A stretch of DNA of 52,350 nt from Cellvibrionales bacterium (GTDB taxonomy: Bacteria; Pseudomonadota; Gammaproteobacteria; Pseudomonadales; GM7GCV1). The DNA lies in NCBI GenBank assembly GCA_014323765.1, contig JACONM010000011.1, forward strand, positions 61,860 to 114,209, read 5' to 3'. This document shows positions 1 through 52,350 of the stretch, in pieces. The translations under genes were made by a program, and so were the position numbers. The notes under the pieces were generated by a model. That model did no database searches. It saw only the letters and a list, made by a program, of their open reading frames with translations, and had not been told where the DNA came from. Position 1 is the stretch's first letter. Each line of letters opens with the position of its first letter.

Positions 1-2
1 TA

Positions 3-260
3 GCCCGCCAACAAACCCCCGAACTAGCCCCCGCCCTAGAAACCCTAATCGACACCTTAATAACAGAATCCCACTTCCCCCAAAAAACCCCAACCCTCCA
101 AACCACCACCACCAAACTACTCCAAAACCACCACCCCACCGATTCCAAAGCCAAAAAAATAAACCACCTAAAAACCCTAACCCAAGCCACCCAAACCCAC
201 CCCCTAAAAACCCAAATAACCCAAACCCAATCCAAAATAAAAAAAACCAGCAAAACCTAA
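3..260 (+). CDS. C-terminal fragment of an unknown protein (cut by left edge)
   Basis: An open frame enters from the left edge and stops at TAA 258-260, giving 85 residues. The tail is rich in Thr, Gln, Lys and Leu, with many ACC and CTA codons and almost no G in the coding strand. That bias matches other plus-strand genes here such as the DUF1365 and yhdP genes, so it is probably real coding sequence. No domain is recognisable and the low-complexity tail may be unstructured. The start and any upstream partners lie outside the window. Confidence 0.5.
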   Translation, partial: ARQQTPELAPALETLIDTLITESHFPQKTPTLQTTTTKLLQNHHPTDSKAKKINHLKTLTQATQTHPLKTQITQTQSKIKKTSKT

Positions 261-397
261 CCCTCCCACCAGCCCTTGACCATGCGAGCAGTTAGCAGTA
301 ATATGTCGGCTAGAGTGACATGTTCAAAGTTTGGTAGTGTCCTACGGACTAGGTGCGGCTATCATTCTTTTTTAATACGATTTAGCGGTAATAAGTC

Positions 398-1171
398 ATG
401 GATATAGCAACGATCTTGCAGAGCCAATACTTGATTGGCCTGTCATCACTGGCGTTTGGGATTATCGGGACAGTGATCGTAAATGCTTTATGCAATAAAC
501 GGTCATTGTTCACGTATAATGTACGACATTCCCAAATCGGATTGTCTGCCCATGATTCAATTTATGGCACAGTCCAATTAAGCTGGAACAATCAACCTGT
601 AGCCAGACTTTATCTTTCTACCGTTGAGTTACATAACGCAAGCTCAAAAGATTTTGATTCTGTGATAGTTCGTATCTTTTCAAATAATACGATCTTATTA
701 ACAGAAAAAGCTCATATAGTGGGTACGACACGAAATCTTGAATTTAGCGATGACTATAAGAATAAAATTGCAGTCCAATCAGGGCAAGAACCCACCGATG
801 AACAATTTGATCTGTATAGACATCAACGAGATTATATTATACCCATAATGAATCGAGGAGAAAAAATCAAAATAGAAGTTTTGAATACTCCCGAACCCAA
901 TGAAAATCCAGTAATAAATTTAGATTTACTACATAAAGGGGTTCGTTGTAAATTTAAAATAGACCAACCATTATTTATGGGTGAACCACAGGAAACCTCA
1001 GCACGGGTAGGTTCAGTCTTGGGGTTGGTAGTAGTTTTAGTACTGCTTTATTTTGTCAGTAATATATGGGTAGCTGGAATAACAGCATATTTTGTGGGCT
1101 GGGCAGCTTTATTTGTCGGTGCCTTCGCAATTAAAATATTTAAAAAATTGAGATACGGGCTGTCGGATTAA
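398..1171 (+). CDS. Membrane-anchored protein of unknown function
   Basis: 257 residues. One hydrophobic segment lies near residues 12-32 and two more near 206-250. The middle (about 40-200) is a soluble, beta-rich stretch with conserved-looking LYLSTVELHN and MNRGEKIKIE phrases. I recall similar hypothetical proteins in other bacteria, but no function is known to me. The gene is clearly AT-richer than the core genes, which suggests horizontal transfer. The DUF3800 gene follows after 24 bases, so the two probably share a transcript. The central domain may face the cytoplasm or the periplasm; topology cannot be settled by eye. Confidence 0.75.
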   Translation: MDIATILQSQYLIGLSSLAFGIIGTVIVNALCNKRSLFTYNVRHSQIGLSAHDSIYGTVQLSWNNQPVARLYLSTVELHNASSKDFDSVIVRIFSNNTILLTEKAHIVGTTRNLEFSDDYKNKIAVQSGQEPTDEQFDLYRHQRDYIIPIMNRGEKIKIEVLNTPEPNENPVINLDLLHKGVRCKFKIDQPLFMGEPQETSARVGSVLGLVVVLVLLYFVSNIWVAGITAYFVGWAALFVGAFAIKIFKKLRYGLSD

Positions 1172-1195
1172 AGCGGTAAATTTTGAAGGTAAGGA

Positions 1196-1912
1196 ATGAT
1201 GCACCTCGCCTATTTTGATGAAAATAAATACACCGCTCAGAACCCCTATTTCTACATCGGTGGGTATCTAGTTCCCGAAGATAAAGCCCGCCAACTGGAA
1301 GACACACTCATCCAGATCCAATACAACTTCTTTGGTTCAACCTCTTTAATGAAAGAGACCGAGTTTCATGGCAAAGAAATGTTCCATGGAAAGGGCAGGT
1401 TCAAAAAGAGAAAACTAGCAGAAAGAGTCCAGCTTTTTGAAGATATTTCAAAATTCCTGATCAGCAATCAACTGCCCATTCGTTTAGTGCGCATAGATGT
1501 CAATGCACACCGAGTAAAATACAGCTACCCCACACCAGAGTACCGGTTAGGGCTGATGCTTATCTTAGAGCGATTCTGCGATTATCTTCAAGAAGCGGAT
1601 GATCTAGGGGCGGTATTTGGAGACTACGAAAAGGATGAAATTACCAGAGCAATCATCGACTTTTCCAACTTCAAGATGTCTGGAAAGACTCCCATGTATC
1701 ACGACAGGCCGTTAGGTCGCCTCATTGATACCGTCTATTTTACGCATTCTCACCATAGCCGTTTTCTTCAAGTGGCCGATGTTTTAGTCTATATGGCAGG
1801 AAGGTACGAAAATATCGGCACCGATCCCACCAAGTGGCACGACTTGCAAGTGTATGAAATATGGCAGAAAATCAAGGCCAGTGGGAACACCTATATCCAG
1901 CACTGGCCTTAG
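1196..1912 (+). CDS. DUF3800 domain protein
   Basis: 238 residues, typical DUF3800 length. Family hallmarks are visible: an acidic pair at the N-terminus (YFDEN, D8-E9), followed by a glycine-containing strand, and near the C-terminus a THSHHS motif (about 183-188) followed by LQVADV (191-196), where the last Asp is the usual conserved acidic residue. DUF3800 proteins are common in mobile and defence-associated regions and are thought to have an RNase H-like fold, but their activity is not well established. A good AAGGTAAGG stretch precedes the start; ATG 1199 is an alternative. The gene is probably cotranscribed with the membrane protein upstream. Moderate GC, lower than core genes. Confidence 0.8.
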   Translation: MMHLAYFDENKYTAQNPYFYIGGYLVPEDKARQLEDTLIQIQYNFFGSTSLMKETEFHGKEMFHGKGRFKKRKLAERVQLFEDISKFLISNQLPIRLVRIDVNAHRVKYSYPTPEYRLGLMLILERFCDYLQEADDLGAVFGDYEKDEITRAIIDFSNFKMSGKTPMYHDRPLGRLIDTVYFTHSHHSRFLQVADVLVYMAGRYENIGTDPTKWHDLQVYEIWQKIKASGNTYIQHWP

Positions 1913-2039
1913 AGAAAATGGTACGACCAGTCTCGCTTGAGAGTGTCGCTGTTAGGAACGAACGCTGGTCGCAATCCCATTGTGTACCCATCCAACCCAA
2001 CAGTCAACACCCAAATCCACCCTCCGGAGGTACTTCACG

Positions 2040-2747
2040 ATGTCCAGATCAGAAGATCTCGCCGATCTCCTAGCCCGCGCCGACCACGCCGCATCAGAGG
2101 TGCTCCACAACCGCGCCAAAAGCAAAGTGGATCTGCCACCAGAAACGCTGGCACGGATCGCCGCCGCCTCCGCCAAGGTGCTACACAACCCCGCCAACAG
2201 CAAGCAAGCAAAAACGGCACCCAGCCCAGCACAAACCCAGCTTCCCACCCCGCAGGCTAAGGAATACGCTGACACACAGGCGGATACCCCCATGAACATG
2301 CCCGCCCACCACCAGCCCCCGCCCAACGCACGGGATGCCGCCATCGCCCGCGCCGCTGCCCAAGCCCTGTCGCGCTATGCCCGCACCCAAGACCCGCTCA
2401 AGCTCCACATCACGGACCAAGCGCAAACAAAACCCATTGAGCTACCCGCCCCCACAGTCGCGCTCCTACTAGACATCCTCAAAGCAATGGCCGCCGGACA
2501 CAGCGTGACCCTCATCCCCGAAAACCCCGATCTCACCACCGTGCAGGCCGCCGACCTGCTCAACGTCTCACGCCCCTTTCTAATCAAACTCTTAGATGAG
2601 CAGCAAATCCCCCATCGCAAGATCGGCAAACACCGCCGCATCCGCGCCGAAGACGTACTAGCCTACAAAACCACCACCGACCAGCAACTCGAGACCGCAC
2701 TTGACGAGTTAGTCGCTGATGCCCAAGAGCAGGGCTTGTACGATTAA
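2040..2747 (+). CDS. HTH (excisionase-type) antitoxin of a PIN toxin pair
   Basis: 235 residues from ATG 2040, chosen because GGAGG at about 2026-2031 sits at good spacing; a longer frame from 1980 lacks this. The C-terminal part (about 165-215) is an excisionase-like helix-turn-helix: TTVQAADLLNVSRPFLIKLL followed by GKHRRIRAEDVLAYK, typical of antitoxins encoded next to PIN-domain toxins. Such antitoxins are usually shorter. Here about 100 extra N-terminal residues are present, low in complexity, with a duplicated motif: VLHNRAKSK (21-29) and VLHNPANSK (47-55). The duplication is also visible in DNA at 2097-2126 and 2175-2204. The protein probably binds its own promoter and neutralises the PIN protein; both roles are inferred from the family. 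Confidence 0.8.
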   Translation: MSRSEDLADLLARADHAASEVLHNRAKSKVDLPPETLARIAAASAKVLHNPANSKQAKTAPSPAQTQLPTPQAKEYADTQADTPMNMPAHHQPPPNARDAAIARAAAQALSRYARTQDPLKLHITDQAQTKPIELPAPTVALLLDILKAMAAGHSVTLIPENPDLTTVQAADLLNVSRPFLIKLLDEQQIPHRKIGKHRRIRAEDVLAYKTTTDQQLETALDELVADAQEQGLYD

Positions 2748-2846
2748 TGGGATGAAACTTAACAGCGAAACGCCCCGCAATATGTGCCAAAACCCTCGCC
2801 GCCGCCTGATTTAGGCAAAAAAACCCTAAATTAACTAAAAAAAGGC

Positions 2847-2876
2847 TTGCGCTCGCATTTTTTTGTGTTTTAATAC
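2847..2876 (+). promoter_or_regulatory. Candidate promoter for the PIN toxin gene
   Basis: TTGCGC (2847-2852), an 18-base spacer containing a T7 run, then TAATAC (2871-2876). The match to sigma-70 consensus is partial, but it lies in an AT-rich island within the 198-base gap between antitoxin and toxin. It would place transcription start next to the palindrome at 2887-2902. Confidence 0.4.
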
Positions 2877-2886
2877 GCCCAGATTG

Positions 2887-2902
2887 TTGCTTGAACAAGC
2901 AA
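2887..2902. promoter_or_regulatory. Perfect palindrome, likely operator
   Basis: TTGCTTG-AA-CAAGCAA: two perfect 7-base arms around AA. It lies about 11-26 bases after the candidate -10 box and 43 bases before the toxin ATG, where a bound repressor would block transcription. The HTH antitoxin encoded just upstream is the obvious candidate ligand, but this is inference. Confidence 0.45.
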
Positions 2903-2945
2903 ATAGTTTCCATCATTGCCACCGCCAACCTTGAGGATTGATGCC

Positions 2946-3569
2946 ATGGCTGACCAACTAACCGCACAGGAACTCGCCGCCGAGGCCAAAAACCTCGTGG
3001 TCGATATTGCCGCCAAGCAAAAGGAAACCGCCGCCGAGCATGCCAAGGCTTTTGATGAGTTCAAAAAAGCCAACGACGCTCCGAACGTCCTGCTGGATGC
3101 CAATGTCCTTTACTCCGCCCCGCTACGAGATGCCTTGCTGGAACTCGCGGTTACCGATCTGTTCAAAGCAAAGTGGACGACTGACATTCACTGCGAGTGG
3201 ATAAACGCACTATTGCGCAACGAACCCCATCTCGACCGTTCCAAGCTGGAGCGCGCTCGGGATATCATGGACCAAAACGTGCAAGACTGTTTGATAGAAG
3301 GCTATGAAAGCCTGATACCATCCCTCGAACTGCCCGATGCGGATGACCGGCACGTCCTAGCCGCAGCCATCGTCGGGCATTGCGATGTCATCATCACTCA
3401 AAATCTCAAAGATTTCCCCGCCACGGCACTCACCCCCTTTGGGATCGAAGCACAACACCCCGATGAATTTTTCTGCAACCAGCTTTCCCTAGCACCGGGA
3501 CTCGTTTGCGCCGCCCTCAGAAAAGTGCGGGCACGCCTTAAAAATCCACCCAAAACCATCGAGGAATAA
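2946..3569 (+). CDS. PIN-domain (VapC-like) ribonuclease toxin
   Basis: 207 residues from ATG 2946, preceded by GAGGATTGATGCC. The PIN fold starts at LLDANVLY with D51, followed by E84 (HCEWIN), the acidic cluster LPDADDRHVLAAAI (D131, D133, D134) and ITQNLKDFP (N153, D156). All catalytic acidic positions expected for Mg2+-dependent RNA cleavage are present. Members of this PIN group usually begin directly at the LLDAN strand. Here a 46-residue Ala/Lys/Glu-rich, probably helical extension precedes it, which could bind the antitoxin or a partner. Pairing with an excisionase-like HTH antitoxin is the usual arrangement. The gene has its own candidate promoter and operator. The RNA target is unknown. 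Confidence 0.85.
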   Translation: MADQLTAQELAAEAKNLVVDIAAKQKETAAEHAKAFDEFKKANDAPNVLLDANVLYSAPLRDALLELAVTDLFKAKWTTDIHCEWINALLRNEPHLDRSKLERARDIMDQNVQDCLIEGYESLIPSLELPDADDRHVLAAAIVGHCDVIITQNLKDFPATALTPFGIEAQHPDEFFCNQLSLAPGLVCAALRKVRARLKNPPKTIEE

Positions 3570-4082
3570 ATACCTAAGCATTTTGACTCAACAAGGGCTT
3601 GTGGCAACAGTTGCCGAGCTAGAGCAATCCGCCGAGCTTCTCTGATACGTTCATAAAAACTAGGATAATCACGACAGGGGGTAGAAAGGCAACTCACTTG
3701 CCAGTCCAGCCAAAACGGCTCAATTCAGATCTTTATTGCTGCCAACCGGCGCACCCACCATAAGCCCCAAGATCCGTTTTATCTCGCGCCAACCAAATTA
3801 TCAATGCTTAACTCGCACAGTCTCCCTACAGAAATTCTGGAAAGTCTGCTTGCTCCCAATCTTTTACTAGGGCGCAGGGATTTGACGACCGTTCTAGCAA
3901 GGCGTGGACGGCTTGCGCTGAATTTTCTTTCCAATATCGCACCCGCCCGCTAGATTCAACAGACCACGGAAAGCGATAAAGGGCACCGGATTGGCAATAG
4001 GCCGCATACACCCCGCAACACGCGGGGGGAAATCTGTCTTATCGATTCAAATTGCGCTGAGTTAGGGGTTTTTTCTTTTCAA
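3570..4082. other. Gene-poor gap after the toxin
   Basis: About 510 bases with no convincing gene. A minus-strand frame at 3826-4011 (61 codons, GTG start) looks somewhat protein-like but has no clear ribosome binding site and no family I recognise. Another minus-strand frame, 3398-3697, overlaps the toxin end and is equally unsupported. A small hairpin (CCCCGC at 4011-4016, GCGGGG at 4022-4027) has no T tract. The region may contain decayed genes. Confidence 0.4.
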
Positions 4083-4640
4083 TCAGGGTGCCCACTCAAC
4101 AAATTCGCGGGCCTTTTTCTGTCCGAAAATAGTCCATCGCGGGGCACCGCCGCCCTCGCCGGCATGGTGCAGTTTGGGGTGTGCCGCCGCCACTCGGCGC
4201 AGGATGGCCTCCTCCCCCTTATTCACATCCACCATCAGCAGGTGTTTGCCGCTCTCAAGGGCCTTTTGGAAGCGTTTGAAATGGCGATTGGGCAGTTGGG
4301 TGCCGATAAAGCCAGCTTCCCAAGTGCAAAAACCCAGCAAAATGATGGACAGAAACACAAACGGCGGCCAGCCAATGACTGTAGTTAGCCCCGCCCAGAT
4401 AGCCACGATGATGAGCACGGTGGCGGCCAGCATGCCAATGAGTGCCCCCTTCAGGGTAGAGTGGACCACATCGGTTTGAAACCACTGATGCACCTGATTG
4501 AGCTTTTGATGATGGTCGAGGCCCGCTTCATCGCGGCTGATGACGTGAATCTGCGGGGTCGAAAGGCCCTCGGCTTCAAGCTGTTCTTCAATGAGCTCAA
4601 GGTCATTGAGGTCGGCACTGAGGTAAAAATGGCGTTTCAT
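4083..4640 (-). CDS. Conserved two-TM inner-membrane protein
   Basis: 185 residues from the ATG giving MKRHFYLSADLNDLE; a longer frame reaches 4700, but this start fits homologues I remember from Pseudomonas relatives. Layout: an N-terminal soluble domain (1-60) ending in LDHHQKLNQVHQWF, two adjacent hydrophobic segments (about 66-85 and 90-112), then a cytosolic tail with HFKRFQKALESGKHLLMVDV, which recalls a domain that senses or binds a ligand. Homologues are annotated only as hypothetical. The gene stands alone between the toxin region and hns, in core-like base composition. Confidence 0.7.
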   Translation of the reverse strand: MKRHFYLSADLNDLELIEEQLEAEGLSTPQIHVISRDEAGLDHHQKLNQVHQWFQTDVVHSTLKGALIGMLAATVLIIVAIWAGLTTVIGWPPFVFLSIILLGFCTWEAGFIGTQLPNRHFKRFQKALESGKHLLMVDVNKGEEAILRRVAAAHPKLHHAGEGGGAPRWTIFGQKKAREFVEWAP

Positions 4641-4815
4641 GGCAGCCCCTAGGGTAGTACGCAGGCATTCAACGGCAAAGACTACGCCGAATCGGTGCAA
4701 ATGTCACCGGCAAGGTCGCCATTGCAAAAATACCGACAAAGGGCCATCTTTGGATTTGGCTATTGACCGTCTAACTACCTACACCAAACCATCTGCGACG
4801 ATTGGTTACTAATAA

Positions 4816-4854
4816 AAAAGACCGCTAGCCCTACACTGGCGCGGGCGGTCTTTT
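4816..4854 (-). terminator. Rho-independent terminator of the H-NS gene
   Basis: Perfect 10-base stem AAAAGACCGC (4816-4825) / GCGGTCTTTT (4845-4854) with a 19-base loop. On the minus strand it ends in a T run (complement of 4814-4819), 16 bases past the H-NS stop. A-tract on both sides means it may work in both directions. Confidence 0.85.
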
Positions 4855-4869
4855 GTATCGCCGGTGTCG

Positions 4870-5232
4870 CTACACCTGCTGGATAAGGAAGTCTTCCAAC
4901 CGGCGCCCGGATTCGAGCAGCGCGACCACCCATTTGGGCTTGCGACCGCGACCCGACCAAGTCTCGGCGGGATTCATAGGGTTGCGGTACTTCGGCTTGA
5001 CCGCCGAGGTCTTACGCTTCGCCTTCGCCTTTGTCGCCTTGCCGCGTTGCTTGCGGGGTTTTTTCTTGGCGTCGCTCATCAACTCGTCGATGGAGATGTT
5101 GAGGGCCGCCGATTTCTCCCGTATCTCGTCGACTAGGCGAGCTTTCTCTGTCTTGGCGCGCAGTTCCAGCTCAGCCTTGAGGTTGACGATCAGACGGGAG
5201 ATCTCTTTGGTGTCCAAATTTTTGAGGTTCAT
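4870..5232 (-). CDS. H-NS family nucleoid-associated protein
   Basis: 120 residues. The C-terminal half carries the H-NS DNA-binding signature: KYRNPMNPAETWSGRGRKPKW, with the AT-hook-like GRGRKP at about 94-99. The N-terminal 1-55 is a charged, probably coiled-coil oligomerisation domain, joined by a very basic linker (KKKPRKQRGKATKAKAKRK, about 57-74). It resembles the H-NS homologues of Halomonas and betaproteobacteria more than E. coli H-NS. The role would be silencing of AT-rich acquired DNA; such DNA lies in this window at 0.4-1.9 and 32.4-33.0 kb. Monocistronic, with its own terminator. Confidence 0.9.
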   Translation of the reverse strand: MNLKNLDTKEISRLIVNLKAELELRAKTEKARLVDEIREKSAALNISIDELMSDAKKKPRKQRGKATKAKAKRKTSAVKPKYRNPMNPAETWSGRGRKPKWVVALLESGRRLEDFLIQQV

Positions 5233-5360
5233 AGGATTGCTCCAGTTGAGTGGGGTGAGTGTTGAATGAATTTCAATAGTGGCGCATTTTAAGCTCTATT
5301 TTTAGAATGGCAACCCTTTTTTTATACAAATTTGCAGGGGGCGCAGCTAAGGAGGCAAGC

Positions 5361-5666
5361 ATGCCACCGATCGGTCCTAAATCCCTGCAACATTTAGCAA
5401 AAGTAGAAGGTATCGCCGTTCTCGAATCTTTGCGGAGACTTTTTTATGGTGGCCGATCAGAATTTTCCCCCTTATTGCCGCTCACAATACCCCGCTTCTT
5501 ACGTGCGGCGCAATGCGAACAGAAATCCCTGCCCGCCAAAAAAATCCGCCCGCCCAGAGGCAGGCGGACAAGACAGCAAATCGCCCGCCCCATACAGAGC
5601 GGGCGGGTCCGGTTAGAAAGAATAGCGCATCCCCAGCGTCAGGCCGCGACCGGGTTCGGGGGCTAG
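5361..5666 (+). other. Possible small ORF with a strong ribosome binding site
   Basis: ATG 5361 is preceded by TAAGGAGG (5348-5355) at 5 bases, one of the best Shine-Dalgarno matches in the window. The frame runs 101 codons, but its second half crosses the ZnuD-gene terminator and the 3' end of that gene antisense, where it becomes Arg/Pro-rich and unlike a protein. The first about 45 residues could be real. A TAGAAT box lies at 5303-5308. No family recognised; the frame may be fortuitous. Confidence 0.2.
5538..5568 (-). terminator. Rho-independent terminator of the TonB receptor gene
   Basis: Read on the minus strand: TCCGCCTGCC-TCTG-GGCGGGCGGA, a 10-base stem with one G-T wobble, followed by seven T. 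It lies 45 bases after the receptor stop. A second GC stem (CGCCCGC/GCGGGCG near 5581-5607) lacks a T run. Confidence 0.85.
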
Positions 5667-7982
5667 ATTCCGCACGAAGCTGGTGGCATTGCGGATCTCT
5701 TCATCGGTCAAGTTACTGCCCTTGGCAAACAGCGAGAGCGCATCCAGCCGGTAAGCCAGATAGGCATCCAGGCGGGTGTAACCCTCGGTCTCATCCTCAT
5801 TTTCACCGGCACGATTTTGATCCAGCGCATGCATTACGCTGAGGTTGGCCTGCCAGCGCGATTGCGCAAAATCCCAGCGGGCACCAAGGCGGGCGGGCGG
5901 CATGCGCGGCACATCGCCGGAATCGTCCAATTCGGCACGGACGCTATCGCCCCACAGGCGCAGGCGGTGGCCAGGGCTAATGGCAAAACTCGCCTCGGCT
6001 TCTAGGCCGTAAAAGCGGGCATTTTCTTGGCGGTATTCAAAGCAGGGGAGGGCTTCCTCAAATGCCTCTTCCGCTTCACTGTCCGCCACCATCGGATTCC
6101 CTCCCCAGGCTGCGGCTGTATCCGTCTTATCATCGCGGCAAACCGCATCTAGATCGCCGTGCTCTTCAACGTCTGCCAGCATCTCGCTAAAACGCAAACC
6201 GCTGTCGCGGGCGTAGATGTAATCCTTAAAGTCGGAGAAAAACAGCCCAGCTTTGGCCTGCATGCGCTCGCCGTCTTCATAAGCCCAGTTGAGTTCCACA
6301 TTGATCGAGGATTCGCTATCCAAGCTCTCATCGCCCACCTCATAGGTGTTAGTGGCGATATGTCGACCTTCCGACAACAATTCTTCCGCCGCCGGGGCGC
6401 GCTCGGTGCGGGAAAATACCAATCCGAGCTTTTGCCGATCGTCCAATGGCAGGCTGTAGCTGGCACTTAGATTAAAGCTGTTGTGGTCGATGTCAGGAAT
6501 TGACTCATCCTCATGCTCATCTTCAGCATGGGTTTCGCCGTGGTGATCTTCCTCTGCCTCATCCTCGTGGTTATGGTCATCCCCCACCGGGCGCGGGCTA
6601 ACGGTCTGCCGGTCGTAACGCAGGCCCAATTCCAAAGTGCCGCTGCCGAGTTGCCGCTCTTCTAACAAATACAGCCCCCAAACCTCGGTTTTGGAGGGTG
6701 GCACAAAAAGCTCGCCTTCATGACCGTGCTCATCATCGTGGGCATCTGCATCGGGGCCTGTAGCGTGGGTCTCGCCTTCGCCGTGCTCCTCTTCCTCTTC
6801 CCTATGCGCATCGGCGGCGACAAAATCGCGGTCGGAATACTGTAAACCAAGAGCGCCGCGCCAGCCGCCAATGTCCCGATGCACCAATTCCGAGCGCAAT
6901 TCGACGCTGTCCACATCAAACAGGGTGCCGCCTTCATTTTCACCCTCGTGGAATTCATTTTCCCGATGCTCGTAATCGGTGTAATTAAGGTCGAGGTCGA
7001 GACGTTCCAAATTTCCGCCTAATTGCAAAAATTGCAGCTTGCCCTGAATCTGCGTTTGCTCCAAATCTAGGCGCACCAATGGTTCTTCCCCATGCTCGTC
7101 TTCATGCATGCCGTCGGCCTCTTCCTCATCCTCATCTTCATGAGCATGCTCTTCCTCATGTCCATGCTCGTGAGTACCGGGCGGCAGGCCGTAGTTATTG
7201 TCCATCTGATAGACGCTCAACCCCCCGATGAGGTTATCGGTAACATAGGACAAACCCAAGGTAAACGCATCGGCCTCGCGGTCGGAGTTGCCGATATGAC
7301 CGTCGGTGGTCTCATCGGGATCTAAGGCATCCGGGACGGCTTGATTTGCCGCTAGGCCCGGAATATCGGTATTCTCCGCATCGCGAGTGGACCCATCGAG
7401 ATGCAAGCGCAGATTCCCGCTGCCAAAATCCACGCGCCCCACCAAGGCATGCTCTTCATTATTGGTGTCGTAGCGGGCCTCCAGCGCGCCTTCGACCCCA
7501 TCCAACGTCTCATTATCGATGCGATGGTCGATAACATTAACGACCCCGCCCATGGCCCCGGTGCCATAGCGCAAAGTGGCCGGCCCGCGCAGGATTTCGA
7601 TACGGGTGGCCAGCAGAGCCTCGGTGGCAATGGCGTGGTCGGCACTGGTGTCGGATACATCCGCCACCTGGGTGCCATTTTGCAAAATTTCCACGCGGTG
7701 GCCGCTCTGCCCGCGAATCACCGGCACCCCGACAGCACTGCCGAAGGACGACGAATTCACGCCGAGCTGGTTTTTCAGGGTCTCGCCCAAAGTCGCGCTC
7801 AGTTCAGCGCGCAGGGCATCGCCTTCCAGCAGGTTGACAGAACCGGCCAGCTGATTGGCGGGTTTGGCGTGTGGCGAGGCGGAAATAATGACCTCTTCAA
7901 TGCCCTCGCTGTTTTGCGCCATAGCGGCCAGCGGGGCGGCGAACATGCAGGCAGCAATGACTGCCGAAATAAAACGTTTCAT
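5613..7982 (-). CDS. znuD: ZnuD-like TonB-dependent outer-membrane receptor
   Basis: 789 residues. Signal peptide 1-22 (ends AAMA), TonB box EEVIISA at about 29-35, plug domain to about 160, then a 22-strand-type barrel ending in the aromatic GMRYSF expected for BAM insertion. Three surface-loop regions are packed with His, Asp and Glu (about 271-300, 392-422 and 468-500), the pattern seen in ZnuD zinc receptors, where such loops capture Zn2+. Zinc is therefore the likely substrate; other divalent metals such as nickel or copper remain possible. The small His-rich protein gene lies upstream on the same strand, 98 bases away. Energy would come from a TonB complex such as the one at 46.6-51.8 kb. 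I saw no clear Zur box. Confidence 0.88.
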   Translation of the reverse strand: MKRFISAVIAACMFAAPLAAMAQNSEGIEEVIISASPHAKPANQLAGSVNLLEGDALRAELSATLGETLKNQLGVNSSSFGSAVGVPVIRGQSGHRVEILQNGTQVADVSDTSADHAIATEALLATRIEILRGPATLRYGTGAMGGVVNVIDHRIDNETLDGVEGALEARYDTNNEEHALVGRVDFGSGNLRLHLDGSTRDAENTDIPGLAANQAVPDALDPDETTDGHIGNSDREADAFTLGLSYVTDNLIGGLSVYQMDNNYGLPPGTHEHGHEEEHAHEDEDEEEADGMHEDEHGEEPLVRLDLEQTQIQGKLQFLQLGGNLERLDLDLNYTDYEHRENEFHEGENEGGTLFDVDSVELRSELVHRDIGGWRGALGLQYSDRDFVAADAHREEEEEHGEGETHATGPDADAHDDEHGHEGELFVPPSKTEVWGLYLLEERQLGSGTLELGLRYDRQTVSPRPVGDDHNHEDEAEEDHHGETHAEDEHEDESIPDIDHNSFNLSASYSLPLDDRQKLGLVFSRTERAPAAEELLSEGRHIATNTYEVGDESLDSESSINVELNWAYEDGERMQAKAGLFFSDFKDYIYARDSGLRFSEMLADVEEHGDLDAVCRDDKTDTAAAWGGNPMVADSEAEEAFEEALPCFEYRQENARFYGLEAEASFAISPGHRLRLWGDSVRAELDDSGDVPRMPPARLGARWDFAQSRWQANLSVMHALDQNRAGENEDETEGYTRLDAYLAYRLDALSLFAKGSNLTDEEIRNATSFVRNLAPEPGRGLTLGMRYSF

Positions 7983-8080
7983 GGTGTGCTCCTAACACAG
8001 GCGGCATTCCGCGCAGGCCCCAAAAAAAGCGAGGGCACCGGCGGACTGCCTAAGACAAGATTTAAGCGGGTTTTGAGTGG

Positions 8081-8443
8081 TTAGGAGAGATAGGGCGGGG
8101 CACGCGCCGGTGGAATGCGGCGGGTGAATGAACGGTCGCGCTCAGGTTCGGCGCGAAATGTTTGGATTGAAAGCGGCGGGGTGCAACGCAATGAGTCGGA
8201 AGGTGCCGCGGCCAGCTGATGGTCCGCCAGATGGTAGGCGAAGCACTGTTCTAGATGCGGTTTGTGTTGGCCTGTGCTTTCATGGTCCGGATCCGAATGA
8301 CCGGAATTTTGCTCTTGCTCTTCATGGTCGCCACTATGATCCAGCGCATGCACGTGCCCCGCCGAGAGAGTCGATGCGGTACAAAGCATCAACGCCAGCA
8401 AAATAGCCAACGTTTGCAGGTGTTTGTTTGTGCGCAGGGGCAT
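8081..8443 (-). CDS. Small His-rich periplasmic protein
   Basis: 120 residues from ATG 8443 (a GTG at 8458 is possible). A signal peptide of about 29 residues is followed by a His/Asp/Glu-rich stretch (GHVHALDHSGDHEEQ, DPDHESTGQHKPH) and a C-terminal RAPPYLS. Short His-rich proteins with a terminal R-A/G-P-P motif often accompany zinc or heavy-metal uptake and efflux genes. It probably binds zinc in the periplasm and works with the ZnuD-like receptor, with which it is likely cotranscribed. Some residues may be unstructured. The function is inferred only from composition and position. Confidence 0.65.
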   Translation of the reverse strand: MPLRTNKHLQTLAILLALMLCTASTLSAGHVHALDHSGDHEEQEQNSGHSDPDHESTGQHKPHLEQCFAYHLADHQLAAAPSDSLRCTPPLSIQTFRAEPERDRSFTRRIPPARAPPYLS

Positions 8444-8895
8444 TGTACGGCGATTCACAGGGGCGGCAAAGGGTGTGCAAGAACGGGCATTCTCCGCCCT
8501 AGCCGGTGCCTTGTCAAGCTAAATTGCCCTTGCCAAAAGGGTTTAGAGAACTCACCACGGTATCCCCAATGTCCGGCAGCAGATATGCCACAAAAAAAAC
8601 CAACCAAGTTACAAGGCGATCTAATTGCCGCCGCACCCAACCCGACCGCCGGATAAATACCAGAGCAAGGGGCGCAATTTTCTAGGATGCGATCTGAACG
8701 GGCGATATAGACCATGGCACTGATAAAAAATGCGAAAAGGCGCGAATTTTGCGAATTATTAGAAATTGATCACGGCCAAAAAGACAGTCTTGCTCAAAGC
8801 ACGTTCAAAAACCCATTATTACCAGTGAACCAACCACCCCCCACAGTCGTAACCAAAGCCAATAGTTGCCAACTCCATCAATCCACCGACCCACC
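8444..8895. other. Intergenic region between divergent clusters
   Basis: About 450 bases separating the zinc genes (minus) from the lipid cluster (plus). It should carry both promoters, but no strong sigma-70 or Zur-type site stands out. A 26-base stretch at 8487-8512 (GCATTCTCCGCCCTAGCCGG and on) resembles the degenerate repeats at 38.4-38.7 kb. A minus frame at 8455-8715 has no coding character. Confidence 0.4.
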
Positions 8896-9333
8896 ATGCC
8901 CATCCCACCCCCCGAACCCGCCCTGTTAGGCCAGCTAAAGGCATTTTATCGCGACCTGTTGCATATGCCGCTCGACGACATCGAACAGCTTTACAGCCAA
9001 GACATCGTCTTCCGCGACCCCCTCCACCAGCTGCGCGGCACCGCCGAGCTCCACGCCTACCTACACCGCCTCTGCAGCGGCCTGCGCAGCGGTCGCTTCG
9101 AATGCCTCGACCAGACCAGCAGCGCGGGCAACGCCTTCATCAAATGGAACATGCATTTCTGCCACCCTCGCTTAGGCTCCAAAACCATCAGCGTCCGCGG
9201 CATCAGCCACCTCCACTTCGCCGAGCGCATCCACTACCATGAAGACATCTACGACCTCGGCGCGATGCTCTACGAGCAGATACCCCTCCTGCGCGCCCCC
9301 ACCCGCTGGCTAAAACGCCGCCTGACAACCTAG
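8896..9333 (+). CDS. NTF2/SnoaL-like domain protein
   Basis: 145 residues from ATG 8896. The order (helix with LLGQLKAFYRDLL, then IEQLYSQDIVFRDPLHQLRG, then beta strands ending in YHEDIYDLGAMLYEQIP) fits the NTF2-like cone fold, most like the SnoaL-like family that opens lipid-modification clusters in gammaproteobacteria. Such proteins may bind a small hydrophobic substrate or act as a lyase or isomerase; the activity here is unknown. It is the first gene of a tightly packed plus-strand series, 19 bases before the SDR gene. Confidence 0.8.
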   Translation: MPIPPPEPALLGQLKAFYRDLLHMPLDDIEQLYSQDIVFRDPLHQLRGTAELHAYLHRLCSGLRSGRFECLDQTSSAGNAFIKWNMHFCHPRLGSKTISVRGISHLHFAERIHYHEDIYDLGAMLYEQIPLLRAPTRWLKRRLTT

Positions 9334-9352
9334 CGCAACCCCGCTAACCAAA

Positions 9353-10132
9353 ATGCCCGCCATCCAAAACGAAACCATCTGGCTCACTGGTGCCAGCTCC
9401 GGCCTCGGTCTAGCCCTCTGCCACCAATTAGCCGCGCAAGGCAACCGGCTGATCATCTCCGCTCGCAACACTGCCGCCCTCCATGCCTTAGCCGCCGAAC
9501 ACCCCGGCCTCATCCCCCTACCGCTCGACATCGCCGACCCAAAAGCCGTAACCGCCGCCAGCCAGCAACTGCAACAACACACCGACCACCTCGATCGCCT
9601 CATCTTAAACGCCGGCACCTGCGAATACCTCGACCCCGCCCGCCCCGACCCCGCACTAATGACCAAAATCGCCGAAATCAATTACCTCGGGCAAATGCAC
9701 TGCATCGCCGCCAGCCTAGACTTGCTCAAACAAGCCAAAGCCCCGCACATTGTCGGCATCAGCTCACAGGTCATCCACGCCGCCTTCCCCCGCGCCGCCG
9801 CCTACGGAGCCTCCAAAGCCGCCATGGACTACGCCCTACGCTCTCTCTGGCTGGATTTAGCCCCCCACAATATCGATCTCACCCTAATCCGCCCCGGCTT
9901 CGTCGACACCCCCCTCACCCGCCGCAACCAATTCGCCATGCCCTTTTTAATGTCCGCCGACCGCGCCGCCCAACGCTGCCTCCGCGCCATCGCCCGCCGC
10001 AAACACTGCTACAGTTTCCCCAAACGTCTGCGTCTGCTGTTGCGCCTCCTCAACGCCTGCCTGCCCGCCCTACGCCTAAAACTACTGTCCGGCCCCGCCC
10101 CCCCAAGCTCAACGGACACCCCCAAGCGATGA
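9353..10132 (+). CDS. Short-chain dehydrogenase/reductase
   Basis: 259 residues. NAD(P)-binding TGASSGLG at 12-19, NAG at 86-88, catalytic Ser137/138 in GISSQ, and Y151-x3-K155 (YGASK), followed by RPGFVDTPLT. This is a complete classical SDR with an Arg-rich hydrophobic tail (about 215-245) that may contact the membrane. The stop overlaps the next gene's ATG (ATGA), showing translational coupling. In the equivalent cluster of other gammaproteobacteria an SDR sits in the same place; it probably oxidises or reduces a hydroxyl or keto group on a lipid. Substrate unknown. Confidence 0.88.
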   Translation: MPAIQNETIWLTGASSGLGLALCHQLAAQGNRLIISARNTAALHALAAEHPGLIPLPLDIADPKAVTAASQQLQQHTDHLDRLILNAGTCEYLDPARPDPALMTKIAEINYLGQMHCIAASLDLLKQAKAPHIVGISSQVIHAAFPRAAAYGASKAAMDYALRSLWLDLAPHNIDLTLIRPGFVDTPLTRRNQFAMPFLMSADRAAQRCLRAIARRKHCYSFPKRLRLLLRLLNACLPALRLKLLSGPAPPSSTDTPKR

Positions 10133-11397
10133 AAATCGCCATCATCGGCAGCGGCATCGCCGGCCTAACCTGCGCCCACCTCCTACACCGCCAGCACGAC
10201 ATCGCCCTGTTCGAGAAAGCCGAGCGCATCGGCGGCCACACCGCCACCATCGATGTCCGCCACCGCGGCCAAAACTACCCCATCGACACCGGCTTCATCG
10301 TCTATAACCACCGCACCTACCCACACTTCGTCCAGCTACTAAAAAACCTCGGCGTGCCCGCGCAAGAAACCGAAATGAGCTTCGGCGTCAGCACCGCAGA
10401 CGGCAGCCTAGAATACGCCAGCACCAGCCTAAACAGCCTATTCGCCCAACGCCGCCGCCTGCTCAGCTCCGCCCATTGGCGCATGCTCGCCGACATCCTG
10501 CGCTTTTACCGCACCGCCCGCGCCGATCTCGCCCAAGATCGCCTACCCCAAACCACCACCCTAGGCGACTATTTGCAACAGGGCGGCTACGGCCACGCCT
10601 TCCGCGAACACTTCCTATTGCCCATGGGCAGCGCCATCTGGTCCACCTCCACCGCCCGCCTGCTGGATTTTCCGCTACAGTTTTTCCTCCGCTTCTTCCA
10701 CAACCACGGCCTGCTCAACATCGCCCGCCGCCCGACATGGCGCACCCTGCAAGGCGGCTCCAAATCCTATCTGCAACCGCTCACCCGCGACTTCGCCGAC
10801 CAAATCCACCTCCGCGCCAAACTCCGCACAATCCACCGCCACGCCGACTCCGTCACTCTAGATTTTGCCGACCGCCCCCCGCACCACTGCGACCAAGTCA
10901 TCCTCGCCTGCCACAGCGACCAAGCCCTCGCCCTACTCGCCGACCCCAGCACCGCCGAGCGCGAGATCCTCAGCGCCATCCCCTACCACACCAGCGAAGC
11001 CATATTGCACCACGACTACAGCATCCTGCCGCGCAATAAAACCGCCTGGGCCAGCTGGAACTACCGCCTCAGCACCACCCCCGGTGCCCCGCCAATAGTC
11101 AGCTATAACATGAACCGCCTGCAACGCATCGACTGCCCCGACACCTTCATCGTCACCCTAAACGCCACCGCCCAGCTAGACCCGGCCAAAATCATCGGCC
11201 GCTACCGCTACGCCCACCCCCAATTCAGCCCCGCCGCCACCGCCGCCCAACACCGCTGGCCAGAAATAAACGGCACCAACCGAACCTGGTTTTGCGGTGC
11301 CTACTGGCGCAATGGCTTCCATGAAGACGGCTGCTGGAGTGCCCTCCGCATCGCCCGCAAACTGGGCACCGACTGGCCCGGCCCCCTCACCCCATAA
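10129..11397 (+). CDS. FAD-dependent amine-oxidase-like oxidoreductase
   Basis: 422 residues. An N-terminal dinucleotide-binding motif GSGIAGL (7-13) ends in FEKAERIGGHT, then IDTGFIVYN, the arrangement seen in the COG2907 group of flavin amine-oxidase-like proteins. The C-terminal FCGAYWRNGFHEDGCWSALR is also characteristic. These proteins occur next to DUF1365 and CFA synthase genes and are thought to act on fatty acyl chains rather than amines. It may desaturate or oxidise the lipid modified by the CFA-like enzyme. Overlaps the SDR gene by 4 bases; DUF1365 follows after 12. Confidence 0.9.
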   Translation: MKIAIIGSGIAGLTCAHLLHRQHDIALFEKAERIGGHTATIDVRHRGQNYPIDTGFIVYNHRTYPHFVQLLKNLGVPAQETEMSFGVSTADGSLEYASTSLNSLFAQRRRLLSSAHWRMLADILRFYRTARADLAQDRLPQTTTLGDYLQQGGYGHAFREHFLLPMGSAIWSTSTARLLDFPLQFFLRFFHNHGLLNIARRPTWRTLQGGSKSYLQPLTRDFADQIHLRAKLRTIHRHADSVTLDFADRPPHHCDQVILACHSDQALALLADPSTAEREILSAIPYHTSEAILHHDYSILPRNKTAWASWNYRLSTTPGAPPIVSYNMNRLQRIDCPDTFIVTLNATAQLDPAKIIGRYRYAHPQFSPAATAAQHRWPEINGTNRTWFCGAYWRNGFHEDGCWSALRIARKLGTDWPGPLTP

Positions 11398-11409
11398 CCC
11401 CATGACCCC

Positions 11410-12294
11410 ATGATGCGCCACCCCATGCCAAACCTAGACAGCGCCATCTATGAAGGCTATCTGCGCCACCGCCGCCACCGCCCACGCCCGCACCGCTTCA
11501 CCTACCCCGTCTACATGCTCTACCTCCGCCTAGACAAACTCCCCCAAGTCTGGGCACAAAGCCGCCTCTGCTCCCCCCACCCACTGGCCCCCATCCGCTT
11601 CGTACGCAGCGACTATTTTGGCCCGCCCAACCAACCGCTAGACCAAGCCGTACGTCAAACAGTCGCCAAAACCCTCGGCACCGCCCCCAGCGGCCCCATC
11701 TGCATGCTCACCAACCTGCGGCATTTTGGCCACCGCAGCAACCCGCTCACAGTCTATTATTGCTTTGACGAACACCGCCGCCTGCATGCCCTGCTATTGG
11801 AAGTCACCAACGCCCCCTGGGGCGAGCGGCACCACTATGTGCTGGCGACTGAACCACACCAGCGCACCCTGCGTACCGAGTTTGCCAAAGAACTGCACGT
11901 CTCCCCCTTTAACCCGATGAATATGCGCTACCGCTGGCACAGCACCACCCCCGACCGCCGCCTCGTCATCCACATGCAAACCCACCTCACCACCACAGAA
12001 CCCAGCAAACCAGACCCCCCGACAAGGGGAGTTCCCCCTCTCGAAGCCCCCCTGACAAGGGGAGTTTGGGGGGTTGGATGTGGGGAAGTTGGATGTGGGA
12101 GGTCCGTCTTCGACGCCTCCCTAGTCCTACGCCGCCACGCCCTAACCCCGCGCAACCTCCGCCGCACCTATTGCCGCTACCCCTTTATGACCTGGCGCGT
12201 CAGCAGCGCGATCTACTGGCAAGCCTTCAAACTATTCCTAAAAAAAACCCCGCTCCACCCCAAACCCCCGCCGCCAACCCCCAACCCTAAATGA
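11410..12294 (+). CDS. DUF1365 family protein with an in-frame repeat insertion
   Basis: 294 residues; the family is usually near 250-260. Conserved stretches are present: SAIYEGYLRHRRHRPRPHRF near the start, TNLRHFGHRSNPLTVYYCFD, EVTNAPWGERHHYVL, FNPMNMRYRW and, after the insert, FDASLVLRR and CRYPFMTWRVSSAIYWQAFK. Between IHMQ (about 190) and FDASL (233) lie some 35 extra residues encoded by the repeat at about 12013-12103. The frame stays open, so the protein may still be made with a Gly/Pro/Cys-rich loop. DUF1365 proteins accompany CFA synthases and FAD oxidases; their reaction is unknown. The start at 11410 has no clear ribosome site; ATG 11425 is an alternative. Confidence 0.88.
   Translation: MMRHPMPNLDSAIYEGYLRHRRHRPRPHRFTYPVYMLYLRLDKLPQVWAQSRLCSPHPLAPIRFVRSDYFGPPNQPLDQAVRQTVAKTLGTAPSGPICMLTNLRHFGHRSNPLTVYYCFDEHRRLHALLLEVTNAPWGERHHYVLATEPHQRTLRTEFAKELHVSPFNPMNMRYRWHSTTPDRRLVIHMQTHLTTTEPSKPDPPTRGVPPLEAPLTRGVWGVGCGEVGCGRSVFDASLVLRRHALTPRNLRRTYCRYPFMTWRVSSAIYWQAFKLFLKKTPLHPKPPPPTPNPK
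12013..12103 (+). repeat. G/C-run repeat element inside the DUF1365 gene
   Basis: Two direct copies of a core GACAAGGGGAGTT (12021-12033 and 12054-12066), each preceded by a run of C; the second is followed by a run of G, making C6-x-G6 palindromic arms. It ends with a tandem duplication of GTTGGATGTGGG (12073 and 12088). Such mobile palindromic repeats normally sit between genes. Here it is inside a coding sequence without breaking frame. A diverged relative lies at 29514-29550. Confidence 0.7.
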
Positions 12295-12306
12295 GCCGCA
12301 ATTAAA

Positions 12307-13533
12307 ATGCCCCACCCCCTAAAACTATCCGCCACCGAAAAAGCCGCCCTCGCCTTCGTCCAGCGCGTATTAAGCCGCCTGCAACAGGGCCACCTACGCC
12401 TGATCATCGGCGATACCGAACACCACTACGGCGAACCCGCCGCGACAGCCCGCCTCCACGCCCAAGCGCAAATCCACGATGGCCGCGCCCTCACCGCCAT
12501 CCTGCGCCAAGCCAGCATCGGCGTCGGCGAATCCTACATGCAAGGCCACTGGAGCACCCCCGACCTCACCGCCCTAGTCCGCCTAATGGTCCTCAACCTC
12601 GCCGCCTTCAACCGCTTGGACCACGACCGCCCCTGGCCCCTGCGTCTCCTACACCGCCTAAGCCAAGTCCGTCCCCGCAGCAACCGCCGCGCCGCCCGCC
12701 GCAACATCGCCGCCCATTACGACCTCAGCAACGACTTCTTCGCCCTTTTCTTAGACCCGACCATGACCTATTCCTGCGCCCTCTTCCCCCGCCCCGACTC
12801 CTCGCTGGAACAAGCCTCCATCCACAAAGTCAAAACCCTGTGCGACAAATTGCAGCTAACCGAGCGCGACCACCTGCTAGAAATCGGCACCGGCTGGGGC
12901 TTCCTCGCCCGCTACGCCGCCCAACACTACGGCTGCCGAGTCACCACCACCACCCTCTCCGAACAGCAATACCAATACGCCCGCCAGCAAATCCGCGCCC
13001 ACAACCTAGAAAACCAGATCCAAGTCCTACGCCGCGACTACCGCGACCTAACAGGCACCTACGACAAACTGGTCTCCGTCGAGATGATCGAAGCCGTCGG
13101 CCACCGCCACTTCGACCGCTACTTCGCCACCTGCGACCGCCTGCTGAAACCGCACGGCCTCATGGCCCTGCAAGCCATCACCATCGCCGACCAACACTAC
13201 CAACGCGCCACCCGCTACCGCGATTTCATCCAAAAACACATTTTCCCCGGCGGCGGCCTCCCCGGCCACACAGTCATCGCCGACTGCCTACGCCGCAAAA
13301 CCACTATGCAAATCCTAACCATGCAAGACATCGGTGCTGACTACGCCCGCACCCTAAAAATCTGGCGGCGCAACTTCCTAAACCGCCTCGATGAAGTGCG
13401 CAAACTCGGCTTCGATGATTCGTTTATCCGCATGTGGGAATACTATCTCTGCTACTGTGAAGGCGGCTTCCTAGAACGCTCCATCAGTGCCACCCAAATG
13501 CTAATCGCCGCCCCCAACTGGCACCCCAGCTAA
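12307..13533 (+). CDS. cfa: Cyclopropane-fatty-acyl-phospholipid synthase family enzyme
   Basis: 408 residues. The N-terminal part (about 1-130) is the CFA lipid-binding domain, including IGVGESYMQGHW. Then AAHYDLSNDFFALFLDPTMTYS marks the SAM methyltransferase domain, with SAM loop LEIGTGWGF near residue 195 and YDKLVSVEMIEAVGH, the conserved catalytic-core segment with the acidic residue that binds the bicarbonate site region. The end MWEYYLCYCEGGF is also family-typical. It methylates or methylenates unsaturated acyl chains of membrane phospholipids. Given the FAD enzyme and SDR upstream, the final product could be more complex than a cyclopropane ring, for example a methylated or furan-type acyl chain; that is inference. 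Confidence 0.92.
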   Translation: MPHPLKLSATEKAALAFVQRVLSRLQQGHLRLIIGDTEHHYGEPAATARLHAQAQIHDGRALTAILRQASIGVGESYMQGHWSTPDLTALVRLMVLNLAAFNRLDHDRPWPLRLLHRLSQVRPRSNRRAARRNIAAHYDLSNDFFALFLDPTMTYSCALFPRPDSSLEQASIHKVKTLCDKLQLTERDHLLEIGTGWGFLARYAAQHYGCRVTTTTLSEQQYQYARQQIRAHNLENQIQVLRRDYRDLTGTYDKLVSVEMIEAVGHRHFDRYFATCDRLLKPHGLMALQAITIADQHYQRATRYRDFIQKHIFPGGGLPGHTVIADCLRRKTTMQILTMQDIGADYARTLKIWRRNFLNRLDEVRKLGFDDSFIRMWEYYLCYCEGGFLERSISATQMLIAAPNWHPS

Positions 13534-13556
13534 AATCTCGGCAAAGGAAAACTAAA

Positions 13557-14327
13557 ATGCACCTCTATCTCAAACCGCTTCTGAATCTGTTCGACGACCC
13601 GCCCCGCGAAGACGGCATAGGCAAATGCATCGGCACCATCAACACCCATCTAGGCGCAGGCTTAGGGCTCGCCCTCTTAGCAAACAAAATCGGCAAATCC
13701 TTCACCCTAATCTATGCGCCCTGTAAAGAAGACCACGACCGCGGCGGGCGCGGCAAAAGCCTAGACACTTGGGCGCAAGCAACGCTTGACGGCCAAGACC
13801 GGCTGCTGCAAATCGAAATAAAAAACTGGAGCGTCACCGCGCCGGGCGTACTCCGCTTGCCAGTAAATACCGAGCAAACACCCCAGCAGATCCAAGCTCA
13901 CCGCAAAAAACAATGGGAGTACTATTTTCACAATTTCAACGATGGTAAAACCCATATCCCAGCGGCAAACAGCATCAATAAACTGTTGCGCCGCATGGTT
14001 TTACCGCCAAACTTTACCGGGCAATACCGCAAACAAATAACGCCACTGCTAATCCTCTGGCCCACCATGCACCCAGAAGGCAAAAGCGAAGCCCTGTTTC
14101 CGGTCAAGCTCCCAGACCCAAAAATCTGCGAAGAACGGGTACAAAATTTTGGCGGCTTTACCCAATTCTGGTTCTTTTCGATGTCCGCCCATATCCGCAC
14201 CCTACACCAACAAAACATCAGCGCAATAAATGTAGATGAAGCGATCCTGCGATCCCCCAAGCAGGCGGTCGAAAAATTAAACATCGACATCGCCACTTGG
14301 CTTAAACGATTTTTCAATGGCCGCTAA
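13557..14327 (+). CDS. Unknown protein, possible PD-(D/E)XK nuclease
   Basis: 256 residues; start at 13557 with AAAGGA upstream. It is not a normal member of the lipid cluster. A strand-like LLQIEIKNWS (E87-x-K89) after D70 and D81, with E18 upstream, resembles the core of PD-(D/E)XK nucleases, where an E-x-K pair coordinates Mg2+. Later there is LLILWPTMHPEGK and a Trp/Phe-rich FGGFTQFWFFSMSAH. No second nuclease or methylase gene is adjacent. Codon use is less extreme than in its neighbours. It lies 23 bases after cfa and 46 bases before DUF2878, so it could be expressed with them. The nuclease idea rests on one motif only. Confidence 0.6.
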   Translation: MHLYLKPLLNLFDDPPREDGIGKCIGTINTHLGAGLGLALLANKIGKSFTLIYAPCKEDHDRGGRGKSLDTWAQATLDGQDRLLQIEIKNWSVTAPGVLRLPVNTEQTPQQIQAHRKKQWEYYFHNFNDGKTHIPAANSINKLLRRMVLPPNFTGQYRKQITPLLILWPTMHPEGKSEALFPVKLPDPKICEERVQNFGGFTQFWFFSMSAHIRTLHQQNISAINVDEAILRSPKQAVEKLNIDIATWLKRFFNGR

Positions 14328-14373
14328 AGAAAGCCGTCCCCAAGCCGCAAGACACCCCGGAGAGACCGAACTC

Positions 14374-14916
14374 ATGAAAAACCTCCCCCGCCTGCTATTA
14401 AATTTCGCCCTCTTCCAAACGGGCTGGGCCCTCTGCGTATTCGCCGGCAACCTAGCGGCCCTGCCCTACACCGTCGCCGCGTTAGGAATTCACGCCCGCT
14501 GGATACTGCGCACTCGCCGCGAATGGCAGCTCATCGCCGGGCTCGCCGCCGCCGGCAGCGGCTGGGACTACCTCCTCGCCACCCTCGGGCTAATCCACTT
14601 CGCCGGCACCGCCATCGCACTCGGCCCCCTCGCCCTCACCCTCGCCATCCCCCCCTGGCTCGCCTGCCTATGGCTGCTGTTCGCCACCACCCTCAGCCAC
14701 ACCTTCGCCTGGCTCCACCGCCGCCTACCGCTCGCCGCAATCCTCGCCGCCCTCAGCGCACCCCTCACTTATTTAGGCGGCGCCGCGCTCAACGGCTCCG
14801 AAATTCCGAACCCATGGCTCGCCGCCGCCGCCATCGCCAGCGGCTGGGCCATCCTCTTCCCCGCCGGCCTCTTCGCCGCCCGGCGCATCGCAAATCAGGC
14901 AACCCCCCATGCCTAA
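14374..14916 (+). CDS. DUF2878 membrane protein
   Basis: 180 residues from ATG 14374, with GGAG at 14359-14362; a longer frame from 14317 would overlap the previous gene and is unlikely. The protein is almost wholly hydrophobic with about five to six membrane segments. LLLNFALFQTGWALCVFAGN at the start, RREWQLI and the central GSGWDYLL match the DUF2878 pattern. DUF2878 genes accompany CFA/DUF1365/FAD oxidoreductase clusters in gammaproteobacteria. The protein may move or present a lipid in the inner membrane; the activity is unknown. It overlaps the next gene by 8 bases. Confidence 0.85.
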   Translation: MKNLPRLLLNFALFQTGWALCVFAGNLAALPYTVAALGIHARWILRTRREWQLIAGLAAAGSGWDYLLATLGLIHFAGTAIALGPLALTLAIPPWLACLWLLFATTLSHTFAWLHRRLPLAAILAALSAPLTYLGGAALNGSEIPNPWLAAAAIASGWAILFPAGLFAARRIANQATPHA

Positions 14917-15790
14917 CCCCCTATCCGTCGCCCTATTATTGGCAACCTCCCCGCTCTGGGCCGCAATCGCCACCGCCGCACCGCCAAATGCCCCCGCCGC
15001 CCTCGATATTGACAAAATCGCTGCCATCGGCGAAGCCCACGCTCCAGACGGCGGCCCGCTACTCTATCGCGAATACCACAGTTACAGCCCAGACGGCATC
15101 CACCATCATGTCCTCTACCGCGACTCCACCGACCAACCCCTAACGGAAAAAACCATCTCCTACGCCACGGGCCCCGCCACCCCCACCTTCACCCAACAAA
15201 ACGTGCAAACCGGTCGCCGCCTACAAGTGCTCTGGAACAAACCACCAAAAAACGCCAGCCGCCCAGCCCTGCAAAACGAACCGGCGCAAAACGCTACCCC
15301 AGATAAAAACAACCGCGCCAGCACCGCCAACACCGGCAATAAAACGACTAAACCCAGCCCGATTAAAGCGGGCACCGCCCAAACCAACCCCAAATCGCCC
15401 GCCACCCTGCGCGTCCTCGACAGCCGCCGAAAGACCGCCAAAACCCTCACCCCCAGCGGCCAATTCCCCCTCGTCATCGATGCCGGCTTCGACCCCTTCA
15501 TCCGCGCCCACCTACCCCACCTGTTAGCCGGCGAACAACTCACCTTCGAATTCCTCTTCGCCAAACGCGCCCGCCTAATCCGCCTCAAAGCCCAAGCCCA
15601 GCCCTGCAAAGACACCCCCCAAAACCACTGCATCCTCATCAAACCACACAGCCGCCTAATCCGCCTAATCGCCCCCCCACTCCGCCTAGAATACGACCAA
15701 ACCCCCCGCCTAATCCGCTACCGCGGCCCCTCCAACCTATCCGACCACCAAGGCAAAGGCAAACAAGTAGAAATCCACTACCAATACTAA
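14909..15790 (+). CDS. Secreted protein of unknown function ending the lipid cluster
   Basis: 293 residues. Signal peptide about 1-23 (ends IATA). A short N-terminal beta domain has YREYHSYSPDGIHHH. A Thr/Asn/Lys-rich linker (about 125-165) follows, then a beta-rich C-terminal domain with LVIDAGFDPFIRAHLPHLLAGEQLTFEF and RLIRYRGPSNLSDHQGKGKQVEI. The C-terminal pattern (a G-x-SN-x-x-D-x-x-G motif) recalls a family of uncharacterised periplasmic proteins in Pseudomonas relatives. Other clusters of this type have a DUF3833 lipoprotein in this slot, which this is not. It may bind or carry the modified lipid, but nothing in the sequence proves it. Confidence 0.75.
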   Translation: MPNPLSVALLLATSPLWAAIATAAPPNAPAALDIDKIAAIGEAHAPDGGPLLYREYHSYSPDGIHHHVLYRDSTDQPLTEKTISYATGPATPTFTQQNVQTGRRLQVLWNKPPKNASRPALQNEPAQNATPDKNNRASTANTGNKTTKPSPIKAGTAQTNPKSPATLRVLDSRRKTAKTLTPSGQFPLVIDAGFDPFIRAHLPHLLAGEQLTFEFLFAKRARLIRLKAQAQPCKDTPQNHCILIKPHSRLIRLIAPPLRLEYDQTPRLIRYRGPSNLSDHQGKGKQVEIHYQY

Positions 15791-15817
15791 GCCCCCGCCC
15801 CGCACCGAAGGTCCCCG

Positions 15818-16114
15818 CTACCCCGCCCCCGCCGCCCGCAAAATAGCGGCGTATTGGGCATGGTGGCGATGTTCGGCGATTAGCGATAATAGGCTCTGCC
15901 CGGCCGGATTAGCGGCATTCAAATCCCGCCCGTCCGCCTTGAAAAATTCCACAAAAGTGGCAAAGTTTTGCGCATTCATACCGCGATAGGCGCGCTCCAG
16001 ACAGTGAAAATCCGCATTCACCCCGGCCGGCGGACGGGCCGCCAAAAATCCACGCACCCGCGCATCATCAAAAACCTCGCCTAATACCTTTTTTTTATCC
16101 TTTTTCAACGCCAT
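15818..16114 (-). CDS. PA4642-family small protein
   Basis: 98 residues. [20 protein letters not shown] at the start, then PPAGVNADFHCLERAYRGM, match the small protein annotated as the PA4642 family in Pseudomonas. No catalytic residues are known; the sequence is soluble and mostly helical with an Asn-rich ankyrin-like DLNAANPAGQSLLSLI stretch. Its ATG overlaps the gatB stop by one base (TGATG), so it is the last gene of the gatCAB transcript. Role unknown. Confidence 0.82.
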   Translation of the reverse strand: MALKKDKKKVLGEVFDDARVRGFLAARPPAGVNADFHCLERAYRGMNAQNFATFVEFFKADGRDLNAANPAGQSLLSLIAEHRHHAQYAAILRAAGAG

Positions 16115-17571
16115 CAGAGTTTCTCCCGCAAAAGCCGATTAACCTCGCCCGGAGCCGCCTTACCACCCGACAATTTCATCGCCTGGCCGACAAAAAACCC
16201 CAGCATTTTCCCCCGCTTTTCCGGCCGAGCGGTGCGATAATTCTCCACCTGCGCCGCATTTTCCGCCAACACCTTATCGACCAACGCTTCAATCGCCCCG
16301 CTATCGCGCACTTGTTGCAATCCACGGGCGGCAATAATCGCATCGACACCACCGCGCCCCGCCCACATATCGGCAAACACCGTTTTAGCCAGCTTGCCAG
16401 ACAGGCTACCGTCCAAAATGCGCGCAATCAGCCGCCCAAGCTCCGCCGCACTCACCGGGCAATCGGCCAACCGCCCGCCAGTTTTATTCAGCTGCGCAGC
16501 CAATTCCCCATTCACCCAGTTGGCCGCCATTTTTCCTGCACTGCAAACCGCCGCCACCTGCTCAAAATAATCGACAGTCGCCCGCTCAGCCGTCAGCAGA
16601 TTGGCGGCATCCACGGATAAGCCATGCTCGCGCATCAGACGCTCTCGGCAGGCGGCGGGCAATTCCGGCAGGGCATCCCGCTCGGCAGCGATAAACGCCT
16701 CATCGATAATCACCGGCAAAAGGTCAGGGCAGGGAAAATAGCGGTAATCGTGCGCCATTTCTTTACCGCGCATCGGGCGACTAAGGTTGGCTTCCGAATC
16801 ATACAGGCGGGTTTCCTGCACCACCTTGCCGCCTTCTTCGATTAAGGCAATTTGCCGCGCCGCCTCGCCCTCAATGGCACGCTCGACAAAGCGGAAAGAA
16901 TTCAGGTTTTTCATCTCAGTGCGGGTGCCGAGCGCACTGTCCCCCGCCGGACGCACCGACACATTCACATCGCAACGCATAGACCCCTGCGACATATCGC
17001 CATCGGATATTTCCAAATAGGTCGCCAGCGCATGAATCTGCCGCAGCAAAGCCACCGCTTCAGGACCCGAGCGCAAATCCGGCTCGCAAACAATTTCCAA
17101 CAGCGGGGTGCCAGCGCGATTCAGATCGATACCACTGGCCCCCGGAAACTCCTCGTGCAGCGATTTGCCAGCATCCTCTTCCAAATGGGCGTGGTGAATG
17201 CGCACCTCCCGCTCACCGCCGCCCGCCAACGCAATGCGCAACCGCCCCGCCCCCACCACCGGCGCGGCCAGCTGCGTAGTCTGATAGCCCTTGGGCAAAT
17301 CCGGATAAAAGTAATTTTTGCGCTCAAACACCGACCGGCGATTAATCTGCGCATCGATCGCCAGCCCAAAGCGCACCGCCATGCGGATGGCATTCTCGTT
17401 GACGCTCGGCAGGGTGCCCGGCAAAGCCATATCGATGGCAGACGCGCACACATTGGGCGGCTGACCAAACTCCACCGCCGCATCAGAAAACAGCTTCGAC
17501 CGGGTGGCCAGCTGCACATGCACCTCCAGCCCAATAACGGTCTCCCAGCCCGCGCCCACCGCCCGACTCAT
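16114..17571 (-). CDS. gatB: Asp/Glu-tRNA amidotransferase subunit B
   Basis: 485 residues from ATG 17571, which overlaps the gatA stop (ATGA); a longer frame reaches 17607 but is unlikely. [20 protein letters not shown] opens the protein; then [32 protein letters not shown] and [11 protein letters not shown] are classic GatB motifs for tRNA-dependent ATP activation and Mg2+ binding. The C-terminal YqeY-like tail (LLREKL) is complete. It binds the tRNA and transfers ammonia made by GatA. Together with GatA and GatC it makes Gln-tRNAGln or Asn-tRNAAsn. Confidence 0.97.
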
Positions 17572-19025
17572 CGCCAGCCCTCCGCAGCCGGCACCGCCCG
17601 GTGCCAATCGGTCGCCTGTTGCAGCCGATGGGCAGCCCCCAGAATACGCGCCTCAGCAAAATAATTGCCGATCAACTGCAAACCGATCGGCTTGCCCGCC
17701 ACCGCCCCGCAAGGCAGGGAAAGGGCCGGCAGCCCGGCCAAGTTAGCCGCAATGGTGTAAATATCCTGCAAATACATCGCCACCGGGTCCGCAGTTTTAC
17801 TGCCAAAGCGAAACGCCCCAGCCGGGCAGCTAGGCCCCGCCAGTATGTCCACCTGCGCAAAAGCCGCCGCAAAATCTTCCTTGATCAACCGCCGCACCTG
17901 CTGCGCCTTGCGGAAATAGGCATCGTAAAACCCCGCCGAAAGCACATAGGTGCCGACCAGAATCCGCCGCTTGACCTCCGCCCCAAACCCTTCGGCGCGG
18001 GTGCGGCAATACAGATCCAGCAGATCGACCGGCTCGGCACAGCGATAGCCGTAGCGCACCCCATCAAAACGCGCCAAATTGGCCGAGGCTTCCGCCGGGG
18101 CCAACACATAATAGGCCGGCACCGCCAAATGCGACCGCGGCAAGCGCACCGAAACCAGCCGCGTTCCCAGTTTTTCCAACTCCGCCAACGCCCCCCGCAC
18201 CCGCGCCGCCACCGCATCGCCCAAATCCGCGAAATACTCCTCCACCACGCCAATTTTCAACCCATCGAGCGGCCCCCCAAACTGGCCGCAATAGTCCGGC
18301 ACTGGCTCCACGATGGAGGTGGAATCTTTGGGGTCGTGCCCGGCCATCGCCTGCAACAGCAAAGCGCAATCTTCAGCACTCTGGCCGATCGGCCCGCCCT
18401 GATCCATGCTCGAAGCAAAGGCGATCATCCCCCAACGCGACACCCGCCCATAGGTCGGCTTCAACCCGGTCACCCCGCACAGTGCCGCCGGCTGGCGAAT
18501 CGACCCGCCGGTGTCCGTAGCCGTGGCGATCGGGGCCAGCCGCGCCGCCACCGCAGCCGCCGACCCCCCGGACGAACCGCCCGGCACACAGTCCGTATCC
18601 CAAGGGTTGCGCACCGCGCTAAAATAGCTGGTCTCATTGGACGACCCCATGGCGAACTCGTCCATATTGGTTTTGCCCAACACCACTGCCCCGGCAGCCT
18701 GCAACCGCGCGACTACGGTCGCATCGTAGGGCGGCACGAACTCCGCCAGCATGCGCGACCCGCAAGTGGTGCGCACCCCGGCAGTGCAAAAAATATCCTT
18801 GTGCGCCAGCGGCACCCCGGTCAGCGGCCCCTGCTGGCCGGCGGCAATGGCGGCATCGGCCCGCCGCGCACTCGCCAGAGCCTGTTCCGCGCAAACGCTG
18901 ATATAGGCGTTCAAATGCCCATTGTGCGCCTCGATACGCCGCAAAAAATGCTGGGTCAATTCCAAGCTGGAAAACGCGCCCGCCGCCAACCCCTGCGCCA
19001 TCTGCGCCACCGATAGCTCGTGCAT
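17568..19025 (-). CDS. gatA: Asp/Glu-tRNA amidotransferase subunit A (amidase)
   Basis: 485 residues from ATG 19025; GTG 19037 is possible. The amidase signature is intact: catalytic Lys76 (LAHKDIF), the GGSSGGS loop with cis-Ser151, and nucleophile Ser175 in [28 protein letters not shown] is also conserved. It releases ammonia from glutamine (or asparagine) and channels it to GatB. The gene lies between gatC and gatB in the usual order and overlaps gatB by 4 bases. Start choice is uncertain because no strong ribosome site is visible. Confidence 0.97.
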
Positions 19026-19067
19026 CGAATCGGACACCGTCTAGCCAAGTATCTCGGCGAGCCGCAT

Positions 19068-19355
19068 TTAATCGAGCACCCGCGGCACCAAAAACAGCCC
19101 CGCAGCAGCCGCCGGCGCATTGCGCATCAGTGTCTCCGGCGATTCGGCATCAGCCACCGCATCGGGGCGCAACTCTTGCACCGCATCCAGCGGGTGCGCC
19201 AACGGCTCGACCCCCGCGGTATCGCAGGCTTGCAGCTGGCGGACCATGTCCAGAACGGCATCGAGCCGCTCAGTCAGCGTCCCGCATTCTTCAGCGGTCA
19301 CCTGAATGTGCGCCAACCGGGCCAGCCGGGCAATTTCATCGGGCTGTAACGCCAT
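19068..19355 (-). CDS. gatC: Asp/Glu-tRNA amidotransferase subunit C
   Basis: 95 residues from ATG 19355 (MALQPDEIARLARLAHIQV); the frame extends upstream but homology starts here. ELRPDAV and the Pro-rich RNAPAAAAGLFLVPRVL match GatC, the belt subunit that wraps around GatA and GatB. It is the first gene of gatC-gatA-gatB-PA4642 and is divergent from mreB, as in Pseudomonas. The 166-base gap to mreB must hold both promoters. Confidence 0.95.
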   Translation of the reverse strand: MALQPDEIARLARLAHIQVTAEECGTLTERLDAVLDMVRQLQACDTAGVEPLAHPLDAVQELRPDAVADAESPETLMRNAPAAAAGLFLVPRVLD

Positions 19356-19461
19356 AAGAGAAGTTCCTATTTTTAGACGGTCGCGGCAGCGGCTGCAGCA
19401 ATTCACCAGCGCAGCCCGCCCGCATAACCTGCTAACTTAGCACAGTTGCGACTTGCCTTGA

Positions 19462-20556
<1,095 letters not shown>

Positions 20557-20617
20557 CGGCGTGCGGGTCGCCGGGGCCAGTTAGCGGGCCACAGCCGAGC
20601 CACGCCCCGAGGCGCAA

Positions 20618-21475
20618 GTGAACGACCCCGCCCCCATTTTCAAACGCCCGCCGACCGGCCTCCGCCGGCTACTGCTACTGATCCTACTCGGCCTGTTGTT
20701 ATTGACCGCCGGCAGCGCGACCGCCCTGCTATTGCCGGTGCGCACCGTTTTTATCGATCTGGTCGCGCCCTTTTATCACGCCACGGATCTCGGTTCCGCG
20801 CTCACTGAATTGCGCGATGACACCCTACTCAGCCGCGAACAGCTGCTGGCCGACCGCGCCCGTCTGCGCGATGAAAACCTCATTTTGCAACGCCACGCCC
20901 TGACCACGGCCTCGCTACGGGCGGAAAACCAGTCGCTGCGCGGACTGCTCGGGGCCGCCGAATTGGTCGAAGAACAAGCCATGCTCGCCGAGCTAATTGG
21001 TCAGCCCCCGGACACCGACACCCACCGCCTCGTCATCAACCGCGGGTGGCGCGATAAAGTGACCGCCGGCCAGCCGGTCATCGATGCCGGCGGCATCGTC
21101 GGGCAGGTCACAGTGGTCGGCGAGCGCAACAGCGAGATCATCCTAATATCCGATGCCCGCCACGCCCTGCCGGTCGAATTTCTGCGCAGCGGAATCCGCG
21201 CCATCGCCGCCGGCAGCGGTGACCACCGCACCTTGCGCTTGCGGCATGTGGCGCCGGATGCCGATATTCGCCTAGGCGATCTGCTGATCAGTTCCGGCCT
21301 CGGCGGCACCTTCCCGCACGGTTACCCGGTCGGCGAGGTGCGCTCAGTGCTAAATCGCAAGACATCGCCGTTCCTCGATGTACGCATCGCCCCCACCGCC
21401 GACCTGCAAGGCAGCCGCCAACTGCTGTTACTGTTTGCCAGCAAGCGGGAAATTGCCCCCCTAGCGGGCGAATAA
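20618..21475 (+). CDS. mreC: Rod-shape protein MreC
   Basis: 285 residues, GTG start. One transmembrane segment (about 16-40), a periplasmic coiled coil (about 72-108) and a beta domain with INRGWRDKVTAGQPVIDAGGIVGQV and PYGEV-like PVGEVRSVLNRKTSPFLDVRIAP. MreC links cytoplasmic MreB to the peptidoglycan synthases on the periplasmic side. Length and domain order are normal. The 187-base interval to mreD is longer than usual. Confidence 0.95.
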   Translation: MNDPAPIFKRPPTGLRRLLLLILLGLLLLTAGSATALLLPVRTVFIDLVAPFYHATDLGSALTELRDDTLLSREQLLADRARLRDENLILQRHALTTASLRAENQSLRGLLGAAELVEEQAMLAELIGQPPDTDTHRLVINRGWRDKVTAGQPVIDAGGIVGQVTVVGERNSEIILISDARHALPVEFLRSGIRAIAAGSGDHRTLRLRHVAPDADIRLGDLLISSGLGGTFPHGYPVGEVRSVLNRKTSPFLDVRIAPTADLQGSRQLLLLFASKREIAPLAGE

Positions 21476-21662
21476 CGGCCACAGCTGGCATGCTTCGGGC
21501 CATGCAAGCGGCGATCCAGGCGACGCGGCAAGCGGCCCCTTTGCATTTGCCGCAGCGCACTACCCCCGCCGCCCATCTGCCAGCACACCTCGATCATTTT
21601 TCACTAAACGCAAACCGGGCCAGCCCAGCCGCCGGCCCACCAACCCGGACGACGCCGGCCCC

Positions 21663-22133
21663 ATGGACGACCTGCACCTGAAGCTGGCCGACTGGCTCTG
21701 GCTGCTGCCATTGGGGCTGGCACTGTACATCCTGCACCTGCCACTGCTCGGCTTCTGGCGCGCCGATGTGCCGGCCCTGCTGGTGCTGCTGTTTTGTATC
21801 TATCGCCCCCGCGGCCTGTCGCTGTTCGCCGCCTTTGCGGTGGGGCTGCTGCAAGATCTGGTCGCGCTCGCCCCGCTCGGTCAGCATGCCATCGGTCTGG
21901 CGGTGCTGGCCTACCTAGCGCACAGCACCCGCAGCTGGACCCGGCTACAGCCCCCGCTTAAACAGCTACCGATGGTTTTTGCCGGGCTACTTTTAGTTGA
22001 GCTCATTCACAGCCTGCTACGCTTCGGCCCCCCGCCCAATTTGGACGCGCTACTCTCAGTATTGCTCGCCTGCCTGCTGTGGCCGCCGCTGGTGACCGCG
22101 GTCGCCCTGTTCCGCCGCCGCCGAGCGGTCTAG
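21663..22133 (+). CDS. mreD: Rod-shape membrane protein MreD
   Basis: 156 residues with about five hydrophobic segments. FWRADVPALLVLLFCIYRPRG and FAVGLLQDLVALAPLGQHAIGLAVLAYLA match MreD. It is the membrane partner of MreC in the elongasome. Three or four bases separate its stop from the maf GTG, so the two are coupled. The start at 21663 leaves a long gap from mreC; an earlier non-ATG start cannot be excluded. Confidence 0.9.
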   Translation: MDDLHLKLADWLWLLPLGLALYILHLPLLGFWRADVPALLVLLFCIYRPRGLSLFAAFAVGLLQDLVALAPLGQHAIGLAVLAYLAHSTRSWTRLQPPLKQLPMVFAGLLLVELIHSLLRFGPPPNLDALLSVLLACLLWPPLVTAVALFRRRRAV

Positions 22134-22137
22134 CACC

Positions 22138-22728
22138 GTGCCCCGCCTGATCCTAGCCTCCCACTCACCGCGCCGTGCCGCCCTATTGCAGCAGCTGGGG
22201 CTAGAATTCACAGTGGCCCCCGCCGCCATCGACGAACAGCCGCACCCAGACGAACCCGCCGACTCCTACGTGCTGCGCATGGCTCGCGAGAAAAACCGCG
22301 CCGCCCGCCACCACCTCTCCACCAACGCGGCCCCGCCCACCACTGCGGCAATAGTGCTGACCGCCGATACCGCCGTGGTCGCCGCCGGGCAGATCCTCGG
22401 CAAGCCCGCCGATTTTGCCGCCGGTAAATCCATGCTAGAGCGCCTGTCCGGGCGCACCCACCAAGTGCTGACCGCCGTGACCATCGCCGCGCAAAACGGC
22501 ACCGAAAAATCCGCCCTCAGCCGCAGCCGGGTGCGCTTCGCCCCCCTGACCGAACCGGAAATCGTCGCCTATTGGCAAACCGGCGAGCCACACGACAAAG
22601 CCGGCGGTTACGCCATCCAAGGCCAGGGTGCCCGCTTTGTAGTACGTCTGGCCGGCAGCTACAGCGGCGTGGTCGGCCTACCGCTGCACGAGACCGCGGC
22701 CCTGCTGGCCGAGTTTGGGATCGATTGA
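22138..22728 (+). CDS. maf: Maf-family nucleotide pyrophosphatase (YhdE type)
   Basis: 196 residues, GTG start. LILASHSPRRAALLQQLGLEF carries the S-x-R-R phosphate-binding motif; LTADTAVVAAGQILGKP holds the catalytic Asp; SGRTHQVLTAV, YWQTGEPHDKAGGYAIQG and YSGVVGLPLHET complete the family set. YhdE-type Maf hydrolyses dTTP, UTP and similar nucleotides and influences septum formation. It follows mreD as in E. coli and Pseudomonas. The normal next gene, rng, is absent here; yhdP follows after 106 bases. Confidence 0.95.
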   Translation: MPRLILASHSPRRAALLQQLGLEFTVAPAAIDEQPHPDEPADSYVLRMAREKNRAARHHLSTNAAPPTTAAIVLTADTAVVAAGQILGKPADFAAGKSMLERLSGRTHQVLTAVTIAAQNGTEKSALSRSRVRFAPLTEPEIVAYWQTGEPHDKAGGYAIQGQGARFVVRLAGSYSGVVGLPLHETAALLAEFGID

Positions 22729-22834
22729 ACACCGCCACCGGGCGCGGGTCAAACCAACGCAGAAGCGGCCCACAATCCGCCTGCGCATCGCCCGCCGCCC
22801 CGCCACCGCCTCGCCCCGCAAATGAACCCTTAAA

Positions 22835-25800
22835 ATGAAACGCTTCCGCCACCACGGGCTATGCTGGACGCGCCGGCTACTCGCGCTCGGCATCCTGCTA
22901 CTAGCCACCCTGCTGCTCATCGGGCACGGCCTCAGCCACCAGGTGGAACGCTACGCCGACCCGCTCCTCGCCCAGCTGGCACAGCGGCTCGCCGTCCCGG
23001 TGCAAGCCGACTCGCTCACCGCCGAATGGCAAGGGCTAAATATTTCCCTCCAAGTGCAGGGGTTGCGCATCGGCACCGGCGAATCGCGCTTACACCTAGC
23101 GCAACTAGTCGCCCGCCCCGACCTGCTGGCAAGCCTACGCAGCCGCAGCCTGATCTGGTCGCGCTTCGAAGCCAGCGGAGCCACACTCCCATTGCAAGAA
23201 TTGCCGACCGGCCACTGGGCACTGGCCGGCATCCCATTGCGCGGCGGCACCGGCGGCAACGCCCTCGAACAAATGCTACTCGGCAGCCGCCTACTCAGCC
23301 TGCGCGATGCCAATCTCACCGTGCGCCTGCTGGATGGCACCAAGCTGGAACTACACCTGAACGAAGCGCGCCTCGACCGGGCACACGGTCTGCGCCGCTA
23401 TCGAGTGGACGCCGACTTCGGCACCGCCCGCAACCGGCTGGAATTCGTCGCCGAGCTGCTCGGCCCCGGTGCCCAGTTTGCCGCCCTCGATGGCCGCGCC
23501 TATCTGCGCATCGCCGGCCACGACATCCGCGAAATTCACCGCGCCGCCTTCGCCCGCCTATTGCCCCAAACCAAGTTCGAACTCAGCACCGCCCCCGCGC
23601 TCCAAGCCGAATTCTGGGCCAACCTACGCGCCGCCCGCCCCATTGAGTTGCAGGGCACCCTCAGCCTAGATGCCGTGCCGATCGGCCTGCTCGGCTCACG
23701 CTCAGAACTAGGCCAAGTCAGCGCAAACCTCGCCGCCAGCCTCGCACCCGCCGCCCTCACAGTGGATGTTCGCAGAGCGACAGTGCAACGCGATGAGCGG
23801 ACCCTGACCCTGCCCGACCTGTGCCTACAACGGACCCCCAGCGCGGACGGAGTCGCCTATCAGCTGCGGCTGCCGGAATTGGACCTAGAATGGCTGGCAA
23901 CCACCATCCCACAGCTGTCCGCCCTGCCAGATTGGGTCGCCAAACACACCGCCGCCCTAAACCCCACCGGCACCCTGCGCGGGGTGCGCATCGATCTGCC
24001 AGCCCGAGACCCAGCGCATTGGCAGCTATCCGCCCAGCTGGACACAGTGGGACTCGATAGTTTCCGCGACAGCCCGGCAGTGCGCAACCTGAATGGCCTG
24101 CTAACGATGAACGCCCAGCGCGGGCGGATACAGCTGGCGGGCACCGATCTGCGCCTCCGCTACCCTGGGGTCTACAGCGACTGGCTATCGCACTCACAAG
24201 TGCAGGGCGAGCTCGCATGGTCGATCGATCCAGAAAACCACCGCATCCTAGTTCACTCCGACGATCTCCGCGCCCAATTCGGCCAAGCCCGCGCCCACGC
24301 TGCCTTAGTTGCCGGCATCCCACTGCGTCCGGGCAGTTTCCTAGGCCCCACCCTAAGCCTATCGCTGGGGCTGCAAAACATCGCCTGGCCCGCACACCGC
24401 GCCCTACTGCCCGACCTACTACTGCCCGCCGACCTGCGCCAATGGCTGGATAGCGCACTCACCAAAACCCACCTACCGCAAGCCGCAGTGGTCTATCGCG
24501 GCACCACCCGCTTCCATATGCCAGCCCACCGCACCGCCCAAATCCGCCTGCGCACCAAAGACACCGAACTCGCCTACCTCCCCGACTGGCCACCGCTATA
24601 TCAACCAATCGCCGACCTCTGGCTGTCCAACATCGACCTCATCGCCCGCGCCCCAACCGGCCGGCTGCTAGAACTAAATCTGGCAGACATGCGGCTAAAA
24701 ACTGCCCGCTCGCCCGGCCAATACGGCCTGCAGCTCAGCACCCACGCCAGCGGCCCATCGCGCAGCGGCCTAGCCCTACTCCACACCCCCGATCTCCGCC
24801 AACATCTAGGAGCCGGCCTCGATGGGCTGAAATTGACCGGCGACCTCAGCGGCGATTTAGCCCTCTTCATCCCGCTCGACAAGGCCCCGGATCTAGCCAA
24901 CCTGCGCCTACAAACCCAAATCAATTTGCGGAACAACCGCCTGCATCTGACCGACCTCGATCTAGAATTGACCCACCTAAACGGCCAGCTGCAATACGAC
25001 CAGCAGGGGCTGTCTTCCAAAGACCTAAACGCCACCCTCTGGGGGCAACCACTGACACTGGAGATAACGGAAACGCGCACCCCACAAGCGATCGAAATTG
25101 CCACCAGCGGTCGCCAAGAAATCCGCCAGATCGCCAACTGGCTAAAAATGCCGGCCCTCAACGCACTAAGCGGCTCCACCGCGGTGCGCGGCCAGCTGCG
25201 GCTCCACACCGGACCCGCCCCGCGCCCGCCAGACACCTATCAATTTCACGCCGCCATGCAGCAGGTGCAATCCAACCTCCCCACGCCCCTAAACAAACCC
25301 GCCGGTCGGCCCGCGCCGCTACAAGTGCAGGTGACAACCGCCCGCGCCGCCGACACCGTCACCCGCCTACGCTGGCAACTACCGCCAACGACCGGGCAAA
25401 ATCACCCCAGCGAGCTCCAGCTAGAATTGCTGCAAGCCGCCGACCGCCCAGTCGCCGCGCCCCAATTCAAAGCCGGCCGCCTGAGCCTAAACGCCAATCT
25501 CCCCGCCTTCCGCGACCAATCCCTCATCGCCCAGCTGAATCTCGCCCAGCTAGACCTCGCCACCCTACTGCCAACGCAAGCCGCCAACCCCGCCCCGGAC
25601 CCCACCCTGCTAACCCAGCCCATCCTAGGGCTAAATCCGCACTTCAATCTGGAAGTGGAACAAGCCACCTTAGGCCCCCGCAAGCTCGGCCCGCTCACCG
25701 TCCGCAACCGCTACGAACCGGGTACCCTACATCTGGAACTGGCGACCGACTACACCCAAGGCACCCTAAGCTTGCCGCCCTCCAGCGCACTGCCACAGAT

Positions 25801-26764
25801 CACAGTGCAGCATCTGGACATAGACGCACTATTCCAACGCCTAAATCCGACCAAGCAAAGCACCGCCGATGAACCCGCCACCACGCCAACCCTAGACCCA
25901 CAGCGCATCCCCGCCATGCAAATCAAGATCGAATCTCTAACCGCCAGCGGCACCGAGCGCGGAAATTTCAGTGCCACCCTAAAACCCACCGCCGCCGGGG
26001 TACGCATAGCCGATCTACGCGGCGGTCTCGGCTCAGCGCAGTTCCAATCGACCACCGCAGAAGAGGATGCCTCCCACATTTTCTGGGGCCGCGACAGCAC
26101 CGGGCAATTCACCGAAGCCCGCCTCCGCTACACCTTCGAAGACATCGGCGATCTATTCCGCATGGGCGGGCTAGAACCGCCACTAAAAAGCGCCACCGGC
26201 ACTTTCGCCACCCAGCTACGCTGGCGCGGTGCCCCCTACGAATTCGCCGACTCCCGCCCCGCCGGCACCTTCGAAGTCCACGCCGAGCGCGGCGCTTTTT
26301 ATAGCGACCGTGACAATGTCACCGTGCTACTCAAAGCCATCGGGCTATTCAATTTCAATTCTTGGGCACGCCGCCTGCGGCTGGATTTTGACGATGTCAC
26401 CGAAGCCGGCACCCCCTACGATGCCCTGCACGGCCAATTCGCATTGCACGAGCAAAAAATAAACACCCTAGCCCCCGTAAAAGTGGAATTGCCCGCCGGC
26501 TCCATGCGCTTTGACGGCAGCGTAGACCTCGCCGAATCCGCCGTAGATGCCCGCCTAGTCGTAACCCTACCCGCCCGCCAAAACATGACCTGGATCGCCG
26601 CCCTAGTCGCCGGCCTCCCCGCCGCCCCCGGCGTCTGGTTAGCCGGCCGCATTTTCGACGACCGCCTAGACAGCCTATCCAGCGTCAGCTACCGCGTCGA
26701 AGGCTCCCTCGATAAACCCAAAATAGTTACCGAGAAAATCTTCGAATCATCGATCAACAATTAA
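22835..26764 (+). CDS. yhdP: YhdP-type AsmA-like lipid transport protein
   Basis: 1309 residues, normal for YhdP. One N-terminal transmembrane segment (about 13-35) is followed by a long periplasmic beta-rich DUF3971/AsmA-like body. The C-terminal block has GLEPPLKSATGTFATQLRWRG, RGAFYSDRDN and LDKPKIVTEKIFE. YhdP, TamB and YdbH form the bridge proteins that carry phospholipids from inner to outer membrane; that role is established in E. coli and inferred here. The gene shows the strong CTA-Leu/C-rich coding bias of this region. It converges with the next gene and overlaps it by 11 bases. Confidence 0.93.
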   Translation: MKRFRHHGLCWTRRLLALGILLLATLLLIGHGLSHQVERYADPLLAQLAQRLAVPVQADSLTAEWQGLNISLQVQGLRIGTGESRLHLAQLVARPDLLASLRSRSLIWSRFEASGATLPLQELPTGHWALAGIPLRGGTGGNALEQMLLGSRLLSLRDANLTVRLLDGTKLELHLNEARLDRAHGLRRYRVDADFGTARNRLEFVAELLGPGAQFAALDGRAYLRIAGHDIREIHRAAFARLLPQTKFELSTAPALQAEFWANLRAARPIELQGTLSLDAVPIGLLGSRSELGQVSANLAASLAPAALTVDVRRATVQRDERTLTLPDLCLQRTPSADGVAYQLRLPELDLEWLATTIPQLSALPDWVAKHTAALNPTGTLRGVRIDLPARDPAHWQLSAQLDTVGLDSFRDSPAVRNLNGLLTMNAQRGRIQLAGTDLRLRYPGVYSDWLSHSQVQGELAWSIDPENHRILVHSDDLRAQFGQARAHAALVAGIPLRPGSFLGPTLSLSLGLQNIAWPAHRALLPDLLLPADLRQWLDSALTKTHLPQAAVVYRGTTRFHMPAHRTAQIRLRTKDTELAYLPDWPPLYQPIADLWLSNIDLIARAPTGRLLELNLADMRLKTARSPGQYGLQLSTHASGPSRSGLALLHTPDLRQHLGAGLDGLKLTGDLSGDLALFIPLDKAPDLANLRLQTQINLRNNRLHLTDLDLELTHLNGQLQYDQQGLSSKDLNATLWGQPLTLEITETRTPQAIEIATSGRQEIRQIANWLKMPALNALSGSTAVRGQLRLHTGPAPRPPDTYQFHAAMQQVQSNLPTPLNKPAGRPAPLQVQVTTARAADTVTRLRWQLPPTTGQNHPSELQLELLQAADRPVAAPQFKAGRLSLNANLPAFRDQSLIAQLNLAQLDLATLLPTQAANPAPDPTLLTQPILGLNPHFNLEVEQATLGPRKLGPLTVRNRYEPGTLHLELATDYTQGTLSLPPSSALPQITVQHLDIDALFQRLNPTKQSTADEPATTPTLDPQRIPAMQIKIESLTASGTERGNFSATLKPTAAGVRIADLRGGLGSAQFQSTTAEEDASHIFWGRDSTGQFTEARLRYTFEDIGDLFRMGGLEPPLKSATGTFATQLRWRGAPYEFADSRPAGTFEVHAERGAFYSDRDNVTVLLKAIGLFNFNSWARRLRLDFDDVTEAGTPYDALHGQFALHEQKINTLAPVKVELPAGSMRFDGSVDLAESAVDARLVVTLPARQNMTWIAALVAGLPAAPGVWLAGRIFDDRLDSLSSVSYRVEGSLDKPKIVTEKIFESSINN

Positions 26765-27479
26765 GCCGCGCATGCCTGCCAAGCTCAGCAAAATAATTTT
26801 TGGTCACCCCGTGCGCCACCGGGTGCATGGCGATAAAATAACAGGTCTCGCCACCTTTGGCATAAAAGGCGGTTTTGTTATCTAAAATAAGAGGCTTAAA
26901 ATCGCGCCCGGCAATTTTCCGCCAATGCTCGTTGAATCCAGTTCCGTAAAAAACCACCAGCCTAGGACCGTATTTACCGATTAGCTTTTTAATCTCACCA
27001 ATTCTCGCTCCTAGCATATGCTGCTTGTAGATATCCCGGGTGCGTAACCAGAGTAGACTGCTTGCCTGACCGTATAGCCAGTGACTGGTCGATGGCGAGG
27101 GCAGCGGCAGGAGCTCCAACAAACAGTTATCACTGTCCCGTCGCGCAAACTCTGATTTTTGGAATGCCTTTACATCCACCAATTCAGACGGTTTGTCTTG
27201 AAAAGCAAGAACAATGCGGATGAGTTTATTCCAAGTAGGCTGATTTTTGATCGCACCGGAAAAATAATACCCTTGACCAAGAGCTTGGTGATACTCGGCA
27301 ATATCCTCGGTTAACTGACGGCCCCCTCGCTTCCATATTTCCAACCGCTTATTTATTTCGCCGACACTATCGCCGCCACCTTCTTCCATCCCCACAAACC
27401 AAACAGCAGAACCCAAATTGCCATACCCATAAAACCCATGCGCAAACGCCTCTAACAAATTGTCATTTAATAGTTCCAT
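26754..27479 (-). CDS. Unknown protein, possible UDG-superfamily fold
   Basis: 241 residues from ATG 27479, with GAGGA at 7 bases. Near the N-terminus GYGNLGSAVWFVGMEEGGG resembles the loop that follows the first strand of uracil-DNA-glycosylase-like proteins, and AMHPVAHG near the C-terminus could match the late His-Pro motif; RLVVFYGTGFNEHW lies between. These matches are from memory and weak. No signal peptide or membrane segment. Lower GC than its neighbours. It takes the place of rng, nitrilase and tldD, which in Pseudomonas lie between maf and yjgA (yhdP excepted). Function unknown. Confidence 0.6.
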   Translation of the reverse strand: MELLNDNLLEAFAHGFYGYGNLGSAVWFVGMEEGGGDSVGEINKRLEIWKRGGRQLTEDIAEYHQALGQGYYFSGAIKNQPTWNKLIRIVLAFQDKPSELVDVKAFQKSEFARRDSDNCLLELLPLPSPSTSHWLYGQASSLLWLRTRDIYKQHMLGARIGEIKKLIGKYGPRLVVFYGTGFNEHWRKIAGRDFKPLILDNKTAFYAKGGETCYFIAMHPVAHGVTKNYFAELGRHARLNC

Positions 27480-27541
27480 GATCAAGTCCTCACAAATAGC
27501 TGATTGAAAATTTGAATACCAGATCCAACATCCCTAACCGC

Positions 27542-28084
27542 TCACAGAATAACAGAATCCCGCAAATACCGAAACAATTTCCGTTGCTGGCTCGAATCCC
27601 GCCCGGCAGCCCGCTCCCGCCGGGCATTGCGCACCAAAGTGCGGACATGCTGGCGATCCGCGGCGGGAAAATCGGCAAAAAACGCGGCCAAGGAATCCTC
27701 CCCCGCCTCCGCCACCAGCCGATCGCGCCACTGTTCGACCAGATGTTGCCGCCACCGCTGCCGCCGTGCCTCCAATGCCTCGCTCGCCAACAGATCTTGT
27801 AGCCGCTCGCTCAATGCCGCATCCGCCGCCAAACATTTGGCAGCATGGCGCAGCTGCCGCTCCCGCGCTCCGCTGGCCTTGAGTCGGGCGGCGGCGTTCA
27901 GACTCTCAGCATAATGCGGCGGCAAACCGAGCGCGGCGCGTTTTTCCGGGCGCAATTCCAATAGCCGAATCGATATATCGCGCAGCTGCCGCCTCTCACG
28001 CTTGCGTTGCGATTTACTCGGTGCCGAATGGTCCGCCTCCCGCAACGACTCCGCTCGACCGCCTGCCCCCACCGGCTCACCCAT
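27542..28084 (-). CDS. yjgA: Ribosome-associated protein YjgA/DarP (DUF615)
   Basis: 180 residues from ATG 28084. A basic N-terminus PSKSQRKRERRQLRDI, then ELRPEKRAALGLPPHYAESL and FRYLRDSVIL at the end match DUF615. DarP associates with the 50S subunit late in assembly. The start overlaps the end of mgtE by 8 bases, so translation is probably coupled. The usual tldD and pmbA neighbours are missing. A longer frame to 28126 has no support. Confidence 0.9.
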   Translation of the reverse strand: MGEPVGAGGRAESLREADHSAPSKSQRKRERRQLRDISIRLLELRPEKRAALGLPPHYAESLNAAARLKASGARERQLRHAAKCLAADAALSERLQDLLASEALEARRQRWRQHLVEQWRDRLVAEAGEDSLAAFFADFPAADRQHVRTLVRNARRERAAGRDSSQQRKLFRYLRDSVIL

Positions 28085-29405
28085 AAAACACCGTCGCCAA
28101 CCCCAGAAAAGCCAAAAACCCGACAATATCGGTCACCGTAGTCAAGGCCACCCCACCCGCCAAGGCCGGGTCAATATTCAACGCCCGCAAACCAATCGGC
28201 AGCAACACCCCCGCCAATGCCGCCACCACCAAATTAATAACCATAGCCGCAGCAATAATAAAAGAAATCGTCGCATCGCCAAACCAAAGCCCGGCAATCG
28301 CCGCCACCGCCCCCGCCCAAACCATCCCATTCATCGCGCCCAATAACACCTCGCGATTAACCAACCAGCCCAAATTATTGCGCTCAATCTGCCCCAACGC
28401 CATACCGCGAATCACCACCGTCAACGTCTGCGTACCAGCCACCCCGCCCATGCTCGCCACGATCGGCATCAGCACCGCCAGCGCAATCACCTTATCCAAA
28501 GTCTCCTGAAACTGCCCAATAACGGTAGACGCCGCCAGCGCAGTCAGCAAATTGATCCCCAGCCACATCAAACGCCGCGGCGCGGCATTCCAAATCGGCA
28601 TAAAGGTCTCTTCCGCCTCATTCAAACCCGCCAAACTCATCAGCGAATGGTCCGCATCATCGCGAATCACATCCACCACATCATCGATAGTAATGCGCCC
28701 CAACAGCTGCCGCTCGGCATCCACCACCGCCGCTGAGACCAAATCCTCGCGCTCAAACAACAACGCCACCTCGGACTTAGCCGTATCCGCCAAAATGGGG
28801 TGCTCATCCTGTTCCATTAATTGGGTAACCGCCTCATTCGGGGCCGCGGTCAACAGCACCCGCAACGGCAGCCGCCCGATATAAAGATTATCGCGGGTCA
28901 CCACAAACAGGCTATCGGTAATTTCCGGCAACGCATCATGGCGGCGTAAATAACGCAACACCACCTCCACCGTCAGATCCGGCCGCACCGTAATCGTATC
29001 GGTGCTCATCAGCCGCCCGGCACTGTCCTCGGCATAGGTCAGGCTCGATGCCACCCGCTGCCGGTCCATGGTGCTCATCATCTCCAGCACCTCGGCAGTC
29101 ACCCGGTCCGGCAGACGTTGCAGCACATCGGCTAGGTCATCCACATCCCAGCCCTCGGTCAGCGCCGCCACCTCGGCGGTATCCATACGCGCCAGCAAAT
29201 AAGAGCGCACCTCCTCGCTCAACCGCTGCAGCACCTCGCCCTCAAGCTCGCTATCGACCAGCTGCCACAAAATATCGCGCTCACGTGGCGGCGAACTTTC
29301 CAAAACCTGCGCAATCTCGCCGCAATTCAACCCCCCAAGCAGCGAACGCACCCCAGCCAAGGTGCCACTATCGAGCGCATCAAGCAGACTAGAAGTCGAT
29401 GACAT
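28077..29405 (-). CDS. mgtE: Magnesium transporter MgtE
   Basis: 442 residues from the ATG at 29405. An N-terminal soluble domain (helical, with YLLARMDTAEVAALTEGW), two CBS domains (STDTITVRPDLTVEVVLRYL and DEHPILADTAKSEVALLFER), then five membrane segments with LPIVASMGGVAGTQTLTVVIRG, the conserved pore region. MgtE is a Mg2+ channel gated by cytosolic Mg2+ through its N and CBS domains. The gene pairs with yjgA downstream. No Mg-sensing leader is recognisable in the 380 bases upstream. Confidence 0.93.
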   Translation of the reverse strand: MSSTSSLLDALDSGTLAGVRSLLGGLNCGEIAQVLESSPPRERDILWQLVDSELEGEVLQRLSEEVRSYLLARMDTAEVAALTEGWDVDDLADVLQRLPDRVTAEVLEMMSTMDRQRVASSLTYAEDSAGRLMSTDTITVRPDLTVEVVLRYLRRHDALPEITDSLFVVTRDNLYIGRLPLRVLLTAAPNEAVTQLMEQDEHPILADTAKSEVALLFEREDLVSAAVVDAERQLLGRITIDDVVDVIRDDADHSLMSLAGLNEAEETFMPIWNAAPRRLMWLGINLLTALAASTVIGQFQETLDKVIALAVLMPIVASMGGVAGTQTLTVVIRGMALGQIERNNLGWLVNREVLLGAMNGMVWAGAVAAIAGLWFGDATISFIIAAAMVINLVVAALAGVLLPIGLRALNIDPALAGGVALTTVTDIVGFLAFLGLATVFYG

Positions 29406-29785
29406 GGCCGCCTCAGGCACAGAGTTTAAATGCGCACAGTGTAATCCCCCCGCCCACAAAAAAGTAGCGACAACGATCGCTAAATCTTTGCCTCATCCGG
29501 CGACAGGATTGCGCCTCTCCGGACAAGGGAGGTTGGGGTTATTGGGGGTCAAGAGCAAGCAAATAAAAACACTCGCCCATTCCTTTGCAAAGAAGGACGC
29601 GGGCAGTCTCACCGATAATCCACCCTCGCCCACTAGGTATCCCCGCCCCCACAGTGCCCTGTTCGATGGGTGCCGGCAAAATCATTAAGCTGTGCCGATA
29701 AAACGGATTCGCTTTTCGCCGCTCTGCTCTCGCCGGCCAGCTAAAAAGGTGCCGAGGTGGGTGCAAATTTCCCGCCGAAAAGCCC
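29406..29785. other. Intergenic region with a repeat relic
   Basis: About 380 bases without a credible gene. It contains the repeat relic at 29514-29550 and a string of short direct and inverted GC motifs. A shared AAGCGAATCCGTTT block (complement near 29702-29715) reappears at 38756-38770, near the other repeat-rich gap, suggesting a family of dispersed sequences. The mgtE promoter should be near 29406-29500. Confidence 0.4.
29514..29550 (+). repeat. Relative of the DUF1365 repeat
   Basis: CCTCTCCGGACAAGGGAGGT followed by TGGGG and TTATTGGGGG. The core GACAAGGGAGGTT differs by one or two positions from the cores at 12021 and 12054 and is again followed by G runs. Here it lies between genes, the expected position for such an element. 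Confidence 0.5.
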
Positions 29786-30088
29786 TCACAACCCCGAATA
29801 ATAAGCCGCCAAATTGGCGATGTCCTCATCGGTCAGGGCGGCGACCATTGGCTTCATCAGGGCCGCGCTAGGGCCAGTGCGCTGGCCATCGCGGTATGCC
29901 TTCATGGCGATTTCCAGATAGGGCGCATTTTGCCCGGCTAGGTTGGGATAGATGGGAATCAGGCTGATGCCTTTGGCCCCGTGACAGGCGATACAGGTGG
30001 CCGCTTTCGCCTTGCCGGCCGCAGCATCCCCGGCCAAGCTCGCCGCCGGTGCCAGCAACAATGACGCGATGAATAACGCTTTGCGCAT
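29786..30088 (-). CDS. Small periplasmic cytochrome c (class I)
   Basis: 100 residues from ATG 30088; a longer frame to 30160 is not needed. Signal peptide about 1-19, heme attachment C32-IA-C35-H36 (CIACHGAKG), a Met axial ligand in ALMKPMV (M78 or M81), and the C-terminal helix [14 protein letters not shown]. It is a monoheme electron carrier of the cytochrome c553/c5 type. It stands alone, 84 bases after hemY on the same strand; partners are not visible. Confidence 0.88.
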
Positions 30089-30171
30089 GCCGAAGTCTCC
30101 TAAATTGGTTACAAAATGAGTGGCTGGCGATGGTACCACCGTGCGGCACCCGGCGGGCAAACCGGGGCGAA

Positions 30172-31221
30172 TTAAAGAGCCGCCAACCGCTGCGCATAAC
30201 GCGTCGCCCGCGCCGGATCTTCGGCCCGCAACGCCAGGCTATGTAACGCCTGCAACAACCCCCGGTCATCGGGATGCGCCGCCAGCCAACCCTCGGCAGT
30301 GCGCAGCTGCCCCTTGGCGGATTTGCCCTCAAGCTGCGCAAAAGCGGCGACCAATTCACCGTCCCACTCGCACTCAATCCGGGTGCGCAACAGCCGCTCC
30401 GCCTTGTCCGGCTTACCTTTCAGGGCCAGCTGCTGCGCCAGCGCAATGCAAAGATCAGAAGGCAACGGCCCCTTGCTGCCGCCTGCCAAGTCCGCCAACG
30501 CCGCCAGCAATGGGGCCGCCGGTCGCTCGACCAAACACAGGCGCAACAGTCGGCGTTCAATCGCCGGCAAATGCCCCGCCAGCACCCGTTGCCGCCGCGC
30601 CGCGCCCAGCAGCCGCACCAATGCTGGCCAATCGCCACGTTCTTCAGCCAGATAGATTTCCAGCAACCGCACCGCCGGGTCAGAGGACCGCTCGGCGAGC
30701 AGCTGTCGGCAAAGATCCGCCGCCCGCCGCAGCTCACCCGCTGCCCGCTCCAGATGCGCCAGCCGCAGACGAATACCATGCGCCTTAGCCGGAAACGCCG
30801 CCAAAGCCCGGCGGTAAATATCCCGGGCAACCGGCACCTTACCCGCCCGCCATGCCGCATCGGCAGCCAACAACAAAGCAGGCAGCGAATCGACCTGCGC
30901 AGCCGCCAACCGCTCCAATAGTTTGTGTGCCCGAGCCCAGTCCCCGTCCGCATAACCAGCAAGTGCCGCCGCATGCAACCGTTCCAGCCGCCGTCGCCGC
31001 CACCCCCGCCGCCAACCGCCCAGAAAGACACCCTGCACGACCGCCCAGACCCCCCCCAACAAGCCGAGCAAAAGCCCCCCCAGCAACGCCCCCACCCAAA
31101 GGCTCATTTGCAGAGCGGTCTCACCCGTGCGCACCAACAAGTAGGAATCAGCCCCAAAACCAAAATAGGCGACCAAAGCCAGCAGCAAGGCCATCGCCAG
31201 AAAAACCAACATGCGGCGCAT
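30172..31221 (-). CDS. hemY: HemY-type TPR membrane protein
   Basis: 349 residues. Two N-terminal membrane segments (about 3-22 and 40-62) precede a cytosolic or periplasmic alpha-helical TPR-like repeat domain ([34 protein letters not shown]). In gammaproteobacteria HemY follows HemX in the hemCDXY operon; it is linked to heme biosynthesis but its exact role is not fixed. Spacing from hemX is only 3 bases. This is not the flavoprotein protoporphyrinogen oxidase of Gram-positives that shares the name. Confidence 0.88.
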
Positions 31222-31224
31222 CGG

Positions 31225-32346
31225 CTAGTCCCCCCCCGACCCGTTTTGCGCCCCACCCGCGGCGGCATCATCCCGCCCACCACGTTGCGCCATCGCCGCC
31301 TCCAACGCCCGCAGGGAATCGCCAATATCCAAAGCTGGCTCCACCAGCTGCAATTCAGTCAGGCTACCCAGCCGCGCTTGCAAAGACTGCGCCGCCGGCT
31401 CCCGCGGATACGCCAAAACCAACGCCTCGGCGGCGGCATCCAGTGCCCGCTTAAAAACATTTTGATGGCCACCCAAAAGTGCCAGCTGCGCCTGCCTAAT
31501 TTGCAACCCAATGGCGAGCCGCCGCGCAACCTGCTCATCCCGACTGGCCAAATACACCGGCCCGCCCGCGCCGCGCTCAACGCGGATATAACGATTTAAA
31601 ATTTGCTCGGCGCGCTTTTGAAACTGCGCCCAGCGACCGGCTTTAACCGGTTCCGGCGCAGGCGATTCGCTAGGTTCCGGCGCAAGAGACTCCGGCGCAA
31701 ACGGTTCCAATTCCGCCAACGCAAGCCCCACCGCCTCCAATTCAAAAAAGATGCCCGCCAAATCCACCGACTGCGCACTGTGCAAACGGGCGCGATCACG
31801 AGCCAGCTGGCGGCGCACCGGGGCCAATTCGGGGTACCCCAGCTGGCGCAATATGTCATCCGTCTGCGCTAAAAGCCGCAGCGCAGTGGCGGTATCGGCA
31901 TGGGTCGCCAGCCGCTGATTGGCAAAGCGCAATAAATAATGCGCCTCAGCCAGCGTCCAATCGGCTTCGGTGTGCGACTCGCTGGCCGCTAGGCGTTGCG
32001 CCAAAGCCAACAGCTGTGCCTCGCCATCGGCCACCGCCGCCACCAGCGACTGCTGCATCGCCTGCTGCCCGCTCGCCAAGGCCGCATTCTGCTGCCGCAA
32101 TTCGGCAATATGGGTACCAAGACGGCTCAACTCAGCCCCAAAACGCGCCTCCCGCTCCGCCGCCTGCTCCCCCAAATAATACCAAGCCAAATACCCCCCA
32201 CCGCCAAAAGCCCCCAACAGCAAAACCAAAAACCCCACCACCAGCCAGCCGCCGCGCCGCCGCCGCGCCGGGCGAAGTTTTTTAGCCGCAGCACCATCCG
32301 CCGGCTTTTCCACCTGCGCCTCACTTTCCAATGCTTTGTTTTCCAT
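31225..32346 (-). CDS. hemX: HemX-like membrane protein
   Basis: 373 residues from ATG 32346 (MENKALESEAQ). A charged N-terminus with KKLRPARRRRGG, one membrane segment (about 36-58), then a coiled coil and a helical region with EAHYLLRFANQRLATHADT, which is the family signature. In E. coli the gene is next to hemD and has been called a putative uroporphyrin-III methyltransferase, but it lacks the methyltransferase fold and has no shown activity. The normally adjacent hemD is separated here by an unrelated gene of 226 codons. Confidence 0.85.
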   Translation of the reverse strand: MENKALESEAQVEKPADGAAAKKLRPARRRRGGWLVVGFLVLLLGAFGGGGYLAWYYLGEQAAEREARFGAELSRLGTHIAELRQQNAALASGQQAMQQSLVAAVADGEAQLLALAQRLAASESHTEADWTLAEAHYLLRFANQRLATHADTATALRLLAQTDDILRQLGYPELAPVRRQLARDRARLHSAQSVDLAGIFFELEAVGLALAELEPFAPESLAPEPSESPAPEPVKAGRWAQFQKRAEQILNRYIRVERGAGGPVYLASRDEQVARRLAIGLQIRQAQLALLGGHQNVFKRALDAAAEALVLAYPREPAAQSLQARLGSLTELQLVEPALDIGDSLRALEAAMAQRGGRDDAAAGGAQNGSGGD

Positions 32347-32360
32347 GTGCTTCCAACCCT

Positions 32361-33038
32361 TTATTGGTGACCTTGCCAATACTCTTCAATTTTCCATAAA
32401 GGCTTTATTTGCAATGTCTCGCTGCACCCTAAAATCAATCGAATTTGATTGATTATTTGTTGGTACCGAAATGAATTCAAATTAGACCATGTCCAGTAGC
32501 CTGATTTCCAGTCTTTTTGCCAAAAATTATTTTCACTTCCAAAGTTTTCTTTGAGTTTTCCCAATAATTCTCTATCTATTGGTGGATGAATAAATTCGGT
32601 GTACGGGTGATCATAAAAACCTCCGCAAATAATAATAGATTTCAGATAAACATTGATCAATTTAGCCACGACACCGTGAGTAAATTGATCTTTAGAATTT
32701 TGAATAGCTTCCCGTATCTGCTCCTTCGTATACTTTTCCTCATTTTTATTGTCTTCTTTGGTTATTTCTTCATGCCCGAAACCGCTATCGAATTCTTTCT
32801 CTGCTTGTTGAATAACTTCGTATCTCCATTTTCTATGTTCTATATCAAACTCCCCCTGACTCTGAGGCAAATCATTGGGGCTTAATATGAAATGTCTTAT
32901 GGGGTGTTCGCTTAAAATCTTTTGCGCCAACTCAACATCGCGGCCTTTTATGCCCTTTTCCTTTCTGCCTCTTTGGTAAGCAGTACCCGCCGCCCAAGCT
33001 GCAAATCGATGAATATGCTCTTCTATCTCGTATGCCAT
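32361..33038 (-). CDS. Low-GC unknown gene inserted between hemX and hemD
   Basis: 225 residues from ATG 33038 (MAYEIEEHIHRFAAWAAGTA), preceded by GGTGGG. The upstream extension to 33077 uses a TTG and is unlikely. The N-terminal HRFAAWAAG phrase recalls a family of hypothetical proteins found scattered in accessory regions of many bacteria, from memory only. The rest is hydrophilic, with an Asp/Glu/Lys-rich middle (about 85-105) and Trp-rich C-terminus (FWQKDWKSGYWTWSNL). GC is far lower than hemX and hemD on either side. Same strand as the operon, 14 bases before hemX, so it would be cotranscribed. Function unknown. Confidence 0.75.
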   Translation of the reverse strand: MAYEIEEHIHRFAAWAAGTAYQRGRKEKGIKGRDVELAQKILSEHPIRHFILSPNDLPQSQGEFDIEHRKWRYEVIQQAEKEFDSGFGHEEITKEDNKNEEKYTKEQIREAIQNSKDQFTHGVVAKLINVYLKSIIICGGFYDHPYTEFIHPPIDRELLGKLKENFGSENNFWQKDWKSGYWTWSNLNSFRYQQIINQIRLILGCSETLQIKPLWKIEEYWQGHQ

Positions 33039-33089
33039 GAAACCCACCAAAAACCCAAAAACCACCAGAAACCGCAACTATACCACCGA

Positions 33090-33881
33090 TCAACCCATCC
33101 GACTCACCGCCCGCACCAAATCTTCCGGTCGGGCGGAATCGGCGGTCCACACCTCAGCAAAACCCAGCTCGCGGGCGATCCGCATTAGGCGCCCACTAGG
33201 AACCAGCAGGGCACCCCGCCAAGCCCCAAACTCAGGGCGGGCGCAAAGCTCACGCAGCACCCCAAGCGCAGTGCCGCTCAGCACAATAATCAGATCAGGG
33301 GCGACCAACCCATCCAACCGCAGCGCCTGCACATCCACCGCCCGACGATTGTAAAGCTCCACCCGGCGCACCCGTGCCCCGCGCAACGCCAGCTGCTCCT
33401 GCAAATGCGCCCGCCCGCCGCGCCCGCAAAGAATAGCGATCTGTTGCCCCGCCAGCCGTTGCAACCCATCAAGCCGCAACAGACTCTCCGAATTATAGGG
33501 CGCATCCGCTACCCGCACCCGCCCCGCCGCCGCGCTCAATGCCTGCGCCGTGGCCGGGCCGACCGCGAAGAGTTGCGGACGGGCCGCCGCCGCCAACTGC
33601 CGCAACAGTGGCAACGCCAAACGCGCCGCATTGGGGCTAATGGCAATCGCCTTGTCCGCCGCCCGCAACGCATCCAAATACTGCCGCCCCGCCGCCGCAT
33701 CCAATTCCAGCGCGACAATATCCAGCAGCGGCAGGCACTGCACCCGGTGACCTGCCGCCGCCAACATAGCGCACAGCGGCGCAGATTGCGCAGGCGGGCG
33801 GGTCAGCAAAATTTGCAGCGCACCGGGCGCACGGGCATCGGTCGCGCCCTCCCCGGCAGGCGCAGCGACCGACCTAGCCAT
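33090..33881 (-). CDS. hemD: Uroporphyrinogen-III synthase
   Basis: 263 residues from ATG 33881, which overlaps the hemC end by 8 bases. [62 protein letters not shown] and LYNRRAVD follow the HemD plan of two related domains. The enzyme closes and inverts ring D of hydroxymethylbilane to give uroporphyrinogen III, the branch point to heme, siroheme and cobalamin. HemD is a weakly conserved family, but the position after hemC makes the call firm. Confidence 0.93.
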
Positions 33882-34809
33882 CCCCAGCCCCAGCGCGACA
33901 GTCCGCCAGCAGTGCCGCGGCTCCCATCGCCCGCAACTCATCCGCCAACCGCTCGCCCAGCGCACCCGCCCGCTCGACCAAATCCTCGCCCGCCGCCCGC
34001 AGAATCCGCCCGCCATCCAAACTGCCGACCAATGCCCGCAATCGCACCTGCCCACCGGCCAACACCGCATAGCTGGCAATCGGTGCCTGACAGCCGCCAT
34101 TCAGCCGCCGATTCAACGCCCGCTCCGCCCGAATGCACGCCGCACTCGGCGCATGCTGTAGCGGGGCTAACAACGCCTTGACCGCCGCATCCGCCGCCCG
34201 ACATTCGATACCGATCGCCCCCTGCCCCGCCGCCGGCAAACACCATTCCGCCGGCAGCACCGCAGCGATGCGCCCCGCCAAGCCAAGCCGTCGCAACCCC
34301 GCCGCCGCCAAAATAATCGCCTGATATTCGCCCGCATCCAGCTTCCCCAAGCGCGTATTGAGGTTGCCGCGCAGGTCCCGCACCCGCAGATCCGGTCGCA
34401 ACGCCAGCAGCTGGCAACGCCGCCGCAGACTCGCCGTGCCCACCACAGCCCCCGCCGGCAGCCCCCGCAGGCTGACAAATTGGTCGGAAACCAAAGCATC
34501 CCGCGCCTCGCCACGCTCGCAGATCGCCGCCAATTCCAACCCGGCGGGCAAGTCGGCGGGCACATCCTTGACCGAATGCACCGCAATATCCGCCCGCTCC
34601 TCCAGCAACGCCGCCTCCAACTCCTTGACAAACAACCCCTTGCCGCCCGCCGCATTCAGGCGCGAATCGAGCAAGCGGTCGCCGGCGGTGGTCATACCGA
34701 TAATTTCCACCGCCAGCCGCGGATGATGGCGCAACAGCTGGTGGCGCACCCATTCCGCCTGCCACAGGGCCAGCGGGCTCTCACGAGTGGCGATTCGCAA
34801 TCGCTCCAT
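33874..34809 (-). CDS. hemC: Hydroxymethylbilane synthase (porphobilinogen deaminase)
   Basis: 311 residues, normal length. [45 protein letters not shown] (with the catalytic Asp), [12 protein letters not shown] and LNGGCQAPI with Cys240, the cofactor-attachment residue, are all present. It joins four porphobilinogens on a dipyrromethane primer. Only one base separates it from the algR-type gene upstream, as in Pseudomonas, so transcription is probably shared. Confidence 0.97.
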
Positions 34810-34810
34810 T

Positions 34811-35551
34811 TCAGGACTCAGCCAACCGTTGCATCAACCGCTGGCGATGGCGGCGGCTGACCAATGGCCGCTCCTCACTGCCGCGCAGGCGCACATAGGT
34901 GGCACCGCCGACCCGCTCCAGAGCCTGAATCTGGTCGATGGCGACCAGCGCATTGCGATGGATGCGCACAAAACGATCGCCCAGCTGCTCCGCCAATGCC
35001 TTCAGGCTTTGTTCGAGCAGCGTCTGCCCGCCCGCATGGTGGGCAAAAACGTAGCCATCCTCGGCCACAAAATGTGAAATCTGCGCAATCTCCAGCCGCA
35101 CCACCCCGCGGTGCGAGCGCACAGTGAGATGGGTACGCCGCGGGCCGAACTCCCCACCCATCTCCTCCAGCTGCCGCCGCTGCAAACGACTGAGTTGCGT
35201 GGCGCGCGCCAGGGTAGCCGCCAGCTGTTGCGGGCGCACCGGTTTCAGCAAATACCCCACCGCGGCGGCCTCGAACGCCTGCACCGCATGTTGATCGTGC
35301 GCCGTACAAAAAACCACCGCCGGTGGCGTCGCAAGGTTGGCAAGATGCGCCGCCACTTCCAAGCCGCTCATGCCAGGCATAGCGATATCGAGCAGCAGCA
35401 GGTCCGGACGGTGTTGGCGCGCCAGTGCCAGGGCCGCAGGCCCATCCCCGGCCTCGCCGATGCAAGCAAAGCCCGGCAACTCCGCCAGCAAATCCCGCAG
35501 CCGCCGCCGCGCCAACGGCTCATCATCGACCACCAGCACGGTGCGATTCAC
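34811..35551 (-). CDS. algR: LytTR response regulator, AlgR type
   Basis: 246 residues from GTG 35551, which overlaps the algZ stop (GTGA); an upstream GTG at 35560 is less likely. Receiver domain: VLVVDDEP (D9, D10), phosphorylation Asp55 in [10 protein letters not shown], Thr in FCTAHD, Lys in YLLKPVRP. The C-terminal LytTR DNA-binding domain holds [19 protein letters not shown] and [12 protein letters not shown]. AlgR in Pseudomonas controls alginate, twitching motility and virulence genes; in this organism the targets are unknown. It is placed as in Pseudomonas, between algZ and hemC. Confidence 0.94.
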
Positions 35552-36594
35552 GGGGCCCACCGCAAAGTTATCAGGACGCGAAACTGCCCGCCCGCCGCCG
35601 CCGCTTGGAAGCGAAAACCAGCCGGATAAAGAGCCGCAAACCGCGCCCGGGTGTTGTCCAGCGCGGTCTGCGAACCAGTCGATGGCAGAGGCTGCTCAGG
35701 CAGGGGGTTTTCCACGCAAATGCGCACCTCGCCGCGGCGCGGATCCCGGGCGATGGCCAGCCGCAGGCAACCGCCTTCAGGCAGCTGTTGTACCCCGTGC
35801 AGCACCGCATTTTCCAACAGCGGTTGCAGGCTAAGCGCCGGCACCGGCAGATCTTCCAATCCGGCCTCGACTTCAATGGCCAGCCGCAACCGCTCGCCCA
35901 TGCGCAGCTGCTCAATGGCCAAATACTTGCGACACAAGGCCAATTCAGCGGCCAGCGACACACTGGCACGGGTTTGCAAGGTGGCGCGCAAAATATCGGA
36001 CAGATTGAGCAACGCCTCCTCGGCTCGCGCCGCATCCGTGCGCAACAGCGCGGCGATGGAATTCAGGCTATTGAACAAAAAATGCGGTCGGCTACGCGCC
36101 TGCAAAGCGGCAAATTGCGCCTGCATCAGCCGCCCCTGTTGCCGCTGCAGCGCGCGCTGAACATAAAGCAAACGCAGCAACACCGCGCCCACCATGCTGG
36201 CCACCAACACGGTCTCCCCCCAAAAAATAAGCATCCCCCCCGCGGTGCCCGGCAACAGGGCCGGCACCCAGCGATAAGCCAGCAACGCACAAACGGACGC
36301 CGCCACTGCCACCCAAAGCAGAGCCAAGCTTGCTGTGCCAGCCAGCGGCCAAGCCGCCCCCCAGCGGCGCAGCAAACACAGCCCCGCCGCCGCGAACAGC
36401 AGGATCCAAGTGGCGTACAAAAACAGCGCCCCCGCCTGCAGCAGATCCAATCCGCCAAGCCCAGCGCGCAGCAAAATCAACAAGCCGCTCAGCCCCACGG
36501 ACAGCAACAGCAGGCGCAGCAAAGCCAGCGGGGCGCAAAGGTTCGGCAGCCAAAATTCGCTATCGGCGGTCGCAAATGGGGGGTCGGTCGGCAC
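35548..36594 (-). CDS. algZ: Membrane histidine kinase, AlgZ/FimS type
   Basis: 348 residues. About four membrane segments lie in the first 145 residues, followed by a short coiled coil. The histidine-kinase region of the LytS/AlgZ group starts at RPHFLFNSLNSIAALL with His171, then ELALCRKYLAIEQLRMGERL and the ATP-binding N box QPLLENAVLHGVQ. The G-rich ATP lid of orthodox kinases is short, as in this family. It is the cognate partner of the adjacent regulator. Divergent from argH with 140 bases between, as in Pseudomonas. Confidence 0.93.
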   Translation of the reverse strand: MPTDPPFATADSEFWLPNLCAPLALLRLLLLSVGLSGLLILLRAGLGGLDLLQAGALFLYATWILLFAAAGLCLLRRWGAAWPLAGTASLALLWVAVAASVCALLAYRWVPALLPGTAGGMLIFWGETVLVASMVGAVLLRLLYVQRALQRQQGRLMQAQFAALQARSRPHFLFNSLNSIAALLRTDAARAEEALLNLSDILRATLQTRASVSLAAELALCRKYLAIEQLRMGERLRLAIEVEAGLEDLPVPALSLQPLLENAVLHGVQQLPEGGCLRLAIARDPRRGEVRICVENPLPEQPLPSTGSQTALDNTRARFAALYPAGFRFQAAAAGGQFRVLITLRWAP

Positions 36595-36734
36595 AGTCTA
36601 AGCCCGGCGGGACTCGGCGCAATAGGGGGCGGCAAAGCATAGCCTAGTTAGCGGCGGGCAGGGCAATCGCGGCGCAGCGAGTCGCTACCCAGCGGCGGTA
36701 TAATGCGCCGCTTTTAGCGGGGCGACCCGGCGAC

Positions 36735-38147
36735 ATGTCCAAGCATCCCAACAAACCCAAGCCTGCAGGCGATTCACGCCTGTGGGGCGGACGTTTTCAA
36801 GAATCGACCGATGCGTTTGTGCAGCAGTTCACCGCCTCGGAAGCCATCGACCGCCGCCTGTATGCGCAGGACATTCAAGGCTCGCTCGCGCATGCGACCA
36901 TGCTCTGCCGCCAGGGGGTGCTGAGCGACTCCGAATTGGCGCAAATCAAGGCGGGCTTGCAGCAAATCAAGGCGGACATCGAAGCCGGCACCTTCGATTG
37001 GTCGCCGCAGCGCGAAGATGTCCACATGAACATCGAAGCCGCGCTGACCGCAAAAATCGGCGCGGCAGGCAAAAAGCTGCACACCGGCCGCTCGCGCAAC
37101 GACCAGGTCGCCACCGACATGCGCCTCTGGCTGCGCGAGCAGATCGACCAGATCGGCGGCGAATTAACCCGCCTGCAACGCCACCTCATCGAGCAAGCCG
37201 AGCAACACGCCGCGACCATCATGCCCGGCTTCACCCACCTGCAACCAGCGCAGCCGGTCACTTTCGGCCATCACCTACTGGCGTGGAACGAAATGCTGCA
37301 ACGCGATGCCGAACGCCTGCGCGACTGCCGCGCCCGCCTGAATTATTCGCCGCTCGGTGCCGCCGCCCTAGCCGGCACCCCCTACCCCATCGACCGCCAG
37401 ATGACCGCCCAACTGCTCGGCTTTACCGCGCCCACCCGCAACTCACTGGATTCGGTCAGCGACCGCGACTTCGCCATCGAATTCTGCGCCTGCGCCAGCC
37501 TCTGCCTGATGCACCTGTCGCGCATGAGCGAGGAGCTAATCCTCTGGGCCTCCGCCCAATTCCGCTTTGTCGCCCTGCCGGACCGCTTTTGCACCGGCTC
37601 ATCGATCATGCCGCAAAAGAAAAACCCCGATGTTTTGGAGCTAGTGCGCGGCAAATCCGGGCGCACCTTCGGCAGCTTGATGGCCCTGCTGACGCTAATG
37701 AAATCCCAACCGCTGGCCTACAACCGCGACAACCAAGAAGACAAAGAACCGCTATTCGATGCCGCCGACACCATGCGCGATTGCCTGCGCGCCTTCGCCG
37801 ATCTAGTGCCCGCCATCGCGGTGGACCCGGCCACCATGCGCGCCGCCGCCAAAGCCGGTTTCAGCACCGCCACGGACTTGGCCGATTATCTGGTGCGCAA
37901 GGGGCTGGCGTTCCGCGATGCCCACGCGGCGGTGGGCCGGGCGGTCGCCCACGGCATCGAACAGGGCAAAGATCTGGCCGATATGTCGCTGGCCGAATTG
38001 CAGGAATTTTGCCCCCAAATAGACCCCGATGTTTTCGCCGTGCTGGAATTGGACGGCTCAGTCGCCGCCCGCAACCACCCCGGCGGCACCGCCCCCGACC
38101 AAGTCCGCCAAGCCGCCCAAGCCGCCCGCCAACGCCTGGCCGACTAA
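36735..38147 (+). CDS. argH: Argininosuccinate lyase
   Basis: 470 residues. [65 protein letters not shown] and the fumarase/lyase signature [20 protein letters not shown] (catalytic Ser) are all intact. It cleaves argininosuccinate to arginine and fumarate, the last step of arginine synthesis. The beginning carries a short basic Lys/Pro extension typical of Pseudomonas ArgH. Divergent from algZ. Confidence 0.97.
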
Positions 38148-38853
38148 GCCACCCGCCCCGCTATCCGCCCAATCCCCTCTCCCGCCCGCCGCCACAGTGC
38201 GCGACCGACCGAAAAAAGATATGCCGCTCAATCTCCCGCCCCCGCATTGCCGCCTCTCACGAAGCCGCCCTAGCATTCCACCCAGCACCCTCCCGCCCGC
38301 CCCGCATAGCGGTGTCACTAAATCTGCCCGCGCCGGGGCTAGCCCCCTCAGATTTTTGCGCTATGGCTAGATTGGCCAAGCTGTTATCCGCCAACGCACC
38401 ACGGACCGCCCAAATCCTTGCCACAAACGACCGCTCCACCCGAACTCCCACGCCCGCTTGCGCACCACCACGCTCCGCAGCGAGCAGAACGCAATTCCCC
38501 GCCCGTACCCGGCGCACCCGCCTGAAGAAGAGCGACACATTTTGTTCAAGGCCAATTCTCCGCCTACACCCGGTGCCCCTCTTTGCCCTGAAGTCTACCT
38601 GCCGCTTTTTTCAATTTTCCGCCCGCGCCTTACGCACCCAACCCATACGATTCGCCCAACTCGTTGCCCTAATTCTCCGCCCGCGCCCGGCTCCCCCCTA
38701 GCGGCCCGCCATCGCGCATCAGCGATTCCTCGCGACAGCTTCGTTTGCGCTGCCAAGCGAATCCGTTTGGACTACTGGCTAATCTAAGCCTGCCGATATC
38801 ATCGACCAATTCAATTCAGCCGCCCCCGGTTTGCGCCATTGCCGGGCCCGTCA
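38148..38853. other. Long gene-free gap after argH
   Basis: About 700 bases with no credible gene on either strand. It is C-rich and contains the degenerate tandem repeats at 38441-38698. No terminator with a T run is evident after argH. Confidence 0.5.
38441..38698. repeat. Degenerate tandem repeat, about 50-60 bp period
   Basis: Units share a core close to AATTCTCCGCCCGCGCCCGG. Copies begin near 38442, 38493, 38554, 38613 and 38671, spaced 51, 61, 59 and 58 bases. The sequences between cores are only weakly alike (CCTGAAG recurs at 38521 and 38588). The array is decayed. A related single copy lies at 8487-8512. Confidence 0.5.
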
Positions 38854-39570
38854 TCAGCCCGGACCGCCGGACCTTTGCAACGGCTTCAATAGCTGCCAAG
38901 TCTGCCGCTTAGCTGCCGCACTTTCCAACATATCCGCCAGGCTCGGGGTCAGCAAAAAATTCACCCCCTGACTGTCGACCCGCGCTGGCAGACGCGGCGG
39001 TGTTTCCGCCTCCGGCAGCAAAAGGCGATGGCCGACCGCGCCCATTAGCCACACCGGGCGGGGGCGGTCGCCTGGCTGTCTAGGTTGACCAGCCACCACC
39101 GCAGCCAGCCACTCGGTCGCCGCACTAACATCCGCCGCCACCCCGGCCAGCGGCCACTGGTGGCGGTGCAATTCGGTGCCCGCATGCCCGGGCCAGAGCG
39201 CACGCAGGATATTATTAAGCAACTGGTGTTTAGCGGCCACTAACTCAGCGGCCGGCCCATCCGCTTCCAACACCAAAACGCGCTCGCAATTCCACAACAG
39301 CAGGTCGAATTCCAGCCTGGCGACCGGTTTGACCGCCGCAGCCTGCACCGGCGGCGTACGCCGCACCGCTCGCCGCGGGGCAGGTCGTTGAATCGGCGTA
39401 GCTTTAGGTGTACCACGCCCCCTCGCCGCCGGACGCACAGTCGCCGCCTCCGGCTCCGCCCGCAGCAGGCGCAACGCCCGCCGCCGATACTGCACCACGC
39501 CGAGCGCATGGAGATCGGGGTGAGCACCCGCCAGAGATTCCTGCATAGCACTGCCGCAAAAATCAGCCAT
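38854..39570 (-). CDS. Uncharacterised protein, HolD-like resemblance
   Basis: 238 residues. DLHALGVVQYRRRAL near the N-terminus, a Pro/Arg-rich linker (about 45-80), and a C-terminal domain with FDLLLWNCERVLVLEA and KHQLLNNILRALWPG. The plan resembles a Pseudomonas-type protein encoded beside rimI at the site where E. coli has the DNA polymerase III psi gene; that similarity is from memory. No membrane segment or signal. The start could be 39570 or 39546. It stands alone before the decayed region. Confidence 0.6.
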   Translation of the reverse strand: MADFCGSAMQESLAGAHPDLHALGVVQYRRRALRLLRAEPEAATVRPAARGRGTPKATPIQRPAPRRAVRRTPPVQAAAVKPVARLEFDLLLWNCERVLVLEADGPAAELVAAKHQLLNNILRALWPGHAGTELHRHQWPLAGVAADVSAATEWLAAVVAGQPRQPGDRPRPVWLMGAVGHRLLLPEAETPPRLPARVDSQGVNFLLTPSLADMLESAAAKRQTWQLLKPLQRSGGPG

Positions 39571-39607
39571 TTATCACCCGCCAATAATAAGGCAAAGCAC
39601 CCCGCGA

Positions 39608-40045
39608 TTACTTATGGGATGTACGCCAATGGCAATTTTTGACCGTGGTTTTGCTGCCTTCTGACCACGGCACTATATGGCCAGCCTCCATTTCTTCGAT
39701 CGGGTAATGCTCGCTGGTCTCGGCACAAATCCCATTTTGCCGATCGTAGGCTTCGTTTCGCATGGCCTCGGTAAAACTACGCAAGTTCAGGTGCCTCTCG
39801 TCGCCGTCCAGCACATAAGCCCACACGCCAGATTTTTTCTGCACCTCATCATCCATTAGCAGCTTCTTTATTTTAGATTCCAGCTTAACGGGGTCAAGAG
39901 CGCGCCGGTGATGAGCAGCGTAAAGCTCGCCCCATTTAAGCCCTTTCATTTGTCTTCGATATTTAGGAAAGGTGGCTTTCACCCAATCGATAACAGACCT
40001 AAAATGATTCCACAATGCAACCGCGCTTTTATCTTTGGCTCTGTC
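39608..40045 (-). pseudogene. Truncated HNH endonuclease (DUF262-type) remnant
   Basis: The frame from 40045 reads DRAKDKSAVALWNHFRSVID and continues KATFPKYRRQMKGL, then KKSGVWAYVLDGDERHLNLR, then YDRQNGICAETSEHYPIEEM and HIVPWSEGSKT, the C-terminal half of an HNH protein that normally follows a DUF262 domain. Three defects show decay: the N-terminal domain is missing (a stop and IS remnant lie directly upstream), the second Cys of the first zinc-binding pair is lost and the expected Asp before HIVPW is Gly, and the frame ends at TAA before the last N-R motif, which reappears as SNR in another frame at about 39610. An ATG at 40015 could still start a 135-residue fragment. Confidence 0.75.
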
Positions 40046-40056
40046 TTAGATAACTA

Positions 40057-40174
40057 GCCCATACTCCTCCAACTATCACCGTAAACGATGCTGTCTGGGG
40101 GTTACTTTGCGCTCGATGATGGGTGGTAGCGTCTTGCTTTTAGCACCACGAATCACGCGAGCATAGACCCTGCC
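40057..40174 (-). mobile_element. IS1595-family transposase remnant
   Basis: Minus-strand translation gives GRVYARVIRGAKSKTLPPII followed by ERKVT, then after an extra base in a C5 run (about 40096-40100) DSIVYGDSWRSMG. This matches the central part of IS1595-type transposases, in which the DDE-type Asp lies in the VYGDSW segment. Both ends are missing and one frameshift is present, so it cannot be active. The remnant abuts the truncated HNH gene at about 40050, so the insertion or a later deletion probably removed that gene's start. Confidence 0.7.
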
Positions 40175-40464
40175 ACAAAGAATGCTCCATCAAGCAACAT
40201 CGCTTATACCAGCCAAGATGACTCTTTCTCATGTTTTCTAGTACAAGACCTTAGGCTGCTATCTGGTACGGCTCCAAAAGTTATCGCATTTATCTTTGCG
40301 GGTGAATGTGCTTTATATTTAACGCCTAGCTTTATATTCTCACTAGACAAACTAAAAGCCGTGGGAATATCCCCTGCACGGTCTTCTTTCGACATAAATC
40401 TACGCCACTCCCAAACTATCAATGTTGCAAGTAATTTTCGAGGCAAGATGGAAAGCCAAAGATC
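40175..40464. other. Gap between the IS remnant and yebC
   Basis: A minus-strand frame at 40204-40446 encodes 80 residues (starts MPRKLLATLIVWEWRRFMSK) that I do not recognise. It has no strong ribosome site, lies within decayed DNA and may be the relic of another gene. Nothing else is visible. Confidence 0.35.
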
Positions 40465-41211
40465 TCAATCGGCCAGCTGTTCCAGAATATCTAAAGGGAT
40501 GGCGGCGTTGGTGTGGACTTGTTGGACATCATCGAGGTCTTCCAGCTGTTCGACCAGCCCTAGTAGACTCTCGGCGGCGGGGCGGTCTAGCGGTACCTCG
40601 GTGCTGGCGACCATGGTGACTGCGGCGGATTCTGGCTCGAAGCCGGCGGTGAGCAGGGCTTGTTTGACTGCGCTTAGGTCTTCCCAGGCGGTGAATACTT
40701 CCAGCGAGCCGTCTTCCGCCGGTTCGATATCCTCGGCACCGGCGGCGAGCGCGGCATCGACTAGGGCATCTTCATCCACCCCGGCGGGCAGGCAAATTTG
40801 GCCGCGGCGGGTGAATAGGTAGGCGACCGAGCCATCGGTGCCGAGGTTGCCGCCGCGTTTGCTGAACAGGTGGCGCACGGCGGCCACAGTGCGGTTGCGG
40901 TTGTCAGTCATGCAGTCGACCAGCACCGCCACCCCGCCGGCGGCGTAGCCCTCGTAGGTGCATTCTTCGTAACTCTCGCCGGCGGCATTGCCTGCGCCGC
41001 GCGCTATGGCCTTTTCGATGGTGTCCTTTTTCATGTTGGCGGCTAGGGCTTTGTCCACCGCGGCGCGCAGGCGAGGGTTGTCGTCCGGGTTAGCCCCGCC
41101 TTTGGCCGCCACCGCCAATTCGCGGATGATTTTGGTGAATATCTTGCCGCGCTTGGCATCCACCGCCGCCTTTTTATGGCGGATGTTGGCCCATTTGGAA
41201 TGACCTGCCAT
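40465..41211 (-). CDS. yebC: YebC/PmpR family protein
   Basis: 248 residues from ATG 41211 ([20 protein letters not shown]). [54 protein letters not shown] and [16 protein letters not shown] are conserved. YebC proteins act as transcription regulators in some bacteria and, in recent work, relieve ribosome stalling at polyproline. It is 17 bases downstream of aspS, the common order. The usual ruvC neighbour does not follow; the gene ends at the decayed IS region. Confidence 0.96.
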
Positions 41212-41228
41212 TGTTCGGTCCTCCTGCC

Positions 41229-42998
41229 TTAAGCCTGTCGCCGCCGCAAATGCAGATCGCGCAGCTGGGCATCGGTGACCGCGCCGGGCGCATCGGTCAG
41301 CAGACACTGCGCCGATTGGGTTTTGGGGAAGGCGATCAGATCGCGGATGGACGGGGCCGCGGCCATCAGCATCAGCAGGCGGTCCAGCCCCAGGGCCAGC
41401 CCACCGTGCGGCGGGGCACCGTAACGAAGGGCGCGTAACAGAAAGCCGAATTTTTCGTTAGCTTCGGCTTCTGAGATACCGAGTATTTCGAACACCGCCC
41501 GCTGCATGGCCGAGTCGTGAATGCGGATGGAGCCGCCGCCCAATTCGGTGCCGTTGAGCACCATATCGTAGGCGCGGGAGAGGGCTTGGCCGGGCGCGGC
41601 GCGAAGTTCATCGATGCCGACGGCGGGGGCGGTGAAGGGGTGGTGCATGGCATTCCAGCCGCCGTTTTTATCGCCGCTGCGCTCAAACATCGGGAAATCG
41701 ACCACCCAAAGCGGGGCCCATTTGCAGGTGTAAAGGTTCAAATCCTGGCCGAGTTTAACCCGCAGGGCACCGAGAGATTCATTGACCATGCGGGCCGCGC
41801 CGGCGCCGAAAAACAACAGGTCGCCATTGGCGGCGTTCGCCCGTTCCAGCAGGACGCGGCGTACCTCGATGGGTAGAAATTTGACGATCGGGCTTTGCAG
41901 GCCGCCAGCTAGATCGGCGATGTCGTTGCATTTGATATAGGCCAGCCCCTTGGCCCCGTAGTTGCCGACAAAATCGGTGTAGTCGTCGATCTGCTTGCGG
42001 GTGATTTTTGCCGCTCCGCCGGGAATGCGCAGGGTGGCTACCCGGCCTGCCGGATCTTGGGCCGGGCCGGCGAAAACCTGAAAATCGACCGCCTGCATGA
42101 GATCGCCGAGATCCACCAATTCCAGCGGGATGCGCAGGTCGGGTCGATCGGTGCCGAAGCGCGCCATGGCTGCCGCGTGGGACAGGCGTGGGAAGTCGCC
42201 GAGGTCGACGTCCAGCAGGTCGGCGAACAGCTGCCGCACGGTGGTCTCGGCGATCGCCATGATGTTCTGCTCGTCCACGAAGGAGGCTTCGATATCGAGC
42301 TGGGTGAATTCCGGCTGGCGGTCGGCGCGCAGGTCTTCATCGCGGAAACAGCGGGCAATTTGGTAGTAGCGGTCGCAGCCGGCCACCATCAATAGCTGTT
42401 TGAATAGCTGCGGCGATTGCGGCAGGGCGAAGAATTGGCCGGCCCAGGTGCGGCTGGGCACCAGATAATCGCGGGCCCCCTCGGGGGTGGCGCGGGTCAG
42501 TAGCGGGGTTTCTATATCGAGAAAGCCCTGCTCTTCTAGGTGGCGGCGCAGGGCGGCGGTGGCCCGGGCGCGCAGGCGTAAATTGCGCTGCATGGGTTCA
42601 CGGCGCAGGTCGAGAAAGCGGTCTTTCAGGCGCACCTCTTCGCTGACCGTGGTGTGCTCGTCCAGCTGAAACGGTGGGGTCTCGGCGGTGTTGAGGATCT
42701 CCAGATTTGAGCCAAATACTTCGATCTCGCCGGTGGGCATGGCCGGATTCACGGTCGCCGCGGTGCGGGCACGTACTTTGCCGGTGGCTCGTAGAACGTA
42801 TTCCGGGCGCACTTTTTCGGCCAGCTGGAAATGCTCGCCGCCGTCCGGGTCGAACACCAGCTGGACGATGCCTTCACGGTCGCGCAGGTCGATAAAAATT
42901 ACCCCACCGTGGTCGCGGCGGCGATCGACCCAACCGCACAGTTGTACTTCACGGTCCATATCGGCGGCGGTGAGGGTGCCGCAGTAGTCGGTTCGCAT
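41229..42998 (-). CDS. aspS: Aspartyl-tRNA synthetase, probably non-discriminating
   Basis: 589 residues, bacterial type with the GAD insertion. Anticodon-binding domain with [20 protein letters not shown], class II motif 2 [19 protein letters not shown], and motif 3 [11 protein letters not shown]. His30 in RRRDHGG is the residue found in Pseudomonas AspRS, which also charges tRNAAsn, whereas E. coli has Leu. With GatCAB in the same window, the enzyme probably makes Asp-tRNAAsn for amidation. Cotranscribed with yebC; divergent from proS over 171 bases. Confidence 0.96.
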
Positions 42999-43169
42999 AG
43001 GGTTTTTATTGCTTCTGAGTTGGCGGGCGCGGGCGGGCGATTATACCTAAGCCGCCGAGCAATTTGCGCGTCACCAGTCGCCGGGTAATGGCAAATGCGC
43101 CCCGCTACGCTTACACTTGTGCGCCCTGCCCGGCATCGTCTGGGCCCGCTGAATCGGAGATCAGATCCC

Positions 43170-44876
43170 ATGCGCGCCAGCCGCTATTTGCTCGCCACCC
43201 TGAAGGAAGTGCCCGCCGATGCGCAAATTGCCAGCCATCGGCTGATGTTGCGCGCTGGGCTGATTCGCCAGCTGGCCGCCGGGCTGTATAGCTGGTTGCC
43301 GCTGGGGGTGCGGGTGCTGCGCAAGGTGGAGGCCATTGTCCGCGAGGAAATGAACCGCGCTGGGGCGCAGGAATTGCTGATGCCGGTCGCGCAGCCGGCC
43401 AACCTATGGCAGGAGTCCGGGCGCTGGGAGCAGTTCGGGCCGGAGTTGCTGCGCTTTCAAGACCGCCATGCCCGCGATTTTTGCCTCGGCCCTACGCACG
43501 AGGAAGTTATCACTGATCTGGTGCGCAACGAGGTCAAAAGCTATCGCCATCTGCCCGCCTGTTTTTATCAGATTCAAACCAAGTTCCGCGATGAGGTGCG
43601 CCCGCGCTTCGGCGTGATGCGCGCCCGTGAATTTTTGATGAAGGATGCCTATTCCTTCCACCTGTCGGAGGGCTGCCTGCAACAGACTTATGCGGCCATG
43701 CACCGCGCCTATTGCGCTATTTTTGACCGCATTGGTTTCGATTATCGGGCGGTGCTGGCCGACAGCGGGAGCATCGGCGGCAGCCATTCGCACGAATTCC
43801 ATGTGTTGGCCTCGGCGGGCGAGGATGCCATCGCCCTGAGCGACGCCAGCGATTACGCCGCCAATGTGGATATGGCGGTGGCCCCGGTGCCAGCGGCGGA
43901 ACCGGCGACTGGCGGCGATATGGCGGAGGTCGCCACCCCCGGGCTCGGCAGCATTGCGGAGGTGGCGCAGCATCTGCGCATCGAGCCGGCGCGCATGGTG
44001 AAAACCTTGGTGGTTGCGGCGGCGGATGGGGGGCTGGTGGGGCTAGTCGTGCGCGGTGACCATAGCCTGAACGAGGTCAAGGCGGCCAAATTGGCGGCGG
44101 TGGCGGCACCCTTGCGCTTTGCCAGTGAGGCGGAAATTCAGGCCGCCATTGGGTGCCGGCCTGGCTCGCTGGGGCCGCTGAATTTGCCCGTGCCGCTGTT
44201 GGTGGACCATGCCGCTGCGGCCCTGGGTGAGTTCGTCTGCGGGGGCAATCGCGATGGGGTTCACCTGAGGGGGGTGAATTGGCAGCGCGATCTGGGGGAA
44301 TTCGCCACCGCCGACCTGCGCAATATCGAAGCGGGCGAACCGAGCCCCTGCGGGCGCGGGCGTATCCGCATTCAGCGCGGCATCGAGGTCGGCCATATTT
44401 TTCAGCTGGGGCGCAAATACAGCGCGGCGTTAAACTTGGCGGTGCTGGATGAAAAGGGCCGCCAGCAGGTGCCGCTGATGGGCTGTTACGGCATCGGCAT
44501 CAGCCGCATTGTCGCCGCCGCCATCGAGCAACATCATGATGAGCAAGGCATTATTTGGCCGGCTTCCATCGCACCCTTTGATCTGGCATTGGTGCCGATC
44601 AGCATGCATAAATCCACCGCGGTGGCCGCCGAATGCGAGCGGCTTTACGGTTTGCTTGGCGAACGCTACGAGGTGCTGTTTATGGATGAACCGGGGGCGC
44701 GTTTGGGGGCCATGTTGGCGGATGTCGAGCTTATGGGCATCCCGCATCGGCTGGTGGTTGGCGAGCGGGGGTTGCGGGGCGGCACCATCGAATACCGTGG
44801 TAGGCGTGATGCGGCGAATCGGGATATTCCCCGCGAACAGATCCTGGATTTTTTTGCCGAGCGGCTTGGCTCCTAA
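43170..44876 (+). CDS. proS: Prolyl-tRNA synthetase
   Basis: 568 residues from ATG 43170 (MRASRYLLATLKEVPADAQI). Class II motif 1 region, motif 2 TKFRDEVRPRFGVMRAREFLMKDAYSFH, the editing (INS) domain between motifs 2 and 3 with MVKTLVVAAADGG and PGSLGPLNLPVPLLVD, then GCYGIGISRIVAAAIEQ and the anticodon-binding domain. The INS domain clears mischarged Ala-tRNAPro. Bacterial-type ProRS of normal length. Codon use is G-rich, unlike left-hand genes. Confidence 0.97.
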   Translation: MRASRYLLATLKEVPADAQIASHRLMLRAGLIRQLAAGLYSWLPLGVRVLRKVEAIVREEMNRAGAQELLMPVAQPANLWQESGRWEQFGPELLRFQDRHARDFCLGPTHEEVITDLVRNEVKSYRHLPACFYQIQTKFRDEVRPRFGVMRAREFLMKDAYSFHLSEGCLQQTYAAMHRAYCAIFDRIGFDYRAVLADSGSIGGSHSHEFHVLASAGEDAIALSDASDYAANVDMAVAPVPAAEPATGGDMAEVATPGLGSIAEVAQHLRIEPARMVKTLVVAAADGGLVGLVVRGDHSLNEVKAAKLAAVAAPLRFASEAEIQAAIGCRPGSLGPLNLPVPLLVDHAAAALGEFVCGGNRDGVHLRGVNWQRDLGEFATADLRNIEAGEPSPCGRGRIRIQRGIEVGHIFQLGRKYSAALNLAVLDEKGRQQVPLMGCYGIGISRIVAAAIEQHHDEQGIIWPASIAPFDLALVPISMHKSTAVAAECERLYGLLGERYEVLFMDEPGARLGAMLADVELMGIPHRLVVGERGLRGGTIEYRGRRDAANRDIPREQILDFFAERLGS

Positions 44877-44978
44877 TTGCGCCACTGTGCCGGGGCGGTT
44901 TGGCGGCAACCCCTTGCATTGTGTCGGGCTTGAACTGCGCCGAGAAATAGCCATCCCCCCCTGCCCTGCCCAGCTTCA

Positions 44979-46331
44979 TTGATTGTTGTGGAAATTTACG
45001 ATGTTGCCCATTGGCTAGACCCGGCGCGGGCGGTGCGGCGGATTGCGGGGCTGCCCGATCTGCTGTGGCTGGATAGCGGCTACCCGGCGGCGGGGCACAG
45101 TCGCTTCGATATTCTCTCGGCCTGCCCGGCGCGGCGGTTTGTGGCCCGTTCCAGTGCTCCGCCTGCGGTGGCGCGCTTTATCGAGCAGGCGCATGCTGCC
45201 CTGGCTGCGTTGGATTGCCCTGCGCCCGATGCGGGGTTGCCCTTTCAGGGTGGGTTGATGGGCTATTGGGGCTACGACCTGTATCGGGCGGATTTCGGTT
45301 TGCCGGCGGGCGCATCGCGGGGGGTGCCGGTGGCGTATCAAGGGCTGTACCTTTGGGCGTTGATTATCGACCATCGCTTGCAGCGGGCGCGGCTGCTGTT
45401 TCACCCGGCTTGCCCGCCGGCAACTAGGCGGCAGGTGGAGGCGTTGCTGTGTACTGCGGACGATTCGGGGTGGCCCGGCGACGCAGATTTTGCGCTGCAT
45501 TCGGTTTTTGCGGCGGCGGAATCGCCCGCTCAGTACCGGGCCAAGATCGCGCAAATCCAGCAACATATTCTGGCCGGCGACATCTATCAGGCCAACTACG
45601 CTCAGCATTTTAGTGCGCATTATGCGGGCGATCCTTTAGCCGCGTATCTCAGTCAGCGCGCCCAGCATCCGGCCCCCTGTTCGGCCTTTTTGCGGCTGGA
45701 TGAGCAGGCTATTCTGTGCCATTCGCCAGAGGAATTTGTGCGGATTGATGGGCGCGATATTGTCAGCCGCCCGATTAAGGGCACTGCGCCGCGCAACGGC
45801 GACCCGCATCGGGACCGCCGCAATGCCGCGGCGTTGCGGGCGAGCGGCAAGGAACGCGCCGAGAACTTGATGATTGTCGACCTGCTGCGCAATGATTTGG
45901 GCCAATCCTGCGAACCCGGCTCTATTCGGGTGCCGCGTCTGTTTGAATTGCAGAGTTTTGCCAATGTGCATCATCTGGTCAGCGAGGTGCGCGGGCGGTT
46001 GCGGGCGGGGTGCGACCCGTTGGAGGTGTTGCGCCGCTGCCAGCCGGGCGGTTCCATTACCGGTGCGCCCAAGCGGCGGGCGATGGAGATTATCGATGCG
46101 CTGGAAGTGCGCCCGCGCGGCATCTATTGCGGCAACATCGGCTATGTAAGCCGCTGCGGACGGGTGCAAACCAATATCGCGATTCGTACCATGCTGGCCG
46201 ATAGGGGGGAGATGCACTGTTGGGGCGGTGGGGGGATTGTCGCCGATTCTGACCCTGCGCACGAATACCGCGAAACCCTGCACAAGGTCGGCCCGCTAAT
46301 GCGCTCGCTGGAGGCCGATTACTTGGAATAG
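44979..46331 (+). CDS. pabB: Aminodeoxychorismate synthase component I
   Basis: 450 residues. FQGGLMGYWGYDLYR, HILAGDIYQANYAQHFSA, SPEEFVRIDGRDIVSRPIKGTAPRN, RAENLMIVDLLRNDLGQSCEPGSI, GGSITGAPKRRAMEIIDALE and CGNIGYVSRCGR are the anthranilate synthase component I / PabB motifs. PabB turns chorismate and PabA-derived ammonia into 4-amino-4-deoxychorismate for folate. The pabA partner is not here. The start is uncertain: TTG 44979 or GTG 44988, with no good ribosome site at either. It follows proS by 102 bases. Confidence 0.93.
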   Translation: MIVVEIYDVAHWLDPARAVRRIAGLPDLLWLDSGYPAAGHSRFDILSACPARRFVARSSAPPAVARFIEQAHAALAALDCPAPDAGLPFQGGLMGYWGYDLYRADFGLPAGASRGVPVAYQGLYLWALIIDHRLQRARLLFHPACPPATRRQVEALLCTADDSGWPGDADFALHSVFAAAESPAQYRAKIAQIQQHILAGDIYQANYAQHFSAHYAGDPLAAYLSQRAQHPAPCSAFLRLDEQAILCHSPEEFVRIDGRDIVSRPIKGTAPRNGDPHRDRRNAAALRASGKERAENLMIVDLLRNDLGQSCEPGSIRVPRLFELQSFANVHHLVSEVRGRLRAGCDPLEVLRRCQPGGSITGAPKRRAMEIIDALEVRPRGIYCGNIGYVSRCGRVQTNIAIRTMLADRGEMHCWGGGGIVADSDPAHEYRETLHKVGPLMRSLEADYLE

Positions 46332-46504
46332 TCGCGCCGCCGCGGGCGATCGACTCAATCGACTGGCGTGGATTTTCACGTGTCCGGTGATGGAGATCTG
46401 CGCGGTTGATTGCAGTGCGGCAGGTAGAGTAGAGTCGGCGCATGCGGGCGGTTTTCACATTCCATTGAATGCGGCGAAAGCAGCCTGAAATCGCCCCGAT
46501 TTAG

Positions 46505-46540
46505 GGTAAATAGGTAAATTGGGGCAAATAGGGCGCAAAT
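46505..46540. repeat. Four short phased direct repeats
   Basis: GGTAAAT (46505), GGTAAAT (46513), GGCAAAT (46523) and CGCAAAT (46534), spaced 8, 10 and 11 bases, in an AT-rich island just upstream of the TTGACA box of the TonB2 operon. The roughly helical spacing suggests binding sites for a regulator, unidentified. Confidence 0.5.
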
Positions 46541-46555
46541 TAGGTGCGATGGTGC

Positions 46556-46585
46556 TTGACATGTCCTGCCATGATTGCGTAAGTT
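46556..46585 (+). promoter_or_regulatory. Candidate promoter of the TonB2-type operon
   Basis: Perfect -35 TTGACA at 46556-46561, an 18-base spacer and TAAGTT at 46580-46585 as a weak -10. It lies 43 bases before the first ATG and is flanked on the left by the phased repeats, which would suit an activator. A weak interrupted palindrome (AGTTGTGCA/TTGCAAACT) follows at 46582-46601. Confidence 0.5.
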
Positions 46586-46628
46586 GTGCAGCTTGCAAAC
46601 TTGAACATGCAACGAGTTGGGGGGAATT

Positions 46629-47405
46629 ATGAAGTTGAAGCGATTTAAGCTGGCCATCATGCTAGCGACTGGCCTGCTGGCCCTGCCGCCTTTGGCGCAG
46701 GCACAGACGGTCGACTCGGTGCTGCAACAGAGCCGCGGCAACACCGCGAATCTGCGTGCCGCCCAAGAGCGCATCGATGGCATCGCCGAGTCGACCGACA
46801 AGCTCTTGCAGGAGTTTAAGGTGGTCAACAAGCAGATCGACGGCCTGAAGGTCTACAACGCGCAGCAGGAGCTGCAAATTGCCGACCAGCGCAAAAGCCT
46901 TGACCTGCTGGAACGTTCCATCGCCAACGCCGCCACCATGGAGCGCGACATTGCGCCCCTGTTGGTCAATATGATCGACGGCTTGGAAGACTTCGTGGAG
47001 CTCGACCTGCCCTTCCGCCTCGATGAACGCCGCGAGCGCGTCACGCGATTGCGCAACAACCTTGGACGCGCCAACCTGTCGGTGGCCGAGAAGTTCCGCC
47101 AAGTGCTGGAGGCGTACAAAATCGAGCTCGACTACGGCAACAACATCGAAGCCTACACCCGCACCCTAGCGGTCGATGGGCAGGAGCAGGATGTCAATGT
47201 CCTGCGCATCGGGCGCATCGCGCTGACCTATCAGACCAAAGACCAATCGCGCGCCGCCGCCTGGAACACCGCGACCGGCGACTGGGAGGCTCTGCCGGGC
47301 AGCTGGAACCGCGACATTAGCGAAGGTCTGAAAATTGCCCGCAAGCAGTCGCCGATTAACATCATGAAAGTCCCTGTCTCCGCCCCACAGGAGGTCACCC
47401 GATGA
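46629..47405 (+). CDS. DUF3450 periplasmic protein of the TonB2 system
   Basis: 258 residues from ATG 46629, preceded by GGGGGGA. Signal peptide about 1-26 (ends AQAQ). The rest is a long helical coiled coil (about 35-130) with LVNMIDGLEDFVELDLPFRLDERRERV, the DUF3450 hallmark, followed by a beta section. DUF3450 genes start TonB2-type operons in Vibrio and other gammaproteobacteria; the protein probably works with the TtpC-like partner. Its stop overlaps the next ATG by 4 bases. Confidence 0.9.
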   Translation: MKLKRFKLAIMLATGLLALPPLAQAQTVDSVLQQSRGNTANLRAAQERIDGIAESTDKLLQEFKVVNKQIDGLKVYNAQQELQIADQRKSLDLLERSIANAATMERDIAPLLVNMIDGLEDFVELDLPFRLDERRERVTRLRNNLGRANLSVAEKFRQVLEAYKIELDYGNNIEAYTRTLAVDGQEQDVNVLRIGRIALTYQTKDQSRAAAWNTATGDWEALPGSWNRDISEGLKIARKQSPINIMKVPVSAPQEVTR

Positions 47406-48769
47406 AACCGCTACTGACCGCCATCGGCCTATTCGCCATTCTCGCCGCCGCGCCGCTGTGGGCGCAGAATGACGAGCCTGAGCCCGCCACCCTCGCCGAG
47501 CTGTCGGAAATGGTGCGCAACGCCGCCAACGCCGACAGTGCCACCTCGCGCCAACGCATCGCCCAGTTTCAGCGCGCCAAGCAACAGCAGCAAAGCCTGC
47601 TGAACAGTGCCCGCGCCGAGCGCGACCGCGAAGAACGTCGCAGTGAGCAGCTGAAAAAGACCTTCGACGAGAACGAGCTCAAGATCGCCGAAAAGACCAA
47701 ACAGCTGGAAGAACGCCTCGGCTCGCTGAAGGAGCTCTTCGGCCACCTGACCGGCTTTATCGGCGATGCGCGGGAGTCCATCGACACCTCCATCATCTCC
47801 GCCCAATACCCAGGCCGCACCGACTTCATGCAGCTAATGGTCGACCAGATGTCCAGTAGCACCGAGCTACCATCGATCGGTGACATCAACCGCGTCTGGA
47901 GCGAAACCCTCGATCAGATTATCGAGGGCGGCAAAGTGGTGCGTTTCACCACCGCAGTGGGCAATGAAGAGGCCCGCGAGGTGGTGCGTGTGGGCAACTA
48001 CAATTTGGTCTCGAACGGCGAATACCTGAGCTACGACCCGGCCACTGGGCGCATCTCAGTGTTACCGAGCCAGCCCGCTAAATTCAGCGACAGTGCCCGC
48101 CGCCTGCAGTCTGCCGAGGGCGGATTGAACGCCTTCGGCATCGATCCCACCGGGCCCAGCGGCGGCAGCTTCCTCGGCGCACTGGTCAGCATCCCCAGCT
48201 GGGGCGAGCGGCTCAGCACTCAGGGCGGGCTGGTCGGCTACGTGCTCATGAGCCTGCTCTCACTGGCCATTCTCATCGCCCTGCTCAAGTTTGTGCAGCT
48301 GACCCGAGTCGGCATCATGGTGCGCGCCCAGCTGCAAAACAGCACCGCCAGCACCAACAACCCCTTGGGCCGCGTCATCAAAGTGCATGAAGACGCGCCC
48401 GGCGTGGACACCGAAACCTTGGAGCTAAAACTCAACGAGGCCATCCTCAAAGAACGCCCCGCCATCGAAAGCTGGCTCAATGCGTTGAAAATCATCGCTG
48501 CGGTCGGCCCGCTACTCGGCCTGCTCGGCACTGTGACCGGTATGATTTTGACCTTCCAAGGCATCGCGCTCTACGGGGCTGGCGATGTCGGCGGCATGGC
48601 CGGCGGTATTTCGCAGGCACTGATCACCACGGTCTGGGGACTGATTGTCGCCATCCCCACCATCCTGTTGCACACCTTGGTCAACAGCCAAGCAATGCGC
48701 ATCGTCCATATCCTAGATGAGCAGGCGGCGGGCATAGTCGCGGAGAAAGCGGAAAAAGCGGAGGGCTAA
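47402..48769 (+). CDS. TtpC-like MotA/TolQ/ExbB-family protein with coiled-coil extension
   Basis: 455 residues. Signal-like N-terminus (1-21), a periplasmic coiled coil (about 50-120) and beta region to about 260, then three membrane segments with the proton-channel signature VGPLLGLLGTVTGMILTFQGI. Standard ExbB is near 240 residues; this long form matches TtpC, the third component of the TonB2 system known from Vibrio, where it is needed for TonB2-dependent transport. Acts beside the short ExbB encoded next. Confidence 0.9.
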   Translation: MKPLLTAIGLFAILAAAPLWAQNDEPEPATLAELSEMVRNAANADSATSRQRIAQFQRAKQQQQSLLNSARAERDREERRSEQLKKTFDENELKIAEKTKQLEERLGSLKELFGHLTGFIGDARESIDTSIISAQYPGRTDFMQLMVDQMSSSTELPSIGDINRVWSETLDQIIEGGKVVRFTTAVGNEEAREVVRVGNYNLVSNGEYLSYDPATGRISVLPSQPAKFSDSARRLQSAEGGLNAFGIDPTGPSGGSFLGALVSIPSWGERLSTQGGLVGYVLMSLLSLAILIALLKFVQLTRVGIMVRAQLQNSTASTNNPLGRVIKVHEDAPGVDTETLELKLNEAILKERPAIESWLNALKIIAAVGPLLGLLGTVTGMILTFQGIALYGAGDVGGMAGGISQALITTVWGLIVAIPTILLHTLVNSQAMRIVHILDEQAAGIVAEKAEKAEG

Positions 48770-48773
48770 TCCG

Positions 48774-49298
48774 ATGTTTGGCAACGCCATCGAGGCCGTT
48801 CAGGCATACATCGCGCTCGGCGGGCCGGTCATCTATCTGATCGCCGGCTTGGCGTTTCTCATGTGGACGTTGGTGCTGGAAAGGGCGGTCTATTACTACG
48901 GTGGCGGCCTAAACCGCGATCTAAACGCCGCCATCAATGCTTGGGAAGAACGCGCCGAGCGGGTGTCATGGCACGCCCATCGGGTGCGCGAGAAGCTGAT
49001 CTCCGAGGTATCGGAAAAGGTCAACACCTACCTGCCGATGATCAAAACCACCGTCGCGCTGGCCCCGCTCTTCGGATTGCTCGGCACCGTGACCGGCATG
49101 ATTAACGTCTTCGAGATTATGGCGATTACCGGCGGCGGCGATGCGCGTCAGATGGCCACCGGGGTATTCAGTGCCACCGTGCCGACCCTGTCAGGGATGG
49201 TGGTCGCCATCGCCGGGGTGTTCGCCAACAATTTGGTCAGCCGCAAGGCAACCAACGAGAAAGCCCTGCTCGAAGACCATCTCACCATGGACCACTAA
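48774..49298 (+). CDS. exbB: ExbB-type proton channel subunit
   Basis: 174 residues. Three membrane segments, with TTVALAPLFGLLGTVTGMINVFEIMA and SATVPTLSGMVVAIAGVFANNL forming the MotA/TolQ/ExbB domain. It makes the pentameric inner-membrane channel that, with ExbD, uses the proton gradient to energise TonB. Short form, typical of the second ExbB of TonB2 loci. Four bases after the TtpC-like gene, 20 before exbD. Confidence 0.93.
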   Translation: MFGNAIEAVQAYIALGGPVIYLIAGLAFLMWTLVLERAVYYYGGGLNRDLNAAINAWEERAERVSWHAHRVREKLISEVSEKVNTYLPMIKTTVALAPLFGLLGTVTGMINVFEIMAITGGGDARQMATGVFSATVPTLSGMVVAIAGVFANNLVSRKATNEKALLEDHLTMDH

Positions 49299-49318
49299 GA
49301 CCACTGAGGCAACAAACC

Positions 49319-49714
49319 ATGCCACAGCAACGCCAAGCCGAAGACGACCAGCAGATCGATCTCACGCCCATGCTGGACGTGGTGTTCATCATGCTGATTT
49401 TCTTCATCGTCACCGCCACGTTTATCAAGCTGCCGGGCACCGATGTATTGCGTCCCGAGGCCCTCAATGCCGAGGATCAAAAGCCCGCCATGCTCGCCGC
49501 CATCGATGACAACGGGCAGATCTGGATCAACCGCGAGCAAGTGGAGCCGCGCTTCCTCAAAACCCGCATCGCGGTGCTCTACGCGGAAAATCCCAAGGGC
49601 GATCTAGTCATTCAGGCGGATCAAGAGGCGCGGGTGTTGCAAATTGCGCAGGTCGCCGATGCCGCCCGCGAGGTCGGCGTGGAGAGCATCAACATCGCCG
49701 CCGAATCGCGTTAG
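49319..49714 (+). CDS. exbD: ExbD-type proton channel subunit
   Basis: 131 residues. A short cytosolic N-terminus, then IDLTPMLDVVFIMLIFFIVTATF with the essential membrane Asp (LDVV), and a periplasmic domain ending RVLQIAQVADAAREVGVESINIA. It sits inside the ExbB pentamer and transmits proton flow to TonB. Placed between exbB and tonB, 24 bases before tonB. Confidence 0.95.
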   Translation: MPQQRQAEDDQQIDLTPMLDVVFIMLIFFIVTATFIKLPGTDVLRPEALNAEDQKPAMLAAIDDNGQIWINREQVEPRFLKTRIAVLYAENPKGDLVIQADQEARVLQIAQVADAAREVGVESINIAAESR

Positions 49715-49738
49715 AGAATTTCTTGAGGAATCGCGCTG

Positions 49739-50383
49739 ATGAATCCGATGAATAGGCATTCCCCCCCAAATCGCCCCGCCACCCAGCGCGGTTACCTGCT
49801 GCTCGCCCAGTCAGCGGTCGCCGCCCTGTTTGTGGTGTTCGGCCTGCTACTGCTGATGCAATTTCTCATCAGCGCGGATTTCAAAGAGCCCGAGGATGCC
49901 GACCGCATCCGCATCGCTGACATCTGGCAGGAAGAGGCTGAGATCGAAGACAATATCAAAGAGCGCAAGGTCGAAGAAATCGACGACCCGGACGAACCGC
50001 CTCCCGATGTACCGCAGCAAGACATCGAACTAGACACCGATATCGAGACCATCGATATCTCCGGCGGTGCCACCGCCAAAGTAGACATCACCTTAGGAGC
50101 CGGGTTATCCGATGGCGACATCATCCCGCTGGTGGCGATTCAACCAGACTACCCGCGCCGGGCCCTAGAGCGCGGCATCGAAGGCTACGTGGTGGTCTCC
50201 TTTATCATTACCACCCAGGGCACCACGCGCAATATCCAGGTGGTGGAGTCCACCTCCAGCATGTTTGAACGCTCCGCCATGCGCGCCGCCTCCCGACTGA
50301 AATACAAACCGCGGGTGATTGACGGCACCCCGGTCGAGGTAGAACACTTCTACAAATTCACCTTTGAGTTGGCCGACGGCTAA
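49739..50383 (+). CDS. tonB: TonB2-type energy transducer
   Basis: 214 residues. One N-terminal membrane segment (about 19-44), an acidic, moderately Pro-rich periplasmic stretch (EEIDDPDEPPPDVPQQDIEL) and a C-terminal TonB domain with IQPDYPRRALERGIEGYVVVSFII and ASRLKYKPRVIDGTPVEVEHF. The long Pro-Glu/Pro-Lys spacer of E. coli TonB is short, as in TonB2 proteins. It contacts the TonB boxes of outer-membrane receptors, such as the EEVIISA box of the ZnuD-like protein in this window. GAGGA precedes the ATG. Confidence 0.94.
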   Translation: MNPMNRHSPPNRPATQRGYLLLAQSAVAALFVVFGLLLLMQFLISADFKEPEDADRIRIADIWQEEAEIEDNIKERKVEEIDDPDEPPPDVPQQDIELDTDIETIDISGGATAKVDITLGAGLSDGDIIPLVAIQPDYPRRALERGIEGYVVVSFIITTQGTTRNIQVVESTSSMFERSAMRAASRLKYKPRVIDGTPVEVEHFYKFTFELADG

Positions 50384-50443
50384 GCCGATGTAGCCGCCGC
50401 TCCATAGACGCAAACAGACACTGCTAAGCCCGGGAGGCAGATC

Positions 50444-51784
50444 ATGGATGGCAACCGATTCAGCGCATTCATTCTGGCGGCAATGCTGGCCCTAGCGGGT
50501 GCGGTGTCCGCCCAAGACGACGGCGAAGAGCGCAAATACGCCAACGTCAAGACCACCAAAGTCAAAGCCATCAGCCAAAAGCTGGCCAAACAGCTAGAGC
50601 CAGTGCGCACCTGCCTAGCCCCCGAAGGGGAAGAGGGCGAACCCGTGCCGGAGCCAGACCCACGCTGCGCCGAAAAGGCCCTCAGCAAGATCAACACCGC
50701 CAAGCTGCCGGGACACGAGAAAGCCGAGGTCTGGAACCTCTACGGCTACACCTACTACCTGCTCGATGACCAGCCCAAAAGCAAGGTCTATTACCTACGC
50801 ATCATCAACGAGCCAGAAGCCAACGCGCCGCTGCGCAACCGCACCCTAAAAACAGTTTCACAGATCAGCCTAATTGAAGAAAAGTACGCCGAGGCACTCA
50901 AATACTATCAGGATTGGATGGCCCTACAAGAAATCCTCGGTGCGTCCGATTATGCGCTGCTCGCCACCATCTATTACAGCCTAGACAACCACAACCAAGC
51001 CCTCACCAATATTGAAAAATCCATTGAAATGATGGAATCGGCGGGCAAGATCGGCCAAGAAAATTGGTATTCCCTGCAACGCTCCATCTATTACCAGCGC
51101 GGCAACTACCCAAAGGTCGTCAGCATCCTCAAAAAACTGATCGCCAACTACCAAAGCCCGCGCTACTGGCGTGAACTCGGCGGCATGTACGGCGAACTAG
51201 AAGTTCCGAAAGACCAGCTCGCCGCCTACCAAGTGGCATCCTTGCAGAAAAAGGGCTTGACTACGGAACCGCAGCTGATGGCCCTAGCCTATATGTACAT
51301 GGGTGCGGATGTGCCCTATAAAGGCGCGGAAGTCATCATCGCCGGAATTAAATCCGGCAAAATTAAAGAATCCGAGAAAAACCTGCGCGTACTCGGCAGC
51401 GCACTCTATCAATCCGGCGAGCTAAAAAAGGCCCTGCCATGGATGGAAAAGGCCGCCAGCAAAGCCAGCGACGGCGAGAGTTTCGCCCGCCTAGCCGGCA
51501 TTTACGTCGACCTAGAACGCTACCAAGATGCCATCCGTACCGCCAACGAAGCCCTCCGCCGCGGCGGAGTAAAACGCCGGGATCTGACCCTGATGACCCT
51601 AGGCACCGCGCAATTCAATCTACAAAAGTTTGACGCGGCAATTCGCTCTTTCCGCAAAATAAAAGACGATCGCACCATCAAAAACCGAGACCAATGGATT
51701 CAATACGTGCAAAACGAGCAAAAACGCGAAGAACAGATCAAAGCATCGGGCATCGACCTAGACCGAATCCTCGGTCGAAGCTAA
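50444..51784 (+). CDS. TPR protein of the TonB2 operon
   Basis: 446 residues. Signal peptide about 1-23 (ends VSAQ), then TPR-like helical repeats (YAEALKYYQDWMALQEIL, HNQALTNIEKSIEM, ELKKALPWMEKAASKASD, RYQDAIRTANEALRRGG, KFDAAIRSFRKI). Such a TPR protein closes many TonB2-type operons and probably scaffolds the periplasmic assembly; direct function is not well known. 60 bases after tonB, same strand. No terminator with a T run was seen after it. Confidence 0.9.
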   Translation: MDGNRFSAFILAAMLALAGAVSAQDDGEERKYANVKTTKVKAISQKLAKQLEPVRTCLAPEGEEGEPVPEPDPRCAEKALSKINTAKLPGHEKAEVWNLYGYTYYLLDDQPKSKVYYLRIINEPEANAPLRNRTLKTVSQISLIEEKYAEALKYYQDWMALQEILGASDYALLATIYYSLDNHNQALTNIEKSIEMMESAGKIGQENWYSLQRSIYYQRGNYPKVVSILKKLIANYQSPRYWRELGGMYGELEVPKDQLAAYQVASLQKKGLTTEPQLMALAYMYMGADVPYKGAEVIIAGIKSGKIKESEKNLRVLGSALYQSGELKKALPWMEKAASKASDGESFARLAGIYVDLERYQDAIRTANEALRRGGVKRRDLTLMTLGTAQFNLQKFDAAIRSFRKIKDDRTIKNRDQWIQYVQNEQKREEQIKASGIDLDRILGRS

Positions 51785-52078
51785 ATTGCGCGAGTGAACA
51801 ATGCAGAGCGATACAATAACAACTAAAGTCATTGAAAGCATATTCAGGCTGTAACCGAGCCATACTATCTACAAGCTAACCTCCAGCCATACTGAATATT
51901 GTGACCCTCAACAGAAGTTAAAGACGAGAAAATTTTGTTGCCGGCTTTGATGACTGCGGTTGATGATTTTCCCGCACACACGCGGATAAAACCATTGGCA
52001 TTGCTGTCGGTGCCACGTTACCACTCAAGCGTATTTGCTAAAATCGAGTATTATTCTGCGACGCATCTGGGGCATGTC
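51785..52078. other. Upstream region of the last gene
   Basis: About 290 bases, AT-richer than the genes, with no clear gene of its own. TAAAAT at 52039-52044 could be a -10 box (poor -35 GTTACC at 52017, spacer 16). An in-frame ATG at 51950 would extend the next gene by 43 codons without stops, so part of this stretch may be coding. Confidence 0.4.
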
Positions 52079-52350
52079 TTGACTGAGTCAAGCTCGCGAT
52101 TGCCTGATTGGTGGTTGATTTTGGGGGCATTGTTGCTCGCTTGCTGCGCCAGTCGGTCGCTTTCCGCGGTGTCCGCCGCCGACACTGAAACTAACCTTGC
52201 GGAAAAAGGGTTTACCGTGCCAATAAACACCGAAAGACAGCCGCCGGTTGCCGATATTTGGCTGGAGGTCAGCGTCAGCGCACAGCGGCTGCGGGTTTTT
52301 GCCGGCAACCAATCGCTGGCCGAATATCCAGTTTCCACGTCCCGCTATGG
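52079..52350 (+). CDS. Lipoprotein with L,D-transpeptidase-like start (cut by right edge)
   Basis: The frame is open to the edge. From TTG 52079, with CTGGGG upstream, it starts TESSSRLPDWWLILGALLLACCAS, with a lipobox at LLAC, so a lipoprotein is likely. Residues about 60-90 read WLEVSVSAQRLRVFAGNQSL then AEYPVSTSRYG, the N-terminal strand pattern of YkuD-type L,D-transpeptidases (ErfK/YbiS). These enzymes cross-link peptidoglycan or attach proteins to it. The catalytic His/Cys lie beyond the window. ATG 51950 is an alternative start, but the signal sequence argues for 52079. Confidence 0.65.
   Translation, partial: MTESSSRLPDWWLILGALLLACCASRSLSAVSAADTETNLAEKGFTVPINTERQPPVADIWLEVSVSAQRLRVFAGNQSLAEYPVSTSRY

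Follow-up and report, generated by a model that had tools for sequence, protein, structure and literature searches.

A dispersed palindromic repeat probably inserted in frame in a DUF1365 gene of a Cellvibrionales bacterium

How does a palindromic repeat come to lie inside the open reading frame of a conserved protein, and can the protein live with it? The question is raised by a DUF1365 gene in a stretch of 52,350 nucleotides from a Cellvibrionales bacterium (the window), for which an initial annotation had described some 35 in-frame residues, encoded by a repeat, between two conserved parts of the protein. The frame is kept, as that annotation had stated: the open reading frame (11410-12294, 294 aa) has PF07103 as its single match in a Pfam profile search (E 3.6e-73), and this match runs end to end, with residues 13-288 (276 residues) set against 235 profile positions. 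The genes on either side provide an operon context (Table 1). No solved structure for the DUF1365 protein was found by sequence.

Table 1. Coordinates of the insert, its parts, the surrounding operon and the second gene with an internal repeat copy
Feature	Position	Strand	Basis
FAD-dependent amine-oxidase-like gene, upstream, operon context	10129..11397	+	PF01593, E 2.5e-23
DUF1365 gene, 294 aa, insert-bearing	11410..12294	+	ORF; PF07103 match; 44/48 conserved columns kept
Insert, about 35 codons without counterpart in homologues	11995..12103	+	protein alignment
Family-alignable part of insert	~12012-12103	+	BLAST against further copies in the genome
Palindromic core 1 (C run, GACA loop, G run; sense orientation)	12012..12033	+	direct repeat and family consensus
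Palindromic core 2, same frame, 33 nt downstream of core 1	12045..12066	+	direct repeat and family consensus
TGGGGGGTTGGA module	12067..12078	+	consensus after last core
GTTGGATGTGGG, first copy	12073..12084	+	sequence; same module in C2:1594-1652
GTTGGATGTGGG, second copy, 15 nt (5 codons) after first	12088..12099	+	sequence; C2:1594-1652 match
CFA-synthase-like methyltransferase gene, downstream, operon context	12307..13533	+	PF02353, E 1.7e-89
CcmF gene with in-frame 34-residue repeat copy	L095 441-2216; C7:1461	-	homologue alignment

We aligned the protein with 30 homologues. Of these, 29 belong to other genomes of the order (L054-L082, the genomes for which the homologue search retained a locus), and the last, L083, is that of Marinomonas profundimaris. 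Between the alignment columns of residues 191 and 232, the DUF1365 protein has 40 residues, against 4-14 in all 30 homologues (4 or 5 in 24 of them and 7-14 in the other six; 9 in the same-genus homologue, L064), which bears out the extra residues that had been described. Similar residues in homologues without the repeat, named in the initial annotation as the finding that would speak against an insertion, were seen in none of the 30. The flanks are well preserved: of 48 columns in which the homologues reach 85% identity or more, the insert-bearing protein keeps 44. A structure model of poor quality (two sequences, mean pLDDT 55.9, pTM 0.57) predicted strands at residues 184-193 and 231-244, with residues 195-230 below pLDDT 50. 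Together with the homologue range of 4-14 residues, the modelled strands suggest that the repeat sits in a loop already variable in length among homologues. This loop is predicted to be disordered in the insert-bearing protein, and the insertion would probably not abolish function.

The two cores with C and G runs noticed at the outset were both recovered. The sequence GACAAGGGGAGTT occurs at 12021-12033 and again 33 nt (11 codons) later, at 12054-12066; C runs precede it and G runs follow, and allowing up to two mismatches it has 4 matches in the window against 0.81 expected. As an exact 13-mer, GACAAGGGGAGTT occurs twice genome-wide, both times in the DUF1365 insert; it is a private variant, the family core being GACAAGGGGGGTT. 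Downstream of the cores, the TGGGGGGTTGG part of the TGGGGGGTTGGA module comes after the core in most family copies. The reported duplication of GTTGGATGTGGG stands insofar as two copies are present, but it probably did not arise by local duplication, since the copy at C2:1594-1652 has a TTGGATGTGG doublet in the corresponding position. Gly and Pro are abundant in the insert, and its codon score of -0.60 per codon, against +0.21 in the rest of the gene, is as expected of sequence that has not evolved as protein. A G-to-A change common to both cores (GGGGAG) is synonymous in DUF1365. A coding-specific variant was considered and discarded: GGGAGTT is also present in an intergenic copy (C17:83788), and the change is therefore no evidence of selection.

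The insert belongs to a large family. Searching the genome (1.88 Mb in 40 contigs, 91.6% complete) for other copies, as the initial annotation had suggested, returned 82 BLAST matches to a 121-nt stretch, itself included. The best other copy is 83% identical over about 88-90 alignment columns, and the one at C2:1594-1652 is 92% identical over 60. Allowing one mismatch, the core CCCCTTGTCAGGG (given on the strand opposite to the gene) has 69 + 85 = 154 matches in the genome, against 1 + 1 = 2 for the reversed control. A chance repeat is ruled out by both counts, and a purely local duplication by the genome-wide occurrence of the family. Read from the copies in the direction of the gene, the family consensus is CCAGATCGAAGCCCCCCTGACAAGGGGGGTTTGGGGGGTTGGTCTGGAAGG, single or in tandem, with a TGA stop in one of the three sense frames and no stop in any of the three antisense frames; stops in the consensus thus do not explain why antisense copies were not seen inside genes. 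The core match at C5:12632 stands without the family flanks and probably arose by chance. Separately, a weak match lies at a gene start within the window (8930-8890, minus strand; 78% over 41 nt, E 2.9e-4), which may be a decayed copy or chance and was left out of the copy counts.

Among the genomes sampled, only this one carries the repeat in bulk. The pattern CCCCTTGTCARGGGG occurs 98 times in it and is absent from 386 of 390 genomes of the order, where three besides this one have 1-2 occurrences, and from 395 of 398 genomes of the phylum, where two besides this one have one each; the pattern was matched exactly, a search in which more divergent relatives of the repeat family would go unseen. 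No convincing match was obtained in the one further genome of the genus or in three from its family (G001-G004), the single 21-nt match in G002 having an E value of 0.2, and viral contigs gave no match to a 21-nt repeat consensus. Within the sampled genomes the repeat thus appears lineage-specific, and since it is limited to one of them, it is probably recent.

To place the copies relative to genes, we mapped 38 stretches, selected for holding copies, with a codon-usage gene caller and the core pattern, which gave 132 cores in 75 clusters. Seven of the 75 lie wholly inside a called gene (score at least 20), against a called coding fraction of 0.66, in line with the earlier remark that such repeats usually stay between genes; 2 of the 75 are internal to a conserved gene. 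All 43 clusters with several cores hold them in a single orientation. Counting genes within 1 kb of a cluster, the upstream gene (in the sense direction of the repeat) is co-directional in 49 clusters and opposite in 3. Of the other 23, 7 lie inside genes, every one in the gene's own sense; in others a downstream gene is the only neighbour (co-directional in 10, opposite in 2), and 4 have no gene in range. Pfam searches added one co-directional neighbour (an M23 peptidase, L108) and one opposite neighbour (L106), and confirmed the opposite neighbours at L103, beside mraW, and L119, beside rapZ; with L106 added and the bare core at C5:12632 dropped, three exceptions to the orientation remain. 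Among 20 upstream genes that were hand-picked for a Pfam check rather than drawn at random, all match a family on the called strand. The median distance, read from sorted lists, is 37 nt to the upstream stop versus 142 nt to the downstream start. This strict orientation relative to genes is an unusual trait of the family. On contigs C10 and C17 both repeat orientations occur, beside genes of both directions, but the G+C skew is so bound up with gene direction that replication and transcription cannot be told apart as the cause.

The coding strand of genes near the repeats is strongly C-rich on these two contigs (L158-L169), where the mean G+C skew is -0.23 within 300 nt of a core and declines to -0.09 beyond 5 kb. 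In the window, over 10001-16000, the skew of the plus strand reaches -0.38 at 10001-12000.

Repeat-coded residues are not restricted to the DUF1365 protein. The internal copy in CcmF reads PPDKGGLGGL, in a frame different from that of the DUF1365 copy (PLTRGVWGVG). It is missing from all 19 aligned homologues, the same-genus one included; of 37 genomes, these are the 19 for which a locus other than that of this CcmF gene was kept. Two Pfam domains lie in CcmF, one on each side of the insert. Five further proteins have repeat-coded C-terminal tails past their last Pfam domain, namely CysG (L090), a Trm112-like protein (L099), a DHAD/EDD-like protein (L111), GAPDH (L115) and a TANGO2-like protein (L102), and the TGA of the core serves as stop codon of six called genes (L085, L091, L098, L112, L114 and L120). 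L100, a called ORF with a repeat near its end, was not counted as a tail, since its composition is unusual and its Pfam matches are partial. The internal copy in CcmF and the tails strengthen the proposal of the initial annotation that a repeat may here have become protein sequence, a reading that is supported at the level of sequence. Two of the six genes ending on the repeat, L112 and L120 (ends of C27 and C2), are near-identical amidase gene ends with the same repeat, one of them at a contig end; this may reflect a duplication, or a single locus that was assembled twice.

None of the movers searched for accompanies the family: Y1_Tnp (RAYT, PF01797), RVT_1 (PF00078) and DDE_Tnp_1 (PF01609, the only DDE family searched) had no match in the 91.6%-complete genome, and as MITE features neither element ends nor a target-site duplication could be defined. 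Within 25 nt of cores, the tags GTAG and CTAC occur in 3 and 4, and CGTC and GACG in 1 and 3, of the 75 clusters, respectively. These frequencies are below the control fractions of 0.21-0.27, and without the GTAG and CGTC tags the repeat is not filed with the REP superfamilies that they define. The copies likewise failed as intrinsic terminators, as most run on as TTTGGGGGGTTGG with no U run after the hairpin in the sense direction, and a few have A runs before it. At gathering score, Rfam matched only one tRNA in the window and in L085, L088 and L091. The single-core copy in CcmF folds better than 198 of 200 shuffles, and weak fold z-scores were obtained for three longer stretches (-0.90, -1.50 and -1.57).

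Palindromes within bacterial genes are an already known phenomenon. The sections of PMC10969869 on Rickettsia palindromic elements (RPEs), citing Ogata et al. 2000 and 2002, describe elements of about 150 bp in ten families that lie in frame inside unrelated protein genes as well as in intergenic DNA, and in R. conorii ORFs contain nearly half of the 44 copies; RPEs are also treated in parts of PMC2635572. Like RPEs as portrayed there, the present repeat is a dispersed palindrome with many copies per genome, lies in frame in unrelated conserved genes and is lacking at these places in homologues (30 of 30 for DUF1365, 19 of 19 for CcmF); with regard to fold compatibility, the insert falls between strands predicted by a weak model. 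In contrast to RPEs, the present clusters are G+C-rich and only 2 of 75 are internal to a conserved gene, and the likeness drawn here is one of description. REPs, according to the passages of PMC3733652 that deal with their placement, are found mainly downstream of genes, often supply the stop codon of a flanking ORF and are in some cases intragenic. Like the present family, they are high-copy palindromes placed mostly outside genes, to their 3' side, with some copies in genes and termini that give stops. They differ in that the present repeat has no GTAG or CGTC tag and no Y1 transposase found in a 91.6%-complete genome, and in that REPs, in the same passages, are mostly head-to-head dimers, whereas our repeat is tandem in one orientation. 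The enterobacterial RU-1, RU-2 and RU-3, as outlined in PMC2759123, are intergenic mobile repeats whose open frames also enter annotated genes, a likeness by description; RUs are MITE-like units of 103-168 bp. SPRITE of Streptococcus pneumoniae, as summarized in PMC3049150, is likewise a small hairpin repeat clustered near gene 3' ends; it is, however, A+T-rich with a terminator-like U-rich tract, whereas the present repeat is G+C-rich and mostly without one. Compared with this literature on the phenomenon rather than on the repeat sequence, the repeat is a new family of a known kind, and it appears to work like protein-coding palindromes.

The explanation that we consider very probable is that a lineage-specific dispersed palindrome entered the gene in frame, in the loop between what are predicted to be two beta strands, and that its roughly 35 residues are translated there as a flexible passenger. 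Family membership, absence from homologues, an open frame and intact conserved flanks can all be read from the sequences, and we infer that the repeat spread and that its insertion is expressed and tolerated. A small non-autonomous palindrome, mobile or copied, would spread through the genome and survive mostly behind stop codons. Rarely it would land inside a gene, where length and frame must fit, and the survivors would be insertions in tolerant loops or at C-termini, with the gene living on with repeat-coded residues. Either of the two stop-free sense frames could be carried, PLTRGVWGVG in DUF1365 and PPDKGGLGGL in CcmF being the two; the third has the TGA. Alternatively, the gene might be a young pseudogene, its function destroyed by the insertion and its frame open only for lack of time. 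Confinement of the repeat to one genome in all sampling, and an insert still 83-92% identical to other copies, would suit such a recent event; we nevertheless find it improbable, as the 44 of 48 conserved columns are kept over both halves together, the operon neighbours are intact, the loop varies in length among homologues (4-14 residues) and CcmF retains intact Pfam domains on both sides of a similar 34-residue copy. It is very improbable that the assembler or binning spliced the repeat into the gene. A mis-join would link two loci, yet the sequences on either side of this insert follow each other within a single gene, whose operon is unbroken, and CcmF independently shows the same, with the frame kept in both genes, even though the genome is fragmented (40 contigs) and several copies lie at contig ends (C27:4-51, C7:9-71). 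It is extremely improbable that the stretch is an old low-complexity loop of the DUF1365 protein without any inserted repeat: homologues do vary modestly in length there (4-14 residues), but none of the 30 exceeds 14 residues, and the stretch matches many other copies in the genome at the DNA level.

Insertion of a spreading palindrome is compatible with a further proposal, which concerns the repeat itself, namely that it is a functional RNA element of 3' ends (transcript end, stabiliser or antisense barrier) kept behind genes by selection, its copies in genes being accidental. The 37-nt median distance to the upstream stop versus 142 nt to the next start, the co-directional upstream gene in 49 clusters versus 3 opposite, and the folding of the single-core CcmF copy (better than 198 of 200 shuffles) all point this way. 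We regard it as a tentative and on balance unlikely proposal in view of the weak z-scores of the three longer stretches (-0.90, -1.50, -1.57), the fact that most copies, read in the sense direction, have no T-run behind the hairpin, and the absence of the repeat from all sampled relatives, which a selfish repeat of recent origin would be expected to show; REPs, too, favour 3' sides in the passages of PMC3733652 cited above, function not being proven in each case. The orientation lock raises the question of how such repeats spread. More speculatively still, the family could represent an undescribed orientation-locked element that copies itself behind stops, in a single direction with respect to transcription and without the usual transposases, perhaps via a transcript or a transcription-coupled single strand, and that writes protein ends, with TGA as a stop and the two open frames as tails or loops.

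With an insertion of the palindrome as the preferred explanation, the locus brings an apparently recently expanded family to the few bacterial palindromes known to enter reading frames. CcmF is a clean second case in a different frame, and several proteins take their last residues or their stop from the repeat. As only one genome was found to have the family, and the empty sites can be seen at the protein level in homologues, it would lend itself well to studying how much random peptide from a repeat can be tolerated by a conserved protein.

Two observations concern the genes beside the repeats. RTX-type calcium-binding repeat proteins (PF00353) are encoded just upstream of copies at four loci (L088, L090, L109 and L117), two of these proteins having sulfatase domains. 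At L085, a DarT1-associated NADAR antitoxin-like gene (329-1057, plus strand; PF22397, E 2.4e-76) adjoins repeat copies.
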